From a bacterium (GTDB lineage Bacteria > UBP6 > UBA1177), in NCBI GenBank assembly GCA_017645765.1, contig JAGCNV010000026.1, positions 62,001 to 126,000 on the forward strand: 64,000 bases of DNA, given 5' to 3'. The translations under genes and the position numbers were made by a program. This document shows, piece after piece, positions 1 through 64,000 of the stretch (position 1 is its first letter; each line of letters opens with the position of its first letter). The notes beneath the pieces were generated by a model, which saw only the letters and a list, made by a program, of their open reading frames with translations, ran no database searches and had not been told where the DNA came from.

Positions 1-34
1 AGGTAAAATCATCGATTCCTTTGCAGCAAAGTGA
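1..34 (+). CDS. C-terminal tail of an upstream gene (partial)
   Basis: An open frame enters the window and ends at TGA (32-34), reading ...GKIIDSFAAK. It lies 6 bp before aroC in the same direction, so it is probably the preceding gene of the aromatic operon. Ten codons are too few to name it. Confidence 0.35.
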   Translation, partial: GKIIDSFAAK

Positions 35-40
35 AGAGTA

Positions 41-1072
41 ATGCAGTTTGTTTCTGCCGGAGAGTCCCACGGTTCGGAACTTGTTGCCGTTCTCAGCGGA
101 TTTCCGGCGGGTGTCAGGTTTGACAGTGTTCTTTTTGAGGAAGATTTAAGGAGACGCCGTTCAGGGTTAGGCCGCTCGGCACGACTCGATATCGAAAATG
201 ATGATGTCAGGGTCGTTTCGGGGGTTGCTGCCCGCGTTACGACAGGCGCTCCGATAGCTTTTCTGCTGAAAAATGCGGCAGAAGGCACGCTCTTTGAAAA
301 TGGAGTAATTGATAAAGGGTTTCCGAGACCGGGACATGCGGATTACAGCTCGTTCAGGAAATTCGGGTACGACAACATTTCAATCGGGGCTGAACGCTCG
401 AGTGCACGCGAAACGGCTTTAAGAGTAGCAGCCGGCGCTTTGTGCAGGATGTTCCTTAACGAAATGAATGTTTCAGTCGCTTCCGAAATTCTTGAGATCG
501 GCGGAGTTCCTTACAGCGTTTTTGATGCTGAAAAGGCGCTTGCCGATAAAACGAACGGTACCTGCGGCGGAGTTCTGAAAGTTGTTGTTTCAGGAATTCC
601 GGCGGGTTTGGGTTCAAATGTCCAGTGGTCGGATCACTTGGATTCACGGCTCGCGGCGGCATTGATTTCAATTCCGTCGGTTAAAGGAGTCTATTTCGGG
701 GATACGGAACTTCACAGGATGAGAGGAATCAACGCAGCCGATGCTTTCTGCGGAATGCGCGGCGAGCGGGCGACAAACAGATGCGGAGGAATCGAAGGCG
801 GCATTTCAAACGGTATGCCTCTGGTTGCAACGCTCTATTTCAAGCCTGTTCCGACTCAGCCTTTTGAAGTCGAATCGGTTTCGCCTGTTACGGGCAGAAC
901 CGGAAAATGCCTCCCCGGAATGAACGATCTCTGGTGCATCGAACGCGCCGGAGTCATTGCCGAAAGTATGGCGGCTTTGATTGTTGCCGACGCTTTCTGC
1001 GATAAGTTCGGATCTGACAATCTGAGTGATATCAAGTCGGCTTACACGGCTTATCTGGAGAAGGTAAGATGA
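41..1072 (+). CDS. aroC: Chorismate synthase
   Basis: Converts 5-enolpyruvylshikimate-3-phosphate to chorismate with reduced FMN, the last step of the shikimate pathway, in the cytosol. The 343 residues are near the usual length. Family signatures are visible: GESHG at residues 7-11, RRRRSGLGRSARLD around 37-50, and RPGHADYSSFRKFGY around 96-110 followed by GAERSSARET. The third signature is altered: the usual short RxDxC is replaced by a longer GRTGKCLPGMNDLWC stretch before ERAGVIAESMAALIVAD. GAAGAG upstream is a usable ribosome site. The stop overlaps the aroK start by 4 bp (ATGA), so translation is probably coupled. Confidence 0.95.
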   Translation: MQFVSAGESHGSELVAVLSGFPAGVRFDSVLFEEDLRRRRSGLGRSARLDIENDDVRVVSGVAARVTTGAPIAFLLKNAAEGTLFENGVIDKGFPRPGHADYSSFRKFGYDNISIGAERSSARETALRVAAGALCRMFLNEMNVSVASEILEIGGVPYSVFDAEKALADKTNGTCGGVLKVVVSGIPAGLGSNVQWSDHLDSRLAAALISIPSVKGVYFGDTELHRMRGINAADAFCGMRGERATNRCGGIEGGISNGMPLVATLYFKPVPTQPFEVESVSPVTGRTGKCLPGMNDLWCIERAGVIAESMAALIVADAFCDKFGSDNLSDIKSAYTAYLEKVR

Positions 1073-1569
1073 GGCGGCTCGGTCTGATCGGTTTTTCGGG
1101 AAGCGGAAAGAGCTTGCTTCTGGCTGTTGCTTCAAAGAACGGTTTCAATACGGTTGACACCGATTCTATGATTGAAAAGCAAAGTCCGGAAGCATTCGGG
1201 TTGCTTGAAAACGGCGCGGAGGATGATTTCAGAACGATTGAAACTTCGGTTATAAGCAAAGTTCTGAATTCAGATTTCGATTTTGCCGCTTTCGGCGGCG
1301 GCGTGCATTACGCTCATCCGGCATGGAAAGAGATTTACCGAAGCGGTCTCAAGCTGGTTTATCTGAGAAGTACATTCGAAAATCTCATCGGGAGATTTGA
1401 GGCGAGACCTCTCTATAAAAAGCTTGGGCGTGAAGGTTACGAAAAGCTCTTTTCTGCGAGATTGTCTCTTTACGAAAAGGCGGCGGCGTTTGTCGTTGAT
1501 ACCGACGGGCGCGGTTTGAGTGAAATCTGGTCGGAGATTGAGGAGATATGGAACTCACTTTTTCTGTAA
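1069..1569 (+). CDS. aroK: Shikimate kinase
   Basis: Phosphorylates shikimate on its 3-hydroxyl with ATP. In 166 residues it shows a P-loop GFSGSGKS near the N terminus, the DTD acidic motif that contacts shikimate and Mg2+, FRTIE with the substrate-binding arginine, the FGGGV glycine turn, and a lid containing RPLY, followed by an arginine in ARLSLYEKAA. It overlaps aroC by 4 bp and aroB by 22 bp, so the three genes form one tightly packed unit. AroK is slightly short but no catalytic element is missing. Confidence 0.92.
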   Translation: MRRLGLIGFSGSGKSLLLAVASKNGFNTVDTDSMIEKQSPEAFGLLENGAEDDFRTIETSVISKVLNSDFDFAAFGGGVHYAHPAWKEIYRSGLKLVYLRSTFENLIGRFEARPLYKKLGREGYEKLFSARLSLYEKAAAFVVDTDGRGLSEIWSEIEEIWNSLFL

Positions 1570-2546
1570 CGCACACGACAAAAGTCGGTTTTGAGAAGTC
1601 TTTTGCAGATTTTACGGAATCTCTCGGACTGGACTGCTGTTTCGTGATCGACAGATCGCTTGAAAGTTTTGCGGGATCACTTCCTGAAGTTCGCGTTTTT
1701 TACGTCGACGGAGAGAAGGAGAAGGATCTGAACCACGTTGAAAGCTGTCTGGAATGGCTGATCGACCTCAACGCGGGTCGCAAAACGACTCTCGTTGCAG
1801 TCGGAGGCGGTGCCACGACCGATTTTGCGGCATTCACGGCTTCGATCTACAACCGCGGAATGAGACTTGTGCTTCTTCCTACGACGCTTCTTTCGGCTGT
1901 TGACAGTTCGATCGGCGGGAAAACGGCAGTGAATTTCGTGGCGAAAAACACGATCGGTACCTTCTATCCGGCGCATGAAGTTGTGATCATAGAGGATTTC
2001 TTCAAAACTCTGAATCCGCAGCAGGTTGCGTCGGGAAAGGCTGAGATCATCAAGCTTGCTTTGATAAAAGGCGGAAGGCTTGCCGATATGGTCTTTGCAG
2101 CGGAGGACTTGCTTTCGGAAGAGGCGATAAAGCTTGCGATCCGCGGCAAATACGAGATCGTGAGCGCCGATTTTACGGATACCCTTGAAAAAAGAATTGT
2201 TTTGAACTGGGGGCACACCTTCGGTCATGCGATAGAGATTTATTACGCTCTGCCGCACGGCATGGCTGTTGCCGCCGGTATGGTTCTTGCGCAGGAATGG
2301 GCTGAAATTGCGGGAGCAGATGAGGTCTTTCCGGCTGAAGAACTTGAAAAATTACTGCAAAAACACGGAGTAAACAACGATTTGCAGAAATATAGAAACG
2401 AAAATAAATGGCGTAAATTTATAATGTTGGATAAAAAGAGGAATTTGGACAGAATTTCGATGGTTTACCTGAAAAAAACGGGAGTTCCCGGGATAATTTA
2501 CAGGAATTCTAATGACATATTGAAAGATTTGGAGGAATTAAGATGA
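1548..2546 (+). CDS. aroB: 3-dehydroquinate synthase
   Basis: Cyclises DAHP to 3-dehydroquinate, using NAD+ and a divalent metal. The 332 residues contain the nucleotide loop VGGGATTDFAAF (about 85-96), LLPTTLLSAVDSSIGGKTAVN (about 109-129) and the metal-binding segment NWGHTFGHAIE. The start lies within the last codons of aroK. The stop overlaps the following lipoprotein start by 4 bp. AroB acts earlier in the pathway than AroK and AroC, so gene order does not follow reaction order. Confidence 0.95.
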   Translation: MELTFSVTHTTKVGFEKSFADFTESLGLDCCFVIDRSLESFAGSLPEVRVFYVDGEKEKDLNHVESCLEWLIDLNAGRKTTLVAVGGGATTDFAAFTASIYNRGMRLVLLPTTLLSAVDSSIGGKTAVNFVAKNTIGTFYPAHEVVIIEDFFKTLNPQQVASGKAEIIKLALIKGGRLADMVFAAEDLLSEEAIKLAIRGKYEIVSADFTDTLEKRIVLNWGHTFGHAIEIYYALPHGMAVAAGMVLAQEWAEIAGADEVFPAEELEKLLQKHGVNNDLQKYRNENKWRKFIMLDKKRNLDRISMVYLKKTGVPGIIYRNSNDILKDLEELR

Positions 2547-3544
2547 GAAAGTTTTTCATTCTTACCCTGATGGTTGCTTCATTAATGATGGTTTCATGCG
2601 TCGAAAGGCGTAATCGAGTCATCCTTGAGAAATTTGTTCCGATTTCAGCTCAGGATAACTGCGAGATCAAGGCTGGCGGTGACAAGTATCAAACTGAAGG
2701 CAAGATAGACCTTGCATTCAATTTTGATTACAAACTTGCTTTTCAGATTACGAACTACATTCCGTCAAGCGACGGCGGAAATTCCGAACTGACTACTGCG
2801 GAGGCAAACTATTTCTATTGCGACGAGGTCGAGATAGAATATGACTGGTATCCTTATAAGCAGGATGACGGAAGACAGCTTAAACTTGACCAGAAACTTT
2901 GGAATAAAAAGACAAGAAAGACTGAATATCGTATCGTTGTAGGTCCAGACGGAGGTCAGGCAGCAGGCTGGGTTCATATTTTTGAAGAAGCTCAGGCAAA
3001 AAATCTGATTGACCATGTCAACGATATTGACTGGATTGCAAACCCGCTTGTCGTAAAAATCAGAGCTATCGGTAAAATTGCAGACGGAACGACTGTTAAG
3101 ACGAATCAGATGAAGATTAATATCATTCCGAGTTTCGGAGAATCTATTCAGATGGGTTCGACATATTATAGACCGGAAGGCGGATTCCCTGCACCGGAAG
3201 AAGGCAACACCTTGTCGCAGGAAGAATATGATGCGATTATGGCATCCTGTGCTTTCAGCGATCCTCTGCTGAACGGATGTTTGTACGGTCAGGATGATGC
3301 TCAGCTCAACTGCTATGCAGGTGATACCGCATGGGAAAGGTATATTGTTGAGTCAAACGGCTGGACTTACATTCCGGGATATGCGGCTGCCGGTGTAGTA
3401 GAGATGATTTACAATAACTACAAAAAACCTGCTGGCGACAACGGTGATTATCTGTGTTGTCCGGGTCAGGCACCGCAGGCACCTGAAACGAAGGACGACG
3501 AGGACGCTTCTAATGCTGCTAATGGTGCAGGAAGCGGAGAATAG
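2543..3544 (+). CDS. Lipoprotein of unknown function, coupled to aroB
   Basis: No family is recognised in this 333-residue product. A classical lipoprotein signal is visible: MRKFF, a hydrophobic stretch, then MMVSC with Cys19 as the acylated residue, so it is probably membrane-anchored. The mature part is mixed alpha/beta in appearance without repeats. The last third holds several cysteines (in CAFSD, GCLYG, NCYAG and a CC pair near residue 311) that could form disulphides in the periplasm. The tail is acidic and Ala/Asn/Gly-rich. The ATG overlaps the aroB stop (ATGA), an odd partner for a surface protein. Confidence 0.75.
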   Translation: MRKFFILTLMVASLMMVSCVERRNRVILEKFVPISAQDNCEIKAGGDKYQTEGKIDLAFNFDYKLAFQITNYIPSSDGGNSELTTAEANYFYCDEVEIEYDWYPYKQDDGRQLKLDQKLWNKKTRKTEYRIVVGPDGGQAAGWVHIFEEAQAKNLIDHVNDIDWIANPLVVKIRAIGKIADGTTVKTNQMKINIIPSFGESIQMGSTYYRPEGGFPAPEEGNTLSQEEYDAIMASCAFSDPLLNGCLYGQDDAQLNCYAGDTAWERYIVESNGWTYIPGYAAAGVVEMIYNNYKKPAGDNGDYLCCPGQAPQAPETKDDEDASNAANGAGSGE

Positions 3545-3614
3545 TACTCTTTCGATCCGTTTTTTCCCCAAGTTTCTTTTTTATCTTTTTTTTCTGAAAA
3601 ATTTCTTATAAAAA

Positions 3615-3642
3615 GTGATTTTTTAATAAAAATCCTTATTAT
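3615..3642 (+). promoter_or_regulatory. Candidate promoter for the 3682 gene
   Basis: TATTAT (3637-3642) is followed by CTAC and then CGTTTTTTT, the downstream pattern seen at several other promoters in this window. The -35 at a 16-bp distance is poor (GTGATT). The start codon is 40 bp downstream. Confidence 0.4.
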
Positions 3643-3681
3643 CTACCGTTTTTTTGTTTCGTTTTCTATTTTGGAGGAAAA

Positions 3682-4482
3682 ATGAGACTTGTCCATCTGA
3701 AAGATGTTGTAACTTTGGGAAATGTCGCTATCGGTTTTCTCTCTGCCGTTCTGGCGATAGAAGGTGACGTCCAGAATGCATGTTATCTGGTTATGGCCGC
3801 TTTTGTTCTTGATTTCTGCGACGGAATCGTTGCAAGGCTCACAAAAATGAGCAATGACTTCGGAAAGGAACTGGATCTTATCGCAGACCATGTGACTTAT
3901 GCGGTATGTCCGGCATTTGTGCTTTACGCTTTTTTCAGGATTGAAAACGGCGGATTTCTCAACGCTTTCATAGCTTACTGCATGGGAATGGTTCCGCTTG
4001 TTTTCGGTTGCGTAAGACATGCGAGAAATGAAGTCTACGATATTGACTTTCCGCGTTTTTTCCTTGGTACTCCGCGTCCGGTATCTGCTTTTTATCTGAT
4101 GAGTTTGATCGGAGCAGGCATTCATATAGGCAAGTATCTTCCTGAAGAGTATCTTTCGTATTACAAGTATTTCCTGATTCCGCTTTTCATCTGGATTGCT
4201 TGGAACAACCTTTCTTTCAGACCGTTTGTAAGCCATCACGGACGCGTATTCAACAAAAGATTTAAGTTTTTTATGAGTGTTGCGGTTCTGATGCTTGTCG
4301 CAAGCGGAGTGGCAACGGCTATGACAGGTGAACCGTGGCTGCTTGACTGCCTTCTTTTCCATATGCTTGTATACACATTTTTGTCTCCGGTCTGCTTCGA
4401 CAAAGGCGATCTCGACGGATATAAGGAGTATGTCGCGGCTAAAAAGGCTGAAATTGCTGAAGATATGAAACCGAAAGGTTAG
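3682..4482 (+). CDS. pssA: CDP-alcohol phosphatidyltransferase (phosphatidylserine synthase-like)
   Basis: An integral membrane enzyme that transfers a phosphatidyl group from CDP-diacylglycerol to an alcohol, most likely serine. Residues 34-56 fit the family signature exactly: DG-x2-AR-x8-G-x3-D-x3-D (DGIVARLTKMSNDFGKELDLIAD). Further hydrophobic segments run to about residue 250, consistent with six to eight membrane helices. The 266-residue length suits type II PssA, but phosphatidylcholine synthase (Pcs) is an alternative. The start has a strong GGAGG site. The next gene begins 8 bp downstream and encodes a nucleotidyltransferase, hinting at a joint role in making a phospholipid or polar head group. 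Confidence 0.85.
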   Translation: MRLVHLKDVVTLGNVAIGFLSAVLAIEGDVQNACYLVMAAFVLDFCDGIVARLTKMSNDFGKELDLIADHVTYAVCPAFVLYAFFRIENGGFLNAFIAYCMGMVPLVFGCVRHARNEVYDIDFPRFFLGTPRPVSAFYLMSLIGAGIHIGKYLPEEYLSYYKYFLIPLFIWIAWNNLSFRPFVSHHGRVFNKRFKFFMSVAVLMLVASGVATAMTGEPWLLDCLLFHMLVYTFLSPVCFDKGDLDGYKEYVAAKKAEIAEDMKPKG

Positions 4483-4490
4483 AGGAGAAT

Positions 4491-5807
4491 ATGATAAGAC
4501 AAGGCGTTATCCTTGCAAGCGGGCTTGGCAGCAGGCTCAACAGTGAAGGCCGCAACGAGCCGAAACCGCTTATGCCGGTAGGCGGTATGGCTTTGATTGA
4601 ACGTGTAATCACGCTCATGCAGTCTGTCGGCATTGAAAAAATCGTCGTAGTTGTCGGTTACCGCGGTGATCAGATAAAGGAATATATTCGGAAGAACAAC
4701 ATTCAGGGTGTCGTTTTTGCCGAAAACACCGAATACAACAAGAAAAACGGTATTTCGCTGCTTAGGGCTCATGACTTCCTGGATGATGCTCCGTTCATGC
4801 TTTCGATGTCAGATCATATCTTTTCCAACGATTTTTTCGGAGATTTTCTCGAAAAGGCTGAACCTAGTCTTGAAAAATATGATGTCGTTCTCTCGGTTGA
4901 CAGGAATATTGAGGGTGTTTTCGATCTGGATGACGCAACGAAAGTTGTTAGCGAAAACGGTGAAATCACGACTATCGGCAAGGAACTTCCTTCGTACGAC
5001 GCTGTCGATACGGGGCTTTTCCTCTGCAAACAGGCGGTATTTCCGAGGCTTCAGGAGATTTACGACACGAAAGGTGACGTTTCGATATCTGATGTTATGA
5101 GTATCGAAGCGCGGGAAAGAAAGTTCGCCTGTGCTGAAATGACAGGGCATCTCTGGCAGGATGTCGATACTCCTTCAATGAAAAACGAAGCCGAGGAGCG
5201 TCTTATAGACAACTATCTTGAAAAAGACGGGTCGTTCGCCTTTTTCTCGAATAAAATGTTTGCCAAAAGCGCGAAAGAACTTGCCATGCTGCTTTTGGGA
5301 AAGGAGCATTTCGACTGGAATCTGCTTGGTACCGTCGTTTTTATAGTTGTTCTCCTGTTTACGGCTGTCGCTCTTTTCGCTGATATTCCGCAACTTTCTG
5401 TTGTTCCGCTTCTGCTGACGACTTTCATTTTTTATCTCAGCAGGATCAGAAACAATGTCAGAACTGTTCCTCTGAAAAACGAGAATTTTATTTTTTCGTG
5501 GAAATTCAACTTTATAATTGCGACTCTGCCGGCTGTTTTGGAAACTTGCGGCACGCTTTTCGTAGGTTTGCCGCTCGTTGTCGTGATGTTTGCCGTTTCT
5601 CTGGCGGAAGTGCTTAAAATCGGCAGTTTTTTGCAGCGTCTCGAACTGCCGCAGATTTCCGACAGTGTGGCCGGCACTTATTTTTCACCCTCTCTTTTCT
5701 GGATCGTTTATGTTGTTTCTATACTGATTCTGCCTGAATGGTTTGTCGGATTCATTCCATTTGTATATTTTATATTTTTGCCTTTTTCCGGTGAAAAGAG
5801 GGGTTGA
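4491..5807 (+). CDS. Sugar/inositol-phosphate nucleotidyltransferase fused to a membrane domain
   Basis: The N-terminal ~245 residues form a nucleotidyltransferase: LASGLGSRL (8-16) and EPKPLMPVGG bind NTP and metal, and NTEYNKKNGISLLRA plus MSDHI match the inositol-1-phosphate or phosphocholine cytidylyltransferase type. From about residue 260 the protein becomes a multi-spanning membrane domain with roughly five or six hydrophobic segments. In archaeal fusions such a domain is a CDP-alcohol transferase, but the DG-x2-AR motif is absent here; the neighbouring pssA-like protein has it instead. The 438-residue protein overlaps the ExbD/TolR start by 1 bp. Nucleotide specificity cannot be read from the sequence. 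Confidence 0.75.
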   Translation: MIRQGVILASGLGSRLNSEGRNEPKPLMPVGGMALIERVITLMQSVGIEKIVVVVGYRGDQIKEYIRKNNIQGVVFAENTEYNKKNGISLLRAHDFLDDAPFMLSMSDHIFSNDFFGDFLEKAEPSLEKYDVVLSVDRNIEGVFDLDDATKVVSENGEITTIGKELPSYDAVDTGLFLCKQAVFPRLQEIYDTKGDVSISDVMSIEARERKFACAEMTGHLWQDVDTPSMKNEAEERLIDNYLEKDGSFAFFSNKMFAKSAKELAMLLLGKEHFDWNLLGTVVFIVVLLFTAVALFADIPQLSVVPLLLTTFIFYLSRIRNNVRTVPLKNENFIFSWKFNFIIATLPAVLETCGTLFVGLPLVVVMFAVSLAEVLKIGSFLQRLELPQISDSVAGTYFSPSLFWIVYVVSILILPEWFVGFIPFVYFIFLPFSGEKRG

Positions 5808-6217
5808 TGGAACTTAAAAAACGTGTCGGTAAAGATTTTTCTATCGATATAAGTTCGCTTGTTGACGTTCTTTTCACGCTTCTCATTTTCTTTTCTCTGA
5901 CAAGCACTTTCGTAAAGGAATCGGGACTTAAGGTCGATCTTCCGAAAGCTTCTTCAGATACGCCGCTTGTTTCGGCTGAAAAATTCGAGATCGCGATAAG
6001 CGCCGACGGTCGGATAGCTTTGGGCGGAACAGAGGTTTCGTCAATGGAAGATGTAAAAGAATTCCTCTCAAAATTTGACACGGATATGCGTTTAAAATAT
6101 GTTATGGTCATCAAAGCCGACGTTACCACTCAGCACGGCAGGGTAACGGAAGTTCTTGATATACTGAAGTCTTTGAAATTTGAAAATATAGCAGTGGCAA
6201 CGAGGTCAAAGGAATGA
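5807..6217 (+). CDS. ExbD/TolR-family protein
   Basis: A single-span inner-membrane protein of the proton-driven ExbBD/TolQR motor class. A short basic N terminus leads into ISSLVDVLFTLLIFFSLTS, with the conserved membrane aspartate, followed by a periplasmic domain (about residues 45-136). The ATG at 5807 sits in a TGATG overlap with the preceding stop; an in-frame TTG one codon earlier is less likely. No ExbB/TolQ partner, TonB or TolA lies beside it. The usual partner must be elsewhere, or this is a solitary member. Confidence 0.85.
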   Translation: MELKKRVGKDFSIDISSLVDVLFTLLIFFSLTSTFVKESGLKVDLPKASSDTPLVSAEKFEIAISADGRIALGGTEVSSMEDVKEFLSKFDTDMRLKYVMVIKADVTTQHGRVTEVLDILKSLKFENIAVATRSKE

Positions 6218-6498
6218 AAAAAAACCAAAAATTTCTCATAATCGGTTTTTTATTTTTGGTGTTTTCGGCTGTTTGCATCTACGATATTCTTTCTTCTTAC
6301 GGCGAGTTCAACCGCAACAGAGACAAAATCAAGGCGATAGAAGAAAAGCAGTATGTCATAAACCGTGAAAAAGATATCTTGAACTGGAAAATAGAGCGTT
6401 TTGCCAAAAATCCTAAAGCTGCCGAGGAAATTCTCAGGCAAAAATATAAAATGATTCGTTCAGATCAATATAAATACAGATATACACCAGAAAAATGA
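6214..6498 (+). CDS. DivIC/FtsB-like septum formation protein
   Basis: A 94-residue protein with one N-terminal membrane helix (about residues 7-25) and then a short coiled coil (NRNRDKIKAIEEKQYVINRE) ending in a basic, tyrosine-rich tail. This layout and size fit the DivIC/FtsB family, which links FtsL and FtsQ at the division site. The segment KNPKAAEEILRQKYKMIR is the family's typical ending. It overlaps both neighbours by 4 bp. Assignment rests on topology and weak sequence resemblance. Confidence 0.65.
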   Translation: MKKNQKFLIIGFLFLVFSAVCIYDILSSYGEFNRNRDKIKAIEEKQYVINREKDILNWKIERFAKNPKAAEEILRQKYKMIRSDQYKYRYTPEK

Positions 6499-8507
6499 CA
6501 GCTTTACTTGAATTCCGTTTTTTCGGTCACATTGTGACCCTTTTGTTTTCGATCCTTTCAATTTATTTCAAAGACAGCATTCCGATCCTTATCATACTTT
6601 GGAGTATTTTCGTTTTTTTGGTCATTTACCTCCGTGTTGTGGAAAAGAAGAGGATTCCGGTACAGCTTTTTCTTCTTCCGGTATTCATAGTTTCCGGCGG
6701 AGTCGCTGGAAGTCCGGTTCTTCCGCTTCTTTTTCTTGCTCTGCCGCTGACTTTGCAGAAAAGCGACGACAGTTCCTACATCGGATTTACTGTGACTTCG
6801 TTCATTCTGATGCTGTGCAGCGGCAATATTTCCGACTATTCCGATTTTATCATTTATGTTTTATTTGTTTTTTCGGCAGTAGGTGTCTGGTTTTTTATGA
6901 GAAAGGGTTTCTCGTTTCTGCTGGCTCAACCGCCTGCCGCTCCGATTGCAATGAAATCCAAAGTCAGCACGCCGCTTGTCAAAGATCCTTTCAGACCGCT
7001 GAAAAAGTATCTTGTCCGCACCAGGAATTTTAACAACAAGCCTGTTTATCTGCGTCTGATCGTACTTCTTCCAGGCGGAACGGCAAAAATATACGAGTCG
7101 GAAACCGAATTTGCGTTGAAAGGTCTTCTGTTCAGGGCTGTTCACGATAAAACCGAGGTGGCAACAAACGTCCTTCTGGATGACGACAGGGAAAATATTC
7201 CAATGATGCCGGAATATAACTTCAGGATATACTATCCGGTTTCGCTGGTCGATTCCGATGACGTGACCCTTTTCGAGCCGGAATATGTTGTTGTTGTCGA
7301 TACTAATATCAAAGGAAAAATCGACAAAGAAGAGCTCGTTCAGAAGTTCTCCGAGATAAAGGACGATGTTCTCGAACAGCTCAGGCAGTCCGAGACTTTC
7401 AGCCATATTTCCGTCGAAAAGCAGAGAAACGCCACACTGTATCAGGAGACTTCGAATATTGTCGATGCTTTCGACCACGACGAGCTGCTTAAAGCTGCTG
7501 CGCTTGCGATATTCAACCTCGCTCCGGAAGCGAGCGGTGTCTTTGTTGCGACAAAAGGCGAGGAAAACACTTTCGCCGGTTACTCTTTTACAGTCAAGGA
7601 GCTTTCAAAAGGGAAGCCCAAACTTGAAATGTCAGATATAAACGATCCTGTTACCGCAGAAATAAAGGATCCTCAGTCGATTCACGCTATGATGGTGAAC
7701 GGGAAAATAGACGATTACTACGAAGCCGCCGATGTGAACAAACGCAAGTCGAATCCTATGTTCCCGCCGGAATTCGATGATCTGAACAAAAAAAGCTGTG
7801 TGATGATCCGCTGCATGACCTTTAAAAACGATGTCAAAGGAACTATTTCGGTTCTCACCGACACAACGAATGATTTTGAAGAACTCAAAAAGCATTCCGC
7901 ATCTGTCAGAATGATTTCAAAAGTAGTTTCGTCGGCTCTCAACAATATAGAGATGTTCCAGAAGATGGAAGAACTTTCAAACATTGACGGTTTGACTGGT
8001 CTTTACAACAGGCGCTGTTTCAACAATATGATCGAACAGAAGATCAGTGAGGCTGGCAGGGCGAAAGTCCAGCTTTCGATGATCATGCTTGACATCGACT
8101 TCTTTAAGAAAGTCAACGATACTTATGGTCACAAAGCGGGAGATGACGTTATCCGCTTTATTTCGGCAACGATAAAGAAATCGATCCGTAAAGTTGATTT
8201 TGCCGCGCGTTACGGCGGAGAGGAATTCGTAATTCTGCTTTACAACACATCTATTTCAGCGGCAGCAAATATTGCGGACAAAATCAGGAATATAGTCCGT
8301 GATTCAACGGTCAATGCAGACGGATCTCCTCTGAACATAACGATTTCGCTCGGCGTTTCCTCTTTCCCGATGCCTTCGATGAATGCCGAGAATCTTGTTA
8401 AAAACGCAGACACAGCACTTTACTATTCAAAAGAGCACGGCCGCGATCAGGTCTCCGTTTACAACAGTGAAATGGAAGAAAAGGAAGACGAGGAAGAGGA
8501 AGAATAA
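6495..8507 (+). CDS. Membrane-bound diguanylate cyclase (GGDEF) with a GAF-like sensor
   Basis: Makes the second messenger cyclic di-GMP from two GTP. The first ~150 residues are hydrophobic, probably five or six membrane helices. A globular region of unknown type follows, then a GAF-like segment around 310-480, then the GGDEF domain (about 495-660). The active site is GGEEF at 574-578. RKVD at 565-568 lies five residues before it, which is the spacing of a product-inhibition I-site, so the enzyme is probably active and self-limited. The C terminus is almost entirely Glu/Asp. The stop codon faces the RNase gene 11 bp away; no terminator hairpin is seen between them. Confidence 0.9.
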   Translation: MTALLEFRFFGHIVTLLFSILSIYFKDSIPILIILWSIFVFLVIYLRVVEKKRIPVQLFLLPVFIVSGGVAGSPVLPLLFLALPLTLQKSDDSSYIGFTVTSFILMLCSGNISDYSDFIIYVLFVFSAVGVWFFMRKGFSFLLAQPPAAPIAMKSKVSTPLVKDPFRPLKKYLVRTRNFNNKPVYLRLIVLLPGGTAKIYESETEFALKGLLFRAVHDKTEVATNVLLDDDRENIPMMPEYNFRIYYPVSLVDSDDVTLFEPEYVVVVDTNIKGKIDKEELVQKFSEIKDDVLEQLRQSETFSHISVEKQRNATLYQETSNIVDAFDHDELLKAAALAIFNLAPEASGVFVATKGEENTFAGYSFTVKELSKGKPKLEMSDINDPVTAEIKDPQSIHAMMVNGKIDDYYEAADVNKRKSNPMFPPEFDDLNKKSCVMIRCMTFKNDVKGTISVLTDTTNDFEELKKHSASVRMISKVVSSALNNIEMFQKMEELSNIDGLTGLYNRRCFNNMIEQKISEAGRAKVQLSMIMLDIDFFKKVNDTYGHKAGDDVIRFISATIKKSIRKVDFAARYGGEEFVILLYNTSISAAANIADKIRNIVRDSTVNADGSPLNITISLGVSSFPMPSMNAENLVKNADTALYYSKEHGRDQVSVYNSEMEEKEDEEEEE

Positions 8508-8518
8508 AAATTTTTCCG

Positions 8519-10051
8519 CTATTTCCCGTCAACAGTGAACGATTCTCTGTGAAGTGAATTGTCTGATTCGGTGTTTACTGCGATTCTGAGTTCTTTTTTG
8601 AGCTTGTCGAGTTCATCGGAGTATTTCTGCTCAAGCGCAAAAATTGTTTCGGGATGTGCTTTTACGGTCAGAACTCTGCTGCCGTAAAGTTTTACGTATT
8701 TCTTTATTTCACGGAAAATCTGGAAAGTTACGGTTTCCCGTGAACGTATTATGCCGTTTCCGCTGCAGTAGGGGCACGGCTCTGTGAGCGATGAAATGTT
8801 GCTTTCGGTTGTTCTTTTTCGCGTGATCTGGATGAGTCCGAGGCGCGTGAAGTAGAAAACGGTGCATTTCGCCGGATCTTTTTCGAGCTCTTTTTCGAGT
8901 TTTGCGATAACTTTTTTCTTGTTTGCCTGATTGCGCATGTCGATGAAGTCAACGACGATGATTCCCGCCAGATTTCTGAGTCTCAGGTGATATGCGATCT
9001 CTTCGGCAGCTTCGCAGTTTGTTTTGACGACGGTGCTTTCGAGGTCGCCTTTTCCGACGAATTTGCCGGTGTTGACATCAATGACGGTCAGTGCTTCGGT
9101 CTGCTCGATGATGAGGAATCCTCCGCTTTTGAGCCAGATTTTCTTCTTTACCAGTTTGGTGACTTCTGGTTCGATCGAATAGTAGTCGAAAATCGGGTAG
9201 GGCAGATCGTAGAATTTCACTTTATCGTCGGGATTCTCGCCGTAGAAAGCGAAGTAGTCGCGCACTGCCTTTTCATCGTTTTTGTTGTCTACGACGATTT
9301 CGGAAAGTTCACTCATGCCGGTGTTCTGAACGAAATCAAGCATCGGATCGAGTGCCGGTTCGATGAGCGCAGTTCCTTTGCCTTTCTGGAAAGTGTTCTG
9401 GATCGAGATCCACTTTTTTATCAGGAAAACGACCTCTTTTTCGATGGTTTTGATGTCTGTTTCGGCCGCTAAAGTCCTTAGAATTATGCCGTAACCTTTG
9501 TTCAACACCTTCTGACCGAACTCTCTGAGTTCTTCACGTTTTTCCCTGTCGCTGATTTTGCGGCTCACGCCGATATGTGTGATTGTCGGCAGAAGAACGC
9601 AGTATCTTCCGGCAAGTGAAATGTGCGTCGTGAGCTTTGCCCCTTTCTGTCCTATCGGCTCTTTCACGACCTGAACGAGGATTCTGTTTCCCTCTTTTGC
9701 GTATTCGGTGATGTCGGTGAATCTGCGCGGTTCGTTCTGAGTGTCGGAAGACTGTTCTTCGCGGTTCTGGTCATCATCGTCATCGTCGCTTTCGAGATTT
9801 TTCTGGTACTCTTCATAAGTTATGTTGAGTTTCAGGTCGTTTGCGTGGATGAATCCGGTTCTCGTGCCGCCGAATTCGACGAACGCCGACTGCATTCCAG
9901 GAAGTACCCTGCGGATTATGCCGGAATATATGTTTGAAAGGCAGCTCCCTTCCTCCGAGTGCATGACATGGAGTTCAACGAGCTTTCTGTCTTCAAGTAT
10001 GGCTATTCGTTTTTCGCCGTAAGTGTTGTTTACGATTATTTGTCTGTTCAT
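8519..10051 (-). CDS. rng: Ribonuclease G (RNase E/G family)
   Basis: A cytosolic single-strand endoribonuclease for rRNA 5' processing and mRNA decay. An S1 RNA-binding domain fills the N terminus (YSGIIRRVLPGMQSAFVEFG), interrupted around residues 85-110 by an acidic, low-complexity insert. The catalytic core keeps both metal-binding aspartates in VIDVNTGKFVG and VVDFIDMRN. A zinc-link CPYCSGNG lies near residue 425. At 510 residues without the long RNase E scaffold tail, RNase G is the better name. It lies 6 bp after the phosphodiesterase gene. Confidence 0.92.
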   Translation of the reverse strand: MNRQIIVNNTYGEKRIAILEDRKLVELHVMHSEEGSCLSNIYSGIIRRVLPGMQSAFVEFGGTRTGFIHANDLKLNITYEEYQKNLESDDDDDDQNREEQSSDTQNEPRRFTDITEYAKEGNRILVQVVKEPIGQKGAKLTTHISLAGRYCVLLPTITHIGVSRKISDREKREELREFGQKVLNKGYGIILRTLAAETDIKTIEKEVVFLIKKWISIQNTFQKGKGTALIEPALDPMLDFVQNTGMSELSEIVVDNKNDEKAVRDYFAFYGENPDDKVKFYDLPYPIFDYYSIEPEVTKLVKKKIWLKSGGFLIIEQTEALTVIDVNTGKFVGKGDLESTVVKTNCEAAEEIAYHLRLRNLAGIIVVDFIDMRNQANKKKVIAKLEKELEKDPAKCTVFYFTRLGLIQITRKRTTESNISSLTEPCPYCSGNGIIRSRETVTFQIFREIKKYVKLYGSRVLTVKAHPETIFALEQKYSDELDKLKKELRIAVNTESDNSLHRESFTVDGK

Positions 10052-10057
10052 TTGTTT

Positions 10058-10828
10058 TTAAGATGCTGTTATCGGACGTTTCTGCTTCATCGGGATGATT
10101 TTCATCGGACTTTCGATGCTGTTTATGTCGGCGATTATCTCATCTTCCAGATTGGGTTTCAGGTGGAATGTGTGGATATTGCAGTTCCGTTTGATTTTTG
10201 CAAGTTCCCCTGCGAGCTGGGAAGGAGTCAGGTGTTTCGACATAGTTGCAAGTTTTTCGAGCCTGTTCGGGAAAGAAGTTTCCCAGCATATTGTTTTTAC
10301 TGAAGGATCGTCGTTTATATGGTTTACGAAATTTTCGCAGATTCCTGTGTCTCCGGAATACGCTATTGCTTCACCGCCCTTCCTGAGAATGAAACCGAGC
10401 GACTCGACAACGTGGTTCACTTCGATCGGCAGAAACTCTATCCCTTCAATCGTGAAAGGGACGTCGAAACTTATCGGCTGAAACTTTATCGTCGGATTTT
10501 TCCTGCTTGGAAGTTTAGTGAAGTCAGGCCAGATAAGGTCGTTGAAGATGTTATCCATGATCTGCGCCATGATGTTTTCTGTCGTATAAACCGTGAACGA
10601 GTGGTTGCCGAGCGAAAGCATGAAATCGGCGAAAATCGGCAGATTTTTTATGTGATCGAAGTGGGAATGAGTGATTATCACGTGTTTTATTGCAAGAAGC
10701 TGATTCGTGTCGAGAGAGGACATGATCGAGCCGGTGTCGATTACGGTCGAAGGGGTAACGAGCATTGAGATACACTTTTTATTTTCAAGATCGCTGCCGT
10801 AACAGCCAAGCGGAACTATGGAAAGCAT
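10058..10828 (-). CDS. Metallo-beta-lactamase-fold phosphodiesterase, class II cyclic-nucleotide PDE-like
   Basis: Shows the di-metal motif HSHFDHIKNLP (54-64), preceded by VIDTG, with later ligands in VNHVVESLGF, YSGDTG and a C-terminal histidine (FHLKPN). The HxHxDHxxxLP form and the overall layout resemble class II 3',5'-cyclic nucleotide phosphodiesterases (CpdP/PDE1), which hydrolyse cAMP or cGMP. RNase Z-like or other metallohydrolase functions remain possible. It sits between nfu and rng on the same strand, probably co-transcribed; the 54-bp gap to nfu shows no hairpin. Confidence 0.7.
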   Translation of the reverse strand: MLSIVPLGCYGSDLENKKCISMLVTPSTVIDTGSIMSSLDTNQLLAIKHVIITHSHFDHIKNLPIFADFMLSLGNHSFTVYTTENIMAQIMDNIFNDLIWPDFTKLPSRKNPTIKFQPISFDVPFTIEGIEFLPIEVNHVVESLGFILRKGGEAIAYSGDTGICENFVNHINDDPSVKTICWETSFPNRLEKLATMSKHLTPSQLAGELAKIKRNCNIHTFHLKPNLEDEIIADINSIESPMKIIPMKQKRPITAS

Positions 10829-10882
10829 TTTATCCTCCGAATAAAGAAGCTTTTCCTGCCTGTCGCAGTTTTTTAGAAGATT

Positions 10883-11119
10883 TTAGACGTTTACGACCTC
10901 TTTTACTTCCGGAACGAGCCTCTTGAGATGCTGTTCGATTCCCATTTTGAGAGTCATCTGACTCATCGGGCAGCCTGCACAGTGACCCTGAAGGGCGACT
11001 TTTACTATTCCGTCATCGGTTATTTCTATAATTTGAACATCTCCGCCGTCTCTCTGGAGTGCGGGACGTACATCTTCAAGAACCTCTTTTACCTTTTCTT
11101 TCCAATCGTTTGCAGCCAT
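10883..11119 (-). CDS. NifU C-terminal-domain (Nfu-type) iron-sulfur protein
   Basis: A small [4Fe-4S] carrier or scaffold of 78 residues that consists of the NifU C-terminal domain alone. Cys47 and Cys50 form the essential CxxC in GHCAGCPMSQMTLK. The N-terminal half reads VKEVLEDVRPALQRDGGDVQ, the family's usual opening. No other Fe-S assembly gene is adjacent. A GGGAG ribosome site precedes the start, and a promoter is proposed at 11162-11189. Confidence 0.9.
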   Translation of the reverse strand: MAANDWKEKVKEVLEDVRPALQRDGGDVQIIEITDDGIVKVALQGHCAGCPMSQMTLKMGIEQHLKRLVPEVKEVVNV

Positions 11120-11161
11120 TTTAATCTCCCTAAAAATTCAGTAAAAAAACAAAAACGGAGA

Positions 11162-11189
11162 ATTATAGGGAGTAAACCGTGCAAGTCAA
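11162..11189 (-). promoter_or_regulatory. Promoter of the nfu-type gene
   Basis: On the minus strand TTGACT (11184-11189), a 16-bp spacer, TATAAT (11162-11167), then TCTC and CGTTTTTG. The start codon follows 43 bp downstream. Confidence 0.7.
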
Positions 11190-11213
11190 GTCAAAAGGAA
11201 GCTGATTTTTGCA

Positions 11214-12143
11214 TTAAATCACTTTGAAGGCGAGAAGGGCTGAGTAGGCGATGTAGATCGCAACAAGCAGGATTCCGGAAACTCGGTCTATCTTTTTTCT
11301 GATGCCGAAAATGAAAAGGAACAGCGTCACTATTGCGACAGCGGGGAGGTCTCTCGTGAGTATTTTAGGATCGACTGTAACCGGTGTTACTGCTCCGGCG
11401 ATTCCGACAACGCACATCGTGTTGAAAAGGTTCGAGCCGACAACATTTCCGAATGCGACGCCGTGTTCGTTCTTTCTTGCAGCCGATACCGATGCTGCAA
11501 GTTCGGGAAGCGACGTTCCGAGCGCGACTATCGTGAGCCCGATGATGAGTTCGCTTACTCCGAGGGCTGTCGCTATGTCTTTTGCAGCCCAGACGAGGGC
11601 GCGGGAGCTGCTTACAAGAAGTGCAAGACCGAAAATTATCAGGCATATCGATTTAAGAAGCGACTCTTTTTTGCCGTTTTCTTCTTCGTCCTGTTCCTCT
11701 TTTTTGCCGAGCGAGGAAATCACCATTATCGGAATGAAGAGAATGAGCATTGTTATTGCATTGATGCGTGAAATGAAGCCGTCAAGAACGAGGAAAACAG
11801 TGAGGATCAGCGTGCCTGCGAGGAAAGGAAGCTCTTTTTTTACGACCGAAAAATCGACTTTTATCGGATTGACGATTGCCGCGACGCCGAGGATCAGAAG
11901 GACGTTCGTAATGTTCGAACCGTAAGCGTTGCCGAGCGCGATGTCAGGGCTTCCTTCGAATGCCGAAACTGCCGAGACAAGCATTTCGGGAGCCGATGTG
12001 CCGAAACCTACGATTATCATGCCGATGAGGAACGGCGAAACACCGAGAACCCGCGCCAAGCCGCACGCGCCGTCAACAAAACGGTCGGCGCTCCACGCCA
12101 GAACTAAAAGCGAAACTATGAGAACAATGCCTTGAAGCCACAT
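11214..12143 (-). CDS. Ca2+/Na+ exchanger (CaCA family, YrbG-like)
   Basis: An inner-membrane cation exchanger of 309 residues built from two homologous halves. The alpha-repeat motifs are GFGTSAPEMLVSA (46-58) and ALGTSLPELAASVSA in the second half, each with the acidic ion-binding residue. About ten membrane helices are visible, and the two halves are joined by a charged cytosolic loop (GKKEEQDEEENGKKE). Length matches the bacterial YrbG type. It has its own upstream promoter, and a 94-bp gap separates it from nfu. Confidence 0.92.
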   Translation of the reverse strand: MWLQGIVLIVSLLVLAWSADRFVDGACGLARVLGVSPFLIGMIIVGFGTSAPEMLVSAVSAFEGSPDIALGNAYGSNITNVLLILGVAAIVNPIKVDFSVVKKELPFLAGTLILTVFLVLDGFISRINAITMLILFIPIMVISSLGKKEEQDEEENGKKESLLKSICLIIFGLALLVSSSRALVWAAKDIATALGVSELIIGLTIVALGTSLPELAASVSAARKNEHGVAFGNVVGSNLFNTMCVVGIAGAVTPVTVDPKILTRDLPAVAIVTLFLFIFGIRKKIDRVSGILLVAIYIAYSALLAFKVI

Positions 12144-12176
12144 TTTTACCCTCGCAAAAAAGACAAAAAACCCTGA

Positions 12177-12204
12177 ATTATGATGAAAACCGGGCTGATT
12201 TCAA
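12177..12204 (-). promoter_or_regulatory. Promoter of the Ca2+/Na+ exchanger gene
   Basis: Minus strand: TTGAAA (12199-12204), 16-bp spacer, CATAAT (12177-12182), then TCAG and GGTTTTTTG. The start codon lies 34 bp downstream. Confidence 0.6.
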
Positions 12205-12217
12205 GAATTATCGGCGT

Positions 12218-12270
12218 CAAAACATGTGACAAAATGTCAAATTGCCGAATTGACATTTTGCTGTGTTTTG
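12218..12270. repeat. Palindrome in the gspC upstream region
   Basis: Perfect 11-bp inverted arms CAAAATGTCAA (12230-12240) and TTGACATTTTG (12250-12260) flank a 9-bp centre. An outer pair CAAAACA/TGTTTTG (12218-12224, 12264-12270) extends the symmetry. The right arm contains TTGACA, a consensus -35 box pointing toward gspC. It may be a regulator binding site or a leader hairpin. Confidence 0.6.
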
Positions 12271-12351
12271 TAACTTGTTGATTTTGCTGATAAATTTTTT
12301 TGGCACTTGAGTTGCTTAAATAATCGGTTTTTGTTGTTTGCGAGGTGTGCT

Positions 12352-13329
12352 TTGAAAAGCAGGACAGTTTTGAATATAGCTTTGTTCATCGCGATTGCGG
12401 CAGCGGTGCTTTCGTTTATCGGTTTTCTGCTCGCTTTCGTCGTTAAAGGTGAACAGGTTTATGTCCCGATAGGCAAAAATTATTATAAAACGCTCGAAGG
12501 GACTCCTTCGGAAGAGAAAAAAGAAAATTTTTATTTCGGCAAAAATCCGAACAACATGAGTACTGCTAATATTTTTGATTCTTCGTCGCGAACTATAGCT
12601 CTCACCGAACAGCAGAATAATAGTACTGTGGAAGAGGGCACGGTTGTCCCCGAAATGAGCAAAGAGGATATTTTCTTTTATCTTGAAAATCCTGACAAGT
12701 GCACGCTCCTGCCCGGTTACGAACTTACCGGAACCATCGTTGCGAAGGATAACGATTTCTCTTTCGCAATTCTCAAAGGCAGCAAAGGAAGCAGCGGCGG
12801 AGCGGTCACGAGAACCGGCTCGGAAGTTCAGGAAGGTGTGATCCTTGCTTTCGTCTGGAGAAATATCGCTATTTTCAGAACGACAAGCGGTGTAAAGTGC
12901 ATCGGTGAAGGTGTCGGCGAGAGCAAAGCTGCTCCTCTTCCTGAAATGAAAGTTGCTGAAAATGCACCGGCTCCCTCCAGAGGCGGAGACGATGAATTTG
13001 ATATAAGAAATGTCGGTCCGAACCAGTATGTCGTCAAACGTTCGGATCTCAACAAAGCGACGGGAAACCTTGGTGCGCTGGCGTCTCAGGCAAGAATCGT
13101 TCCTTCCGCGAAAGACAACGGATTCAAGATTTTTTCGATAGCTAAAGACAGTCTTTATTCAAAGATAGGAATTCAGAACGGCGATGTTCTCAAGTCGATA
13201 AACGGCATCGAACTTTCGAGCCCCGACAAGGCGCTTGAAGCTTATTCGAGGTTGCAGAGTGCGTCCAAACTCTCGCTTGACATCGTCAGAAAAGGGCAGA
13301 ATGAAACTTTGGAATATACGATAGAATAG
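12352..13329 (+). CDS. gspC: Type II secretion inner-membrane protein C
   Basis: Links the inner-membrane assembly platform to the secretin. A membrane helix (about residues 6-30) follows a short basic N terminus. A homology region follows (roughly 110-185, with GYELTGTIVAKDNDFSFAI and VQEGVILAF), then a C-terminal PDZ domain (about 250-325, GIQNGDVLKSINGIEL). There is no ATG. TTG at 12352 has a GAGG site 6 bp upstream and begins MKSRTVLN, so it is preferred over a TTG at 12307, which lacks a ribosome site. gspD follows after 9 bp. Confidence 0.85.
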   Translation: MKSRTVLNIALFIAIAAAVLSFIGFLLAFVVKGEQVYVPIGKNYYKTLEGTPSEEKKENFYFGKNPNNMSTANIFDSSSRTIALTEQQNNSTVEEGTVVPEMSKEDIFFYLENPDKCTLLPGYELTGTIVAKDNDFSFAILKGSKGSSGGAVTRTGSEVQEGVILAFVWRNIAIFRTTSGVKCIGEGVGESKAAPLPEMKVAENAPAPSRGGDDEFDIRNVGPNQYVVKRSDLNKATGNLGALASQARIVPSAKDNGFKIFSIAKDSLYSKIGIQNGDVLKSINGIELSSPDKALEAYSRLQSASKLSLDIVRKGQNETLEYTIE

Positions 13330-13338
13330 GAGGCATAA

Positions 13339-15939
13339 ATGCTGAATCTGAAAAAGATAATTTTTCTGACAGCTCTGATCGCTTTTTCGTTTGTTTATCT
13401 TCCGGCTGAAGAAGCGGCGGAAGCAGACAGTGTGAAAGTTCCGATCAATCTCAACAGCAAAATTAAACCGATTAATCCGACTGCAAAAAAGCTTAACAAT
13501 TTCAAACTTGGCAGGCCGGTTGTGGCAGAAAAAAATGCTGAAGATGAAAATAAGGATGAAAATGAAGAGAAAACAAAAGAAAATAAGCCGGCGGATAATG
13601 CGGTTCAGCCGAAAAACAACAACAATAATAACGAAGTAAGAACTGTCACGCCTCCGCAGCCGAAGACGATCCTTGACAAAGAACAGCCGAAAACTCCGGA
13701 AGACAACAAACTGCTTGATGCGGTAAAAGTCGAGATAAACGAGCCGAAAGCTGCAAATATGAATCTCAAAATCAGGCTTGATTTCAAAGACGAGGAGTTG
13801 ATGAACGTTGTCAAACTCTTCTCCGATCTTCTTCAGAAAAACTTCATAATTCCTGAAAATCTCGGCAAGGCGAAAATCAACCTCCTTTCTCCGCAGAAAG
13901 TCACGGTTGCAGAAGCCTACAAAACATTCCTGACCCTTCTTGCTGTCAACGATTTCAGCGTTTCGGAAGACGGTTCATACACGATAATCACGAAGGAAAA
14001 GAACATCCCGGAGATGAAAATCCCTTTTTACAAGGGAACTGAAGTGCCGGATCTCTTCAAAATGGTTGCGACCATTATGAAGTTCGAGTATGTCACGGCT
14101 ACCGATATCGACAAGGTTTTGAAGCTTTTCCGTGACAAAGGGGCTACTTCGGTCGTTTTCGACGACAAAACTCTTATCGTTGTCGATTATGCGGCGAATA
14201 TCAGAAAAATTATGACTTTGGTGAAGGAACTCGACCAGCCTTCAGAATCTGACAAGGCGGAGCTTTACTTTATCAAACTCAATCACGTTCTTGCAGCTGA
14301 TGCCCGCAAGATCATTGAAGATATTTTTAAAGATTTCTCCAAAAAGGGAACCAAAAAAGGTAAAAATAACGACAATACCCCTTCTCTCGGCGGTGTTGGC
14401 AAACAGGCTGACGGGAACAACAATAACAACAGATTTCCTCCGCGTCCTCCGTTTCCTCCGGCATGGGGCAATGCTGATGACAGTGAAGGTCTGAGCGAAA
14501 CATACATTCATATTGTTGCGGACGAAAGAAGCCAGCAGATAATCGTTCTCTGCAATAAAACGACTTACAATCTGATTCTGCAGGTCGTTCAGAATATCGA
14601 CCGTGAAGTCGAAGGTGAAGGTGAAATCCATGTTGTAAAATTGCAGAACGCAAAAGCGGAAGATATGCTTAAGACCTTGAATTCACTGTCTAAAAACAAA
14701 AAGGCGTCAGGTTCTTCCAAAAATACCAACAAAGGTACTGACGTTTTTGAAGGCGATGTCCAGATTTCGGCTAATGAATCGACAAACTCACTTGTCGTTG
14801 TTTCTTCTCTTCAGGATTTCAGAAACCTCAAAAAAGTTGTCGAGAAACTTGATGTGAAGCGCAAACAGGTGTTTGTCGAAGCGGCTATCCTCGAAGTCAG
14901 TATCGATAACAACTTAGAATACGGTAACGCTTATGCTGCGATGGGTTACGAAGTTTCAATTGCGGGCGAGAAAGTTCCACTTTTCTTCGGAAAGGCTCTC
15001 TCTTCGCCGACTCCCGGACTTGTTGCAGGAATGGTCGGAGCTTCAGTTGACGGAACTGCCGGAATGCCCGGTCTTTCACTTGTTGACGGCGTTCCTTCGA
15101 TAGGACTCATTTTGAATGCGGCTCAGAACGATTCGACGGTAAACGTAGTTTCGACTCCGCATCTTCTCACTACCGATAACGAAGAAGCCGAGATCACGGT
15201 CGGTGAAACGGTTCCGTTCCCGTCAGGAAACATCCTCACAAGCACGACAGGAAGCACGATTACCTACACCCGTGAAGACGTTGCACTTAAACTCAAGATA
15301 AAACCGCAAATCAACGAATCAGGTTACATGACTCTTGAAATCAACCAGGAAATGACCGAGCTCGGCGCGCAGACCGATTACGGTTACAAAACGACGAAAA
15401 GACAGGCGAAAACCAAGATCAACGCTGAAAACGAGCAGACGATAGTCATCGGCGGTCTTATGAAAGATACTGTTACCGAAGGCGAGAACAAAATTCCGAT
15501 CCTGGGCGACATTCCCGTTATCGGAAACCTTTTCAAATATAAAAAAGTGAACAAAGCCAAAGTAAACCTTCTTCTCATACTCACTCCTCACGTCGTTGAC
15601 AGCAAAGAGGATTTCGAGCGCATTCTCCGCAAGAAAATGGAGGAGCGTGACGAGTTTGCACGCAAATATTATGGCGGTGACACTACGTTCGAAGAGACAG
15701 TTTACCTTGACAAAAGACGCGGTGCGCTTCTTTCGATGGTGAATGCTGTAAGCAACCAGCAGGCTTTCGAAAAAGAGGAACTTAAAAGAATAGAAGCTGC
15801 CAACAAAAAGGAAAATTCGATAATGGTTACTCCCGACGGTGAAGAAAAACTTATCGAAAATCCGGAAAAATCTTCCAAAAAAGGAAAGTCGAAAGATGCC
15901 GAAGATGAACTCGTTCCCGATATCGACGAAGAGGATTAG
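13339..15939 (+). CDS. gspD: Type II secretion outer-membrane secretin
   Basis: Forms the outer-membrane channel. A signal peptide (FLTALIAFSFVYLPAEE) is followed by an Asn/Lys/Glu-rich linker (to about residue 130), an N0 domain (KIRLDFKDEELMNVVKLFSD), N1-N3 repeats, and the secretin core with ETVPFPSGN and QTIVIGGLMKDTVTEGENKIPILGDIP. N3 carries an unusual Asn- and Pro-rich insert (about 350-380). The acidic, Lys-rich tail after the pore may bind a pilotin. At 866 residues it is on the long side because of linker and insert. It is separated by 2 bp from gspE. Confidence 0.95.
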   Translation: MLNLKKIIFLTALIAFSFVYLPAEEAAEADSVKVPINLNSKIKPINPTAKKLNNFKLGRPVVAEKNAEDENKDENEEKTKENKPADNAVQPKNNNNNNEVRTVTPPQPKTILDKEQPKTPEDNKLLDAVKVEINEPKAANMNLKIRLDFKDEELMNVVKLFSDLLQKNFIIPENLGKAKINLLSPQKVTVAEAYKTFLTLLAVNDFSVSEDGSYTIITKEKNIPEMKIPFYKGTEVPDLFKMVATIMKFEYVTATDIDKVLKLFRDKGATSVVFDDKTLIVVDYAANIRKIMTLVKELDQPSESDKAELYFIKLNHVLAADARKIIEDIFKDFSKKGTKKGKNNDNTPSLGGVGKQADGNNNNNRFPPRPPFPPAWGNADDSEGLSETYIHIVADERSQQIIVLCNKTTYNLILQVVQNIDREVEGEGEIHVVKLQNAKAEDMLKTLNSLSKNKKASGSSKNTNKGTDVFEGDVQISANESTNSLVVVSSLQDFRNLKKVVEKLDVKRKQVFVEAAILEVSIDNNLEYGNAYAAMGYEVSIAGEKVPLFFGKALSSPTPGLVAGMVGASVDGTAGMPGLSLVDGVPSIGLILNAAQNDSTVNVVSTPHLLTTDNEEAEITVGETVPFPSGNILTSTTGSTITYTREDVALKLKIKPQINESGYMTLEINQEMTELGAQTDYGYKTTKRQAKTKINAENEQTIVIGGLMKDTVTEGENKIPILGDIPVIGNLFKYKKVNKAKVNLLLILTPHVVDSKEDFERILRKKMEERDEFARKYYGGDTTFEETVYLDKRRGALLSMVNAVSNQQAFEKEELKRIEAANKKENSIMVTPDGEEKLIENPEKSSKKGKSKDAEDELVPDIDEED

Positions 15940-15941
15940 TT

Positions 15942-17636
15942 ATGACAGCAAGGCGCAAAATAGGTGAAATTCTTGTCGAAAAAGGTTTTCTCGACGAGAC
16001 GCAGCTTTCAGAGGCACTTGCCGCGCAGCATGCAGACAGGCAGGGAACGGGCAAAATCGGGCAGTTTCTCGTTTCGGAAGGAAAAGTGACTCCCGAACAG
16101 GTGACTGAGGCTTTTTCGGAGCAGAGCGGAATAAAAATCGTGACGGAAGAAGACCTCAAAAAGCTCGATCCTGCGGTCCTCGGCGAATTTCCGATAGCTC
16201 TGGCGAAGAAATTCAAGGCGCTTCCGCTTTATGCCGACAGTGACCTGCATGTTGTCGTCACAGATATTGACATGCTCCTTTTCAACCAGCTTTTTATGAT
16301 TTACCGTAAAAATGTCGTTTCGCTTCTTGTTTCTACTGCGAAAATCAACGACATGATAAACCAGGCATACAGCAGTGTCGACAACAAGGAAGAATCGCTT
16401 AACGCCGGTGATTTCGACAAAATGGCGGACGAAGACGATACGATCCCTGACCTCATCGACTCAAACGATGATGCCCCGATCATCAAATTCGTCAACAATA
16501 CGATCGCGAAGGCGGTAAAGGAAAAGGCGAGCGATATTCACTTTGAATCTTACGAAGACGAAGTTATCGTCCGCTTCAGAAAAGACGGCAAACTTTCGAT
16601 AGTCCAGCGTGTTCCGAAAGCGGCTCAGGCCGGTCTCATCACAAGAATCAAGATCATGAGCCGACTTAACATTTCGGAAAAAAGGCTTCCTCAGGACGGT
16701 AACATCAAAGTAAAAATCGCGGGAAACGACATCGACTTCCGTGTTTCGACACTTCCGAGTGTCCACGGCGAATCGATAGTTCTCCGTATTTTGGATAAAA
16801 GATCGCAGAAACTTTCTCTTGACGAAAGCGGTTTCACGAAGCGCGACCTCGAAACGATGAGGAAGATAATCCACATGAAACACGGGATTTTCCTCGTCAC
16901 AGGCCCTACCGGAAGCGGTAAAACGACGACGCTTTATTCGGCTCTCACCGAGATAAATTCCCCCGATGTTAAGATAATCACGGTTGAAGACCCTGTCGAG
17001 TATCAGATTAAAGGAGTAAACCAGATCCACATCAATTCGAAGATCGGACTCACTTTCGCGAGCGGTCTCCGTTCGATCCTCCGTCAGGACCCTGACATCA
17101 TCATGGTCGGTGAGATCCGTGATAAGGAGACTGCCGATATCGCGATCAACGCGTCTCTTACCGGTCACTTGGTTTTTTCGACTCTTCACACGAACGACGC
17201 TCCGACGGCTTTCACGCGACTTATCGATATGGGAATCGAGCCTTTCCTAATTTCTTCGACGGTTGTCGGTGTTCTGGCTCAGCGACTTGTCAGGAAGCTA
17301 TGTCCTGCCTGCAAAGAGGCATACTATCCGCCGGCGGCGATACTTGAGGAACTCGGACTCGATCCGAAAGAATATGCGAACCATCCGTTCTACAAGGCTG
17401 TCGGATGTCCTGAATGCGGATATTCCGGTTACAAGGGAAGAAGCGGTATTTTCGAACTTCTGATGATCGACGAAGAGCTCCGCCGTGCCGTAGTTGCGCG
17501 TCAGGACGCAAGCGACATCCGCAAGATAGCGGCGGCAAACGGAATGCTCAACCTCCGCGAAGACGGCGCACTGAAAGCGATAAAAGGGATAACTTCGCCT
17601 GAAGAAGTCCTTCTCAGAACTCAGGAGGATAAATAA
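15942..17636 (+). CDS. gspE: Type II secretion ATPase
   Basis: The cytosolic hexameric ATPase that drives pseudopilus assembly. The N terminus (1-140) is an MshEN/GspE-N domain, a fold that binds c-di-GMP in some relatives. The motor has Walker A GPTGSGKTTTLYSAL, an Asp box, Walker B region ILRQDPDIIMVGEIRD and a His box STLHTNDAPTA. A four-cysteine zinc module, CPAC...CPEC, lies between about residues 450 and 495. Length is 564. The stop overlaps the gspF start by one base (TAATG). Confidence 0.95.
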   Translation: MTARRKIGEILVEKGFLDETQLSEALAAQHADRQGTGKIGQFLVSEGKVTPEQVTEAFSEQSGIKIVTEEDLKKLDPAVLGEFPIALAKKFKALPLYADSDLHVVVTDIDMLLFNQLFMIYRKNVVSLLVSTAKINDMINQAYSSVDNKEESLNAGDFDKMADEDDTIPDLIDSNDDAPIIKFVNNTIAKAVKEKASDIHFESYEDEVIVRFRKDGKLSIVQRVPKAAQAGLITRIKIMSRLNISEKRLPQDGNIKVKIAGNDIDFRVSTLPSVHGESIVLRILDKRSQKLSLDESGFTKRDLETMRKIIHMKHGIFLVTGPTGSGKTTTLYSALTEINSPDVKIITVEDPVEYQIKGVNQIHINSKIGLTFASGLRSILRQDPDIIMVGEIRDKETADIAINASLTGHLVFSTLHTNDAPTAFTRLIDMGIEPFLISSTVVGVLAQRLVRKLCPACKEAYYPPAAILEELGLDPKEYANHPFYKAVGCPECGYSGYKGRSGIFELLMIDEELRRAVVARQDASDIRKIAAANGMLNLREDGALKAIKGITSPEEVLLRTQEDK

Positions 17637-18865
17637 TGCCGCTTTTCGCCTACAAAATTGTCGATGCTAACGGCAAAGAGAAGAAGGGAACGATCGAAAG
17701 TCCCAACAGAGCGGCGGTAAAGACCAAATTCCTTTCGGAAGGCTACTACATCACTGAAATCAGCGAAAAGTCGCAGGCTCAGGGTTTCAGTTTCGATTTT
17801 CTGCGGAAAATGTTCTCTTTCGGCGCGAAAAAAGTGCCTCTTGACGAAGTTGCATCGATGACGCGTCTTCTGGCGACATTGCAGAAGGCAAAGATTCCGC
17901 TTGTAGAAGCGATTGACGCGGTCGCTCAGCAGCAGGAAAATCCGATAATGAAAGATGCCCTCATCATCATCAAGGGCAAGATGAACGAAGGTTACAGCTT
18001 CAGCAAAAGTGCGAGGGAATTTCCTAATATTTTTGATGACTTGTTCTGCAACATGATTGCTGCCGGCGAAGAATCGGGTGCGACGGACAAGGTTCTGATG
18101 AGACTTGCCGGATTCATGGAATCTCAGGTAGACCTCAAAAACAAAGTCAAAAGTGCGATGACTTACCCGATAGTCCTTATGATTGTCGCGGTTTTAGTCG
18201 TCGGCGTTCTCTTTACGGTCGTTATTCCGAAACTTTCCAAAATGTTCGAAGACGTCAAAATGTCGCTGCCAGTCCAGACGAAGATCCTGCTATGGCTTTC
18301 AGGCTTTATCGGAAGCTGGTGGTGGCTCATCGCACTCATGATTTTCGGCGGAGTAGTCGCTTTCAACAAGTATGTCAAAACTCCGAAAGGTGAAATCTGG
18401 TGGAGCAAGGTCAAAATCAACGCTCCGGTTCTCGGCAGAGTCAACAGACAGGTCGCCATCAGCCGTTTCGCGCAGACTTTATCGACACTTCTCCATTCAG
18501 GTGTTCCGATTCTGAACGCACTTGATATTGTTAAGAAAATCATCGACAACAAAATCCTTGAAAACGCGGTCGGAGTAGCCCGCGAAAACATCAAAGAAGG
18601 TGAATCGATCGCGGTTCCGCTCAAAAGAAGCGGCGAGTTCCCGCCCATCGTAATCCAGATGATCGCGATCGGCGAGCAGAGCGGCGAACTTGAGGAAATG
18701 CTTGAAACGCTGGCTAATTCTTATGAAAAGGAAGTCACCTATACGATGGAAAAGCTCACTTCGATGCTTGAACCTATGATGATCGTCGCACTGGCCGGCG
18801 TCATCGGTTTCATCGTTTTTTCGGTCGTCATGCCGATTCTCCAGCTCAACGACGCTGTCGGATAA
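17636..18865 (+). CDS. gspF: Type II secretion platform protein F
   Basis: The polytopic inner-membrane platform protein contacted by GspE. The two duplicated cytosolic T2SSF domains (about 70-190 and 270-395) each precede hydrophobic segments; three membrane helices are predicted near 170-195, 215-240 and 375-400. The N terminus PLFAYKIVDANGKEKKGTIE is typical. The gsp genes stop here: pseudopilins G-K and L-N are not in the window, so the system is split across loci. Hairpin-forming repeats lie just downstream. Confidence 0.95.
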   Translation: MPLFAYKIVDANGKEKKGTIESPNRAAVKTKFLSEGYYITEISEKSQAQGFSFDFLRKMFSFGAKKVPLDEVASMTRLLATLQKAKIPLVEAIDAVAQQQENPIMKDALIIIKGKMNEGYSFSKSAREFPNIFDDLFCNMIAAGEESGATDKVLMRLAGFMESQVDLKNKVKSAMTYPIVLMIVAVLVVGVLFTVVIPKLSKMFEDVKMSLPVQTKILLWLSGFIGSWWWLIALMIFGGVVAFNKYVKTPKGEIWWSKVKINAPVLGRVNRQVAISRFAQTLSTLLHSGVPILNALDIVKKIIDNKILENAVGVARENIKEGESIAVPLKRSGEFPPIVIQMIAIGEQSGELEEMLETLANSYEKEVTYTMEKLTSMLEPMMIVALAGVIGFIVFSVVMPILQLNDAVG

Positions 18866-18873
18866 AATTAATT

Positions 18874-18940
18874 CCCCCGCTAAGTTAGAGGGGGTGTCGC
18901 GGAGCGACAGGGGCGTGTGTCGTATTTATAGACGTGTGCA
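18874..18940 (+). repeat. Left inverted repeat flanking the SUMF1-domain gene
   Basis: This 67-bp element contains two small hairpins: CCCCCGCTAAG paired with TTAGAGGGGG, and GTCGCGGAGCGAC. It ends near GTATTTATAGACGTGTGC. The reverse complement of 21143-21212 matches it along its whole length with about ten to a dozen differences. It lies between the gspF stop and the promoter of the next gene, where it could also terminate gsp transcription. Confidence 0.8.
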
Positions 18941-18941
18941 T

Positions 18942-18969
18942 TTGCAATCTTTTAAATAAAATTTATACT
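18942..18969 (+). promoter_or_regulatory. Promoter of the SUMF1-domain lipoprotein gene
   Basis: TTGCAA (18942-18947), 16-bp spacer, TATACT (18964-18969), followed downstream by GTTTTTTG. It begins immediately inside the left inverted repeat. The ATG is 28 bp downstream. Confidence 0.6.
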
Positions 18970-18996
18970 CTTTTCCTGTTTTTTGCGGAGTCTGAA

Positions 18997-21141
18997 ATGC
19001 CGAAATTTTCCAAAATTATCGCAATTTTTCTGATTGTCCTTCTTGTTTCCTGCTCTTCGTCAAAGTCGCAGAACGATTCCGATATCCTGCCGGATGGTGA
19101 TTACGACAGCAGTTATGCTGAAAATCTTGATGATGATTCTGATGAATACATCGAACCAATTTATCCTGATCCAGTCTGCATCTACATTTATCCCGGTCAG
19201 GAAGATTCAAAACTTTGCTTCGGACCAAAGAAAACCAACGTAAAATGCAACGCAAATCCAAAAGAAAATGAATATGTTACAGTTATTAAAACAGAAAATT
19301 CAATTGGCGATACTGAAGGTTCAATGGATATAAACGATGATTTTGTGTTTTTTGTGTTGAATCCGAAAAGTTCATCTGAATGTTTTAAAGGAAAAACTTA
19401 CTGTCCGAATATTTACGGCTGTAACAGAAAAAACGGATATGTTTATGAGATAGTCTCTTCAAAATTCATCCATCATATATTTGCGGTTGATGGAGACAAA
19501 ATGGTTTTCAATCTTTGGGACAATGTAAAATCTGATACATATAAATCCGATCTGCTTTTAGTTGGAAATCTTAAGACAAATAGGATGACAAGAATCGGAC
19601 AATGGGGACTTTATGAAAGAGTTCAAATGAAATACCCCTATGTCGTTTCTCTAACATCTATGGAATTAACTCATGGTCTGGCTGTATTTAATCTCGAGTC
19701 CAATACCAGGAAAGATATTTCGGAATTATCTTGGTGTGAGAAATTTATTTCGAGTGACGATAAAAACCTTGTCTGCGTAGGCTACTATCTGCCGTATGCT
19801 GCTGATGACAAAATGGTGAATATTAACTCATGGATGGTTGATTTGGAAACCTATGAAGTAACTCCTCTTAGCGTTCAAGCACATGATTCGGAAAATGCTT
19901 ATATCAACGGAGATTATGCATTTATAGGCTCTGGAAGGGACTTGGTTTATTATTCTGATTCTCTTGGTAAACTCAGTGGAATGGAGATATATAGTTTTAA
20001 CATCAAAACCAAGCGTGAAGAAAAATGGACCCCTGAAATCAAGGGGATTTTTGAAGGCAATTTTACAATGCCGAGTTTTGAATACCCTTATTTCAGTTAT
20101 TTAGCCAATGAAACAGAACAGACTTCAACTGGAGCTAGCTATGTTTTGAATATCGAAACAGGCAAAGTTACCAAATTTTGGGGCAGAACCAGCGACTGGT
20201 CTATTATAAAAAATAGATACATATTAGAAAACGGTGATTTCCCTGACAAACTTGCCAAACTCCCTGACTTACCGAAACTGCCTGAAAATGCAGACGAGCT
20301 TTGTGAAGATGATAATCCGTGTACAGACAACAGATATTTTGTGACAGACGGAGAATGTCACTTCATACCGAATCACGAAAGATGTGACGATGGCGACGAC
20401 ACAACTCTTTTTGATGTTTGTATTGATGGCGAATGCAAAGGCTTTGCAGGAACAAGCAGTGATGAAGAAATGGTCACAGTTGAAGCTGGAAAATTCTTTT
20501 ATGACGGCAAAGAATATGAAATCAAAAAGCCGTTTAAAATGGATGTCTTTGAAGTGACGAACGGCAAATATGCCCAGTGCGTTGAAGCAAAAGCATGTGT
20601 TGAGCCTCTGAGAAAAAGGTCTTTAACAGTCCTGAATTATTACGACAATCCATTCTATGAGAACTTTCCTGTTCTTTATGTCAATCAGTTTGAAGCACAG
20701 AACTACTGCAACTGGCTCGGCAAAAGACTTCCGACAGAGTTCGAGTGGATGAAAGCGACTTGGGATGGAGAAGAAAAAACTTATCTTTGGGGAGAGGAAA
20801 AACCTGATTCCTCGACTTATCCGGACAGTTATTATGCAAATGTAGGTTTTGGTTATCCCGGATTTGTAGGGTGGAATGTGGTTGAAGTCGGTACATTTCC
20901 AAAAGATAAAACCATTGATGGGATCATGGATATGTCCGGCAATGTGAGCGAGTGGACAACAAGCGAATGGATTCCGCAACTCTGCGATACACCACCATGC
21001 CATGGAGATTTTGGGAGAGATATTGTTGTTGCTAAAGGCGGAGGTTATTTAAGTGGAGCTGAATTGAAAACGAGATATTACAGCACTCCGTGGACGCATT
21101 CGTTTTTTGTCGGGTTTAGATGTGTAAAAGATATTGAATAA
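18997..21141 (+). CDS. Lipoprotein with C-terminal formylglycine-generating-enzyme-like (SUMF1) domain
   Basis: The ATG at 18997 has a GCGGAG site, and an in-frame GTG at 18934 is rejected because it precedes the promoter. Residues 1-19 are a lipoprotein signal ending VLLVSC. An acidic Asp/Ser linker with NDSDILPDGD follows, then a roughly 400-residue region whose repeated W/Y/F-rich strands suggest a beta-propeller, and a short cysteine-rich link (about 440-485). Residues 489-714 are the SUMF1/FGE fold (VEAGKFFYDG, NYCNWLGKRLPTEFEW, SGNVSEWT, GGGYLSG, GFRCVKD). The two catalytic cysteines of true FGE are not evident, so a binding role is more likely than catalysis. By eye it is more AT-rich than the gsp genes. 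Inverted repeats flank it. Confidence 0.85.
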   Translation: MPKFSKIIAIFLIVLLVSCSSSKSQNDSDILPDGDYDSSYAENLDDDSDEYIEPIYPDPVCIYIYPGQEDSKLCFGPKKTNVKCNANPKENEYVTVIKTENSIGDTEGSMDINDDFVFFVLNPKSSSECFKGKTYCPNIYGCNRKNGYVYEIVSSKFIHHIFAVDGDKMVFNLWDNVKSDTYKSDLLLVGNLKTNRMTRIGQWGLYERVQMKYPYVVSLTSMELTHGLAVFNLESNTRKDISELSWCEKFISSDDKNLVCVGYYLPYAADDKMVNINSWMVDLETYEVTPLSVQAHDSENAYINGDYAFIGSGRDLVYYSDSLGKLSGMEIYSFNIKTKREEKWTPEIKGIFEGNFTMPSFEYPYFSYLANETEQTSTGASYVLNIETGKVTKFWGRTSDWSIIKNRYILENGDFPDKLAKLPDLPKLPENADELCEDDNPCTDNRYFVTDGECHFIPNHERCDDGDDTTLFDVCIDGECKGFAGTSSDEEMVTVEAGKFFYDGKEYEIKKPFKMDVFEVTNGKYAQCVEAKACVEPLRKRSLTVLNYYDNPFYENFPVLYVNQFEAQNYCNWLGKRLPTEFEWMKATWDGEEKTYLWGEEKPDSSTYPDSYYANVGFGYPGFVGWNVVEVGTFPKDKTIDGIMDMSGNVSEWTTSEWIPQLCDTPPCHGDFGRDIVVAKGGGYLSGAELKTRYYSTPWTHSFFVGFRCVKDIE

Positions 21142-21142
21142 A

Positions 21143-21212
21143 TGCAGCACACGCCCATAAATACAACATACGCCCTCGGCGCTTCGCGCCACTCCCGCTA
21201 ACTTAGCGGGAG
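21143..21212 (-). repeat. Right inverted repeat flanking the SUMF1-domain gene
   Basis: An inverted copy of the element at 18874-18940. Its hairpins are GGCGCTTCGCGCC (21178-21190) and CCCGCTAACTTAGCGGG (21194-21210). It begins 1 bp after the stop codon, so it may serve as the gene's transcription terminator. Confidence 0.8.
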
Positions 21213-21218
21213 AGTTTA

Positions 21219-21242
21219 AGACGTGTCAGGTCACGTCTCTAC
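21219..21242 (+). repeat. Palindromic GTAGAGAC-type repeat, copy 1
   Basis: AGACGTG and CACGTCT arms flank TCAGGT, and CTAC follows. It belongs to the same family as 26106-26132. Confidence 0.7.
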
Positions 21243-21275
21243 GGTTAGCGGTGCTGACAATAACACTATAAACTC

Positions 21276-21303
21276 TTGCCTTTTTTCGGTTTTTCCCTAA
21301 AAT
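21276..21303 (+). promoter_or_regulatory. Promoter of smpB and the following genes
   Basis: TTGCCT (21276-21281), 16-bp spacer, TAAAAT (21298-21303), then AATG and CGTTTTTG. The ATG is 29 bp downstream. It probably drives the run to tsaD. Confidence 0.65.
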
Positions 21304-21332
21304 AATGCGTTTTTGATTTTTGGGTATTTGTA

Positions 21333-21788
21333 ATGGACAGAATAAAATCGGTCGCAAAAAATAAAAAGGCTTTCAGAGCTTACGAAATTCTTGATAAACT
21401 CGAAGCGGGGATCGTTCTTCAGGGGACTGAGATAAAGTCGATCAGAGACGGCAATGTTTCGTTCAGAGACAGTTTTATCGACATCATAAACGGCGAAATG
21501 TGGCTCGTAGGTTTCTACATCGCGCCCTACAATGCAGGAAGTATCTGGAATCACGCTTCAGACAGGCGCAGAAAACTGCTTCTCAACAAGCGCGAGATCA
21601 GAAAATGGGACGCAAAAGTGCGTGAAAAAGGGTTCACGGTCGTGCCGATAGAGCTTTATTTCAAAAACGGCAGGGCGAAAATGGAGATCGGACTTGCACG
21701 CGGAAAGACATCATTTGACAGAAAGGACGACCTGAAGGAAAAAGATATTAAGAAAGATAACGAAAGATTTACCGAGAAATATAAATGA
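21333..21788 (+). CDS. smpB: SsrA-binding protein
   Basis: Binds tmRNA and brings it to stalled ribosomes for trans-translation. The 151 residues show AYEILDKLEAGIVLQGTEIKSIRDG, the KLLLNKREI core and the lysine-rich disordered tail (KEKDIKKDNERFTEKYK) that inserts into the mRNA channel. No tmRNA gene was found nearby. The stop overlaps the yraN start by 4 bp. Confidence 0.95.
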   Translation: MDRIKSVAKNKKAFRAYEILDKLEAGIVLQGTEIKSIRDGNVSFRDSFIDIINGEMWLVGFYIAPYNAGSIWNHASDRRRKLLLNKREIRKWDAKVREKGFTVVPIELYFKNGRAKMEIGLARGKTSFDRKDDLKEKDIKKDNERFTEKYK

Positions 21789-22165
21789 ACACTCGCGAAT
21801 CAGGGGCTGAAGCCGAATCTTTTACGGCAGACTGGCTTATGAAACAAGGCTGGGAGATTCTTGACAGAAACTTCTTCATGAAAGGCGGAGAGCTTGATAT
21901 CGTAGCGAGAAAGGACGATACGCTCGCTTTTGTAGAGGTCAGAAGCTGGGATCATCAGTTCTGGGACGGTGGCACGCCGCTTGAGACAATTCATCCTGCA
22001 AAGATAAAACACATAATAAAAACAGCGACTTATTATATTCAAAACAAAAGACTCAAAATGCAGGATTTCAATATCCGCTTTGATGTCGCGGGACTCATAA
22101 AAAAGGAAGACGGCGCTTTTGATATCGACTATATCGAAGCCGCTTTCGACACTACGGGGTACTAG
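21785..22165 (+). CDS. YraN/UPF0102-family nuclease-like protein
   Basis: A 126-residue protein with the restriction-endonuclease-like core GELDIVARKDDTLAFVEVRSW (about 38-58), which carries the family's E-x-D...E-x-K-type acidic pattern (here with VRS in place of VKT). The opening ESGAEAESFTADWLMKQGWEIL is typical. Its cellular role is not settled for the family; it commonly sits near rsmI, as here. Confidence 0.85.
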   Translation: MNTRESGAEAESFTADWLMKQGWEILDRNFFMKGGELDIVARKDDTLAFVEVRSWDHQFWDGGTPLETIHPAKIKHIIKTATYYIQNKRLKMQDFNIRFDVAGLIKKEDGAFDIDYIEAAFDTTGY

Positions 22166-22166
22166 C

Positions 22167-22961
22167 ATGTCGGGAACTCTTTTCGTAACGGCCACACCGA
22201 TCGGAAACATGGGAGACATTACGTCAAGAGCTGTTTCCGTGCTTGAAAGCTGCGACATCGTTTTAGCTGAAGACAGCCGCGTTTCGGGAAACATGCTGAG
22301 CAGGCTCGGGATAAAAAAAACGATCTTTTCATACCACAAATTTACAGAAAAAAAATATCTCGAGCAGCATATCGAAGAGCTCAAAAGCGGAAAAAACATA
22401 GCTCTCATCAGCGATGCCGGAACTCCTGCCGTTAGCGATCCCGGAAAATTCCTGGTTAGAGCTGCACTTGACGAGAACATTCCTGTCGTGCCGGTTCCGG
22501 GTGCAAGTGCCGCTATTTCTGCGTTTTCGTGCTGCGGCTCGCTTGAGAACTCTTTTGTTTTCGCCGGTTTTCTTCCGTCAAAAGGGGCTGAAAGAATCCG
22601 CGAATGCGAAAAATTCCTCTCTTTCGGGCTTCCCGTCGTTTTTTACGAAGCACCGACAAGAATAAAAGATTTGCTTGAAATGATTAAGGAAAAGTGCTCA
22701 AGAATAGTTGTTGCACGGGAACTTACTAAGCAGTTTGAGGAAATTTTCGTCTATACTGGCGGCGAAATAAAAGAGAAGGGAGAATTTACAGTTGTCGCCG
22801 AGCCTCTGAAAAAAGAGGAAAAAGTTGCAGAAATCGACGAAGATTTTCTCAATATGATTGCAAAATCGGGAATTTCGGCTAAAACTGCCTGTGAAATTGC
22901 GGCGAAGGTTTATCCCGAGCTGAAGAAAAACGATTTGAAAAAGTTTTTTATGAATAAGTAA
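22167..22961 (+). CDS. rsmI: 16S rRNA (cytidine-1402-2'-O)-methyltransferase
   Basis: An SAM-dependent tetrapyrrole-methylase-fold enzyme that methylates C1402 of 16S rRNA in the decoding centre. MSGTLFVTATPIGNMGDIT opens the protein, then LAEDSRVSGNML, ALISDAGTPAVSDPG and PVPGASA, all family signatures. The ATG at 22167 begins exactly at the conserved N terminus; the earlier in-frame ATG at 22119 would add residues unlike the family and overlap yraN. The length is 264 residues. Confidence 0.93.
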   Translation: MSGTLFVTATPIGNMGDITSRAVSVLESCDIVLAEDSRVSGNMLSRLGIKKTIFSYHKFTEKKYLEQHIEELKSGKNIALISDAGTPAVSDPGKFLVRAALDENIPVVPVPGASAAISAFSCCGSLENSFVFAGFLPSKGAERIRECEKFLSFGLPVVFYEAPTRIKDLLEMIKEKCSRIVVARELTKQFEEIFVYTGGEIKEKGEFTVVAEPLKKEEKVAEIDEDFLNMIAKSGISAKTACEIAAKVYPELKKNDLKKFFMNK

Positions 22962-22986
22962 CCTTTTGATTTGATTGGAGATTGTT

Positions 22987-24021
22987 TTGGAAGTTGTCCG
23001 CAGATTCAGAAATCACTACTTTCTTTACTGCTATTTGCTTTTTCTCTGTATTATAGGTTCATGCAACCTGAAAAATTCACATCAGGATCCGGAAGAAAGG
23101 GAAGGAGTCGAGGATATCGACGAAGATCATGGCGAAAACGATGACGATATTGCCGGTTTTGATGCGGCAAATACCGGAAATGACGCCGTTGTTGACGAAA
23201 AAAACGATGTTGAATACGAAGATAAAGAATCTTTGAGCGATGACGACGTCGTTTATGACGCTGATTATTCGGAAACGGAAAATTTCGATCATGATTTTCC
23301 CGATATGACGGGAACTTGGGCTAATCTTACAATTTTTAAAGGTTCGGCAAAGGTTCCTCTTTTGGGTTCCACTCTTCCTGCCTGGGCGGTAATGGTTTCA
23401 AAAGTTGACATATATTCGCAGGAAGAAGGTACTTTGAAAGCGCACACGGAAATGTGCCGCCTGAAAGCCGGAACGGCAACAGATCTGGTTTATCCGTATT
23501 TGCCGGACAGCTATGCTGAAAGCCTCGGAAATGTGGATAAAACATTTTATCTTTCGTACGGTGAAAACGGTGAAGTCAGATTCCGTCAGGATAAGTTGTG
23601 GGAAGTGCGCTCATGTACACTGGAAGACCCCGAAAACGAAGATCTTCCGACAGAAATTAATGATCATAGGGTTTTTGATGCCGACAATTCAGGAATAAAC
23701 GGACTTTATATGGGAATGGTCGGAAAAGCGAACGGCAGAGCCGAAATCGTGCAGAAAGTAAGTACGATTCTGAACGGCGAGCTTGACGAGAACGGTGAAG
23801 TTTACGGTATTACGACATGGTTCGAAGCCCAGAGCGTTCTTTGGACAGATACTTTTCTGCTTGAAAACGGTGCTCCTACTTCTCCTGTCGGAGCCGATCC
23901 GAGCGAAAGCGTTTTTATTTTTAAGAGAATAGATTATTCGTGGGATTGCAAAGCGGTAAAAGAAAACAGTGCCGCGCTTTTCCCGGAACAAGCTGCACTT
24001 TATCCTAAAGAATTTCAATAA
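22987..24021 (+). CDS. Lipoprotein with acidic linker, unknown C-terminal domain
   Basis: TTG at 22987, six bases after GGAG, is the best start; another TTG at 22975 overlaps that site. A basic start (MEVVRRFRNH) and a hydrophobic stretch lead to IIGSC with Cys26 as lipid anchor. Residues about 30-105 are an Asp/Glu/Asn-rich linker without recognisable fold. The C-terminal ~230 residues begin with a TGTWANLTIFKGSAKVPL-type beta-strand region and look like a secreted all-beta domain. I recognise no family. It lies between rsmI and an epimerase gene, probably in the same transcript. Confidence 0.7.
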   Translation: MEVVRRFRNHYFLYCYLLFLCIIGSCNLKNSHQDPEEREGVEDIDEDHGENDDDIAGFDAANTGNDAVVDEKNDVEYEDKESLSDDDVVYDADYSETENFDHDFPDMTGTWANLTIFKGSAKVPLLGSTLPAWAVMVSKVDIYSQEEGTLKAHTEMCRLKAGTATDLVYPYLPDSYAESLGNVDKTFYLSYGENGEVRFRQDKLWEVRSCTLEDPENEDLPTEINDHRVFDADNSGINGLYMGMVGKANGRAEIVQKVSTILNGELDENGEVYGITTWFEAQSVLWTDTFLLENGAPTSPVGADPSESVFIFKRIDYSWDCKAVKENSAALFPEQAALYPKEFQ

Positions 24022-24033
24022 TTGGAGGAAAAA

Positions 24034-25071
24034 ATGAGAGTTCTTATCACAGGCGGAGCTGGATTTTTCGCGCTTCACATGACAAAAAAATGCGTTGAAA
24101 TGGGTTGTGATGTAACACTTCTCGACATTGCCGAATACCATGCCGAGGATTACGACAAATCGGTCAAACTTGTAAACGGCGACGTTCGCGACGAAAAGAA
24201 GATGGACGAGCTTATTTCGCAGACTGACTGGGTCATCCATGCTGCGGCTGCTCTTCCTCTTGCGACGAGAGAAGAGATTTTCTCGACAAACGTTGACGGC
24301 AGCAGAAACGTCCTTTCGCTCTGCTACAAACACAAAGTCAAAAGAGTCGCTGTTATCTCGTCAACCGCTGTTTACGGTGTTCCCGACCATCATCCGCTTT
24401 TCGAAACGGACAAACTAGAAGGTGTCGGCAATTACGGTGAAAGCAAGGTCGCACTTGAGGGAATCTGCAACGAATACCGCGAAAAAGGGCTCTACATTTC
24501 GACGATCAGGCCGAAAACCTTCATCGGAACTTACCGTCTCGGCGTTTTCCAGATCCTTTACAACTGGGTCGAGGAAGGACACAAGATTCCGCTCATCGGA
24601 AACGGAAAGAACAGATATCAGCTGCTTGAAGTCGATGATCTCTGCGACGCTGTTTATCTTGCACTTTCCCACGAAGGTGACGACGCGAACGACATTTTCA
24701 ACATCGGAGCGGTCAGCACGCTTACCGAAAATGAATATGTCGGCGCACTCTGCGAATATGCGAAAAGCGGTTCGAGAGTTATGCACACACCGGTCTGGCT
24801 TGTAATTCCGGCACTTACGATTTTTGAAAAACTTCATCTTTCGCCTCTTTACAAGTGGGTTTACGGAACGGCACACACAGATAGTTTCGTTTCCGTCGAC
24901 AAGGCTAGAAAGGTTCTCGGCTGGGAGCCGAAATACGACGAATCTCAGGCTCTGATCAGGAGCTATCAGTGGTATATCGATAACAAAGGTTCGATTGCGA
25001 AAGGAACGGGAACTACCCACAGAATCGCATGGGCGCAGGGAATTCTCGCACTTTTCAAAAAATTCCTTTAA
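24034..25071 (+). CDS. NAD-dependent epimerase/dehydratase (extended SDR)
   Basis: A Rossmann-fold enzyme of the nucleotide-sugar or 3-beta-hydroxysteroid dehydrogenase group. The N-terminal TGGAGFFALHM is the dinucleotide loop (third glycine replaced by alanine), followed by VNGDVRD and HAAAALP. The catalytic pair is YGESK (near residue 142). GGAGG lies just before the ATG at 24034, so the upstream in-frame start is not used. The substrate is unknown; the C terminus is hydrophobic and basic, like membrane-associated sterol-type dehydrogenases. Confidence 0.85.
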   Translation: MRVLITGGAGFFALHMTKKCVEMGCDVTLLDIAEYHAEDYDKSVKLVNGDVRDEKKMDELISQTDWVIHAAAALPLATREEIFSTNVDGSRNVLSLCYKHKVKRVAVISSTAVYGVPDHHPLFETDKLEGVGNYGESKVALEGICNEYREKGLYISTIRPKTFIGTYRLGVFQILYNWVEEGHKIPLIGNGKNRYQLLEVDDLCDAVYLALSHEGDDANDIFNIGAVSTLTENEYVGALCEYAKSGSRVMHTPVWLVIPALTIFEKLHLSPLYKWVYGTAHTDSFVSVDKARKVLGWEPKYDESQALIRSYQWYIDNKGSIAKGTGTTHRIAWAQGILALFKKFL

Positions 25072-25083
25072 TTTTGGCTTGAA

Positions 25084-26103
25084 ATGAGTGAAAACTATAT
25101 TCTCGGCATAGAAAGCAGCTGCGACGATACTTCGGTCGCGGTAGTTTCGTCCGATTATCATGTTTTGTCGGTAAAAACCGTTTCGCAGACGAGCGTTCAC
25201 AGGCTTTTCGGTGGTGTCATCCCCGAAATCGCTTCAAGAAATCATCTCGCATGGGTGATTCCGGCAGTCAATGCGGCGCTTCAGGATTCCGGCAGAACGA
25301 AAGAGGATATTTCTGCGATTGCGGTCACGAATTATCCAGGACTTACAGGAAGCCTTCTTATCGGAGTAAGTGCGGCAAAAGGGCTCGCTTTGGGATGGAA
25401 AAAGCCGATAATCGCGGTCAATCACCTCAATGCACACATTGCTTCTGCTTTCCTCGAAAGGGAGAAACGGCCTGAGTTTCCATATCTCGCCCTTGTTGTT
25501 TCAGGCGGTCACACATCTCTCATCGATATTTCGGAGAACGAAAGAACGGTTCTCGGCGAGACGATGGACGATGCGGCGGGAGAGGCTTTCGATAAAATCG
25601 CGAAAATGGCTGATCTCGGCTATCCGGGAGGTCCGATAATCGACAAAATGGCGGCAAGCGGCGATGCAAAGAAATATAACCTGCCGTATTTATTGAAAAA
25701 TAATAACAAATATGCCGATGATATCGTTTTTTCGTTCAGCGGAATAAAATCTGCCGTAAAACGCTTTCTTGACGAAGGTGAGGTAGATATGCCTTCTCTT
25801 ATGGCTTCGTTCCAGAACCGGATCGTCGAACTTATCGAAAGAAAGGTCAAACTCGCTCTTTCCAGAAAAAAATATACCGCTTTCGTTGTTTCGGGCGGTG
25901 TCAGCGCAAACAGTGCTGTCAGAAAAATGGCTGAAAACATCGCTTCAAAATACGGGCTTGCACTCTATATGCCTGAACTCAAATACTGTCAGGACAACGG
26001 TGCAATGGTTGCAGCAGCGGCAATGACGGACTTTTTCAAAGGAAATTTTTCAAACCTCGATTTTGACGTCGCTCCGACAGTCAGACCGAAAATCCACGGT
26101 TAA
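25084..26103 (+). CDS. tsaD: tRNA N6-threonylcarbamoyladenosine transferase
   Basis: Transfers threonylcarbamoyl to A37 of ANN-decoding tRNAs together with TsaB and TsaE. The 339 residues carry GIESSCDDTSVAV, the metal-binding HLNAHIAS, VVSGGHTSLI, DDAAGEAFDKIAK and VSGGVSANSAVR. Iron ligands are the two histidines of HxxxH and an aspartate in the C-terminal DNGAM. It begins 12 bp after the epimerase gene. A palindromic repeat separates it from the convergent pilR. Confidence 0.95.
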   Translation: MSENYILGIESSCDDTSVAVVSSDYHVLSVKTVSQTSVHRLFGGVIPEIASRNHLAWVIPAVNAALQDSGRTKEDISAIAVTNYPGLTGSLLIGVSAAKGLALGWKKPIIAVNHLNAHIASAFLEREKRPEFPYLALVVSGGHTSLIDISENERTVLGETMDDAAGEAFDKIAKMADLGYPGGPIIDKMAASGDAKKYNLPYLLKNNNKYADDIVFSFSGIKSAVKRFLDEGEVDMPSLMASFQNRIVELIERKVKLALSRKKYTAFVVSGGVSANSAVRKMAENIASKYGLALYMPELKYCQDNGAMVAAAAMTDFFKGNFSNLDFDVAPTVRPKIHG

Positions 26104-26105
26104 AG

Positions 26106-26132
26106 TGAGACGTTTCAGGAAACGTCTCTACA
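26106..26132. repeat. Palindromic GTAGAGAC-type repeat, copy 2 (possible terminator)
   Basis: A 27-bp near-perfect palindrome: TGAGACGTTTC and AAACGTCTCTACA around AGG. It lies in the 38-bp gap between convergent tsaD and pilR, so it could stop transcription from either side, although no long T-run follows. Confidence 0.75.
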
Positions 26133-26141
26133 TTTTCAGGG

Positions 26142-27569
26142 TTATTCTTTATCGTCTTTGATTCCGAGTTTGCTCATGCGGTATCTGAGCATTCTTTCAG
26201 TCAGATTAAGCAGAACGCATGTGTCGTGACGGTTGTAATTTGTCTTTTTAAGTGCTTGAATTATATAGCGTTTTTCAATATCAGCCAGAATTTTGTCAAG
26301 ATCTACGTTGTGTGAGAGATCAACTTCGAAAGGATTTGACTCTGCAATCTGCGGTTTCGGCATGGAAGGCATAGTTTTTTCGAAGTGTGTCTCGGTGACT
26401 AGACCGTCATGAGCGAAAATCGTGCCTCGCTCAATGATGTTTTTGAGTTCTCTGACGTTTCCAGGGAAGGTGTAGTGATTCAGAAAATCGAGAGTTTCTT
26501 CGGAAAATCTGAAATTTGTTCCCGTTTTCTTTGAAAACTGTTCCAAAAACATATCGGCAAGCGGCATTATGTCGGCGCGTCTTTCAGCAAGCGGCGGGAT
26601 GTAAAGCTCTATGACGTTCAGGCGGAAATAGAGGTCTTCTCGGAACTTTCCTTTTTTGATCTGTTCCTGAAGATTTTTGTTGGTTGCCGCGATAAGGCGT
26701 ACTCCTGTCGGTATTTTTTCGGTACCGCCGACACGGGTAAAAACGCGTTCCTGAAGAACCCTGAGCAGTTTTACCTGCATATTTTCACCGAGTTCGCCTA
26801 TTTCGTCCAGGAAAAGAGTGCCGTTTCCTGCGACTTCAAAGTAACCTTTCTTTGTCTGGTATGCGCCGGTGAAAGAGCCTTTTTCGTGACCGAAAAGTTC
26901 GCTTTCAAGAAGGTTTTCCGGGATTGCACCGCAGTTTATCGGATACCACGGAAGGTCGCCTCTGCCGCTGTGTTTGTGGATGAAGTTGGCGAGAACCTCC
27001 TTTCCCGTTCCGCTGTCGCCGGTGATAAGGACTGTACTGTCCGTCGGAGCGATGCGGAGCGCAAGTTCGAGGATTTTTTTCATCTGCGGGCTCTGAGCCA
27101 CGATCCCTGTTTCTTCCGGAATATTCTGAAAATCGGTATCTATCCGCTTTGTCTGAACGGTTTTTGCCGGTTCGCTGTTTTTCTGCGTTTGTGCCGCAGC
27201 AACGCATTTTTTTACGATGTCGCGTATTTCGGCGACGTTGAAAGGCTTGCTGACATAGTCGACTGCACCGAGTTCGATCGCCTTTATCGCCTGTTCGGTC
27301 GAAGCGTATGCTGTGATGACGATTACCTGCGATTTCGGGCTTGTATGAAGCAGTTCGTTCAGAAGATCGATGCCGTCTATTGCTTCAGGCATATTGTAAT
27401 CCATTAAGATTACTGTGAATTTTTCTTCTTTCAGCTTCCTGAGGGCGATTTCTCCGTTTTCTGCCGTTGTGACATCGTATCCGTCTTTTTTAAGCAGGAT
27501 CTGCAAAAACTGACGCATACTGAGTTCGTCATCAATAACTAAAATTTTAACTTTTTCGGAAGATTCCAT
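26142..27569 (-). CDS. pilR: Sigma-54-dependent response regulator, PilR-like (NtrC family)
   Basis: A receiver domain (1-120, phospho-acceptor Asp57 in ILMDYNMP) is followed by an AAA+ domain with Walker A GDSGTGKE (184-191) and GSFTGA (231-236), the sigma-54 contact loop, where the usual second residue Ala is Ser. The C-terminal Fis-type helix-turn-helix is IIQALKKTNYNRHDTCVLLNL. It overlaps pilS by one base and closes the pilus operon, so it probably activates pilin or related genes by sigma-54. No convincing -24/-12 promoter was found in the window. Confidence 0.88.
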   Translation of the reverse strand: MESSEKVKILVIDDELSMRQFLQILLKKDGYDVTTAENGEIALRKLKEEKFTVILMDYNMPEAIDGIDLLNELLHTSPKSQVIVITAYASTEQAIKAIELGAVDYVSKPFNVAEIRDIVKKCVAAAQTQKNSEPAKTVQTKRIDTDFQNIPEETGIVAQSPQMKKILELALRIAPTDSTVLITGDSGTGKEVLANFIHKHSGRGDLPWYPINCGAIPENLLESELFGHEKGSFTGAYQTKKGYFEVAGNGTLFLDEIGELGENMQVKLLRVLQERVFTRVGGTEKIPTGVRLIAATNKNLQEQIKKGKFREDLYFRLNVIELYIPPLAERRADIMPLADMFLEQFSKKTGTNFRFSEETLDFLNHYTFPGNVRELKNIIERGTIFAHDGLVTETHFEKTMPSMPKPQIAESNPFEVDLSHNVDLDKILADIEKRYIIQALKKTNYNRHDTCVLLNLTERMLRYRMSKLGIKDDKE

Positions 27570-29140
27570 TATTTTGCCTTGGGTTTGAAATCAATAATAA
27601 TTCTGGCACCTTTTTCGGTATTTGTCGCTTTTATCGAGCCACCGTGCCTGGTGACGATCCTGTAAACGAGAGCGAGCCCGAGACCGGTTCCGCGCTTTTT
27701 TGTCGAGAAAAACGGATCAAAAATTTTGTCTATATTCTTTTCTATAAAACCTGGACCGGTGTCGTCGAAATAGAGCTTGAAAGAGTTTTCCGAGAGTTCC
27801 GAAAATATGTTGATTTCTCCTTCGTCATTCATCTCTTCCGCACTGTTCGTCATGATGTTCCAGAATACCTGTTTTAACTTTTCGGCGTCTCCAAGAACTG
27901 AAAACTCATCTACTTTGCATGTGATTTTGACTTTCGGATGCCCGAGTCTGAAAAGGGTTACGACATCACTCAGAATTGAACTCGGAACGCATTCCATTAA
28001 AGTGTATGAAGTCTCCTCGGTGTATCTGAAAAGTGAATCAAGCAGGGTTTTGACGCGTGTTCCTTCGCGCCTGATGATGTCGATAAGCTCGGTCGTGTCC
28101 GATTCCGGCTGGATTTCCTGTATCTCGGAAAACATGAGTTCGCTTGCTCCGATGAGGCTTGTGAGTGGGTTTTTTATCTCGTGGGCGATAGTTGCCGTGA
28201 GTTTTCCGATAGTCGCCAGTTTTTCCTGAAGTTCGAAACTTTCTTCCTGCTTTCTGATAGCCGTAAGATCTGAAAATATAACAACTTTCTGGTTTTCAAT
28301 ATATGGCATTACCGTGTAGGAGAGCCAGATTCCTTTGATTTTTTTCTCCGACCACGCGCCGTTTGAAGCGGCATCTTTTGTTGCTTCGGCTAAGAATTTA
28401 TCGAGGATCTCTTCGAATTGTTCCGCGTATCTGTTTACGTAAAATTTTGTCGTTTCGTCAAAAATTACAATACCGATGTTTATCTGCGAAAATATTGCGA
28501 AAAAGTGCTTTTCCATCTCTTTGTTTCTGCGCGTTGATTCGATGAGTGAACTGTTCGCCTGACGGAAACTTTTTGTTATTCTGCTTGCCACGAAACCAGT
28601 GAAAGAGAAGAAGAGAAGGTAGGTAAAAAGGCGCGAAAAGTAAGATTCCCACGACGCAGAATAGGTTTTTACAAGTTCGGAAGTTATAAGCGGAAGAACG
28701 GAGAACTTGACGAAAACACCTTGCAGAAACAGCAGAAAGAATGCGTAAAGCGTTGTGATTATCGCACCTTTTTCGCGCATAAGGATTCCGGAATAGATAA
28801 TGTTTATGATTATTACATAAAGGTACGGCGAACTTATGCCGCCGCTTATGTATGAAACCAGAACCCAGAACGAAATTTCGACAACAAACTGCAAGTATGC
28901 GAAAAGAGTAAGATATTTCTCACGCATGAAACGATTGACTGTCAGCGAAAAGATGTTGAAAACGAGCATAAAGAATGCCGAGAGGAGAAAAAGTTTGTTC
29001 GCAAATGAAAAAACATCGGTGTTTTCACGTATGAACGGGAAAAGGAAAAACGAAAATATAACAGTGAAAATGAAGAAGAATCGTATTATGAGATAGTAAC
29101 TTAGGTGATTGCGGAATTCGTCCGCCGAGAGAAGGTTCAT
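27569..29140 (-). CDS. pilS: Membrane sensor histidine kinase, PilS-like
   Basis: Six membrane helices fill residues 15-190, as in PilS. A PAS-like region (about 205-295) leads to the HisKA dimerisation helix with His320 in TIAHEIKNPLTSL, and then an ATP-binding domain with N-box NIMTNSAEEM, DDTGPGF and GTGLGLALVYRIV. It presumably phosphorylates the adjacent PilR-like regulator. The start overlaps the pilC stop by 4 bp, which ties it to the pilus genes. Confidence 0.88.
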   Translation of the reverse strand: MNLLSADEFRNHLSYYLIIRFFFIFTVIFSFFLFPFIRENTDVFSFANKLFLLSAFFMLVFNIFSLTVNRFMREKYLTLFAYLQFVVEISFWVLVSYISGGISSPYLYVIIINIIYSGILMREKGAIITTLYAFFLLFLQGVFVKFSVLPLITSELVKTYSASWESYFSRLFTYLLFFSFTGFVASRITKSFRQANSSLIESTRRNKEMEKHFFAIFSQINIGIVIFDETTKFYVNRYAEQFEEILDKFLAEATKDAASNGAWSEKKIKGIWLSYTVMPYIENQKVVIFSDLTAIRKQEESFELQEKLATIGKLTATIAHEIKNPLTSLIGASELMFSEIQEIQPESDTTELIDIIRREGTRVKTLLDSLFRYTEETSYTLMECVPSSILSDVVTLFRLGHPKVKITCKVDEFSVLGDAEKLKQVFWNIMTNSAEEMNDEGEINIFSELSENSFKLYFDDTGPGFIEKNIDKIFDPFFSTKKRGTGLGLALVYRIVTRHGGSIKATNTEKGARIIIDFKPKAK

Positions 29141-30330
29141 CCGACAGCTTTACCCATGCTGAACATCGGCAGGTACATAGCGACCATCATCGTTCCGACA
29201 ATGCCGCCGATGACGACCATGAGGATAGGCTCGATCATCGAAGTAAGACCGTCAACTGCGACATCGACTTCCTCTTCATAGAAGTCTGCAATTTTATTAA
29301 GCATTGTATCCATAGCACCGGTTGCTTCACCGACACCGATCATCTGAACGACCATCGACGGGAAAACGCCTGCTTCGGTAAGCGGAGTCGTCATGTCGCT
29401 TCCTTCGATAACCTTGGTTCTGACGAACATGATAGCCTTTTCGATCATCATATTTCCTGAAGTTCTCGAAACAACTTCAAGACCGTCAACAAGCGGAACA
29501 CCGGAACTTACAAGAGTTCCCAGCGTTCTCGTGAATCTTGCAACGGCCGATTTTCTGATAAGGTCGCCGACTATCGGTGCGTTAAGGGCGTATCTGTGAA
29601 CACCGAAACGGAACTTCGGGTTTTTCATCGCCGTTCTGAATGCTAAAACGATACCGACAAGTCCGCCGATTATGAAAAGAATGTTCTCCTGAACCCATTC
29701 ACTCATATCAACAATAACCTGCGTAAGTCCTGGAAGCTGCTGACCGTTGCTCATAAACATTGTAGCAAACGTCGGAACAACGTAGTAGAGGAGGACGATC
29801 GTAATTAAAATCGTTGCTGTCAAAACGACGGCAGGATATTTCATCGCACTTTTGATTTTTGCTGTTGTAGCCGCGTTTTTTTCAAGGAATATTGCAAGAC
29901 GGTCAAGAATCGTATCCAAGATACCGCCGACTTCGCCTGCTGCAACGAGGTTGACGTAAAGGTCGGTGAAAACTTTGTGATCTTTCAGCGCATCACTGAG
30001 TGATTTACCTTCTTCAACCGAGTTTTTGACCTTTCTCAGAATACTTCTGAAGTAAGGTGTTTCGGACTGAGCTGCAAGGATTTCCAAACCCTGAATAATT
30101 GAAAGACCGGCATTGATCATGGTTGCGAACTGACGCGTGAAGATAACGAGCTCTTTCGGCTTCATTCCGCCGCCGCCGAGCTCTATCTTTGTCCAGTCTT
30201 TTTTCAGGGAGTCAACTCTGACACCCTGTGCCAGTAAGGCTTGTCTTGCTCCTTTTTCGTCATCGGCATCGATTGAGCCTCTGACTGTTTCGCCCTTTTT
30301 GTTGACACCGGCATACTTGTAAAAAGGCAT
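29137..30330 (-). CDS. pilC: Type IV pilus platform protein
   Basis: The inner-membrane platform for pilus assembly and retraction. Two T2SSF domains (about 65-190 and 270-390) and three membrane helices are visible; the N terminus PFYKYAGVNKKGETVRGSID and ARFTRTLGTLVSSGVPLVDGLEVV are typical. It is paralogous to gspF at 17636. It starts three bases after pilT and is 397 residues long. Confidence 0.93.
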   Translation of the reverse strand: MPFYKYAGVNKKGETVRGSIDADDEKGARQALLAQGVRVDSLKKDWTKIELGGGGMKPKELVIFTRQFATMINAGLSIIQGLEILAAQSETPYFRSILRKVKNSVEEGKSLSDALKDHKVFTDLYVNLVAAGEVGGILDTILDRLAIFLEKNAATTAKIKSAMKYPAVVLTATILITIVLLYYVVPTFATMFMSNGQQLPGLTQVIVDMSEWVQENILFIIGGLVGIVLAFRTAMKNPKFRFGVHRYALNAPIVGDLIRKSAVARFTRTLGTLVSSGVPLVDGLEVVSRTSGNMMIEKAIMFVRTKVIEGSDMTTPLTEAGVFPSMVVQMIGVGEATGAMDTMLNKIADFYEEEVDVAVDGLTSMIEPILMVVIGGIVGTMMVAMYLPMFSMGKAVG

Positions 30331-30333
30331 TCT

Positions 30334-31431
30334 TTACCTCCTCGTTTGGTTTGTTCTTGCGAGAATAGCCTGGAACTCGTCCAAATGCGGAACCAGTGTC
30401 AACGCATCTTCCATGCTGATGACATCGCTTCTGACCAGTCTGGCGAGATCCTGTGTCATGGTCTGCATTCCGCTGTCGTTCTGACCTGACTGCATACTGG
30501 AATAAATCTGCTGGAGCTTTTCCTCGCGGATAAGGTTTCTGATTGCTGCGTTCGGAACCATGACTTCGCAGGCGATAACACGTCCGCCGCCGTATTTTTT
30601 AGGAATGAGTGTCTGTGCGACAATTCCCTGAAGAACGAAGCTGAGCTGCGCTCTGACCTGGTTCTGCTGGTTTACGGGGAACATATCGATGATTCTGTTT
30701 ATCGTTTCAATCGTGCTGTTCGTGTGAAGCGTAGCAAGTGCAAGGTGACCTGTTTCCGAAACGCTGAGGGCCGTAGACATGGTCTCAATATCACGGATCT
30801 CACCGATGAGAACGATATCCGGGTCCTGCCTGAGAACAACGCGGAGAGCCGATGCGAAAGAACCTGTGTCGGCGCCGACTTCACGCTGGTTTACGATGCA
30901 GTTTTTATGCGAGTGGATGAACTCGATAGGATCTTCGATCGTGACGATGTGTCCGTGACGGTTGCGGTTGATGTAGTCGACCATCGAAGCAAGCGTTGTT
31001 GATTTACCGCTTCCCGTAGGTCCGGTGACAAGGATCAGACCTTTCGGTTTTTTTGCGAGTTCTTCGACTATCGGAGGAAGACCGAGCTGTCTGAAATCGA
31101 GGATTTTATATGGAATAACACGGATCGCGGCACTGACCGCGCCCCTCTGCATGAAGACATTGGCCCTGAAACGGCTCAGATTTTTGACACCGAAACTGAG
31201 GTCGAGCTCATTCTTTTCCTCAAAAACCTTTTTCTGCTTTTCTGTCAGAATGCTGTATGCAAGTTTTTTCGTATCTACCGGAGAGAGCGGCGGCACGTTT
31301 ACCGGTCTCAGATTTCCGTCGATTCTGAGCTGTGGCGGCGAACCGCTGGTAATATGAAGGTCTGACGCTCCCTGTTCAATCATCAGGGAAAGCAGATCCT
31401 GCAGAGAAACTGTAGCATTGGGATTTTCCAT
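30334..31431 (-). CDS. pilT: Type IV pilus retraction ATPase
   Basis: Powers pilus retraction and twitching. The PAS-like N-terminal domain is followed by Walker A GPTGSGKSTTLASM, an Asp box (TIEDPIEFIH), Walker B VLRQDPDIVLIGEIRD and a His box ATLHTNSTIETI. The AIRNLIREEKLQQIYSSMQ helix, characteristic of PilT, is present. It lacks the zinc module and the extended N-terminal domain of PilB. Length 365. Confidence 0.94.
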   Translation of the reverse strand: MENPNATVSLQDLLSLMIEQGASDLHITSGSPPQLRIDGNLRPVNVPPLSPVDTKKLAYSILTEKQKKVFEEKNELDLSFGVKNLSRFRANVFMQRGAVSAAIRVIPYKILDFRQLGLPPIVEELAKKPKGLILVTGPTGSGKSTTLASMVDYINRNRHGHIVTIEDPIEFIHSHKNCIVNQREVGADTGSFASALRVVLRQDPDIVLIGEIRDIETMSTALSVSETGHLALATLHTNSTIETINRIIDMFPVNQQNQVRAQLSFVLQGIVAQTLIPKKYGGGRVIACEVMVPNAAIRNLIREEKLQQIYSSMQSGQNDSGMQTMTQDLARLVRSDVISMEDALTLVPHLDEFQAILARTNQTRR

Positions 31432-31442
31432 TTTTATACCTC

Positions 31443-33200
31443 TTATGAGTTTTCATCAGGTGCCGTGTTTCTTAAAACTTCGGCTATACTTGTCGTTCCT
31501 TCGAGAAGCCTTAAGTTAGCGCTCATTCTCATGGTTTTCATGCCGAGCTTTATCGCGAGCTCTTTAAGTTCCATGGAGCTTGCGCCGTTAAGTATCGCGT
31601 CTTTCAAAGGATCGGTCATTTTCATAACTTCGTAAAAAGCGATTCGGCCTTTATAGCCTGTTCCGTTGCAGACTTCGCAGCCTTTGCCCTGGTAAATCTG
31701 GTAGCCGTCGGCAATCTGCTCCTCCTTGATTCCGAGTTTCAGAAGTTCCGATTTCGGCACGTCTATCGGCTCTTTGCAGTTGTAGCATATTTTTCTTCCG
31801 AGACGCTGAGCCATGATGCAGTTTACTGAAGATGTGACAAGGAAACTTTCAACACCCATGTTGATCAGACGGGTAATTGTTGAAGGCGCATCGTTCGTGT
31901 GAAGCGTACTCAGAACCATGTGACCCGTGATAGCTGCTTTTACTGCGATGTCGGCCGTTTCAAAGTCACGGATCTCACCGACCATCATGATATCGGGGTC
32001 CTGACGGAGGAATGAACGGAGCGCCGAAGCGAAAGTAAGACCTACCTGCTCACGGATCGCAACCTGGTTGATACCTTCAAGGTTGAACTCGACCGGGTCT
32101 TCAGCTGTTGAAATGTTGACATCTTCCTTGTTGAGGTCGGAAAGAGCGGAGTAGAGCGTCGTCGTTTTTCCTGAACCGGTAGGACCTGTAACGAGCATCA
32201 TTCCGTAAGGTTTGTATATCGCTTCTTTGAAGATTTCGAGCTGATCGGGGAAGAAACCGAGCTTGGTCATGTCGAGCTGAAGGTTGCTTTTATCGAGAAG
32301 TCGGAGAACGACTTTTTCGCCGAAAATTACGGGGCAGACCGAAACACGGAAATCCATGTCTTCGCCCTGGCCGATCTTGATTTTGATACGACCGTCCTGA
32401 GGAATACGTTTTTCTGCGATATCGAGGTTTGCCATGACTTTGAGTCTGGCTACGATCGCATCCATCGTGTTTCTCGGCGGATGAACGACGTCATAAAGAA
32501 CACCATCCATTCTGAGACGGATTCTGAAACTCTTTTCGTAAGGTTCGACGTGAATATCGGACGCTTTCTTCTTGATTGCGTCAAGGAGAACCATGTTGAC
32601 GAAACGGATGACCGGCGCCTCTTCCGAGTTGCGGATCATGTCTTCAAGAGATGTGCTTTCGTCAAAATTTGTCTCGCTCAGCTTTACATCGTCTGCCTCG
32701 CTGAGGAGAGCTTCCATGTCGAAACTGATGTCGCCGTATTTCTTGTCGTCTTTTTTTGCCGATTCACCGTAATATTTAGCGATTGCGGCTTCGATATCGG
32801 TTGCCGAGGCTATTACGACTTCGACATTGTAGTCGGTCAGGAACTTGATGTCGTCCTGTGCGTTCATGTTCGAAGGATCGGCCATTGCGACAGTCAGGGT
32901 GTTGCCGATTCTTGAGATCGGAATGACGTTGTATCGCGTTACGATCTGTTCGTTGAGCAGAGCGATGACTTCAGGCTGGATCTCAAGTTCAGAAAGGTCT
33001 ATCTTCGGAACATTGTACTGTTCGCTGAGAATGTCGACAAGCTGGTTTTCATTGAGTTTGTTTTCTTTAAAGAGAATGTCTTTTATGCTTTCTCCCGATT
33101 CTATCGAGAGTTCTTCGAGAGATTTCAGTTCCGGCAGGGAAATGATTCCTCTCTTTATCAGCATTCCTGTTAATTGTCTGTTGTTCAAAAGCAACTCCAC
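31443..33200 (-). CDS. pilB: Type IV pilus extension ATPase
   Basis: Drives pilin polymerisation. The N-terminal MshEN-type domain (about 1-150) belongs to a class that binds c-di-GMP in some species. The motor shows GPTGSGKTTTLYSALSDL, EDPVEFNLEGINQV and FLRQDPDIMMVGEIRD; the zinc module is CYNC...CEVC. A GTG at 33200 gives 585 residues, but TTG four codons later has GGAG at the right distance and is an equally good start. Its promoter is at 33225-33252. Confidence 0.93.
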   Translation of the reverse strand: MELLLNNRQLTGMLIKRGIISLPELKSLEELSIESGESIKDILFKENKLNENQLVDILSEQYNVPKIDLSELEIQPEVIALLNEQIVTRYNVIPISRIGNTLTVAMADPSNMNAQDDIKFLTDYNVEVVIASATDIEAAIAKYYGESAKKDDKKYGDISFDMEALLSEADDVKLSETNFDESTSLEDMIRNSEEAPVIRFVNMVLLDAIKKKASDIHVEPYEKSFRIRLRMDGVLYDVVHPPRNTMDAIVARLKVMANLDIAEKRIPQDGRIKIKIGQGEDMDFRVSVCPVIFGEKVVLRLLDKSNLQLDMTKLGFFPDQLEIFKEAIYKPYGMMLVTGPTGSGKTTTLYSALSDLNKEDVNISTAEDPVEFNLEGINQVAIREQVGLTFASALRSFLRQDPDIMMVGEIRDFETADIAVKAAITGHMVLSTLHTNDAPSTITRLINMGVESFLVTSSVNCIMAQRLGRKICYNCKEPIDVPKSELLKLGIKEEQIADGYQIYQGKGCEVCNGTGYKGRIAFYEVMKMTDPLKDAILNGASSMELKELAIKLGMKTMRMSANLRLLEGTTSIAEVLRNTAPDENS

Positions 33201-33224
33201 AAACGGTTGTCATTCACCCGCGGC

Positions 33225-33252
33225 ATTATATTTTTATAAATTATAACGTCAA
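33225..33252 (-). promoter_or_regulatory. Promoter of the pilBTCSR operon
   Basis: Minus strand: TTGACG (33247-33252), 16-bp spacer, TATAAT (33225-33230). Only about 25 bp separate the -10 from the start codon. This looks sigma-70-type, so the pilus ATPase genes need not depend on PilR. Confidence 0.75.
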
Positions 33253-33365
33253 GAAGAATTTTACAAAGACACTTCACGGAAATCTTAAGGATAGTCTTGA
33301 TTCGGATTGTGACTGATTTGTGGTTTATTTGAAATTTGTAGAATTTGTAAAGGAACAGGAAATTA

Positions 33366-36300
33366 TTATTTCTTTGCAGCGAAAACTTTTACGCCTGCAA
33401 GAGCAAGAAGTGCCGCGAATGCTGCGAAAACAAGGTAAAGCGTACTGCTGTCGCTGTCGGAAACTGCCGATATTGCGCAACCGCCTTCATCGTCGCTGTC
33501 GGAAGCGCATGAATTCGGGTCTGTGCTGTCGCATTCATAAATGAATTCCTTCGAAGTTACGGGAGTTCCGACTGCTTTTCCTGAACCGACTTTTACATCG
33601 CTGACGGAGATCTTTGCCTTTTCACCGACCGACATTTTAAATTCGACCTTGAAAATAAGGAACTTTTCTTCGTTTTCCGAGTACTGAAGGAAGTCTTCAA
33701 GGTTTTCAAAAGACATTGAAGAGTTGCTTTCGAAAGAGTCTATCTTTTGAATTACCGTGTCGCCGTCAGACTGAATACCGTTGCCGTCTCTGTCGAGAAT
33801 AAGGCTGATCGATTTGATACCTTCGCCGAATTTTACAAAACTGCTTGGGGTCTTGACTTTGATCGTTTTGATTTTGTCGGCTACTCCGATCGATTTCGTT
33901 CTGACCTGAAGTATTTCGTGCTCGCCGTTGAAATCTTTGTATGCCGGAGCCTGAGGATCATACTGACCTTTGGTGAATACGAAACCTTCTGTAGGTTCGA
34001 ATCTGTATGTCGCGAATTCAGTTCTTTTACCGGTTAAGACAAGTTGTCCGCTGTCTTTAATATTAAATGATTCGATTCCTTCGATAGCCATGTTGAATTT
34101 GCCTGGCTGACCGGATTTTGCTGTTGTTTCGACATCTGCGGTTACAATGAAGTTGTGCTGGAGGTTGTCAGCGTTTACAAGTCTGTTTGCCGCATCAGTG
34201 ATAGAAAAATCAATGAAAGTATCGTTTTTGAGGCTTTCTGTCGAAGCGATTTCGGTATCGCCCGCATCTACTTTGCCGTCTCCGTTGTTGTCTTTGTAAA
34301 GTTTGAAGTTACCTGCGAATATATCGGCATCTTTTGTAAGTTTCAGTTCAACCGTGTGGAACTCGAAGAATTTTCCTTCTTCATTTCCTTCTGAAATAAG
34401 ATAGAACTGACCGAGAACGAGTTTTTCAGTCGGGGAGGGAATGAATATTTCGTTGGAGTCTCCGCTTCCAGGGCTGTTTTTACCAAGATCGAAAGAAACT
34501 TTTGCACCGCTTGTCAGATTGCTGCTTGCATCAAGAACACACTCGTTGTTTTTGCATTTTTTGCCGTCTTTGCAATCCTTGTCTTCAGCACAGTAGTTGT
34601 CGTTGCCTTCGATTCTGATACCGCCGCACTGAGTTTTCGGAGGAAGTTCGCACTCGGTTACAGCCGGGCAGTTTCCGAGTTTAAGTCTCAGCGGAATGTT
34701 GCTGTTTGAATTGTAGGGCATGCCGTCGCCGGTGATTACGGCTGTATTTCTGATAATTTCGTTCTTGGAAAGGTTTGCTTTAGGTTTGACCTGGAATCTT
34801 ACCCAGTAACCTTCGCTGCAGTAACCGGGGTTATTGAGTTTGTCACAGTGCTGCGTCATGGTATCGGTGATCTTCTGTGCGGTAGTGTATGGGAATCCGC
34901 CGTTTACATCAGGAACAGTCGTCCAGTCCGTTCCGTTGCCTTTTTCATCGAATTTTGTTGCGATTTCAGTCGTTCCCGGAACATAGTCGACCTGAGCGGG
35001 AAGTGTATCCTGAAGCGTTACATTGCTGGCCTGATTGTCACCCCAGTTCTGGATTTTGATCGTGTAGTAGAACGGTCTGTCGGAGCATACTGCATTTTCA
35101 TCTGTCGAGCATGAGCAGTAGTCTTTCTCTCTGCCGTTCGGGGTTTTTGTATTTGGAGATTTGTCCGGCAATGTTTCTGGAATATCGAATTTCGGTGCTT
35201 TCGTATCGACACTGATGATAAGAAGGTTCGTGTAGACCTGATCCTGGTTTGCGCCGATTTTGAGGTTGAGCATCGTGTCGCCTTTATTGAATCTTCCGTA
35301 GAAAGGTCCTTCCGGGCCTGCATCGACCATGAGAATGTCGGCATCGATCGCGTATTCGAGAGGATTGCTCATATCCATAGGCCACAACTGGTTCGGGTTG
35401 CCGACACACCAGTAGTTGCTGGTATCTTCCCAACTGAAAACCGAAGAAATCGAGTTGAACATTTCGGTATAGTCGAGAGGTCCCCATCCTCCTGCTAAGG
35501 CGGAAGAATAGGTGTCATTAATGGTTTTGGGCGGGTTGCAGTTGTTGAACATGGGCGCGAAATTGTTCGGATCGCTCTGTCCGCTTATGTAAAGACCTTC
35601 TGGTTCTGCTTTCTGATAAGGGATAATTACCTGGTTAGTATCATTATCAACTTTGGCTGTCATTGCAAGTCCCGGGTCGCCTTCAAAAACGACAAGACCG
35701 AGTTTGATTACTGCTTCTGCAGGAAGTTCGAAGCCGGAAACTGTGATAGGGGTCTCCAGGAAACGGTAAGCTGCAAGACCGTTGTAGAAGTAGATTTTCT
35801 TCGGGTTGATGTGTGCCGAGGTGTAGACGAAAGGCATGAACCAGCCGCCGACAAGACCGCTTGTTTCAAGGTATTTTTCGTCGTTGGAACCGTCCATACC
35901 GCTGACAGTGTATTCTCCGTAAAGAGCTTCACCGGAGTTCATTCCTTTTGCTTCGCCCATTTTGATGATTTCTTTCATGAAGTCGGAAACTTCGACACGG
36001 TAGGTGTAAACACCGGTATTTCCTTTATCATTCAGAGCTTCGTATTCAAAGTTGCCGATTGTTGTGCTTGCAAGGTTACCCTGCATTGAAGCGGTGATTT
36101 CTTTTGTCAAAGTTATTTCCGGATCTGACTGATTCTTGAATGTGAGTGTTACAGAATTGTCGGTCGGTCCTGCCAGATTATTCGGATCCTGCGTCGAAAG
36201 CCATGCAAGGAAAGCACGGTCAATGTTGGCATCCGGCGGAATGTGCTTTGAAGTCAAAGTGTATGTTGAAGAGTTAATGAAAGTATCGCCCTGCGGGTTT

Positions 36301-36521
36301 TGGGCGGTGGTGTCCGTGACACCGCCCAGGCCGTCTGTTTGTTTGTTTGCTTCACCAGTAACATGGTCGATAAGAGTTTTGTGCATGATGAAGAAGTCCC
36401 AGGCACCTTCCTCCCATTTTAGTTCAGTGCCGTCGGGAGCTAGTGAGATACCGTTTTGGCCAAGATCGGCAAAAAGAAAAAAAGGAACAAAAAACATGAG
36501 AATCAATAAGAATTTTTTCAT
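33366..36521 (-). CDS. Large surface protein with DUF11-like domain and MYXO-CTERM-like tail
   Basis: A 1051-residue secreted protein. The signal peptide is MKKFLLILMFFVPFFLFA. Residues about 60-420 are a large beta-rich domain, followed by a DUF11-like segment (about 465-620; FYYTIKIQNWGDNQASNVTLQDTLP in form), a small cysteine cluster (CGGIRIEGNDNYCAEDKDC) and further beta-sandwich repeats (680-1000). The C terminus has GGCAISA, about 13 spacer residues, a membrane helix and a basic AAKK end, as in MYXO-CTERM/GlyGly-CTERM sorting signals. It is upstream of pilB on the same strand; adhesion or pilus-tip functions are possible but unproven. Confidence 0.8.
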   Translation of the reverse strand: MKKFLLILMFFVPFFLFADLGQNGISLAPDGTELKWEEGAWDFFIMHKTLIDHVTGEANKQTDGLGGVTDTTAQNPQGDTFINSSTYTLTSKHIPPDANIDRAFLAWLSTQDPNNLAGPTDNSVTLTFKNQSDPEITLTKEITASMQGNLASTTIGNFEYEALNDKGNTGVYTYRVEVSDFMKEIIKMGEAKGMNSGEALYGEYTVSGMDGSNDEKYLETSGLVGGWFMPFVYTSAHINPKKIYFYNGLAAYRFLETPITVSGFELPAEAVIKLGLVVFEGDPGLAMTAKVDNDTNQVIIPYQKAEPEGLYISGQSDPNNFAPMFNNCNPPKTINDTYSSALAGGWGPLDYTEMFNSISSVFSWEDTSNYWCVGNPNQLWPMDMSNPLEYAIDADILMVDAGPEGPFYGRFNKGDTMLNLKIGANQDQVYTNLLIISVDTKAPKFDIPETLPDKSPNTKTPNGREKDYCSCSTDENAVCSDRPFYYTIKIQNWGDNQASNVTLQDTLPAQVDYVPGTTEIATKFDEKGNGTDWTTVPDVNGGFPYTTAQKITDTMTQHCDKLNNPGYCSEGYWVRFQVKPKANLSKNEIIRNTAVITGDGMPYNSNSNIPLRLKLGNCPAVTECELPPKTQCGGIRIEGNDNYCAEDKDCKDGKKCKNNECVLDASSNLTSGAKVSFDLGKNSPGSGDSNEIFIPSPTEKLVLGQFYLISEGNEEGKFFEFHTVELKLTKDADIFAGNFKLYKDNNGDGKVDAGDTEIASTESLKNDTFIDFSITDAANRLVNADNLQHNFIVTADVETTAKSGQPGKFNMAIEGIESFNIKDSGQLVLTGKRTEFATYRFEPTEGFVFTKGQYDPQAPAYKDFNGEHEILQVRTKSIGVADKIKTIKVKTPSSFVKFGEGIKSISLILDRDGNGIQSDGDTVIQKIDSFESNSSMSFENLEDFLQYSENEEKFLIFKVEFKMSVGEKAKISVSDVKVGSGKAVGTPVTSKEFIYECDSTDPNSCASDSDDEGGCAISAVSDSDSSTLYLVFAAFAALLALAGVKVFAAKK

Positions 36522-36554
36522 CGTCTCCTCCGAAGTTTAACAAAAAAACATAGG

Positions 36555-36582
36555 ATTATAAAACTTTTTAAAATGGAGTCAA
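36555..36582 (-). promoter_or_regulatory. Promoter of the large surface protein gene
   Basis: Minus strand: TTGACT (36577-36582), 16-bp spacer, TATAAT (36555-36560), then CCTA and TGTTTTTTTG. The start codon is 34 bp downstream. Confidence 0.7.
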
Positions 36583-36613
36583 CTGTTAATGGAAAATAGG
36601 GTGAAAAATGAAG

Positions 36614-39136
36614 TTAATCGACAGTCAGAATCGAGCAGCCGTTTCCGTCTTGTTTTAACGGTCTTATGCAGGTGTTTTCCGTGCCGCATATCAGACCTTC
36701 GTTGCATGTGTGGTCGGGATAGCATTCGCTGCCGTATTCTCCCAGCTGTTTTTCTGAATCATTATTGCCGGAATCGTCGCTGTCGTCACCGGAAAGATCA
36801 TCTTCGTCAGCAATGTTGCTTACTTCATCAGATCCTGAGTCGGAATCGTCGTCGTCAGTTTCATCGGAATCGTTATCAGTCAAATCTGAATCGTCATCAT
36901 TATCACTGCCGCCGCCGGCGCAAGTACTTGTGTCATATCCGGTACATTCATAGTTGCAGAAGGCTGTTCCGTCTGAGAAGTCACTGTCGATTTCAGTGCA
37001 CGGTTTGTAATCGCCGTCGCATTCTTCGCCTTCTTCCTTTACATTGTTTCCGCAGTTTGGAACAGGGTCGGCTTCTTTCGGAAGGATCTTGTTATCAATA
37101 CAGCCGTAACCTTCGCGGACTTCATTGTAAGAGCATTTTGCGATACACTGACCTTCGTAACATTCGACTTTGCTGTTTCCGTTGTAGCAGTCGTTGTTTT
37201 TTGTACATGCAGCCGAGCAGTAGCCGTTTTTCCACTCTGAACCGGTAATACATTTAGGATTTGAAGCGGTGTTTATGCACTCTGCATCTGTCGAACATGC
37301 GTCTCCTGCTTTTCCGTTTCCGCCGGTTGCACAGTCGTTGTCTACAATTCCGTCGCAGTCATCGTCTCTTTCGTAGTAAGAGGTATAGCAGCCGTCAACG
37401 GAAGCTGTGGCTATACATTCGGGGCATGTTCCGTCTGTCGCGTTTCTGACCATTGCGTTTGCATCAACGATACCGAATCCGAAGCACGGAGAGTGTTCTT
37501 TTGATCCGCCGAGGATCCATTCGTCGTTCTGTGCCGTCCAGGAACCTTCGTAACAGTTTGCCGAAGGTTTTCTGGCTGACGATTTTACGCAGTTCATCGC
37601 ACCGGAAAATGTTAAATTGGGATTTGCCGAGAGCATTAAGGCGACGGCTCCCGCTGCAACAGGAGTTGCCGCGCTGGTTCCGCTCATTCCGCTGGTATAG
37701 TTGCCTTTGCCGCTGTCAAGTGTGTCATTACCGCTGTATGCGTATCCGTATTTGGTTCCCTGAATATCGGTCGTATTGTTTCCGGCTCCTGCCGAAATAT
37801 CGATTTCGCTGCCGTAGTTCGAGTAGCTTGCCATGGAATCCGAATCTTCGAGTGCGCTGACAGTGAGGAAATCGTTGTCTTTGAGAAAACTGTTTAAATT
37901 AGTATTGCAGCTCGAGTTCCCCGCAGCCCACAGAAAAATCGTCCCTTTGCCGTTTCTTCCTTTGGTTCTGCCGTAGTCAACGCCCTGGGAAGTGCTGTTG
38001 TCGGCAGGAGTCTTTATGCAGTTGTTGTAGTCGTCAGTGTCGTCTGCTCCCCAGCTGTTGCTGACGACCCATGCGCCGTTGTCAACAGCGTATTTCATTG
38101 AATCGTAGTAGACTGTGATTGAAGAAGGATACTCATCGGAATCGGGAATTAGCCTGATCGGAATGATCGGACATCCCCAGCATGTTGCCGAAACACCCTG
38201 GTTGTTGTTTGTCTTTGCCGCAGCAAGTCCGGCGCAGGCCGTTCCGTGCGGAACTTCGTAATGGTTATCCGGGTTTTTGGCAGTGTTCGGAGCGCCGCCG
38301 AGATCGCTGATATAATCTTTGCCAAGCTGCGAAAGAACATTGAGATCCGGATGTGTCAGATCAACACCCGAATCGATAATCGCGATTCTGACATCTTTGC
38401 CGTTTGCAGTTTCGATATCCCATGCTTCAGGCGCGTTTATTTGTGTCAAATGCCACTGTTGTGAAAAATAGGGATCGTTCGGAGTCGTGGAAAGAACTTT
38501 CTTTTTCCATAGCCAGTTCGGCTGTGCCCATCGGACAAACTGCCTTTCAAAAAGCGAGTTGGCGATCGCAAAAGGATCGGAGCCTGCCGAAAGCGAAACT
38601 GTGTAAAAATTATTTTCTTCATCAACTATTTCAATGATTTTAAGCCCGTAGATTTTCAGGATTCTTTCCTGTTCCTCCCTGCTTGTGTATTTCGGAAAAA
38701 CAAGGTTCATCGTTCCGTCAAGAACGACTGGAGAGTTTTTGGCGTGGTAGGTGAGGACAGGCCATGCTCCGATGCCGTTTTTTGCAAGAATATTGCGTAT
38801 CTGAAGCCAGTTTTTGCGGTCCGATTTATCAAGATTGATCTTGAAAGCCCTGAAATTCTGCGCATTAAAAGTGACATGCGAAATCATGTCCGAAATTTTA
38901 ATGCCGTTAAATTCAAGTCCGCGCAAAGAGTTCAGGTTGACCGAATTGGGAATCGCTATTTCGTCGTATTTCTGCAAGAGATACTGTGGAACGCCGTCCA
39001 TGTGATAGTAAAAAGTGTCGTAAAGCCGGCCGTTTCTTTCGACAAGCTGACCGAGAACCGGTTTTTGAATATCCGTTTCTTCTGCAAATAAAACGAATGA
39101 AAAACAAATTATAAAAGGAAACAGAATCTTTTTCAT
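36614..39136 (-). CDS. Secreted subtilisin-like serine protease (S8) with cysteine-rich tail
   Basis: The start at 39136 has GGAGG and gives a signal peptide cleaved after VLFA (residue 18). A propeptide region (about 20-215) precedes the S8 domain: Asp255 in AIIDSGVD, His297 in PHGTACAG, Asn407 in WAAGNSS, and Ser488 in SGTSAATP, all intact. After about 590 come EGF-like cysteine repeats with DDCDGIVDNDC, as in secreted myxobacterial proteins, and an Asp/Ser linker (about 770-815). The protein ends GNGCSILTVD: the glycine-cysteine motif of a C-terminal sorting signal without the membrane helix. Probably exported by the general pathway and T2SS. Confidence 0.88.
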   Translation of the reverse strand: MKKILFPFIICFSFVLFAEETDIQKPVLGQLVERNGRLYDTFYYHMDGVPQYLLQKYDEIAIPNSVNLNSLRGLEFNGIKISDMISHVTFNAQNFRAFKINLDKSDRKNWLQIRNILAKNGIGAWPVLTYHAKNSPVVLDGTMNLVFPKYTSREEQERILKIYGLKIIEIVDEENNFYTVSLSAGSDPFAIANSLFERQFVRWAQPNWLWKKKVLSTTPNDPYFSQQWHLTQINAPEAWDIETANGKDVRIAIIDSGVDLTHPDLNVLSQLGKDYISDLGGAPNTAKNPDNHYEVPHGTACAGLAAAKTNNNQGVSATCWGCPIIPIRLIPDSDEYPSSITVYYDSMKYAVDNGAWVVSNSWGADDTDDYNNCIKTPADNSTSQGVDYGRTKGRNGKGTIFLWAAGNSSCNTNLNSFLKDNDFLTVSALEDSDSMASYSNYGSEIDISAGAGNNTTDIQGTKYGYAYSGNDTLDSGKGNYTSGMSGTSAATPVAAGAVALMLSANPNLTFSGAMNCVKSSARKPSANCYEGSWTAQNDEWILGGSKEHSPCFGFGIVDANAMVRNATDGTCPECIATASVDGCYTSYYERDDDCDGIVDNDCATGGNGKAGDACSTDAECINTASNPKCITGSEWKNGYCSAACTKNNDCYNGNSKVECYEGQCIAKCSYNEVREGYGCIDNKILPKEADPVPNCGNNVKEEGEECDGDYKPCTEIDSDFSDGTAFCNYECTGYDTSTCAGGGSDNDDDSDLTDNDSDETDDDDSDSGSDEVSNIADEDDLSGDDSDDSGNNDSEKQLGEYGSECYPDHTCNEGLICGTENTCIRPLKQDGNGCSILTVD

Positions 39137-39161
39137 CGCGACCTCCATTTTTAGCCGCCGT

Positions 39162-39167
39162 ATTATA
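39162..39167 (-). promoter_or_regulatory. Possible -10 box of the subtilase gene
   Basis: TATAAT on the minus strand, 26 bp before the subtilase start codon. The sequence at the 16-bp -35 position (TCGCAA) is a poor match. Confidence 0.4.
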
Positions 39168-39195
39168 CTTAATTTTTCATAAATTGCGAGATTAC

Positions 39196-39223
39196 TTGCT
39201 AAAACAAATTCATGTTTTATACT
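39196..39223 (+). promoter_or_regulatory. Promoter of pta
   Basis: TTGCTA (39196-39201), 16-bp spacer, TATACT (39218-39223). Pta begins 62 bp downstream. It is divergent from the subtilase promoter. Confidence 0.55.
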
Positions 39224-39284
39224 CGCCCAAAAATTGCTCTTTAACTGTTTTGAACTTTTAATAACTTTTTTAAAGGAGAAAAAA

Positions 39285-40280
39285 ATGAATTTTATCGAAT
39301 CTTTGCGCGAAAAGGCAATCAAGGTACAGAAAACGATAGTTCTTCCGGAAGGAACCGAACCGAGAACACTCAAGGCGACCCAGATCATTCTTGAGCAGAA
39401 GATCGCGAAACCGATCCTTATCGGAAACCCCGACAAGATCGCTGCAGCGGCAAAAGAACTCGGCGTAAAAATCGACGGCGCAAGAATAGTTGATCCGGTT
39501 AACAGCGAATACTACGAAGATTTCGTCAACACTTTCTATGAAATGAGAAAGGCTAAAGGCGTTGACATGGAAAAAGCACGCAAAATGATGGCTGACGAAG
39601 TTTACTTTGCAACGATGATGGTCAAGAAAGACGTTGCTGACGGTCTTGTAAGCGGTGCCATCCACTCAACAGGCGACACGATCCGCCCGGCACTCCAGAT
39701 CATCAAAACGAAACCCGGCATCAAATCGGTTTCCAGCGCGTTCGTTATGATAGTTCCGAACTGCGAAATGGGCAGCAACGGAATGTTCCTTTTCGGCGAC
39801 TGCGCAGTCAACCCGAACCCGACATCGGCTGAACTTGCAGAGAGCGCGATCCTTACCGCTCAGACTGCAAAATCGTTCTGCGACATGGATCCGAAAGTCG
39901 CACTGCTGAGCTTCTCGACATACGGCAGCGCAAAACACGAGTTCGTAGACAAAGTCGTCGAGGCAGTAAAAATCGTTCACGAAACTGCTCCGGATCTCAA
40001 GGCTGACGGCGAGATCCAGGCTGACGCGGCTATTGTTGCAAGCGTAGGCAAGACAAAATGCCCGTCGAGCCCGATCGCAGGACAGGCTAACGTCATGATC
40101 TTCCCCGACCTTCAGAGCGGAAACATCGGCTACAAACTCGTTCAGAGACTCGCAAAGGCAGAAGCTGTCGGTCCTTTCCTTCAGGGAATCGCAAAACCGG
40201 TCAACGACCTTTCGAGAGGCTGCTCTGTTGACGATATCGTAAATGTAGTCGCTGCAACTGCGATCCAGGCTGCAAACTAA
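39285..40280 (+). CDS. pta: Phosphate acetyltransferase
   Basis: Interconverts acetyl-CoA and acetyl-phosphate. The ATG at 39285 follows AAAGGAG; 331 residues form the catalytic PTA_PTB domain only, as in short Pta enzymes, without the DRTGG and N-terminal domains of the long form. Signatures include TIVLPEGTEPRTLKA, ADGLVSGAIHSTGDTIRPALQ and SSPIAGQANVMIFPDLQSGNIGYKL. No acetate kinase gene is adjacent. Codon use is strongly biased (many AAC, CTC, ATC), suggesting high expression. A terminator hairpin follows. Confidence 0.92.
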   Translation: MNFIESLREKAIKVQKTIVLPEGTEPRTLKATQIILEQKIAKPILIGNPDKIAAAAKELGVKIDGARIVDPVNSEYYEDFVNTFYEMRKAKGVDMEKARKMMADEVYFATMMVKKDVADGLVSGAIHSTGDTIRPALQIIKTKPGIKSVSSAFVMIVPNCEMGSNGMFLFGDCAVNPNPTSAELAESAILTAQTAKSFCDMDPKVALLSFSTYGSAKHEFVDKVVEAVKIVHETAPDLKADGEIQADAAIVASVGKTKCPSSPIAGQANVMIFPDLQSGNIGYKLVQRLAKAEAVGPFLQGIAKPVNDLSRGCSVDDIVNVVAATAIQAAN

Positions 40281-40310
40281 TCTGAAACAAGTTCTAAAAT
40301 TACATCTCAG

Positions 40311-40353
40311 CGTCGCAGTGAACTTTCCTGTGCGGCGTTCCGTTTTTGTTTTT
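40311..40353 (+). terminator. Intrinsic terminator of pta
   Basis: CGTCGCA (40311-40317) pairs with TGCGGCG (40331-40337), including one G-U, and a T-rich run (TTCCGTTTTTGTTTTT) follows. It lies between convergent pta and the WG-repeat gene. Confidence 0.55.
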
Positions 40354-40363
40354 GGGAGTTTTT

Positions 40364-43087
40364 CTATAAAATAAAATTTCCTGTTTTGTCAATCAATATT
40401 ATGTATCCATTGGAATCTCGAACACGAGCTAAGCCTTCGCTAAAGTCTTCCGCCCAATTCCACTGGCAAGGAATAACCAAACGACCAGTTTTATCGATAT
40501 ATCCAAATTTCCAATTGGAATCTCGAACACGAGCTAAGCCTTCGCTAAAGCCTTCCGCCCAATTCCACTGGCAAGGAATAACCAAACGACCAGTTTTATC
40601 AATATATCCATAATTTCCATTGGAATCTTGAACACGAGCTAAGCCTTCGCTAAAGCTTTCCGCACTATTCCACTGACAAGGGATAACCAAACTACCAGTT
40701 TTATCAATATACCCATGTTTTCCATTGGAATCTCGAACAAGAGTTAAGCCTTCGCTAGAGTAACAATAGTAAGGAGTAAAGGGAACCAAACGACCAGTTT
40801 TATCGATATAACCACTTTCAACTTCCGCTAAGCCTTCGTGAAAGTTCCGAGCTTCTTTCCACTGACAAGGGATAACCAAACGACCAGTTTTATCAATATA
40901 CCCATATTTTCCATTGAAATCTTTAATAACCGCTAAACCTTCGCTGAAATTATGATAACAAACAACGTTCTCCCATTTGCAAGGAATAACCAAACGACCA
41001 GTTTTATCAATATACCCATGTTTTCCATTGGAATCTCGAACACGAGCCAAACCTTCACTAAATTCATCGGCCCATTTCCACTGCTGGCAAGGAATAACCA
41101 AACGACCAGTTTTATCAATATAACCATATCCATTGAAATCTGCAACACGAGCTAAGCCTTCGCTAAAGCCTTCCGCCCAATTCCACTGGCAAGGGATAAC
41201 CAAACGACCAGTTTTATCAATGAAACCAGATCTCACATTGGAATCTGTAACAGCCGCTAAGCCTTCGCTAAAGCCTTTCGCACTAATCCACTGACAAGGG
41301 ATAACCGCTTGATTTGTCCAATCAATATAACCCCATTTTCCATTGGAATCTTGAACAGACGCCAAACCTTCTTTAAAATGGAAGAATTTGTTGTTCCAAC
41401 GATAGGAGATCACAGCACTTTCGTTATATGTGTAACCATATTTTCCAGAAGACTGCTTGCCATCAATAAATTTATCATTCAGTATGGACTTTCTAAAATC
41501 TTCGAGATCTTGTTTAAAAATCTTGATCTTGCAATAAAGACTGTATAGTCTGTTCTTGGGTAAATTACCTTTATTATCCAGTGTGTTTTTTACCTCGGAC
41601 AGTTCTGCAAAGATCTTGTTGTAAGTCTCAGGATAATTCTTGATTGATTCCAATTCTTTTAAAATTTGAACTTCTTCAACGATTATTTTCAAATCATGAT
41701 TGTGTAGTGCTTTCAGTTCATCCAGATTGCGTAAAGCATCAACAACGGCTATTGAGTTTTCTTTGTTTTTTGCTTTTAATGTTTGCAGTTTTTTGTTAAA
41801 TAAATCATATTTTGTGCGGTAAAAACCTATAGATGCCCAATCTTTTTCAAGAGTTGCCAGAAGTAGAGAGCTTTCTTTTATAACTTCTTTCTTGTAATCT
41901 TGAATATATTGTAAGATGTGAGAGTTACTCAGGAGATCGTAATCCTCAAGCACCTGCATAACAATATATGGATTTACCTGCATTAACTGTTTCAGTATTT
42001 CTACAGCCTGCTTTTTAGTGCCTTCATCTGTTGAAGCAGAAAGATATTTCATTGCACGCAATGCCGCTTTGTTGTTTACTGGAATCAGTTCTTCTATAAT
42101 CTGATAAGCATGATTTGTATCTTGCATCAAATAGCAGCATTCGGCCTTCATCATCAGTGCTTCGTCAAAAAGATTATGTCTTTGAGGCAGAGCCTCGGCA
42201 TAATGCATATATCGGTCAAAAGCATACCATGCTTCGTCTAAATTCAAATGATTTTTCGAATATAGATGAATCATTCCAATATAATACCAGGAGAAGAAGT
42301 CTTTTCGCTCAATGGAGGTCGCTTTGGTAAATTCATCGAGAGCGTCGTCGAAATAGAGACAGTCGCCTGACTGCATTCCTTTGTTGAAATATTTCATTCC
42401 TTCTTCAATATGATAACGCCGTTCCCGCTGCGATTCCGGAATTCTTAATTCGTCAAGAATAAGCTGCATCGTTCCATGTATTGTTTGCAGTGAGAATATT
42501 ATTGCTGTTGCAGCCTGAGCAATGTTGGAGCTTAAAGCTGCCATTCCTGCCATCATATTTTCGTTAATGGCACCCATTCCTGCCATCATATTCTGGTTCA
42601 TGGCGTTTATTCCGGCAGTCATTGCGCCGATTCCGCGATTTATCTGAGAAAGACCGTAATTAGTCCTGGCTATACCTCTGTCAATCCCTGTAAGAATCTC
42701 GTTGCCCTGCTGCATAGTCTGGTTTACCGAATTTATTCCCTGGCCGATAGCCCCTAAATTGCTGTTGATTTCAACCATTCGGTTGTTCATCAGCGAAAAA
42801 CCGTCATCAAGTGACGATGAGATAAGTGAAGCTGCCGACTGTATTTTTTGTCCGACCAGATTACCTGCCGACTGGATGCTGGCGTGAGTGACAGCTGCAT
42901 GGACTCCGATGTCGTGGCGGATGCCTTCAGCCTGAAAAAATGAGAGCTTCTGAAGAAAAGCCGGATCATCGACTTTGTCCGTGAAAAGATTGGCGTAAAG
43001 ATCTCTTGTCAGCCACTGTTTGTAGGAATCCAACACAGGTTGGTGTTCATACTCATATTTGTATTGTTGTATGGAAAAACTGTTCAT
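40364..43087 (-). CDS. WG-repeat protein with coiled-coil and TPR-like region
   Basis: A 907-residue protein, apparently cytosolic because no signal peptide is seen. Residues 1-200 are helical with short self-similar units (GAMTAGINAMNQNMMAG, GAINENMMAG), probably a coiled coil. Residues 220-420 have TPR-like helix pairs (EEGMKYFNKGMQSGD, WYYIGMIHLYSKNH); 420-550 is charged and helical. From about 560 there are ten WG-type repeats of 35 residues, with the form GYIDKTGRLVIPCQW plus FSEGLARV. Their DNA is a 105-bp tandem repeat, in places almost identical. The gene is more AT-rich by eye than its neighbours. Function is unknown; WG repeats are thought to mediate protein binding. Confidence 0.8.
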   Translation of the reverse strand: MNSFSIQQYKYEYEHQPVLDSYKQWLTRDLYANLFTDKVDDPAFLQKLSFFQAEGIRHDIGVHAAVTHASIQSAGNLVGQKIQSAASLISSSLDDGFSLMNNRMVEINSNLGAIGQGINSVNQTMQQGNEILTGIDRGIARTNYGLSQINRGIGAMTAGINAMNQNMMAGMGAINENMMAGMAALSSNIAQAATAIIFSLQTIHGTMQLILDELRIPESQRERRYHIEEGMKYFNKGMQSGDCLYFDDALDEFTKATSIERKDFFSWYYIGMIHLYSKNHLNLDEAWYAFDRYMHYAEALPQRHNLFDEALMMKAECCYLMQDTNHAYQIIEELIPVNNKAALRAMKYLSASTDEGTKKQAVEILKQLMQVNPYIVMQVLEDYDLLSNSHILQYIQDYKKEVIKESSLLLATLEKDWASIGFYRTKYDLFNKKLQTLKAKNKENSIAVVDALRNLDELKALHNHDLKIIVEEVQILKELESIKNYPETYNKIFAELSEVKNTLDNKGNLPKNRLYSLYCKIKIFKQDLEDFRKSILNDKFIDGKQSSGKYGYTYNESAVISYRWNNKFFHFKEGLASVQDSNGKWGYIDWTNQAVIPCQWISAKGFSEGLAAVTDSNVRSGFIDKTGRLVIPCQWNWAEGFSEGLARVADFNGYGYIDKTGRLVIPCQQWKWADEFSEGLARVRDSNGKHGYIDKTGRLVIPCKWENVVCYHNFSEGLAVIKDFNGKYGYIDKTGRLVIPCQWKEARNFHEGLAEVESGYIDKTGRLVPFTPYYCYSSEGLTLVRDSNGKHGYIDKTGSLVIPCQWNSAESFSEGLARVQDSNGNYGYIDKTGRLVIPCQWNWAEGFSEGLARVRDSNWKFGYIDKTGRLVIPCQWNWAEDFSEGLARVRDSNGYIILIDKTGNFIL
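40404..41340 (-). repeat. Tandem 105-bp repeats encoding the WG units
   Basis: The phrase TTGGAATCTCGAACACGAGC recurs with exact 105-bp steps at about 40410, 40515, 40620 and 40725, then in more diverged units with occasional short insertions. The units at 40410-40619 differ at only a few bases. One unit near 40745-40830 is degenerate. Confidence 0.9.
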
Positions 43088-43152
43088 TGAACCCTCCTTT
43101 TGAAGTTTATTAAGTTACAAATATCGCTTTTAAAGAAATCGAAAAACGGAAT

Positions 43153-43180
43153 ATAATACAGAATACGACGTGAAAGACAA
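43153..43180 (-). promoter_or_regulatory. Promoter of the WG-repeat gene
   Basis: Minus strand: TTGTCT (43175-43180), 16-bp spacer, TATTAT (43153-43158), then ATTC and CGTTTTTC. The start codon is 66 bp downstream. Confidence 0.6.
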
Positions 43181-43212
43181 GCGGAAGCAGATGAAAGGCA
43201 AGTTTTTGCTTC

Positions 43213-43240
43213 TTGTTTTCAATCTGTTTTTCACTATAAT
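43213..43240 (+). promoter_or_regulatory. Promoter of murJ
   Basis: TTGTTT (43213-43218), 16-bp spacer, TATAAT (43235-43240). The murJ ATG lies 75 bp downstream; this promoter diverges from that of the WG gene. Confidence 0.55.
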
Positions 43241-43314
43241 CCGCCAGTTTGAGTTTGAGGATTTGAACGCATGAGCTGCACGATAGAAATAACTTCTCAA
43301 TTCAGAATAATATC

Positions 43315-44889
43315 ATGAACCAAAAATCCCCGTCAATCTTCAAAAAAAGTTCCGATCTGGCAATTTTAACAATAATTTCGCGCATTTTAGGTTTGGTACG
43401 CGAATCTGTCACGGCAGCTTTTTTGGGAACTGGGGCTTTAGCGGATGCCTTTGCGGTCGCTTTCACGATCCCCAATGTCGTGCGGAGACTTTTTGCCGAC
43501 GGAGTCATTTCATCGGCTTTCATTCCTCGCTTCAAGGGACTTCTTGCAGAAAACAAAAGAGGGGAAGCAGCCGAATTTCTGAGTGCGCTTTTTACGATTG
43601 TGAGCCTTGTTTCGTTTGTTTTTGTCGCACTCGCATTCGTTTTTTCGGGCGGAATAACGGCGATTCTGGCTCCGACGCTTGAGGAAAACGCGGCGGCTGA
43701 GGCTGCACTTCTTGCGAAAATAATGTTTCCTTACGTTTTTTTCATTTCGCTTGCAGCTCTTACGCAGAGTGTCCTCAACAGTTCGGGGATCTTCAGGCCG
43801 AGCGGGGCTTCTCCGATAGTTTTCAACATTGCCTTCATCACGCTTGCATTTCTCCTTGCGCCTCTTACCGGAAATCCGGCACGTGCACTTGCTGCTGGAG
43901 TTTTTGCAGGGGGATTCTTGCAGCTTGCGATACAGCTTCCTTTCATGGCTAAAACGCTTTTCCGCTTTTCCTTTGTGAGCCTGAAAAAAGCGTTCGCGAA
44001 CCCGAATATCGCGAAATCGGGAAAGATGGTTTTGGCCGCGCTTTTCGGCACAGGCGCATACCAGCTGAACGTCCTTCTCACTACGAACATGGCAAACAGA
44101 GCAGGGGAGGGCGTTGTCAGCAGCCTTAGATTTTCGGCGCGGATAGAAGAACTTGTGATCGGTGTTTTTGTCGTGACTCTGAGCACAGTGATCCTGCCGG
44201 AACTTGTAGAAAACGCGAAAAGCAGGGATTTCTCAAAACTTACTGAAAACCTTGACTCAGCCTTGAAGTTCGTTGCGTTTGTATCTATCCCGGCGGTAGT
44301 TTTCACGCTCGTAAATTCGACTGAAATGGTGCAGCTTCTTTTCGGATTCGGCAAATTTGACGAAAAATCGGTCGGGCTTACCGCTTTCGCACTCGATTTC
44401 AGGATCGCGGGGCTCTTTTTCCTCGCACTTTCAAGGATCCTGAACTCGTTTTTCTACGCGCTTGAAAAGACGAAACTTCCGGTTTTTGCAGGGCTTGTCT
44501 CGATTGCCGTGAACTTCATCGCCGCATATTTTCTCGTTGACACCCTTGCCGGAGGCGGCGTCGCCCTTGCATCGTCACTTGCATCGCTTGCGGCGGCGGT
44601 GATACTTTTTGCCGCAATGCTCAAATTCTTCAAAGGCACTTCTAACTTTGGAAAAGCTGTTCTTTATTTTGTAAAAATATCAATAATTTCAGTTGTTTCC
44701 ATCTTGCCTTTATTCTTCCTGAAATCACCGGTTTCCACGTTTTTCAGCTCTCTTTTCACGAACGCCAAACTCTGCGAACTCTGCTCGTTTTCAGTCTCCG
44801 CGGCTGTTTTCGGAGTGCTTTTCATCACAATTTCTGCGGTTCTGAAAGACGAAACCCTTGCGGTCGTGAAAGGGATTTTCAGGAAATAA
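43315..44889 (+). CDS. murJ: Lipid II flippase MurJ (MviN family)
   Basis: Moves the lipid-linked peptidoglycan precursor across the inner membrane. The 524 residues form about 14 membrane helices with the family's N terminus (KKSSDLAILTIISRILGLVRESVTAAFLG), the charged loop VRRLFADGVISSAFIPRF and the later SRILNSFFYALEKTK. The ribosome site is weak (no GGAG within 10 bp). No other cell-wall gene is adjacent. Confidence 0.92.
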   Translation: MNQKSPSIFKKSSDLAILTIISRILGLVRESVTAAFLGTGALADAFAVAFTIPNVVRRLFADGVISSAFIPRFKGLLAENKRGEAAEFLSALFTIVSLVSFVFVALAFVFSGGITAILAPTLEENAAAEAALLAKIMFPYVFFISLAALTQSVLNSSGIFRPSGASPIVFNIAFITLAFLLAPLTGNPARALAAGVFAGGFLQLAIQLPFMAKTLFRFSFVSLKKAFANPNIAKSGKMVLAALFGTGAYQLNVLLTTNMANRAGEGVVSSLRFSARIEELVIGVFVVTLSTVILPELVENAKSRDFSKLTENLDSALKFVAFVSIPAVVFTLVNSTEMVQLLFGFGKFDEKSVGLTAFALDFRIAGLFFLALSRILNSFFYALEKTKLPVFAGLVSIAVNFIAAYFLVDTLAGGGVALASSLASLAAAVILFAAMLKFFKGTSNFGKAVLYFVKISIISVVSILPLFFLKSPVSTFFSSLFTNAKLCELCSFSVSAAVFGVLFITISAVLKDETLAVVKGIFRK

Positions 44890-44903
44890 GAAAAATCGAA
44901 AAC

Positions 44904-44931
44904 TTGCCATAACAGTCAAAATTCCTAAAAT
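44904..44931 (+). promoter_or_regulatory. Promoter of the AgmX-like gene
   Basis: TTGCCA (44904-44909), 16-bp spacer, TAAAAT (44926-44931), then AACG and CGTTTTTTG. Nearly identical in layout to the smpB promoter. Confidence 0.65.
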
Positions 44932-44972
44932 AACGCGTTTTTTGGATTAGGTCTTTTATTTAAGAGGTAAAA

Positions 44973-45674
44973 ATGAAAAAAGTTCTTGTTATCGTTACTG
45001 TAATCGTAATAATCGCGCTTTTTGCAGCTTACAAATGCAGCAGAAGCCGTGGCGCAGAGGATGTAGAGATCTCCCCTGAAACGTCTCAGCCTGCACCTGT
45101 AGAGACATCCCCCGAGACGTCTCAAACTGAGCAGAATGAAGAGCCTTCAGAAGAAGTAAAGGAAGAACCTGTACAGGAAGAGCCCGCTGCAACTCCCGCA
45201 AAAGAGCCGAAAAAAGAAGGCAGAAAGGCTAAAACTGCTGCTGAAAAGGCTGAAAAAGTTGAAAAAACTGAAAAAGAAGCTCCGAAAGCTGCTCCGGCTG
45301 AAAAGAAACTTCTGTCCAGAGAGGAAAAGGCGGCTCCTGACAGACCAATGCCCGAGGTGAAACGTGCTCCGAATGAAGCAAACATCGATTCCGCAGGTGT
45401 TACGAAAGTTATCAACGTAAGCCGCGCCGCCATCAAAAGATGTTATGACAAAGCTTTGATATCCAATCCGCAGCTTAAAGGAAAAATGTCTATAAAAATA
45501 GTGATCAATAAGGATGGAAGAGTTGACAAAACTGAAATAGTCGATGACACGCTCCGTGATGCCGAAGTTGCAAAGTGTGTTAAAGGCGTTATCGGCAGAC
45601 TTCGTTTCCCGAAACCGGCAGATGGCACTGCTACAGTTACTTTCCCGTTCGCATTCGATCCGAAAAATCAATAA
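44973..45674 (+). CDS. AgmX/PglI C-terminal-domain protein
   Basis: One membrane helix (about residues 4-20), then a long Glu/Lys/Pro/Ala-rich linker (25-120), then a C-terminal domain (about 135-230) of the AgmX/PglI type: VTKVINVSRAAIKRCYDKAL, KGKMSIKIVINKDGRVDKTEIV, CVKGVIGRLRFPKPADGTATVTFPF. The two cysteines (CYDKAL and KCVKG) are family-conserved. The fold resembles a TonB C terminus, so a bridging role across the periplasm is plausible; in Myxococcus AgmX is linked to gliding. In the linker, the amino acids PETSQPAPVETSPETSQ are encoded by two copies of an intergenic palindrome. Confidence 0.82.
   Translation: MKKVLVIVTVIVIIALFAAYKCSRSRGAEDVEISPETSQPAPVETSPETSQTEQNEEPSEEVKEEPVQEEPAATPAKEPKKEGRKAKTAAEKAEKVEKTEKEAPKAAPAEKKLLSREEKAAPDRPMPEVKRAPNEANIDSAGVTKVINVSRAAIKRCYDKALISNPQLKGKMSIKIVINKDGRVDKTEIVDDTLRDAEVAKCVKGVIGRLRFPKPADGTATVTFPFAFDPKNQ
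45062..45124 (+). repeat. Two in-frame copies of the GTAGAGAC-type palindrome inside a coding sequence
   Basis: 45062-45088 and 45098-45124 are both 27 bp, begin TGTAGAGA and end ACGTCTCA. Each aligns end to end with the reverse complement of 26106-26132, with about five differences. CCTGAAACGTCTCA in the first copy is an exact 14-base match. The 36-bp period corresponds to 12 codons. Confidence 0.7.
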
Positions 45675-45709
45675 ATTCGCATAAATACTGCAAATCACAA
45701 AAAAATCGG

Positions 45710-45737
45710 TTGATAATATTCCGAAAACATTTAAAAT
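45710..45737 (+). promoter_or_regulatory. Promoter of the 45775 lipoprotein gene
   Basis: TTGATA (45710-45715), 16-bp spacer, TAAAAT (45732-45737), then AGAA and AGGTTGTTTTG. The ATG is 38 bp downstream. Confidence 0.6.
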
Positions 45738-45774
45738 AGAAAGGTTGTTTTGGTGTTTTTTACGGAGAATGAAA

Positions 45775-46851
45775 ATGCGAAAATTCTTCTTTTTATTTTT
45801 GGCTTTCATCTTGGTTTCATGCAGCGGAGATGCTGTGAAACGGCTTGTTCCTGTTGCGGAAGAGCCTTCCGAATCAGGAGAAGATGTGACTGATGAAAAC
45901 AATGAAAACCCTGAAACTCCTGATGATGCTGTCGTTACTCCGGATGAAAACGGCGGACAGGGTGAAGTTCAGGACGAGGAAAAACCTGTAACAGACAATG
46001 AAACGCCTGTAACGGATGATGAGACTCCTGAAATTCCGGATTCCGAAGAAGTACCTGTAAACGATGAAACACCGGAAACTCCGGATGAAGAGGAAGACAG
46101 CGAGCCTGAACTCCCTGATATCGAATATCCAGAGTGCGGAATCGCTTTTGACGGTTCTAACTGCAGCGCTGCCTACTGCCACACGATAGACGACTGCTGC
46201 GAAGGCGATGTCTGTGTCGCAACTGACGGCTGCGGCGGTCACAAGGTATGCAGGACCGCATTTTTTAAGGAAAATTTCGATTCTTACACGGCTGGGTCTT
46301 TTCCGCCTGAGAGTTCCGTCTGGACATTGAAATACCGCGGTGCAGGAAAACAATATCAGATGGTTACTTCCGAACGTTATGTTTCTGCAGAAAACAGCAT
46401 GCACCTGCTTGGAACCAAGTCCGGCAATCTCTCGGCGATAATGACAGCTGCTTTGCCGCATGTTCCGGATGTAATCAATGTCGAATTCAGGATGAATGCC
46501 CAGGGCGACGATGTATCGCTGGCTCTTTGTTCTTTTGAAAGAGAGTCGCCAGGTCAGAACTGGGGCGATATGTACTTGAAAATCGAATTCGCTAACGGAA
46601 AGATCCGTTATCAGATTCCGGAATGGACTGTCTATGAAGTTGCTCCGTCTTATGAAGCGAACCAGTGGTACAAGCTCCGCATAAAAATGAATCAGCCGGC
46701 AAAAACTATTTCTGTATGGGTAAACGATGAGCTGAAAGTCGAAAATCAGGCGTTTACTCTTGCTTCGTGGTCGATTCCGAACATCTGTCTTGCATCGAAC
46801 AAACAGGATAAAAAAGTATGGTTCGACGATATCTTTGTCTGGGCGGAATAA
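45775..46851 (+). CDS. Lipoprotein with acidic linker and concanavalin/LamG-like domain
   Basis: ATG at 45775 is seven bases after GGAG; an ATG two codons earlier is too close. MRKFFFLFLAFILVSC gives Cys16 as anchor. Residues 20-125 are a Glu/Asp/Pro/Thr linker with repeated DETPE units. A cysteine-rich knot follows (CGIAFDGSNCSAAYCHTIDDCCEGDVC). The C-terminal ~190 residues look like a jelly-roll carbohydrate-binding or LamG domain (ENFDSYTAGSFPPESSVW, WYKLRIKMNQPAKTISVWVND, VWFDDIFVW). Probably displayed at the outer membrane. The stop lies 9 bp from a convergent gene. Confidence 0.78.
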   Translation: MRKFFFLFLAFILVSCSGDAVKRLVPVAEEPSESGEDVTDENNENPETPDDAVVTPDENGGQGEVQDEEKPVTDNETPVTDDETPEIPDSEEVPVNDETPETPDEEEDSEPELPDIEYPECGIAFDGSNCSAAYCHTIDDCCEGDVCVATDGCGGHKVCRTAFFKENFDSYTAGSFPPESSVWTLKYRGAGKQYQMVTSERYVSAENSMHLLGTKSGNLSAIMTAALPHVPDVINVEFRMNAQGDDVSLALCSFERESPGQNWGDMYLKIEFANGKIRYQIPEWTVYEVAPSYEANQWYKLRIKMNQPAKTISVWVNDELKVENQAFTLASWSIPNICLASNKQDKKVWFDDIFVWAE

Positions 46852-46860
46852 TATATTTCT

Positions 46861-47751
46861 TTAATATTTTAGCGATGTTATCTTTTTAAACATCGCTTCG
46901 ATGTGTTCCGGCGTTGTTCCGCAGCAGCCGCCAACAATTTTCGGTTCAAATTTCTGAATAAGTTCTGATATTTTTCCGGCGAATTCAGCCGGAGTCGTTT
47001 TGTAGACGAATTTTCCGTTGATTTTTTCAGAAAATCCAAGATTTGGCATGAGTATAAGCGTAAACGGCGATATTTTCTTAATTATTTCAGCATCTTTTTC
47101 TATTTCTGCAAAATCTTCGCAGTTGAGTCCGAGCGCAAACAGATCATATTTTGAGATTTCGCGGACGATTTCTTCAAAAGATGTCCCGGTGTGGGTTTTT
47201 CCGTTTTTTCCGGAAAGAGAAACTATGAGCGGAATATCTTTGTTGATTTTTTTTGCCGCGGCAAGTGCTGAATTTAATTGAAAAATATCCTGCATGGTTT
47301 CGAAAATCAGTAGATCGGCACCGCCTTCAAGAAGTGCCGTGATTTGAATGGAATATGCTTCAAAAAGAAGTGCTTCATCCTGCTGTAATGAGCCGTTTTG
47401 GTGGAAAACTGGTCCAATCGAGCCTGCGACAAATCGCGGTTTTTCGGGAGTCGAAAATTTATCAGCCGCTTTTTTTGCTAAAATTGCAGAAATTTTTGCA
47501 CATTCCAAGACCGATTTTTTTATTCCGAAACTTTCAAAGACAAGCGGATTTGAATTGAAAGAGTTCGTTTCAACCACATCGCAGCCCGCTGCAAGGTATT
47601 CTTCATGCAGAGAGAGCACAAGCCCAGGGCGTTTCAGCGAAAGAATGTCAGGCAGAATCACCGAATTATCCTCTGAAAGCAGATTTGAACCAGTCGCGCC
47701 ATCAAAAAGGATAGTTTTTTTAGTGTCTGCGAAATCAGAAAACGAAATCAT
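46861..47751 (-). CDS. Homocysteine S-methyltransferase-family protein
   Basis: A zinc-dependent methyltransferase barrel of 296 residues that matches the N-terminal domain of MetH/BHMT/MmuM. FDGATGSNLL at the N terminus, VETNSFNSNP, and the zinc ligands GLNC (near 212) and GGCCGTTPEHI (near 279) are all present. Whether the methyl donor is S-methylmethionine, betaine or another cannot be told. It lacks B12 and reactivation domains. The start overlaps the ThyX-family gene stop by 4 bp, so the two one-carbon enzymes are translationally coupled. Confidence 0.85.
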   Translation of the reverse strand: MISFSDFADTKKTILFDGATGSNLLSEDNSVILPDILSLKRPGLVLSLHEEYLAAGCDVVETNSFNSNPLVFESFGIKKSVLECAKISAILAKKAADKFSTPEKPRFVAGSIGPVFHQNGSLQQDEALLFEAYSIQITALLEGGADLLIFETMQDIFQLNSALAAAKKINKDIPLIVSLSGKNGKTHTGTSFEEIVREISKYDLFALGLNCEDFAEIEKDAEIIKKISPFTLILMPNLGFSEKINGKFVYKTTPAEFAGKISELIQKFEPKIVGGCCGTTPEHIEAMFKKITSLKY

Positions 47752-49205
47752 TTTTCGGGAAAAATTTTTGAAAAATGTTCGCGGTAGCTGCTTTTGCCGC
47801 AGAGAAGCATCGCAGTGAGCGGATGAACCGATCTGACGAAGTTTTCAGCCTCTTTCGCGCTGTTGCGGATATCCCACTGAGCGTGTTCGTCGTCACGCAG
47901 CGAAATGAAGTGGTAAAGCTCGCGGGCATTGATTTTAAGGAGAATTCTGCGCCTGTGAGCGTTTGAAAGAATATAATTTCTTGAGCTGGGGAAAGCCTTT
48001 GCGAAATCGTAATAAAAATCATTGATCTTACTGATCGTTTCGTTGAAAAACGCCTCTTTGCCGATTGCCTTTATCGATTCCGGGATAGTGCAACCGAGTT
48101 CTGGGTCGTAATCCTGAACAAGCTGGGTCGTCATTCTGTGGCGCTTGAGCTGAGCATAGTTTGTGGCGCTTACGATGAGCTCGAAAGTGTAGTCGATCGT
48201 CTCAAAGGCGCGGTCGACTTTCTCAAAGCTCTCTTTCGAAGCAAGTGCCTGTTTTATCAGGTTTTCCTTCGCCTCAAAACTCATGTTCCGGGCGTGGTCA
48301 AGGCAGATTTCGAAATTTTTGTTTGAATATGCGTAAAGAAGGGCAGCAACAAGCTCGGTGTCTGCATCTTTTGAATATGAAACTGTTGAAAAATCGCAGT
48401 TGTTTCCGTTGTTTAAGCCTTTTACGGCAAGAGCAGCTTCCAGAAGAGCGCTTTTTTTAGCTGCCTCGTGTTTTGTCGGCTCGACATACTTGATGAGCGA
48501 CGGAGCGAGCGATTTCACCTTCTCAAAAAGTTTTGCCGAAAGTTCGCGTACTTCTGCAAGATCCGAGGAATTGAACTGCCTCAGCATGTTTTCAAGAGAA
48601 CGGGCATTGACTGTCATTCCGAACTGCGATTTCGTGGCGAGTGCAACGATGTATCTCGCGTCTTCTTTCGCCTTTGTCTCAAGGTTGATCTGGTCTCTTT
48701 TTGTTTTTATTTTATCTGCGTTTTTCGCGAAAAGATCCTCTTTCAAAGCCTCGAAAAGGGAGAAGTAGGCATCGTTCTGAAGTTTTATAATGTTCGCAAA
48801 CTTCTCTGCATAGGGAGTGTTTTTTATTTCTTCAGGCATTATGAAGTCGCCGTCAAGAGTGATATAACGCTGGCTTTTTTCGGTGAAAGATGCGAGTCTG
48901 AACTTCTGAACTTCTTCGGTCGCGAGCCTTGAAATTCCGGTTATGTCGAAGTTGAAAACGGCGTGTTCCGCAACGCTCGAATGACCCAGGCCGAAAATTA
49001 TCGTTTCGTTCGATTTTCTCGATTTTGCGACTTCGGTGTGCGAGATTTTTCTCAGTTCGCCGATATCCGCCGGATCGCGTGAAATACGGGCATAAGCCGC
49101 GCTCAAAGTTTCGGGCGTGACGTTGTCTTCAGTCCAGCCTGCGCGGTTTTTGAGTTCCTCGATTATCGAAGAATCGATGTTGTATCCGGATAAAGTTACA
49201 TTCAT
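47748..49205 (-). CDS. Tandem ThyX-family (FAD-dependent thymidylate synthase-like) protein
   Basis: The start at 49205, after GGGAG, gives 485 residues, about twice a normal ThyX. The first half has HSSVAEH (75-81), GISRLATEEVQ and KFRLASFTEKSQRY (101-114), where the canonical RHRxxSxNExSxRY has lost RH and N. NARSLENML is at 200-208. The second half has LKRHRMTTQ (353-361), NAHRRRILLKINARELYHF and RDDEHAQWDIR (437-447), the latter close to the canonical arginine/AQWEIR motif. It may methylate dUMP using methylene-folate and FADH2, with a composite active site. Function is inferred from family only. Confidence 0.75.
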   Translation of the reverse strand: MNVTLSGYNIDSSIIEELKNRAGWTEDNVTPETLSAAYARISRDPADIGELRKISHTEVAKSRKSNETIIFGLGHSSVAEHAVFNFDITGISRLATEEVQKFRLASFTEKSQRYITLDGDFIMPEEIKNTPYAEKFANIIKLQNDAYFSLFEALKEDLFAKNADKIKTKRDQINLETKAKEDARYIVALATKSQFGMTVNARSLENMLRQFNSSDLAEVRELSAKLFEKVKSLAPSLIKYVEPTKHEAAKKSALLEAALAVKGLNNGNNCDFSTVSYSKDADTELVAALLYAYSNKNFEICLDHARNMSFEAKENLIKQALASKESFEKVDRAFETIDYTFELIVSATNYAQLKRHRMTTQLVQDYDPELGCTIPESIKAIGKEAFFNETISKINDFYYDFAKAFPSSRNYILSNAHRRRILLKINARELYHFISLRDDEHAQWDIRNSAKEAENFVRSVHPLTAMLLCGKSSYREHFSKIFPEK

Positions 49206-49246
49206 TTTTCTCTCCCCAAAAAAGACGCTTGTCTTTATCATAATTT

Positions 49247-49274
49247 TTGAAGCAATAAAATTTTTTGTTATAAT
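49247..49274 (+). promoter_or_regulatory. Promoter of the ankyrin gene
   Basis: TTGAAG (49247-49252), 16-bp spacer, TATAAT (49269-49274), then a GC-rich stretch and TTTTTTG. The ATG is 125 bp away, so a long leader including the TCGAAAT repeats would be transcribed. Confidence 0.6.
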
Positions 49275-49309
49275 GCCGGCGGTTTTTTGTGCCACCGCCG
49301 CTAGTTTTA

Positions 49310-49363
49310 TCGAAATGTCGAAATATCGAAATTTCGAAATATCGATGGCGGCGAATCGAAATA
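49310..49363. repeat. TCGAAATN tandem octamers in the ankyrin gene leader
   Basis: Four head-to-tail octamers (49310, 49318, 49326, 49334) differ only in the last base, and a fifth is at 49356. The junction TCGAAATTTCGA is a perfect palindrome. The surrounding sequence is GC-rich. Confidence 0.8.
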
Positions 49364-49398
49364 ACGACGCCGATGGCGCGGCGATAAAAGGAGGTTTT

Positions 49399-50517
49399 AT
49401 GAAAAAAATTTCCCTTTTCTTAATATTTTTTTCGTTTTTTGTTTTTGCCGATGACTTGAACGAGTCTTTCGCGGCTGCGGTTCAGGCTGGAAATGTAAAA
49501 ACGGCCTCGGAAGTGTTTGCGAAAGGTGCCGACATCAATTTCGTTGACGAGGACTGGCCTCTTTTTGTTACCGCTGTCACTTCGGGTGATGTCGCGATGA
49601 CTGAGTTTTTCATCAAAAACGGTGTCAACCTTGAGCTCAAAGGGCCTGACGGAAAAACGGCGCTTCTGCACGCTATTTCGCTGAAAAACAAAAAGCTTGT
49701 CGATATGATTATTGCGGCGGGAGCCGAGATAAAAACGGAAGATGCCGCCGGAAAGGACACGCTGATGTATGCCGCGGAAGCAAACAACGCAGAGCTTATG
49801 AACAAACTGCTCAGGCAGGGCTTTGACGAAAAGAAAAAATCGAAGGTCGGAAAAACGGCTCTCGACTACGCGATTGACGCAAGAGCTCAGGAAACTTTCA
49901 GAATTCTGAGCAAAAAGAACACTTTGCCGATAGATTTCATCAACGCGGTGGAGAAGGGGGACGCAAAGGCCGTTAAAACCCTGATTTCAGAAGGTGCTGA
50001 TGTCAAAACAAAAGATAAAAACGGCAAGGCGGCAATAGTTATCGCGGTCGAAAAAGGGTATACCGAAGTTGTGAAACTTATTCTTGAAAACGGTGCCGAT
50101 CCCAACGGAAAATATTTCAAAAATCCGAAAGCGAACCTTTTTGTGATGGCTATGCACAATAATCATTCGGATGCCGCGCTCGTTCTTTTGAAATCAGGCG
50201 CAAACGCAGATTTTAACCACAAATTCCAGGGTGGAAAAACTGCACTTATGACTGCGATCGAATCCGGGAAAAACGATCTCACGACATACCTTCTTGTTAA
50301 AAAGTTCGATGTCGATGCAACAGACGATTTCGGCAATACAGCTTTAATGTATGCCGTAAAGCAGAATCTTTATTCCGTTGTGAAAAAACTTCTCGAACTT
50401 GGTGCCGACCCGACTATAAGGCAGGTCGACGGAAAAACCGCGCTTGACATCGCGAAAGCGGAAAACAAATCTTCTTTGATCAGAATGCTTTCCGAAGCTG
50501 AAAAGAAGTTGAAGTAA
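49399..50517 (+). CDS. Exported ankyrin-repeat protein
   Basis: ATG at 49399 with AAGGAGG gives a 372-residue protein; the upstream in-frame extension covers repetitive non-coding DNA and is rejected. A signal peptide (MKKISLFLIFFSFFVFA) is followed directly by about ten ankyrin repeats of roughly 33 residues (for example GKTALLHAISLKNKKLVDMIIAAGAEI, KTALDIAKAENKSSLIRML). No other domain is seen. It is probably periplasmic and protein-binding. The trkA-like gene begins 27 bp downstream, likely co-transcribed. Confidence 0.85.
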   Translation: MKKISLFLIFFSFFVFADDLNESFAAAVQAGNVKTASEVFAKGADINFVDEDWPLFVTAVTSGDVAMTEFFIKNGVNLELKGPDGKTALLHAISLKNKKLVDMIIAAGAEIKTEDAAGKDTLMYAAEANNAELMNKLLRQGFDEKKKSKVGKTALDYAIDARAQETFRILSKKNTLPIDFINAVEKGDAKAVKTLISEGADVKTKDKNGKAAIVIAVEKGYTEVVKLILENGADPNGKYFKNPKANLFVMAMHNNHSDAALVLLKSGANADFNHKFQGGKTALMTAIESGKNDLTTYLLVKKFDVDATDDFGNTALMYAVKQNLYSVVKKLLELGADPTIRQVDGKTALDIAKAENKSSLIRMLSEAEKKLK

Positions 50518-50544
50518 ATTTTTGCAGGCTATGAGAGGAAAGGT

Positions 50545-51912
50545 ATGAGAGTAATAATTGTCGGAGCCAGCAAGGTTGGGTTCGCACTCGCCAGTCATAT
50601 CACTGAAGAGGGTTACGATCTTGTGGTCATTGACCGCTCTCCTGAGAAGATTGACGCCATTACCGATGCATTTGACTGCAACGGCTATGTCGGCAACGGT
50701 TGCTGTTCCGAGATGCTCAGAAAATGCGGCATCGATTCGGCTTCAGTGTTCGTCGCGGTGACAAAGAACGACGAAACAAACATTCTGTGCTGCAGCGCGG
50801 CTAAAAAACTCGGGGTAAAGCGCACTATAGCGGCTGTCAGGAGTCCTGAATACGAAAAAGAAATAAACTTTATGACTAATGAACTCGGTGTCGATCTCCT
50901 TATCAATCCTGACAGGGCGGCAGCCGAGGTCGGAATCAAGATGCTGCGCTACGCCGAGACCGTTGAGCGTGAAATGTTCGGAAACGGAGCCGTTCATCTC
51001 TCTTCGGTCGAGATATGCGAAAACGGAATTCTCTCCGGTGTGCAACTTCCGTCCGTCCAAAATGTGCTTGGTGCAAAGATACTGATATGCGCTATTGACC
51101 GCGGAGGCAGAGTGTTCACTCCGTCCGGCAAGGATGAGATCAAAACAGGCGACAAGATTGTCTTCGTCGCTGCGAAAGCTGATATGGAAAAGACGCTGAA
51201 TAAGCTGCAAATTACCGAGAGAAGGCTGAAAAAGGCCGTTATAGTCGGTGCGAGCAATGTCGGTTACTATATGACGGGGATACTGCTCAAACGCGGGATC
51301 AAAGTTACGGTTATCGACAATGACGAGATGCGCTGCCGTCAGATGCTGAAAAGCTTTCCGAAGGCGGATATCGTCAACGGTGACGGAACGGATTCGGAAC
51401 TCATGGAAAAGGAGCTGAAATGGGCGGATGCCTGCGTGGCTGCAACCAGCCGTGATGAAGAAAACCTTGTAATATCGATGTTCGCTAAGTCCTTCGGAAC
51501 TGGCAGGATCGCCGCTGTAATTAAAAATATTGATTATGAAACAATGCTTAAAAAAAGCGGTATCAACCATGTCTTTTCGACGCAGGATGTGGCGCTTATC
51601 GACATAATCAAGGATGTCCGCCTGATTGACAACGCAATTGACGAGACTTGCGGTTCGATGAAATGGCTCTACGCCCTTAATTCCGGATCGGTAGAGGCTG
51701 CGGAATTTGAAGTCGGAACTGATTTTAAATTGCAGGGGATTCTGTTCAGGGACGAGTCTTTCAAGCTGAAGCCCGGCATCCTGATTGCGGTCATCATGCG
51801 CGGAGGCGGTGTCGAGATTGCCGGTGGAAACTCGAAGATTCTGCCAGGGGATCATGTCATAGTTGTTTCGGCGGAGCACAGGATCCTGAGCCTTGCCGAT
51901 ATCATCGGATAA
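50545..51912 (+). CDS. trkA: TrkA-like potassium uptake regulatory protein
   Basis: The cytosolic NAD(H)-binding subunit of a Trk-type potassium system. It has the two-fold RCK arrangement: Rossmann loops GASKVGFALASHI (6-18) and GASNVGYYMTGIL (about 236-248), each followed by an RCK-C domain. The 455 residues match E. coli TrkA. No TrkH/TrkG membrane subunit is adjacent; instead a cation/proton antiporter gene lies downstream, and many CPA antiporters are RCK-regulated. A long open frame on the opposite strand (50743-52110) is a shadow. Confidence 0.88.
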   Translation: MRVIIVGASKVGFALASHITEEGYDLVVIDRSPEKIDAITDAFDCNGYVGNGCCSEMLRKCGIDSASVFVAVTKNDETNILCCSAAKKLGVKRTIAAVRSPEYEKEINFMTNELGVDLLINPDRAAAEVGIKMLRYAETVEREMFGNGAVHLSSVEICENGILSGVQLPSVQNVLGAKILICAIDRGGRVFTPSGKDEIKTGDKIVFVAAKADMEKTLNKLQITERRLKKAVIVGASNVGYYMTGILLKRGIKVTVIDNDEMRCRQMLKSFPKADIVNGDGTDSELMEKELKWADACVAATSRDEENLVISMFAKSFGTGRIAAVIKNIDYETMLKKSGINHVFSTQDVALIDIIKDVRLIDNAIDETCGSMKWLYALNSGSVEAAEFEVGTDFKLQGILFRDESFKLKPGILIAVIMRGGGVEIAGGNSKILPGDHVIVVSAEHRILSLADIIG

Positions 51913-51931
51913 TATTTGCGGAAGTTGTAAT

Positions 51932-53215
51932 ATGGAACACATGCTGCCGGGAATGCTTTTCATACTTTTCATGATTGTAGCAATCACTGTATTCAACGAA
52001 AAAACCTTGAAAATATCAAACGATATAGCACTTGTGCTTTTTTCATTCCTGATCGCCGGCTTCGTGAAGATACTTGAAGCTTTCGGGTTCATTGATTTCA
52101 AGACAAGCATGGTAGGCAGAATAGCCGATTTTAATTTTCAGGAATTCCTGATGAACGGGATCCTGTGCTTCATGCTCTTTTCAGGCGCGAGCGGAGTCAA
52201 CTTCAACCGCTTCGTGAAAAACATTAAGTCTATAAGTCTGCTCGCACTGCTCTCAACTATAATTTCGTCCTTTGTCTACGGAGGAATATTCTATCTTTTT
52301 TCTTATATTGCCGGTCTCGATTTTTCAATATGGCTATGCATACTGCTTGGCTGCATAGTTTCGCCTACCGATCCGATCGCGGCGACGAGCATTCTCAAAA
52401 AGGCGGGACTTTCCAAAAACGTATCGACAGTCATAGAAGGGGAGTCGCTTTTCAACGACGGGACAGGTGTCGCCGTTTTCGTGTGTGTCAAGAATATCGT
52501 CAATAATGTTTCGGACTTGAGCTTTCCTGTGCTTATGGCGAAAGAGCTTCTGGGCGCTGTGGCTATAGGGCTCGCGGTTTCGTTCCTTATGTTCAGGCTT
52601 CTTCGTGCCAGCAACAATCCGATGCTGCATATCCTGATAAGCCTTCTCGATGTCGTTGCGGCATATATAATCTGCGAGACTCTCGGCTGTTCCGGCGTTA
52701 TCGCTTCCGTAGTATGCGGGATATATTTCTCGAAAAACATGGCGAGATACGAGGAGTGGCGCAAGGTCGTGGATCCCAAGGACTGGTATGAGGATTTCTG
52801 GCATCTGGCCGATACGCTGCTCAACAACATCCTCTTCATTCTGATAGGATGCGCAGTGCTGAGTCTGCCGCACCATCCGCTGATCGCAGCCCTTGTCTTC
52901 GGGGCAATTCTGATAAATATTGCGGCACGTTTTGTCGGTGTCGGCACTTCGGCTCTTATCATAGAAAAACACAAGATCCCTAACCGCTACAACACGATGG
53001 AATTCACCTCGCTTATGACCTGGAGCGCGCTCAAAGGCGGCCTTTCGCTGGCACTGGCACTCAGCACAGCGGAATTTCTTACACCCTCAAGCTACAATGT
53101 CGTTATCATAGTAACGAGCGTGACAATGTATTTTACGATTGTGGTTCAGGGACTTACCACGAAAAAGGTCTTCGCCATTATCGAGAAGCACAAGGCTGAC
53201 CGCATAAGGCTGTGA
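51932..53215 (+). CDS. Cation/proton antiporter (CPA1 NhaP-like)
   Basis: A 427-residue membrane protein of about 12 helices. Key motifs are SPTDPIAATSIL, with the ion-binding aspartate, and EGESLFNDGTGVAVFV, both typical of the NhaP/NHE sodium/proton exchangers. RSxxR-like arginine positions are replaced by TSLMTWSALKGGLSLALAL near the end. ATG at 51932 is chosen over one overlapping trkA by 20 bp. It lies 20 bp after trkA, which suggests paired control of monovalent cations. By eye CTG is used more for leucine here than elsewhere. Confidence 0.88.
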   Translation: MEHMLPGMLFILFMIVAITVFNEKTLKISNDIALVLFSFLIAGFVKILEAFGFIDFKTSMVGRIADFNFQEFLMNGILCFMLFSGASGVNFNRFVKNIKSISLLALLSTIISSFVYGGIFYLFSYIAGLDFSIWLCILLGCIVSPTDPIAATSILKKAGLSKNVSTVIEGESLFNDGTGVAVFVCVKNIVNNVSDLSFPVLMAKELLGAVAIGLAVSFLMFRLLRASNNPMLHILISLLDVVAAYIICETLGCSGVIASVVCGIYFSKNMARYEEWRKVVDPKDWYEDFWHLADTLLNNILFILIGCAVLSLPHHPLIAALVFGAILINIAARFVGVGTSALIIEKHKIPNRYNTMEFTSLMTWSALKGGLSLALALSTAEFLTPSSYNVVIIVTSVTMYFTIVVQGLTTKKVFAIIEKHKADRIRL

Positions 53216-53259
53216 CGCGCCATGTTCGCGTACAATACGGCGCGAATCGATAATAACGA
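53216..53259. terminator. Hairpin between convergent antiporter and ftsK genes
   Basis: CGCGCC (53216-53221) pairs with GGCGCG (53239-53244) across a 17-base loop. Loop size and the absence of a good T-run on the plus side make this a weak terminator. The right arm is part of a repeat also seen at 49347. Confidence 0.35.
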
Positions 53260-53268
53260 TAATTCTGG

Positions 53269-55767
53269 TTAATCTTTTTTAGGATAGATGACTTTTCTCG
53301 GTTTTGAGCCGTCTGCCGGAGTTACGATCCCTTCTTCTTCGAATCTGTCAACGATCCTTGCCGCGCGGTTGTAGCCTAGTTTGAATTTGCGCTGAAGCAT
53401 ACTTGCGCTGCATTCACCCGTATTCATGATGTAAGCGAGTATCTCGTCGTAAAGAGGTTCGTCATCATTCGAGCTGCCCGAAGAATCTCCGGAAGAGCCG
53501 CCACTTTTTCCGCCGTCGTTCTGGAAATTTTCAAGAATGTCTTCCGGATGGTATTCGCCGCCTGCTTCCTGCTTGATGAAATCGATGACAGCTTCCATTT
53601 CAGGAGTGCTGACAAAAGCTCCGTGGATTCGCATCGGAATTGATGTTCCCGGCGCGATGTAAAGCATATCGCCGTTTCCGAGCAGGGCGTCAGCACCGTT
53701 TGTGTCAAGAATGACTCTTGAATCCATTGCGGAAGCGACTTTGAAGGCGATTCTGACCGGAAGGTTACTTTTGATAAGGCCGGTGACGACGTCTCTTGTC
53801 GGTTTCTGCGTCGCGATGATGAGGTGTATACCGACTGCTCTCGCTTTCTGCGCGATCCTTGCGACTGCAATTTCGACCTCTTTGCCTGCAACCATCATAA
53901 GGTCTGCAAACTCGTCAATAACGACGACGATAAACGGCATTTTTTTGAGATGACTCTCTTCAGCAGCGAGGTTTTTATTGATTTCATTGATCTTCTGGTT
54001 GTATTCACCGATATCTTTGACTTTGTTTTCAGCCAGAGTCCTGAAGCGGTTGTCCATTTCCATGACTGCCCACTGAAGCGCTTTTGCCGCTTTTTTGCTG
54101 TCTACTACGACTGGAAGGAGCATGTGCGGGATCCCTTCATACATGTTGAACTCGTTTCCTTTCGGGTCGATCATGATAAATTTGACTTCATCCGGCGTGA
54201 GAGTGTAGAGCAGGGAGATAATGAAACTGTTTATACCGACCGATTTTCCGCTTCCCGTAGTTCCGGCGACGAGGACATGCGGCATTTTGTTGAGGTTTGC
54301 GGCACACGGTTTCCCGGCGACATCAAGTCCCAAAGCTATCGGCAGACCTTTTGTCGAAGCGGTTTTGAAAACCGGACTTTCAAGTATTGATTTGAGTCTG
54401 ATCGTGAGCCTTTGCTCGTTGGGAATTTCGATTCCGATGTAAGGTTTGCCGGGGATGAAACCGACGACACGCACTTCTTTTCCGCTGACCGCGACGGTGA
54501 GATCCTTCGCCATTCCCTCGACCTGGCTGACTTTTACCCCTTCGCCGAGTTCGATTTCGTACATTGTAACGACAGGACCTATTGTCGCGCCGTGGACTTT
54601 GACCTTTATTTTGTGCTCAAGGAGCTTTCTTTCGATGATAAGACCGGTGTTGCTGACTTCCTGTTCCCTTTTTTCGGAAGTTTCAAGGTCTTCGCCGGGA
54701 ACGAGAAGCGATACATCCGGCAGATGATAGTCTTTGAGTTTTCTCAAAACCGATGTCGTGGCTATCGTCTGGTTGAGCTCGCTCGTGACGACTTCTATCT
54801 GCTGGCGAGGTTCTTCATGAACTTCTTCATTTTTAGGCGTTTCTTCAATATTTTCGGGTTCTTTTGCTTTGACAGTCTCTTCCGGAATTTTTTCCGGGAT
54901 TTCTTCAGGTTCATCTTCCGGTTCTTCTTCAGGAATATCGTCGAAATCGTTCATGCTGTTGATTTTGATCCTTGGCGGTTCGGGTTCTTCATCGGCAAGA
55001 GAAACTACCGACGGACCGTAGTTGTCGCTGTCGATTTCGTCCTCGATCTCTTCCATTGACTTGCCGGAATTTATGCTGACATAGTTCTGATCATCGTTTT
55101 TGTCTTTCTTTTCTTCAGGCTGATCCTGACTTTTTTCATTTGCGGCATTTTCTTCGTTATCATCCGGTCTGTTGTCGGTAAAGAACTCTTTAAGAACAAG
55201 GCCGGTTTTTGCGCAGAGTTTGAAAAAACTTACGTGAAAGGTGAGGATCATAAAAAGTATTGCCCAGCAGATGAAAATAAGGATGAAACCTGTTCTGCCG
55301 ATATATATTTCAAAAAATTTCTGATATAAAAAATGACCTGTATAATTCGCTTTGTATGAAGAATAAGTATCGAATATCATTGATAAGAACGGAAGCAGGA
55401 TGACGAAGTTGACGAGGTTCAGCAGAATGTGTTTCCAAAGTTTCTTTTTGAGGAAAAAAATTATTACAAAAGCTATGATCCCGAGCGGAATATAGAAAGA
55501 GACAATGCCGAAAAGGTTGTCGAGAACATGCGCGCAGTCGTAACCGAGCGAGCCTGTGAAAAAGTTATCGTTGATGATTTTTTCCCCGGAAGCTTTCGCC
55601 GAATAGTATGAAATTAGAGAAATCAGCGTGAAAATCGTAGGAACTGCCAGAATGCAGGTAACGATTTCGCCGGTGTATGAGTTCTTTTCGACGGTTTTTG
55701 TTTCTTTTATATCTTTTGTTTTTTTCGGTTTTTGCGTTTCTGTATTCGGTTTATTTTTCTGAGACAC
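53269..55767 (-). CDS. ftsK: DNA translocase FtsK
   Basis: A septal dsDNA pump for chromosome segregation and dimer resolution. Four membrane helices lie within residues 30-190, followed by an acidic linker (195-335), the alpha and beta motor domains (about 350-735) with Walker A GTTGSGKSVGIN (around 501), Walker B IVVVIDEFADLMMV, and IIATQKPTRDVVTGLIKSNLP. A winged-helix gamma domain closes the protein (YDEILAYIMNTGECSASMLQRKFKLGYNRAARIVDRFEEEGIV in layout) and reads KOPS. At 832 residues it is complete. The start overlaps the upstream lipoprotein gene by 17 bp. Confidence 0.95.
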   Translation of the reverse strand: MSQKNKPNTETQKPKKTKDIKETKTVEKNSYTGEIVTCILAVPTIFTLISLISYYSAKASGEKIINDNFFTGSLGYDCAHVLDNLFGIVSFYIPLGIIAFVIIFFLKKKLWKHILLNLVNFVILLPFLSMIFDTYSSYKANYTGHFLYQKFFEIYIGRTGFILIFICWAILFMILTFHVSFFKLCAKTGLVLKEFFTDNRPDDNEENAANEKSQDQPEEKKDKNDDQNYVSINSGKSMEEIEDEIDSDNYGPSVVSLADEEPEPPRIKINSMNDFDDIPEEEPEDEPEEIPEKIPEETVKAKEPENIEETPKNEEVHEEPRQQIEVVTSELNQTIATTSVLRKLKDYHLPDVSLLVPGEDLETSEKREQEVSNTGLIIERKLLEHKIKVKVHGATIGPVVTMYEIELGEGVKVSQVEGMAKDLTVAVSGKEVRVVGFIPGKPYIGIEIPNEQRLTIRLKSILESPVFKTASTKGLPIALGLDVAGKPCAANLNKMPHVLVAGTTGSGKSVGINSFIISLLYTLTPDEVKFIMIDPKGNEFNMYEGIPHMLLPVVVDSKKAAKALQWAVMEMDNRFRTLAENKVKDIGEYNQKINEINKNLAAEESHLKKMPFIVVVIDEFADLMMVAGKEVEIAVARIAQKARAVGIHLIIATQKPTRDVVTGLIKSNLPVRIAFKVASAMDSRVILDTNGADALLGNGDMLYIAPGTSIPMRIHGAFVSTPEMEAVIDFIKQEAGGEYHPEDILENFQNDGGKSGGSSGDSSGSSNDDEPLYDEILAYIMNTGECSASMLQRKFKLGYNRAARIVDRFEEEGIVTPADGSKPRKVIYPKKD

Positions 55768-57322
55768 GGTAAACTCCGATAGAAAGTGTTTTATCTAATG
55801 TTTTATATTCTTTGTCGTACAGCGACATCAGCTGTTTTTCATTGGAAAGGGAGGTTTTTACAGACACTGATCCCCAGCTGTCGCCGTTGCCGATTTTTTC
55901 AAAAATCCTGTGTATAGGTTCAAAGCCTTTTTCTGCAAGCGATTTTGCGATTTTTTCAAGCGTTTCTAGCGCATTGCCGCTGCGGATGACGAAAGTGACG
56001 ATCGAGGTGTCGTTTATTTCGGGATCACCGAAAAGCGCCTTGAAACCTGAAACTTCGGAAATGTCGGCGACAGGAGTCGACTCTTTTATCGTTCCACCCG
56101 AAAAAAGATAGAGATTTTCAGTTGTTTCACCGGAAACAGATACGTTTCCCAAACTGAAAAACGAGTTTCTGACCGCTTCGAAATCGACGAACTGCTTTTT
56201 ATTTTCCAGGTTTTTGCCTCCGAGGAAAGTTTTGTCTGCGAAAACCAGTTTTTTCGCGATTTTGAGTGACAAAAGATTTGCGTAAAGGGTGTCAGGGTAA
56301 GTTTCAAGCTGCTTTTCCGAAGAGAGAACCCACAGAAGAAGTGATTCCGGATCTGTCACCGGAGCCGAAAATGAAAGTTCTCCAGAAAAAAGGTAAAGCT
56401 CAGGAATTACTGAAGATGCTGCAAAATTAGGAGAGTAGAAAGAGCCGCTTTCAAAAGGGAGCTGATGGCTGAATGCAAGAGAATATAAGTATTTCAGCGC
56501 GACTTTTTCCGAAACGGGAATATTTGCCGCACCGGACTTGAAAATTATTGTGTTTCTGCCGTTTTCAGAACTGTTTTTCGTGACGGAAGTTTTGTTCCAG
56601 CCCCTTTTTTTCATGCTGACTTCGGCTTTTTCATCTTTGCATAAAGCTAAAATTGCGAAATCTCCGGGAACAGGCTTGATAGTGTTTTCAAAGTCGATTG
56701 ACGAATAAAGAAAAAGGGCGATTTTCCATCTTCCCGGAGTGTCTGCCGGAACATTGAGTATGATTCCGTTTCCGCGATCTGTTCCGAAAGAGTGCCGTAC
56801 TCCGATATTGTCGAGATAGTGCGAAAGATAGAGCATTTTTGTATTCCAGCCTTTGAACGAAAGTCCTTCTTCAATGGTTTCTGCCGCCGGGAGTTTATCT
56901 GTAAAACGTGTTTCATCGTGGATCTTTTTTATTATTTTTCCTGAATTTTTCATTCCGTAAAGTGAGGCGCTTTCCTTCTTAAAAAATGCTTTCAAAAGGT
57001 AGTTCGCGACTTCGTTCTGCGTATTTTCGGCAGATTCGGTTGAAAAATCAGGCTCTTTATCCAGAAACCAGCAGCTTTTAAGAAGCGTTGATTTTTTACT
57101 TAAAACATTGATCCCGCTTTTTGAAAGTGATCCGGAATAATTTTCAGCAGCCTTTTCAACATCGCTCAAAGCGGCATTGGAGGGCAGTTTTGAAAAGTGG
57201 AAGCAGAGTTCGTAAAAATCGGGAGAATCTTCTTTTTCAACTTTTTCATTTTTGTTGCAGCAGACGAAAAAAAGCGCCGCGCAAAAGAGAATAAGCAAAA
57301 TTCTTTTGATCAGTAGTTCCAT
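55751..57322 (-). CDS. Predicted membrane-anchored protein of unknown function between ptsI and ftsK
   Basis: No family is recognised in these 523 residues. The N terminus (IKRILLILFCAALFFV) is a hydrophobic signal followed by CC; the lipobox is not ideal, so either lipid or uncleaved anchorage is possible. The mature part has two halves of similar feel (LFSGELSFSAPVTDPESLLLW and LYLFSGGTIKESTPVADIS), suggesting an internal duplication. Residue pattern is alternating beta and alpha without cysteines. It overlaps ptsI by 13 bp and ftsK by 17 bp, so it is translated as part of that operon. Confidence 0.7.
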   Translation of the reverse strand: MELLIKRILLILFCAALFFVCCNKNEKVEKEDSPDFYELCFHFSKLPSNAALSDVEKAAENYSGSLSKSGINVLSKKSTLLKSCWFLDKEPDFSTESAENTQNEVANYLLKAFFKKESASLYGMKNSGKIIKKIHDETRFTDKLPAAETIEEGLSFKGWNTKMLYLSHYLDNIGVRHSFGTDRGNGIILNVPADTPGRWKIALFLYSSIDFENTIKPVPGDFAILALCKDEKAEVSMKKRGWNKTSVTKNSSENGRNTIIFKSGAANIPVSEKVALKYLYSLAFSHQLPFESGSFYSPNFAASSVIPELYLFSGELSFSAPVTDPESLLLWVLSSEKQLETYPDTLYANLLSLKIAKKLVFADKTFLGGKNLENKKQFVDFEAVRNSFFSLGNVSVSGETTENLYLFSGGTIKESTPVADISEVSGFKALFGDPEINDTSIVTFVIRSGNALETLEKIAKSLAEKGFEPIHRIFEKIGNGDSWGSVSVKTSLSNEKQLMSLYDKEYKTLDKTLSIGVYRVSEK

Positions 57323-59058
57323 TCTTTCTTGAATATATTCGGGTATTTATCAACCATGCAGCGTTTGAGGAGTTCAATTACTTCCTCTCTGTCTTTTGCC
57401 GCCATCATGAGCGAAAGGATCTCTTCTCCTTCGTGCAGATAACCGCATTTTATTATCTTTTTTATTATCGGGATCGATGCCGGATTCATGCTGAGCGCGT
57501 CTATTCCCATTGCAAGAAAAAGAAGCGGCAGGTAGGGATCGCTCGCCATTTCTCCGCAGATGTTTACCGGTTTGTTTTTCGCTTTTGCGACAGTAACGAT
57601 CTGGTTTATCACCCGGAGAACTGCCGGATGATAGTATGAAAAGTAGTCTGAAGAGAACTGATCCTTTCTCTCTACTGCCATCAGATACTGGATGAGATCG
57701 TTGGTTCCAATGCTGAAGAAATCTACTTCATCTGCAATTTTTTCGATTATGAAAACCGATGCCGGAACCTCTATCATCGCGCCGATTCTGATTCCTTTGA
57801 GATTTTCGGAAAGTCCCATATCTTGGGCTGTTTTGTAGAGAAGATTTCTGAAGTCGTCAACTTCGTGGGTCGTGCTGACGAAAGGAAGAAGTATGTCAAG
57901 GTTGCCGAGTTTTGCAGCTTTTACTAGTGCCCTTATCTGCGGAATGAAAACATCAGGACGCCCTTTGCAGAGCCTGATTCCGCGCATTCCCATGAAACCT
58001 TTCGTGACGATAGCGCCGCTTTTGTCTTCGCCGAAATCGAAAATTCTTATCGCGGCTCTGAGCGGCAGAGCCTGATGCAGAACCTGATAGTAAACATCGT
58101 AGTGTGCGTCTTCGGAAGGAATTTCCCCGTCTTTTGAGAACATGAGTTCCGTTCTGAAAAGACCGATGAATTCGCCACCGTATTTTTTGACGAAATCTAC
58201 TTCGCCTGTCTGGTCGATGTTTCCGCCGACTCTAAGCCTGCGGTTGTCTCTGGAAACTGAAGGAGTTGAAATATCTTCAAGGAATCTTGCAAAATAGCTT
58301 TTGAACTCATCCGCTTTGCGAAGTGCGTTGTTTATTTCATCGATTGCCGGACGGAGAACGACTCTGCCTTTGAAGCCGTTAACGATAAGCATATCACCGT
58401 AATCAAGCAGGTGAATGAGATCCGGAACGCCCATGACAGCCGGAATTTCAAGCGAACGCAGAACCATCGTGAGGTGGCTGACTCCGCCGGGAGATTCAAG
58501 AACGATCCCTTTGACATTGGGATTTTTTGAAAGGACATGAAGTTCATCGACAGTGAGATTTTTTGCTGTTACTATAAAATCTTCGTCTGGAAGCCTGTTC
58601 AAAACCGAATGTGTCCCGCCGGTAAGTTCAGACACCAGCTTGTCGCGGATAACTTCCCAGTCGGCGATTTTTGCCTTGACGTAGTAGTCTGTCGTATTCT
58701 GGTCAAGCACCGAAATGAGCTTGTCGAAAACTCCCAGAACCGCCCATTCGGCGTTGATCCGGCTCTCTTTGATCATGTTTCCGACCATTTCCGAAAGGGT
58801 GGGGTCGGTGAGCATCATTTTGTGGGCTTCAAGGATCGAAGCTGTTTCAGAGCCGATATTCTTCTGCGATAAAATATTCTCAAGTTCGCGTTCAGAAGCT
58901 GTGACTGCTGCTTGAAAACGATTGATTTCATTCGGAATTTCTTCGACTTTCAGATCAATATGCGGAATTTTGGAATATTTACGGTCGATAAAAAAAAGTT
59001 TTCCCGCGCCTATTCCGCCGCATACTTTTTCGCCCTGAAGTTCAAGCCTTTCCCGCAA
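57310..59058 (-). CDS. ptsI: Phosphoenolpyruvate-protein phosphotransferase (enzyme I)
   Basis: Autophosphorylates from PEP and passes phosphate to HPr. The phospho-histidine is His195 in GGVSHLTMVLRSLEIPAVMG. The PEP-binding barrel shows FRTELMFS, DKSGAIVTKGFMGMRGIRL, GAMIEVPASV, FFSIGTNDLIQYLMAVER and CGEMASDP, with the active-site cysteine in the last. The N terminus lacks a GAF domain, so it is ordinary EI rather than EI-Ntr. It begins immediately after ptsH. Confidence 0.94.
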   Translation of the reverse strand: MRERLELQGEKVCGGIGAGKLFFIDRKYSKIPHIDLKVEEIPNEINRFQAAVTASERELENILSQKNIGSETASILEAHKMMLTDPTLSEMVGNMIKESRINAEWAVLGVFDKLISVLDQNTTDYYVKAKIADWEVIRDKLVSELTGGTHSVLNRLPDEDFIVTAKNLTVDELHVLSKNPNVKGIVLESPGGVSHLTMVLRSLEIPAVMGVPDLIHLLDYGDMLIVNGFKGRVVLRPAIDEINNALRKADEFKSYFARFLEDISTPSVSRDNRRLRVGGNIDQTGEVDFVKKYGGEFIGLFRTELMFSKDGEIPSEDAHYDVYYQVLHQALPLRAAIRIFDFGEDKSGAIVTKGFMGMRGIRLCKGRPDVFIPQIRALVKAAKLGNLDILLPFVSTTHEVDDFRNLLYKTAQDMGLSENLKGIRIGAMIEVPASVFIIEKIADEVDFFSIGTNDLIQYLMAVERKDQFSSDYFSYYHPAVLRVINQIVTVAKAKNKPVNICGEMASDPYLPLLFLAMGIDALSMNPASIPIIKKIIKCGYLHEGEEILSLMMAAKDREEVIELLKRCMVDKYPNIFKKEWNY

Positions 59059-59325
59059 TTATTCTTCCCCGAATTTGGTTTCGACAAGTGTTGTAAGAGC
59101 CGAAAGACACTCTTCTTCCGATTCGCCGTTTGTACTGATTTTTACAGTCGAGCCTAGCGGAGCCGCAAGCATGAGAAGTCCCATGATGCTTTTTGCGTTC
59201 ACGCGGATGCCGTCCTTTTCCATTTCGACGCTGCATTTGAATTTTTCAGCCGTTTTCACGAAAAGGCTTGCAGCACGTGCGTGCATTCCGAGTTTGTTTT
59301 TTATCGTAAGTTCAGCTTCTTTCAT
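59059..59325 (-). CDS. ptsH: Phosphocarrier protein HPr
   Basis: 88 residues. His15 in KLGMHARAAS is the EI phosphorylation site. Ser46 in AKSIMGLLML is the HPr kinase site, intact and matched by an hprK in the operon, so both modes of control are possible. It starts within the EIIA gene stop (4-bp overlap). Confidence 0.94.
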   Translation of the reverse strand: MKEAELTIKNKLGMHARAASLFVKTAEKFKCSVEMEKDGIRVNAKSIMGLLMLAAPLGSTVKISTNGESEEECLSALTTLVETKFGEE

Positions 59326-59750
59326 TTTGAGTCTCTTTTTTCAAGAAGTTGTTTCGCTCCTGTGATATTCTGTCTTGCGCTGCGGATGATGCCGTCAACC
59401 ATTGTTCTTATGTCGGTATCGTCGTCGCGGTGTTCCAGACTGTACATCACCATGGAAAGGTTTAATCCGGAAATAACGTCGACATTCTCTTTTTTAGCGA
59501 GGGAAAGGGCGATATTAGAAGGACTTCCGCCGAAAAGATCTACAAGAATTATGACTTTGTGACCTTTAGCGAGAAAAGAGTCGATAGTTTTTTCAAGATT
59601 TGCCTTCATTCCGTCGAGTTCGGTTACCATCGAAAATTCGATTGAAAAGAACCCGGTTCTGTCAGAGACGTCAATATCCATTATGCGGGAAGCTACATTC
59701 AAAAGAGTGCTTCCGAGTTCTCCGTGAGTGATAAAAACAAAAGAGTACAT
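59322..59750 (-). CDS. PTS EIIA component, mannose family
   Basis: A 142-residue IIA(Man) domain alone, phosphorylated by HPr at His9 in FVFITHGELG. VIILVDLFGGSPSNIAL and NVDVISGLNLSMVM are typical of the family. There are no IIB, IIC or IID subunits in the window. This supports a regulatory target rather than sugar import. Confidence 0.92.
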   Translation of the reverse strand: MYSFVFITHGELGSTLLNVASRIMDIDVSDRTGFFSIEFSMVTELDGMKANLEKTIDSFLAKGHKVIILVDLFGGSPSNIALSLAKKENVDVISGLNLSMVMYSLEHRDDDTDIRTMVDGIIRSARQNITGAKQLLEKRDSK

Positions 59751-60707
59751 TTAATTCCCCTTCAATCCTTTAAGTTTGTTATCAAGTCTTTTTTCCATTT
59801 CCCTGGCGGCGAAAAATCCCATTTTTTTGAGGAGATAATCGCGGGCAATAGCTTCCATGAGCGAACTCAGGTTCGAGCCGTTGCGAACCGGAATGATGTA
59901 GTATGCCTTTTTTACGCCCAGGATTTCATAGTAGTTTATTTTGTCGCCGACACGTTCGTAGTCGAACTTGTGGATCTCGTCCCACGAAACAAGGCGGACG
60001 ACGCAGTCGATCTCCTTTTCCGAATCGACCGAGGTTATTCCGAACATCTGCTGAAGATCTACAAGTCCGATGCCGCGGATTTCAATGAAGTTGCGTCCGA
60101 TTTCGTTGCAGCTTCCGATAAGCCTGTTCGGAGTGAGCCGCTTGATCTCGACAAAGTCATCGGCGATAAGTTTGTGTCCGCGCATGACGAGGTCTAAACT
60201 GGTTTCACTTTTTCCGACGCCGCTTTCACCCATGATAAGCATCCCTACGCTGAGAACATCGATAAGCTGCGCGTGAAGCGAAACCGTCGGTGCGAGTGCA
60301 GTGTTGAGAATGTCTCTGACATAATCGGTGAAAACGCTCGAAATCATCGTTGTCGACATAAGCGGAACATTATATTTCCGTGCTATCTCTTTGAAGTAGC
60401 CGGTCGGCTTTTCAGGGTATGTGAAAATCACGAGGATCGGTTTTTCCTTGAGAAAAGTTTCTGACATTCCGAGCTGTTCATCCATCGGCAGAGTGCGGAG
60501 ATAGTCCATTTCGCTCTTTCCGAAAAGCTGGATCCTGTTTTTGTAGAGATGCGCCACGAAGCCTGCGATCGAAAGACCGACGACCTGAACTTTGCTCTCG
60601 GTAAGTTCGATTTTTTTCATCTCGTCTTCGCTCATGTTTTCGAGCGAAAGTTCAAGCTGAGTATTTTTCAGCAGTTCGTAAAGTGTGTAAAAAGCGGGTC
60701 CTGACAT
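59751..60707 (-). CDS. hprK: HPr kinase/phosphorylase
   Basis: Phosphorylates and dephosphorylates HPr on Ser46 in response to metabolite levels. The N-terminal domain (1-130) precedes the catalytic core with P-loop GESGVGKS (160-167), RGHKLIADD, and the phosphorylase signature EIRGIGLVDLQQMFGI. The length (318) is normal. It is followed at once by the EIIA gene. It lies 15 bp after pheS on the same strand. Confidence 0.94.
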   Translation of the reverse strand: MSGPAFYTLYELLKNTQLELSLENMSEDEMKKIELTESKVQVVGLSIAGFVAHLYKNRIQLFGKSEMDYLRTLPMDEQLGMSETFLKEKPILVIFTYPEKPTGYFKEIARKYNVPLMSTTMISSVFTDYVRDILNTALAPTVSLHAQLIDVLSVGMLIMGESGVGKSETSLDLVMRGHKLIADDFVEIKRLTPNRLIGSCNEIGRNFIEIRGIGLVDLQQMFGITSVDSEKEIDCVVRLVSWDEIHKFDYERVGDKINYYEILGVKKAYYIIPVRNGSNLSSLMEAIARDYLLKKMGFFAAREMEKRLDNKLKGLKGN

Positions 60708-60722
60708 GGCTAAAAATCTAAG

Positions 60723-61742
60723 TTAGAACTGTTTAAGGAAACGCAGATCTCCTGCATGGAAGTGGCGTATATCGTCAATTCCGTATTTCATCATCGTGAG
60801 TCTTTCGATGCCGCCTCCGAACGCGAAGCCTGAATAGATTTCAGGGTCGATTCCGCAGTTTCTGAGAACCTGCGGGTGGATCATTCCGCAGCCAAGATAT
60901 TCGATCCAGCCTGTTTGTTTGCATACGCTGCATCCTTTGCCTTTGCATATTCTGCATTTGAAATCAAGTTCGAATCCCGGTTCGACAAACGGGAAGAACG
61001 AAGGTCTGAGCCTGATTTCGACATCTTCGCCGAAAATGCTCGAAACGATCTGCTTCAGCGTGAAAATGAGGTGAGCGACGGTTATTCCTTTATCGACTAC
61101 AAGACCTTCGCACTGATGGAAAGAGTGCTCGTGGCTCGCGTCAACAGCTTCGTTTCTGTATGTTTTGCCGGGGCAGACGAATTTGATCGGAGGCTTCTTC
61201 GCGAGCATTCCGCGGATCTGGACAGGGGAGGTCTGGCTGCGGAGAAGTTTTCCGTTCTTAAGCCAGAAAGTGTCCTGCGAATCACGAGCCGGATGGTCTT
61301 CGGGAATGTTGAGCGCGTTGAAGTTGTAGTATTCTTCTTCCATTTCGGGACCGTCGAGAATGTCGAAACCCATGGAAATGAAAAGATCCTCAAGTTCTTT
61401 TCTGACAATCGAAAGCGGGTGTATCGAACCCTGAACCGGCGTTTCCGGCCATGAAATGTCGCTCCATTCGTTCTCGACTTTCGCCGCGATTTCGGCTTCC
61501 TCTATTTCTTTCGCCTTTTGTGCAATCGCAGCTTCGAAATCGTTTTTGACGTTGTTGATAAGCTGTCCGATCTCCTTTCTCGCGTCAGCCTGAAGGTCTT
61601 TCATGTCCTTCATCATAGCGGTGAATTCGCCTTTTTTGCCGAGAATGGCGACTCTGAGCTGTTCCAGAGCGTCTTTCTGTTTGATTTCGCCTATTTTCGC
61701 GTTGAAACTCTCCTTCAGAGCCTCTATCTTTTCTTTCATCAT
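60723..61742 (-). CDS. pheS: Phenylalanyl-tRNA synthetase alpha subunit
   Basis: A class II aminoacyl-tRNA synthetase subunit. An N-terminal coiled coil (1-90) binds tRNA; motif 2 is KTYRNEAVDASHEHSFHQCEG in outline; motif 3 is FGGGIERLTMM. It carries a cysteine-rich insert CRICKGKGCSVCKQTGW (about 275-291), a zinc-like module seen in some PheS proteins. The beta-subunit gene pheT is not adjacent, unlike in many genomes. Two consecutive ATGs start the gene. It leads a seven-gene minus-strand run down to ftsK. Confidence 0.94.
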   Translation of the reverse strand: MMKEKIEALKESFNAKIGEIKQKDALEQLRVAILGKKGEFTAMMKDMKDLQADARKEIGQLINNVKNDFEAAIAQKAKEIEEAEIAAKVENEWSDISWPETPVQGSIHPLSIVRKELEDLFISMGFDILDGPEMEEEYYNFNALNIPEDHPARDSQDTFWLKNGKLLRSQTSPVQIRGMLAKKPPIKFVCPGKTYRNEAVDASHEHSFHQCEGLVVDKGITVAHLIFTLKQIVSSIFGEDVEIRLRPSFFPFVEPGFELDFKCRICKGKGCSVCKQTGWIEYLGCGMIHPQVLRNCGIDPEIYSGFAFGGGIERLTMMKYGIDDIRHFHAGDLRFLKQF

Positions 61743-61794
61743 GATGCCACCTATAAAAAATTAAAAAAAACAATTGTGCCGCGCACGGGCGGAA

Positions 61795-61822
61795 AGTTTA
61801 CTTAAAAAGTTTGTTTTTTCAA
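61795..61822 (-). promoter_or_regulatory. Promoter of the pheS-hprK-pts-ftsK run
   Basis: Minus strand: TTGAAA (61817-61822), 16-bp spacer, TAAACT (61795-61800), followed by TTCC and GCCCG. The ATG is 53 bp downstream. Confidence 0.5.
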
Positions 61823-61837
61823 TAAATTTTTAGGAAA

Positions 61838-63139
61838 TTAAATTCCTTTCATCACCGCCGATATCCCGTAAAGAGGAACATTCAGAACGGTTTTGTCTTC
61901 GCGGTAAGGAAGTGCGGAGGTTTTCAACGCTTTGTCAGGGCTGAAATTCTGACAGAAAAGAGTGAAACTTCTTGAGCGCAGGTTTTCGCCCGATTTCACC
62001 TCTATCGGAATGACGCTGTTTTCTTTCTGGATCACGAAATCGACTTCGGAAGTGCTACGCTCGTTTGTCCAATAACCAATATAATCTAAATTCAATGTTT
62101 TGAGTTCCTGCATGACATACTGCTCGGTCAAAGCTCCTTTAAATTCAGTCATTATGCGGTTACCGTCGATAAGAGCAGCCGCGGAAAGTCCTGCTGATGC
62201 GCCGAGAAGACCTACATCGACCATAAAAAGCTTGAATACAGCCAAGTCCTGATAGGCTTTAAGCGGCATTTTCGGGGTGCTGACCCGGTGCGATTTCAGC
62301 ACGATTCCGCAATTGCAAAGCCACATTATCGCAAGTTCAAAATCCTTCGCCCGCGCCCCTTCACGGATCACGCCGTAGACAAATTTTTTATTTTCCTTCG
62401 CAAGCTGTGCCGGAAGGCTTTCCCAGACCATATCAAGCCTCGGGACCTGTCCCGACGGCGCATGTTTTGAAAAATCGGCCTGATATGAGCGCAGGATCTC
62501 GTGCTGAACTACTCGCACCTCGGAATAATCATGCGTTTCAAGCCATTTCATCACGACTTCCGGCATTCCTCCGACATAAAGATATGTTTTCAGCAGATTC
62601 ATCAGCTCGCCGTGAAAAGTTTCGAGAGTTTTCCACTCCTGCCTGAACATTGCTTCAAGAAGCATCTCCATCCCAGAAGCTACGAGAAATTCCGAAAAAG
62701 AGAGAGGATAAAGGTCTAAAAAAGAGACTTTTCCGACCGGAAACGACTGGTTTTCGTGCATAGCGATCCCCAAAAGCGATCCAGCCGCCGCGATGTAGTA
62801 TTCGGGAGCGTTTTCGCAGAAGTATTTCAGAGAAGTCAAAGCCCCTTCCGCCGCCTGAATTTCGTCAAAAATAATAAGAGTGGTTTTCGCGACGATCTTT
62901 TTTCCGTAAAAAAGCTGGATAGTCGAAATTATCCGCTTCGTGTCGAAATCCTCTTTGAAAAGATCCCTGAAACGGGGTTCGTTCTCAAAATTTATGTAGA
63001 CCGTGTCCTGAAAGAACAGACGTCCGAACTCTTTGAGAAGCCACGTTTTCCCTGTCTGACGCGCTCCCCGGAGTATCAAAGGTTTATGGATTTTGCTTTT
63101 TTTCCACTCCGCAAGCTGCCGCATTGCCGCTCTTTTCAT
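61838..63139 (-). CDS. AAA ATPase with DUF4143 domain
   Basis: A 433-residue protein of the widely scattered AAA_14/DUF4143 family, whose role is not established. Walker A is GARQTGKT (25-32), Walker B is TLIIFDEIQ (about 87-95), and the sensor region is YIAAAGSLLG. The C-terminal half (about 200-405) holds DUF4143 with NERSTSEVDFVIQKENSVIPIEVKSG, a PD-(D/E)XK nuclease-like core with D...E-x-K. Related genes are often found as mobile or accessory loci. Its promoter has a 17-bp spacer and direct-repeat operators, unlike the rest of the window. Confidence 0.85.
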   Translation of the reverse strand: MKRAAMRQLAEWKKSKIHKPLILRGARQTGKTWLLKEFGRLFFQDTVYINFENEPRFRDLFKEDFDTKRIISTIQLFYGKKIVAKTTLIIFDEIQAAEGALTSLKYFCENAPEYYIAAAGSLLGIAMHENQSFPVGKVSFLDLYPLSFSEFLVASGMEMLLEAMFRQEWKTLETFHGELMNLLKTYLYVGGMPEVVMKWLETHDYSEVRVVQHEILRSYQADFSKHAPSGQVPRLDMVWESLPAQLAKENKKFVYGVIREGARAKDFELAIMWLCNCGIVLKSHRVSTPKMPLKAYQDLAVFKLFMVDVGLLGASAGLSAAALIDGNRIMTEFKGALTEQYVMQELKTLNLDYIGYWTNERSTSEVDFVIQKENSVIPIEVKSGENLRSRSFTLFCQNFSPDKALKTSALPYREDKTVLNVPLYGISAVMKGI

Positions 63140-63178
63140 AATTTTTCACCTCGATTTTTGAACCGCAAAAAACGAAGA

Positions 63179-63207
63179 ATCATACGTTATCTTGATAAAA
63201 GTGTCAA
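63179..63207 (-). promoter_or_regulatory. Promoter of the AAA/DUF4143 gene
   Basis: Minus strand: TTGACA (63202-63207), 17-bp spacer, TATGAT (63179-63184). A direct repeat occupies the spacer. The start codon is 40 bp downstream after a GAGGTG site. Confidence 0.75.
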
Positions 63208-63237
63208 CAAAATACATTTTTATCTCGATAAAAGTGT
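63189..63237. promoter_or_regulatory. Direct-repeat operator upstream of the AAA/DUF4143 gene
   Basis: ATCTTGATAAAAGTGT (63189-63204) and ATCTCGATAAAAGTGT (63222-63237) differ at one base and lie 33 bp apart, three helical turns. One lies between the -35 and -10 boxes and the other just upstream, a layout suited to a repressor. Confidence 0.65.
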
Positions 63238-63285
63238 TGCTAAAACACAGAAAAATCAAGTTAAAAGGTGACTGGCAAAAATCAA

Positions 63286-63341
63286 GTCATTCTGAGCGGA
63301 GCGAAGAATCCAAGAGATGTTTCACATCCGTTCAACATGAC
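63286..63341. repeat. Interspersed inverted repeat (GTCATTCTGAGCG type)
   Basis: The 56-bp element opens GTCATTCTGAGCGGAGCG and closes TTCAACATGAC, giving imperfect inverted symmetry. Very similar intergenic repeats are widespread in bacterial genomes. It lies between divergent genes. Confidence 0.6.
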
Positions 63342-63349
63342 GTATTTTA

Positions 63350-63377
63350 TTGAATTTATTTTCAAGATTCGTAAAAT
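63350..63377 (+). promoter_or_regulatory. Promoter of the DUF1566 lipoprotein gene
   Basis: TTGAAT (63350-63355), 16-bp spacer, TAAAAT (63372-63377), then ATAA and CGTTTTTT. The ATG lies 35 bp downstream. Confidence 0.65.
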
Positions 63378-63412
63378 ATAACGTTTTTTATTTGTCGTCT
63401 CAGGAGGAACTC

Positions 63413-64000
63413 ATGAAAAAACTCCTTCTTTTACTTATTGCTCTGATATTTTTAGTCGTTTCGTGCAGCAGCTCGAAAAAAGCAGAAAACGATACCGACA
63501 TTTTGCCGGATGAGGATGCGACGGATGTTGATGAGGATAATCTGCAACCGGATGAGGATGTGACGGATGTCGATGAGGATAATCTGCAACCGGATGAAGA
63601 CAACGGCGGCACCGGACCTTCTTTCGTTAATATCTGCACGGGACTTACAAAGTGTTACAACAACGAAAAAGAGATAAAATGCCCGAAACAGGGTAAAGAT
63701 TTCTACGGTCAGGATGCTAACTTCGCAAAACTAGGGAAATGTGTTCCGCGAAAGTTTTCTGTTGACAGTTCTATCGGAAACGAACCGGTCGTCATTGACG
63801 AAGTAACAGGACTTGAATGGTCTCAGAGCTTTTTCGAAATCGGAAATTATGCGGAGGCTTCCGATTACTGCAAAAATCTGGAATACGGCGGACATAATGA
63901 CTGGAGAGCACCAACAGTCAAGGAACTTTTTTCAATTGTTGACTGGAGCAGATACGATCCGGCAATAGACACAGATTATTTTCCGAAAACACCGTCAGCG
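63413..64000 (+). CDS. Lipoprotein with DUF1566 domain (partial, runs off the window)
   Basis: ATG at 63413 follows CAGGAGG. A signal ending FLVVSC puts the lipid anchor at Cys18. The linker SSSKKAENDTDILPDEDATD resembles that of the lipoprotein at 18997 and contains a 42-bp tandem duplication (63506-63547, 63548-63589; DVDEDNLQPDED units). Cysteines follow (NICTGLTKCYNN, KCPKQGK). The available C-terminal part matches DUF1566/Lcl-like domains: DEVTGLEWSQSF, YCKNLEYGGHNDWRAPTVKEL, SIVDWSRYDPAID. The open frame continues past 64000. Confidence 0.85.
   Translation, partial: MKKLLLLLIALIFLVVSCSSSKKAENDTDILPDEDATDVDEDNLQPDEDVTDVDEDNLQPDEDNGGTGPSFVNICTGLTKCYNNEKEIKCPKQGKDFYGQDANFAKLGKCVPRKFSVDSSIGNEPVVIDEVTGLEWSQSFFEIGNYAEASDYCKNLEYGGHNDWRAPTVKELFSIVDWSRYDPAIDTDYFPKTPSA

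Follow-up and report, generated by a model that had tools for sequence, protein, structure and literature searches.

A surface-lipoprotein gene between inverted double-hairpin elements: a probable non-autonomous mobile cassette in a rumen bacterial genus

Introduction

Mobile insertion cassettes (MICs) carry a passenger gene between inverted ends and have no internal transposase; the known ones have plain IS-type ends, depend on a DDE transposase for movement and generate target duplications. Integron cassettes are single genes with a foldable hairpin site (attC) next to the stop codon, a site that is one-sided and requires IntI. Cargo flanked by pairs of MITEs has also been described (PMC10969869, in the portion drawn on here). 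Among dispersed palindromic repeats, the REP elements and BIMEs of the GTAG and CGTC families are short palindromes with variable stems that form inverted dimers and prefer intergenic sites but also have intragenic copies, and Rickettsia palindromic elements (RPEs) lie in-frame within protein genes (PMC3733652). The CGTC REPs have no dedicated transposase, and their mobiliser was left open in those sections of this 2013 survey on which we rely (PMC3733652).

Here we analyse a unit found in a 64-kb stretch of bacterial DNA, referred to below as the window. Like MICs and cargo MITE pairs, it has inverted terminal repeats around a passenger gene, no internal transposase, and a pattern of presence and absence among relatives; unlike MICs, it has double-hairpin ends, and we found no target-site duplication. 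We know of no IS relative of these ends. The element that forms them resembles REPs and BIMEs in all the respects listed above, but it consists of two hairpins and a mirror-symmetric third segment, occurs around DUF559 rather than RAYT genes, and forms cargo cassettes. With RPEs it shares its in-frame copies, while sequence and host differ, and no RPEs that bracket cargo genes are known to us. In contrast to the one-sided attC, inverted copies stand on both sides of the gene, which argues against an integron cassette.

Results

An inverted pair of double-hairpin elements around one gene

The top inverted repeat of the window consists of two 70-nt arms, 81% complementary and separated by 2207 nt (Table 1); just one other inverted repeat is as long (I2, 77%), and it falls inside gspE and a second gspE-like gene. 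For the two intergenic gaps, the local inverted-repeat score is 41.4, while 1000 shuffles never exceeded 13.1, and single-strand folding of the two arms gives z = -2.7 and -3.2. Elsewhere in the window, a 105-base direct-repeat array occupies 40299-41377 in a minus-strand coding region (repeat protein).

Read from outside to inside, the element comprises AATTC, hairpin 1 (loop CTAAGTTAG), TG, hairpin 2, a purine segment and GTGTGT. Stem sequences of both hairpins vary between copies, with pairing kept. Inward of GTGTGT, both window copies add a second tail repeat (GTATTTATGGGCGTGTG...), and this extended or 'doubled' tail is typical of cassette ends. The third hairpin beside the right copy stands in the same register as in a copy in G002, and its sequence is also found alone about 19 times in the window genome. 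Rfam returned no family match for the element, its single hit being at chance level and far below the gathering score.

Table 1. The cassette and its borders, in window coordinates
Feature	Position	Strand	Remarks
gspF	17636..18865	+	left border of insertion
Left double-hairpin element	18870..18939	+	hairpin 1, 18874-18894; hairpin 2, 18895-18909; third segment and GTGTGT from 18910
Extended ('doubled') tail, left copy	18921..18953	+	score 15, above all shuffles (max 13)
Promoter-like site of cargo gene	18941..18969	+	only such site between the arms
Cargo gene, 714-aa lipoprotein	18997..21141	+	SCSSSKSQNDSD lipobox region; C-terminal FGE-sulfatase/SUMF1 domain
Extended tail, right copy	21142..21177	-	score 23; adjoins stop codon
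Right double-hairpin element	21147..21216	-	hairpin 2, 21178-21190; hairpin 1, 21192-21212; inverted relative to left copy
Third hairpin (AGACGTG TCAGGT CACGTCT)	21219..21238	.	adjoins right copy
smpB	21333..21788	+	right border; directly 3' of gspF in G001, G005 and G014

The encoded protein has a lipoprotein signal peptide and matches PF03781 (E 3e-36). Its gene is AT-rich, with GC and GC3 of 0.385 and 0.345 compared with 0.43-0.49 and 0.45-0.60 in its neighbours, and the extended tail of the right copy begins 1-2 bases after the stop codon (21139-21141). An earlier, sequence-only reading of this DNA had described long inverted repeats with the same two hairpins, enclosing exactly one promoter and one gene that looked more AT-rich than its neighbours, with the right copy 1 bp after the stop. 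Each of these points was borne out, and the element proved to extend beyond the bounds then given, with its tail reaching to about 18953 and the third hairpin added at the right copy.

Distribution and orientation of element copies

The window genome (G000; 2.65 Mb in 109 contigs, 99% complete) has rumen and gut MAGs as its nearest named relatives. With the left copy as BLAST query, the element gave 59 matches in 14 of the 15 genomes of the genus and none in the four other genomes of the family. A profile search then found 84 copies, a lower bound because the profile was applied only to regions fetched after BLAST with the window copy. Since MAG contigs often break at elements, some pairs will have remained unseen.

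Many copies are singles or short tail-to-tail dimers that enclose no gene; the short dimers resemble BIMEs. Neighbouring copies at most 260 bases apart were tail-to-tail in 20 cases and head-to-head in 3; among the 11 pairs spaced by 261-7000 bases, 7 were tail-to-tail, 4 lay on the same strand and none was head-to-head. Three of the four same-strand pairs represent one locus in three genomes (L168, G000:C78:50576-51407; G012 C18; G013 C46), where the elements are 770 bases apart and enclose a small gene pair, DUF4160 and DUF2442 by our reading, after a pyruvate:ferredoxin oxidoreductase-like gene. These pairs were counted separately from the cassettes.

Some copies fall within reading frames, including a pseudopilin gene in two genomes. 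A tail-to-tail dimer lies in-frame in a large restriction-modification-like protein of four genomes (L067, L137, L140 and L150; this name and pseudopilin are our reading), and a further copy lies within a Vsr-like reading frame (L156, G011:C48:90648).

Filled and empty sites

At four sites, an element, one or more lipoprotein genes and an inverted element stand in some genomes where relatives have the joined, empty site (the names mpl, uppP, aroA, lon and panD below are our reading of translations). Downstream of gspF, which is present in 14 of the 15 genomes, we found smpB in three (G001, G005 and G014), the cassette in G000, a truncated element in G013 and other genes in nine. The mpl-uppP site is joined in 7 of the 15, carries a cassette in two (G011 and G001) and is otherwise arranged in six. 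The site upstream of aroA, found in 13 of the 15, holds a cassette in G014 and G002, has the same neighbour and is empty in G005 and G006, and has other neighbours in nine. Finally, lon is present in all 15 genomes and is followed by a cassette in G005, by panD as neighbour without a cassette in G014, and by other arrangements in 13.

A half-filled site, holding the gene and a single element, was encountered at none of the four loci. Inspection by eye revealed no convincing target-site duplication at any of them; the RBS-like AGAGGT/GGAGGC flanking the mpl-uppP cassette was considered and set aside as too weak. Beside the aroA-site cassette, a stretch of about 45 bp known from the empty site has been lost. 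In G013, the truncated element after gspF (L066) keeps the register of the left copy of the window but precedes a gmd-like gene in place of the lipoprotein gene, which makes it possible that the left end predates its cargo.

Shared ends around varied cargo

The seven long tail-to-tail pairs (261-7000 bp) comprise six that enclose one or two surface-protein genes (in the window, at two sites in G005, and in G011, G014 and G002) and a seventh, made of window-type elements around a small DUF559 gene, which sits right beside the lipoprotein cassette of G011. Most of the cargo has the same lipobox region (CSSSK/HS..NDSD), and its domains vary between SUMF1, LRR, Lcl_C, reprolysin-like and no Pfam match. 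The junction from stop codon to tail is homologous in G000, G014/G002 and G011/G001, that is, at three sites with unrelated outer flanks, and on the 5' side the stretch between element tail and start codon is likewise homologous between the window and the aroA-site cassette of G014 and G002. Doubled tails scoring at least 12 occur in 11 of the 84 copies, nine of which face cargo genes and two of which face contig ends in G014.

Full-length homologues of the window lipoprotein gave 13 matches, some interrupted by contig ends, in 8 of the 15 genomes, the window's own included. Elsewhere they lie mostly in arrays with different promoters and spacers, with an element nearby (one copy) at only 1 of 14 named homologue loci, which suggests that this superfamily also spreads, or has spread, without such ends. 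We therefore rejected a tie between the element and this one lipoprotein family, as homologues are mostly element-free and other cargo has the same ends. In G013, contig ends truncate three paralogues of the window lipoprotein (L177, L179 and L180), two of them at about the same residue (501-504), suggesting near-identical 3' parts that disrupted assembly.

These comparisons bear on the strongest alternative to a cassette, namely that the lipoprotein gene was acquired horizontally by other means, through homologous recombination at a variable site downstream of gspF, and was flanked by two independent REP/MITE-like insertions. The abundance of singles and gene-free dimers, the element-free sites of many genes of the same family, the G013 remnant that lacks the gene and the variability of the region downstream of gspF across the genus would all suit such a history. 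It accounts poorly, however, for the tail-to-tail arrangement of all seven long pairs that are not same-strand, for a homologous stop-to-element junction at three unrelated sites, for the restriction of doubled tails to copies that face cargo or contig ends, and for the lack of half-filled sites at the four loci, and we judge it unlikely, at perhaps one chance in four.

The sequence-only reading had suggested looking both for genomes with gspF joined directly to smpB, now found in three relatives, and for inverted pairs that repeatedly flank single lipoprotein genes; six of the seven long tail-to-tail pairs enclose one or two surface-protein genes, but the many singles and gene-free dimers limit this picture. 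It had also named what would speak against a cassette: elements mostly alone or randomly oriented between unrelated genes, and no presence/absence of the gene. Neither was observed: orientation of the long pairs is not random (7 of 11 tail-to-tail) and gene presence/absence is seen, even if the lipoprotein homologues are mostly without elements.

Terminators as an alternative

That reading had offered two options, a transposase-free mobile cassette and, as the plainer explanation, paired terminators formed by a REP-type repeat; the filled and empty sites and pair orientation support the first, and the second found no support. In its fuller form, the latter would have non-mobile REP-formed elements act as bidirectional terminators or mRNA-stabilising hairpins that insulate the lipoprotein gene. 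Strong hairpins do stand immediately after stop codons, and on the minus strand the left copy is a terminator-like match and part of the right copy another. On the plus strand, however, no terminator-like match follows gspF or the lipoprotein gene, a GC stem with a T-run being absent at both places, and we rejected an intrinsic terminator pair. Element copies within the reading frames of other genes, and the way in which presence or absence of the elements tracks the gene at four sites, likewise make insulation an improbable account.

Stem exchange and a mirror rule

At two sites, orthologous elements differ between two genomes by an exchange of stems, each still paired, within identical surroundings (the left ends of L121 and L122; the right ends of L120 and L138), a pattern suggestive of compensatory turnover or of conversion from one copy to another. 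The segment that follows hairpin 2 mirrors the 3' arm of hairpin 1, with C replaced by T and sometimes A by T (L119-L168). The middle base agrees in 63 of the 64 loci that were parsed, and where the arm has C the segment has T in 17 of 17 cases. Mirror identity averages 5.28 of 7 in 46 distinct copies, compared with at most 4.74 for re-dealt segments, and 5.94 compared with at most 5.82 in 17 copies at DUF559 loci of the genus; in nine copies at plasmid DUF559 loci it is 3.67, not significant against a re-dealt maximum of 3.78. Because the copies share descent, the rule is suggestive only. We take the C-to-T and A-to-T pattern to fit purine-motif triplex rules.

DUF559 genes between inverted hairpins

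DUF559 (PF04480) gave 16 matches, spread over 11 of the 15 genus genomes; the window's own genome (99% complete) has none. All nine small genes tested lie between inverted repeats, with scores of 16.3-66.2, whereas the maximum among 184 control ORFs of the genus is 15.8; the other seven matches comprise five short ones in larger frames or proteins, one contig-edge fragment and one left unscored (L240). Most of these repeats follow the same two-hairpin plan with different stem sequences, as sister subtypes, and window-type elements surround DUF559 in G011 only.

Beyond the genus, we examined 25 of 34 plasmid DUF559 records from Deinococcus, cyanobacteria and alphaproteobacteria, chosen for spread rather than at random. 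Ten of the 25 score at least 19.6, compared with none of 122 control ORFs drawn from three of those plasmids (none of 306 control ORFs overall); the other 15 fall below that value, two of them with one-sided double hairpins (L252 and L254). The two-hairpin plan recurs at a Novosphingobium locus (L265), and both of two phage scaffolds with DUF559 carry such hairpins, as a clear inverted double-hairpin pair in one (30.7) and as a double hairpin next to the gene in the other. In the hpa cluster of three Deinococcus species, DUF559 genes occupy three different junctions; others stand in a paa cluster, and in Sphingomonas between sufB and sufC and in a transhydrogenase cluster, the inverted-repeat test failing at both Sphingomonas loci. 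Such placement between operon genes is as would be expected of a mobile single gene.

The nearest solved structure by sequence is 3hrl, an 'Endonuclease-Like Protein', and a DUF559 protein is called Vsr-like in the part of PMC12907096 that concerns us. The open PMC literature yielded nothing that links DUF559 to 'inverted repeat', and DUF559 with 'palindromic' led only to papers that are unrelated by title and abstract.

A RAYT (IS200/IS605-type) transposase that moved a REP/BIME element and trapped the gene is a very improbable source of the unit, for although its architecture resembles REP dimers, which can hold inserted DNA between partners (PMC3733652, in the sections used), PF01797 is absent from the window's own genome and occurs in one of the 15 genus genomes, compared with 5 of 14 control genomes, and the copies read have no GTAG tag of RAYT-linked REPs at the element end; with RAYT almost absent from the genus, we rejected this system.

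Discussion

We observed the paired ends and their orientation, filled and empty sites in related species, conserved junctions between end and gene at different sites, and varied cargo between like ends. The inverted pair is genuine and includes the enclosed gene, and the unit has the behaviour of a mobile cassette that lacks an enzyme of its own; its mobility is well supported. The unit is best read as a non-autonomous, cargo-carrying relative of a DUF559-associated hairpin element. Our favoured interpretation, which we hold to be probable if far from certain, is that the window contains one filled copy of such a cassette and that the nuclease acting in trans was most likely of the DUF559 type.

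Based on these comparisons we can present a rough proposal for how the unit works. At either end it has a REP-like double-hairpin element, the two copies inverted with their tails inward, around a promoter and a surface-lipoprotein gene, and the whole may enter and leave intergenic gaps as one piece. The ends might function in folded form, as single strands or as a cruciform, and be recognised by a nuclease provided in trans. The most likely candidate for that enzyme would be the small DUF559 (PF04480) endonuclease, Vsr-like and of the PD-(D/E)XK type, because DUF559 genes are themselves enclosed by inverted hairpin elements of this kind. This link is an association measured against controls rather than a demonstrated mechanism, and we infer from it that DUF559 moves the unit. 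Since no DUF559 gene was found in the window genome, the copy in the window is probably no longer mobile.

A broader reading, which we put forward tentatively as possible but short of an even chance, joins these observations. DUF559 genes would then mark undescribed, widespread, tiny mobile elements, each with one PD-(D/E)XK gene between inverted hairpin elements, whose ends would fold single-stranded into a hairpin capped by a mirror-symmetric, triplex-like third strand. Their non-autonomous copies would be the dispersed hairpin repeats seen in gut bacteria, alphaproteobacteria, cyanobacteria and Deinococcus, and in this rumen genus the ends would have captured lipoprotein genes, making surface-lipoprotein genes exchangeable cassettes.

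A cassette of this kind would explain how surface-lipoprotein genes are shuffled in rumen bacteria without an adjacent transposase, and it makes DUF559 a testable candidate enzyme for palindromic repeats lacking a recognised mobiliser. Furthermore, the exchange of surface proteins via such cassettes would bear on adhesion, phage receptors and grazing.

Follow-up and report, generated by a model that had tools for sequence, protein, structure and literature searches.

The window analysed here is a stretch of DNA of 64,000 nt from a genome of 2.65 Mb (G000); the genomes compared carry G-numbers, and 15 of them, G000 included, belong to the same uncultured genus. At 44973..45674 on the forward strand the window contains an AgmX-like gene whose 233-aa product has a membrane helix at the N-terminus, a P/E/K-rich linker and, at the C-terminus, an AgmX/PglI domain (NCBIfam NF033768, E = 1.1e-26, residues 139–228). 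Two 27-bp copies of a repeat lie in frame within this ORF, as an earlier note on the same DNA had reported. Copy 1 at 45062..45088 (forward strand) encodes VEISPETSQ, copy 2 at 45098..45124 (forward strand) encodes VETSPETSQ, and the two together give VEISPETSQ-PAP-VETSPETSQ.

The earlier note had matched both copies end to end with an intergenic palindrome at 26106..26132 (reverse strand), located between genes that it calls tsaD and pilR. The coordinates proved right and the match holds with 4–5 mismatches: copy 1 agrees with the reverse complement of the palindrome, TGTAGAGACGTTTCCTGAAACGTCTCA, at 23/27 bases and copy 2 at 22/27, while the copies agree with each other at 23/27; the exact run of 14 bases that had been reported, CCTGAAACGTCTCA, is common to the reverse complement and copy 1. 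A third member, placed by the note at 21219–21242, is better delimited as 21217..21243 (reverse strand); it matches at 22/27 bases and is a different stem variant, G-C (GTAGAGACGTGACCTGACACGTCTT), the palindrome at 26106..26132 having the T-A variant (GTAGAGACGTTTCCTGAAACGTCTC). Read in the sense register, the G-C variant would have an in-frame TGA. In 100 second-order Markov shuffled versions of the window the top match was 16–20/27 and never reached 21. Chance as the source of the resemblance was rejected, both on the shuffles (no more than 20/27) and on the presence of identical 25-mers in unrelated genes. An Rfam scan of the window gave no match at gathering thresholds.

The palindrome at 26106..26132 has a predicted hairpin energy of −8.5 kcal/mol (z −4.7); the values for copies 1 and 2 are −0.6 and −2.7 kcal/mol. 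The orthologous copies of the window pair in G006 are near-perfect, with a hairpin of −7.3 kcal/mol. Copy 1 is near-perfect in most congeners and its left arm is decayed in comparison with sister species; the window copies are already decaying in G000 and have lost much of the hairpin. The intergenic palindrome at 26106..26132 is present at the same site in G006 and is missing there from G005 and G014. At the orthologous site, G005 (contig 27) and G014 (contig 35) have other palindromic-looking DNA (e.g. CTCGGTATCCCGATATCGCGGGAT).

The REP family of the genus

The 27-mer belongs to a family of GTAG-tagged REPs with the consensus GTA-GAGACGT-X-[A/T]CCTGA-X'-ACGTCTC, in which X pairs with X'. 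The palindrome is 25–27 bp long and the GTAG tag stands unpaired at one end, the last G of the tag being the first base of the arm. Copies were searched for with the pattern GTAGAGACGTNNCCTGANACGTCTC, allowing up to three mismatches, against a reversed control pattern. The matches listed numbered 62 in G000, 63 in G006 and 88 in G003 (some symmetric copies were found on both strands and counted twice) versus none for the control in each genome; the 27-mer is thus commoner in G000 than chance would have it. The symmetric core was found 67 times in G000 versus 3 times for the control and, with up to one mismatch, it was present in all 15 genomes of the genus (4–64 copies each) and in none of 26 genomes outside the genus. 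Covariation in the stem is pronounced: X and X' form a Watson–Crick pair in 163 of 188 distinct copies, the shuffled mean being 62.5 and the maximum 81. The subtypes are X = T, G, A and C, along with a CATG-centred one, and REPs often form inverted pairs spaced at ∼50 bp. At one orthologous intergenic site (contig 34:193741 of G000 versus contig 1 of G006; loci L241 and L232) a G-type REP in G000 stands opposite a T-type REP in G006, as if the copy had been exchanged or the stem altered on both sides.

The 25-base pattern was also found in Cyanobacteria, Bacteroidales, Anaerolineae, Acidobacteria and others. Copies in other phyla were not counted as members of the same family; most of them are symmetric, with other cores (GTTGCATGCAAC and similar) and TAC after the stem. 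A RAYT-like match was present at only four of the pattern loci in other phyla. Palindromes ending GTAGAGACG...CGTCTCTAC, with other cores and mostly perfect symmetry, were seen in Cyanobacteria, Bacteroidales, Acidobacteria, Anaerolineae and others (L046–L162). Since proteins encoded near REP-pattern matches in 'Bacterium isolate RGIG10122' from yak rumen are 77–93% identical to proteins of the genus, the genus is probably a gut lineage.

When 29 genomes were searched with Pfam PF01797, 14 of the 15 that belong to the genus yielded no Y1 transposase. The conclusion that RAYT is absent from the genus was rejected, the PF01797 result being a false negative according to a profile made from Y1 transposases of relatives and to direct protein search, by which RAYT-like ORFs were found. 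The protein search detected RAYT-like genes in 9 of the 15 genomes and gave no RAYT match in G001, G002, G004, G010, G011 and G012, some of these six being incomplete. REPs adjoin 11 of the 12 RAYT-like loci examined, at ten of them on both sides; the lone locus with no adjoining REP is a partial gene in G009. NCBIfam REP_Tyr_transpos was the best family for all five tested ORFs (E from 3.8e-7 to 6.9e-14), and three of the five were above the Pfam Y1_Tnp cut-off. We call these genes RAYT-like, not RAYT, because they score 30–52 bits, under the NCBIfam NF047646 cut-off of 80 bits; the match is split around a REP-encoded insert. An HUH motif, MPNHIHLI, and a C-terminal Tyr within EYIENN are recognizable from the sequence of the ORFs, and the position of NP(L/V)(R/K)xG near the Tyr is occupied by NNV(R/K)(K/R)W, a partial match.

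The subtype of the flanking REPs is uniform at each RAYT-like locus except in G013, where related cores are mixed. In the transposase tree a G-type clade has support 83 and a CATG-type clade support 98; T-type transposases, with identity of 0.80–0.98 among themselves and 0.76–0.82 to the G-type, form no clean clade. The comparison suggests that the transposase clade tends to match the REP subtype. No X = C transposase locus was found among the 12 RAYT-like loci examined. The distribution of REPs and RAYT-like genes supports a RAYT–REP system and would be consistent with its mobility.

Between their HUH motif and Tyr region, RAYT-like genes (L405, L406, L407, L409, L410, L416 and L424) themselves contain segments encoded by REPs, GDVSGHVST or ETFHETSL. 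The subtype of these segments is that of the flanking REPs and some are partial repeats; several of the internal copies read in antisense frame 1 (GDVSGHVST). In G000 the RAYT-like gene is in two pieces, split by an IS110-family transposase ORF of 395 aa (L204:2064–4136, contig 79), and this ORF sits near the internal REP of the gene. Because the G000 gene is split and the six genomes above have no RAYT match, the REP family may now be mostly immobile in the genus.

REP copies inside genes

A copy was called coding in G000, G006 and G003 if an in-frame ORF contained it and gave coding signal both before and after it. The count by context proposed in the earlier note, made here in three congeneric genomes, gave 72 coding copies (38%), 113 intergenic copies (60%) and 3 copies at gene 3′-ends among the 188. 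The number of coding copies is probably low, since the strict call misses RAYT-internal copies and a copy in a reverse transcriptase gene. The registers are strongly biased. We observed 57 of the 72 copies in sense frame 0 (VETxPETS), 14 in antisense frame 0 (ETxQxTSL) and a single one in antisense frame 1; antisense frame 2 was used by none of the 72 gene-internal copies, yet this frame is open in 148 of 188. Sense-coding copies have only X = T or X = C because the usual X = A and X = G forms give TAA or TGA in the sense register. The forms with X = A or G make up 0/57 sense-coding versus 58/113 intergenic copies (Fisher p = 6e-14; orthology and tandem duplication make the coding copies interdependent and raise their counts, and the p-values here and below are indicative). 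The X = C subtype (VETSPETS) accounts for 28/57 sense-coding versus 4/113 intergenic copies.

In G000 the host genes encode a SPOR-domain protein (four copies), FtsY (three), the AgmX-like protein, a TonB-dependent receptor, an M23 peptidase, an MmeI-like protein and an HlyD-like protein (two each), a reverse transcriptase (one) and several unnamed proteins. Where Pfam domains were found in the hosts, the REP copies were outside the domains or at their edge.

Copy 1 of the AgmX-like gene is at the same place in 8 of the 10 congeneric orthologues (G000 counted), that is, in seven other species, and copy 2 is also present in the orthologues of G006 and G001, followed there by the same TEQ as in the window. 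G005 and G014 have neither copy; other DNA at the site reads VETTPAT or AETTPAT. The alignment of orthologues, from which the earlier note expected relatives free of the repeat to lack the segment, gave the palindrome in eight of the ten and did not reveal a pre-insertion state, the two repeat-free species being (weakly) nested in the genus. We rejected this gene as an empty-site case, as the FtsY tree does not put G005 and G014 first. Since these species do not clearly branch first, the AgmX-like gene did not reveal the insertion event itself, which is probably old.

One could suppose that linkers rich in P, E, T and S merely happen to encode VETxPETS and that the likeness of the DNA is accidental. 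The host linkers are indeed rich in E, P, T and S, and the site in G005 and G014 reads similarly with other codons. However, coding copies in several genes fit the family at 25/25 positions, some of them being identical to intergenic copies, and the antisense reading ETxQxTSL occurs too. Codon identity in the AgmX-like repeat is 86% of same-amino-acid pairs versus 63% outside the repeat (9-codon windows at least as conserved as the repeat make up 5% of the alignment), and the FtsY copy VQTFPETSQ has identical DNA across six species over 27 bases versus 76% codon identity elsewhere. Convergence is refuted in general by identical 25-mers in unrelated genes and, for the diverged copies of the window, by the near-perfect orthologous copies in sister species; we give it almost no credence.

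FtsY is a universally conserved, core component of protein targeting. Its gene has 1–4 copies of the repeat in 12 of 13 congeners; the exception is G004, and seven FtsY from the same family and order but from other genera have no copy either. Distant orthologues that keep the same peptide with unrelated DNA, a possibility that the earlier note had raised against its own claim, were not found. FtsY of G010 has four copies with a period of exactly 69 bp, while its sister G004 has none. Spread within genes is in part a matter of tandem duplication together with flanking linker, not of fresh insertion.

An MmeI-like protein offers another view of the insertions. Its segment before the methylase motif has 68 aa when REP-free (G012, G005 and G014), 69 aa with a single palindrome (G008 and contig 55 of G000) and 88 aa with a REP pair (contig 48 of G000, G002, G006 and G007). 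These genes are the nearest thing to empty and filled sites, although they are paralogous and their flanks differ. The linker before DPACGSGNFL in this protein (L431–L460) holds a REP pair, AREPRALRQK-coding, RHSERSVESQR-coding and other short repeats, varying by species; judged by such contents, it appears to be a hot spot of insertion in a coding region.

The 69-bp array in G010, the difference in copy number among neighbouring species and the concentration of X = C in sense-coding copies, with no X = C transposase locus found, would all agree with an old coding subtype that multiplies mainly by tandem duplication and by recombination, inside linkers and from one linker to another, new insertions being few. 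We regard this as a serious possibility that falls somewhat short of an even chance. On the other side, coding T-type copies in several genes are identical to intergenic and transposase-flanking ones, and the MmeI-like genes hold REP pairs in which the partner is of the A- or G-type; these findings argue for insertion out of the pool of REPs.

The raised codon identity inside repeats might also mean that the hairpins of coding copies are maintained because they act at the DNA or mRNA level, the peptide being incidental. A synonymous Glu codon tracks the pairing partner: GAG is used in 1/29 copies at X = T and 17/28 at X = C (p = 2e-6 pooled; by genome p = 0.001 in G006, 0.01 in G003 and 0.14 in G000). 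The pooled copies, however, share descent and the C-G pair may be inherited as a unit; in addition, 11 X = C copies are without the pair, the gene has survived the loss of the hairpin from the window copies, and codon identity is also explained by recent origin or gene conversion. We consider selection on the hairpin unlikely. It is also rather improbable, in our estimate, that the X = C subtype has been domesticated as a coding module, with no known transposase, an occurrence almost only in genes, multiplication in linkers and a hairpin kept by synonymous compensation, both peptide and hairpin being selected. If true, the peptide could be, for instance, a spacer in the linker or a site of modification, with the hairpin acting as an mRNA structure.

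With high confidence we favour the reading that GTAG REPs were moved by a RAYT-like transposase, kept in frame in linkers in a harmless register and then tandem-duplicated. The form moved by the transposase would be a single-stranded REP hairpin, a mechanism already proposed for other RAYT systems. An insertion into a gene would survive if it was in frame, if it fell in a disordered P/E/S/T-rich linker, whose tolerance may act as a filter, and if its register was harmless. The GTAG strand would be harmless when read as VETxPETS, the one sense register that usually lacks stops, and the other strand when read as ETxQxTSL. Tandem duplication of linker copies together with the flanking linker would be the later amplifier. 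The claim of the earlier note, that genes can acquire the repeat and gain peptide from it, is supported more widely than it was made, with FtsY and MmeI-like hosts and 72 of 188 copies in coding sequence.

Relation to known palindromic elements

GTAG REPs have been described as palindromes of 20–40 bp that have GTAG at one of their ends, show compensatory variation in the stem, form inverted dimers and are accompanied by cognate RAYT genes (Di Nocera et al. 2013, PMC3733652). The family in the genus is alike in tag, palindrome, stem variants, inverted pairs and RAYT-like genes. The same paper described REPs inside ORFs, with dimers encoding 20–30 aa, and suggested flexible linkers as tolerant sites. 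Here, the coding share is 38%, FtsY is a host throughout the genus and one subtype is nearly coding-only; the sequence of this family and the single-register rule are not given in the parts of that paper drawn upon here. Of the 1,067 REP 16-mers that are most abundant in Pseudomonas fluorescens SBW25, no more than 14 overlap a gene (Bertels and Rainey 2011, PMC3116915). The REPINs of that strain are similar in their inverted REP pairs and their link to RAYT; with 72 of 188 copies coding, the intergenic majority is far smaller in the genus studied here.

RAYTs are known to have an HUH motif, a C-terminal Tyr region and inverted flanking REPs, with REP variants tracking the transposase (Nunvar et al. 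2010, PMC2817692). The ORFs of the genus share these features and differ by internal REP-encoded segments and by scores below the NCBIfam cut-off. Rickettsia palindromic elements (RPE), according to the summary in PMC3733652, are inserted in frame into ORFs whose protein products are probably functional; RPE-4 and RPE-6 among them are of the CGTC class, with which no transposase is associated. The in-frame insertion of a palindrome is common to both cases; as far as that summary goes, the genus differs by the GTAG tag and the linked RAYT-like gene. PARCELs are palindromic coding DNA spreading between genes, with tandem arrays and a 25-residue amphipathic motif (Roske et al. 2010, PMC2996958). 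The repeat of the genus is likewise a coding palindrome, but it encodes nine hydrophilic residues, VETxPETSx, and is mostly dispersed.

That REPs occur inside genes is already known (Di Nocera et al. 2013), with a precedent in Rickettsia RPE. What is new here, in comparison with the open PMC literature, is the large number and share of coding copies, their use of a single register and a subtype that occurs almost only in coding sequence.

The idea that tiny mobile palindromes make new protein segments is a long-standing one. The present genus, which has many sequenced species as well as RAYT-like genes, makes it countable: each insertion, register, duplication and loss can be traced from gene to gene, FtsY included. 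REPs were named for being extragenic; in the three genomes sampled, more than one-third of the copies are in coding sequence, nearly all of them in one register per strand. The rule is a simple one: stop codons within the hairpin decide which REP subtypes can enter genes and in which direction.
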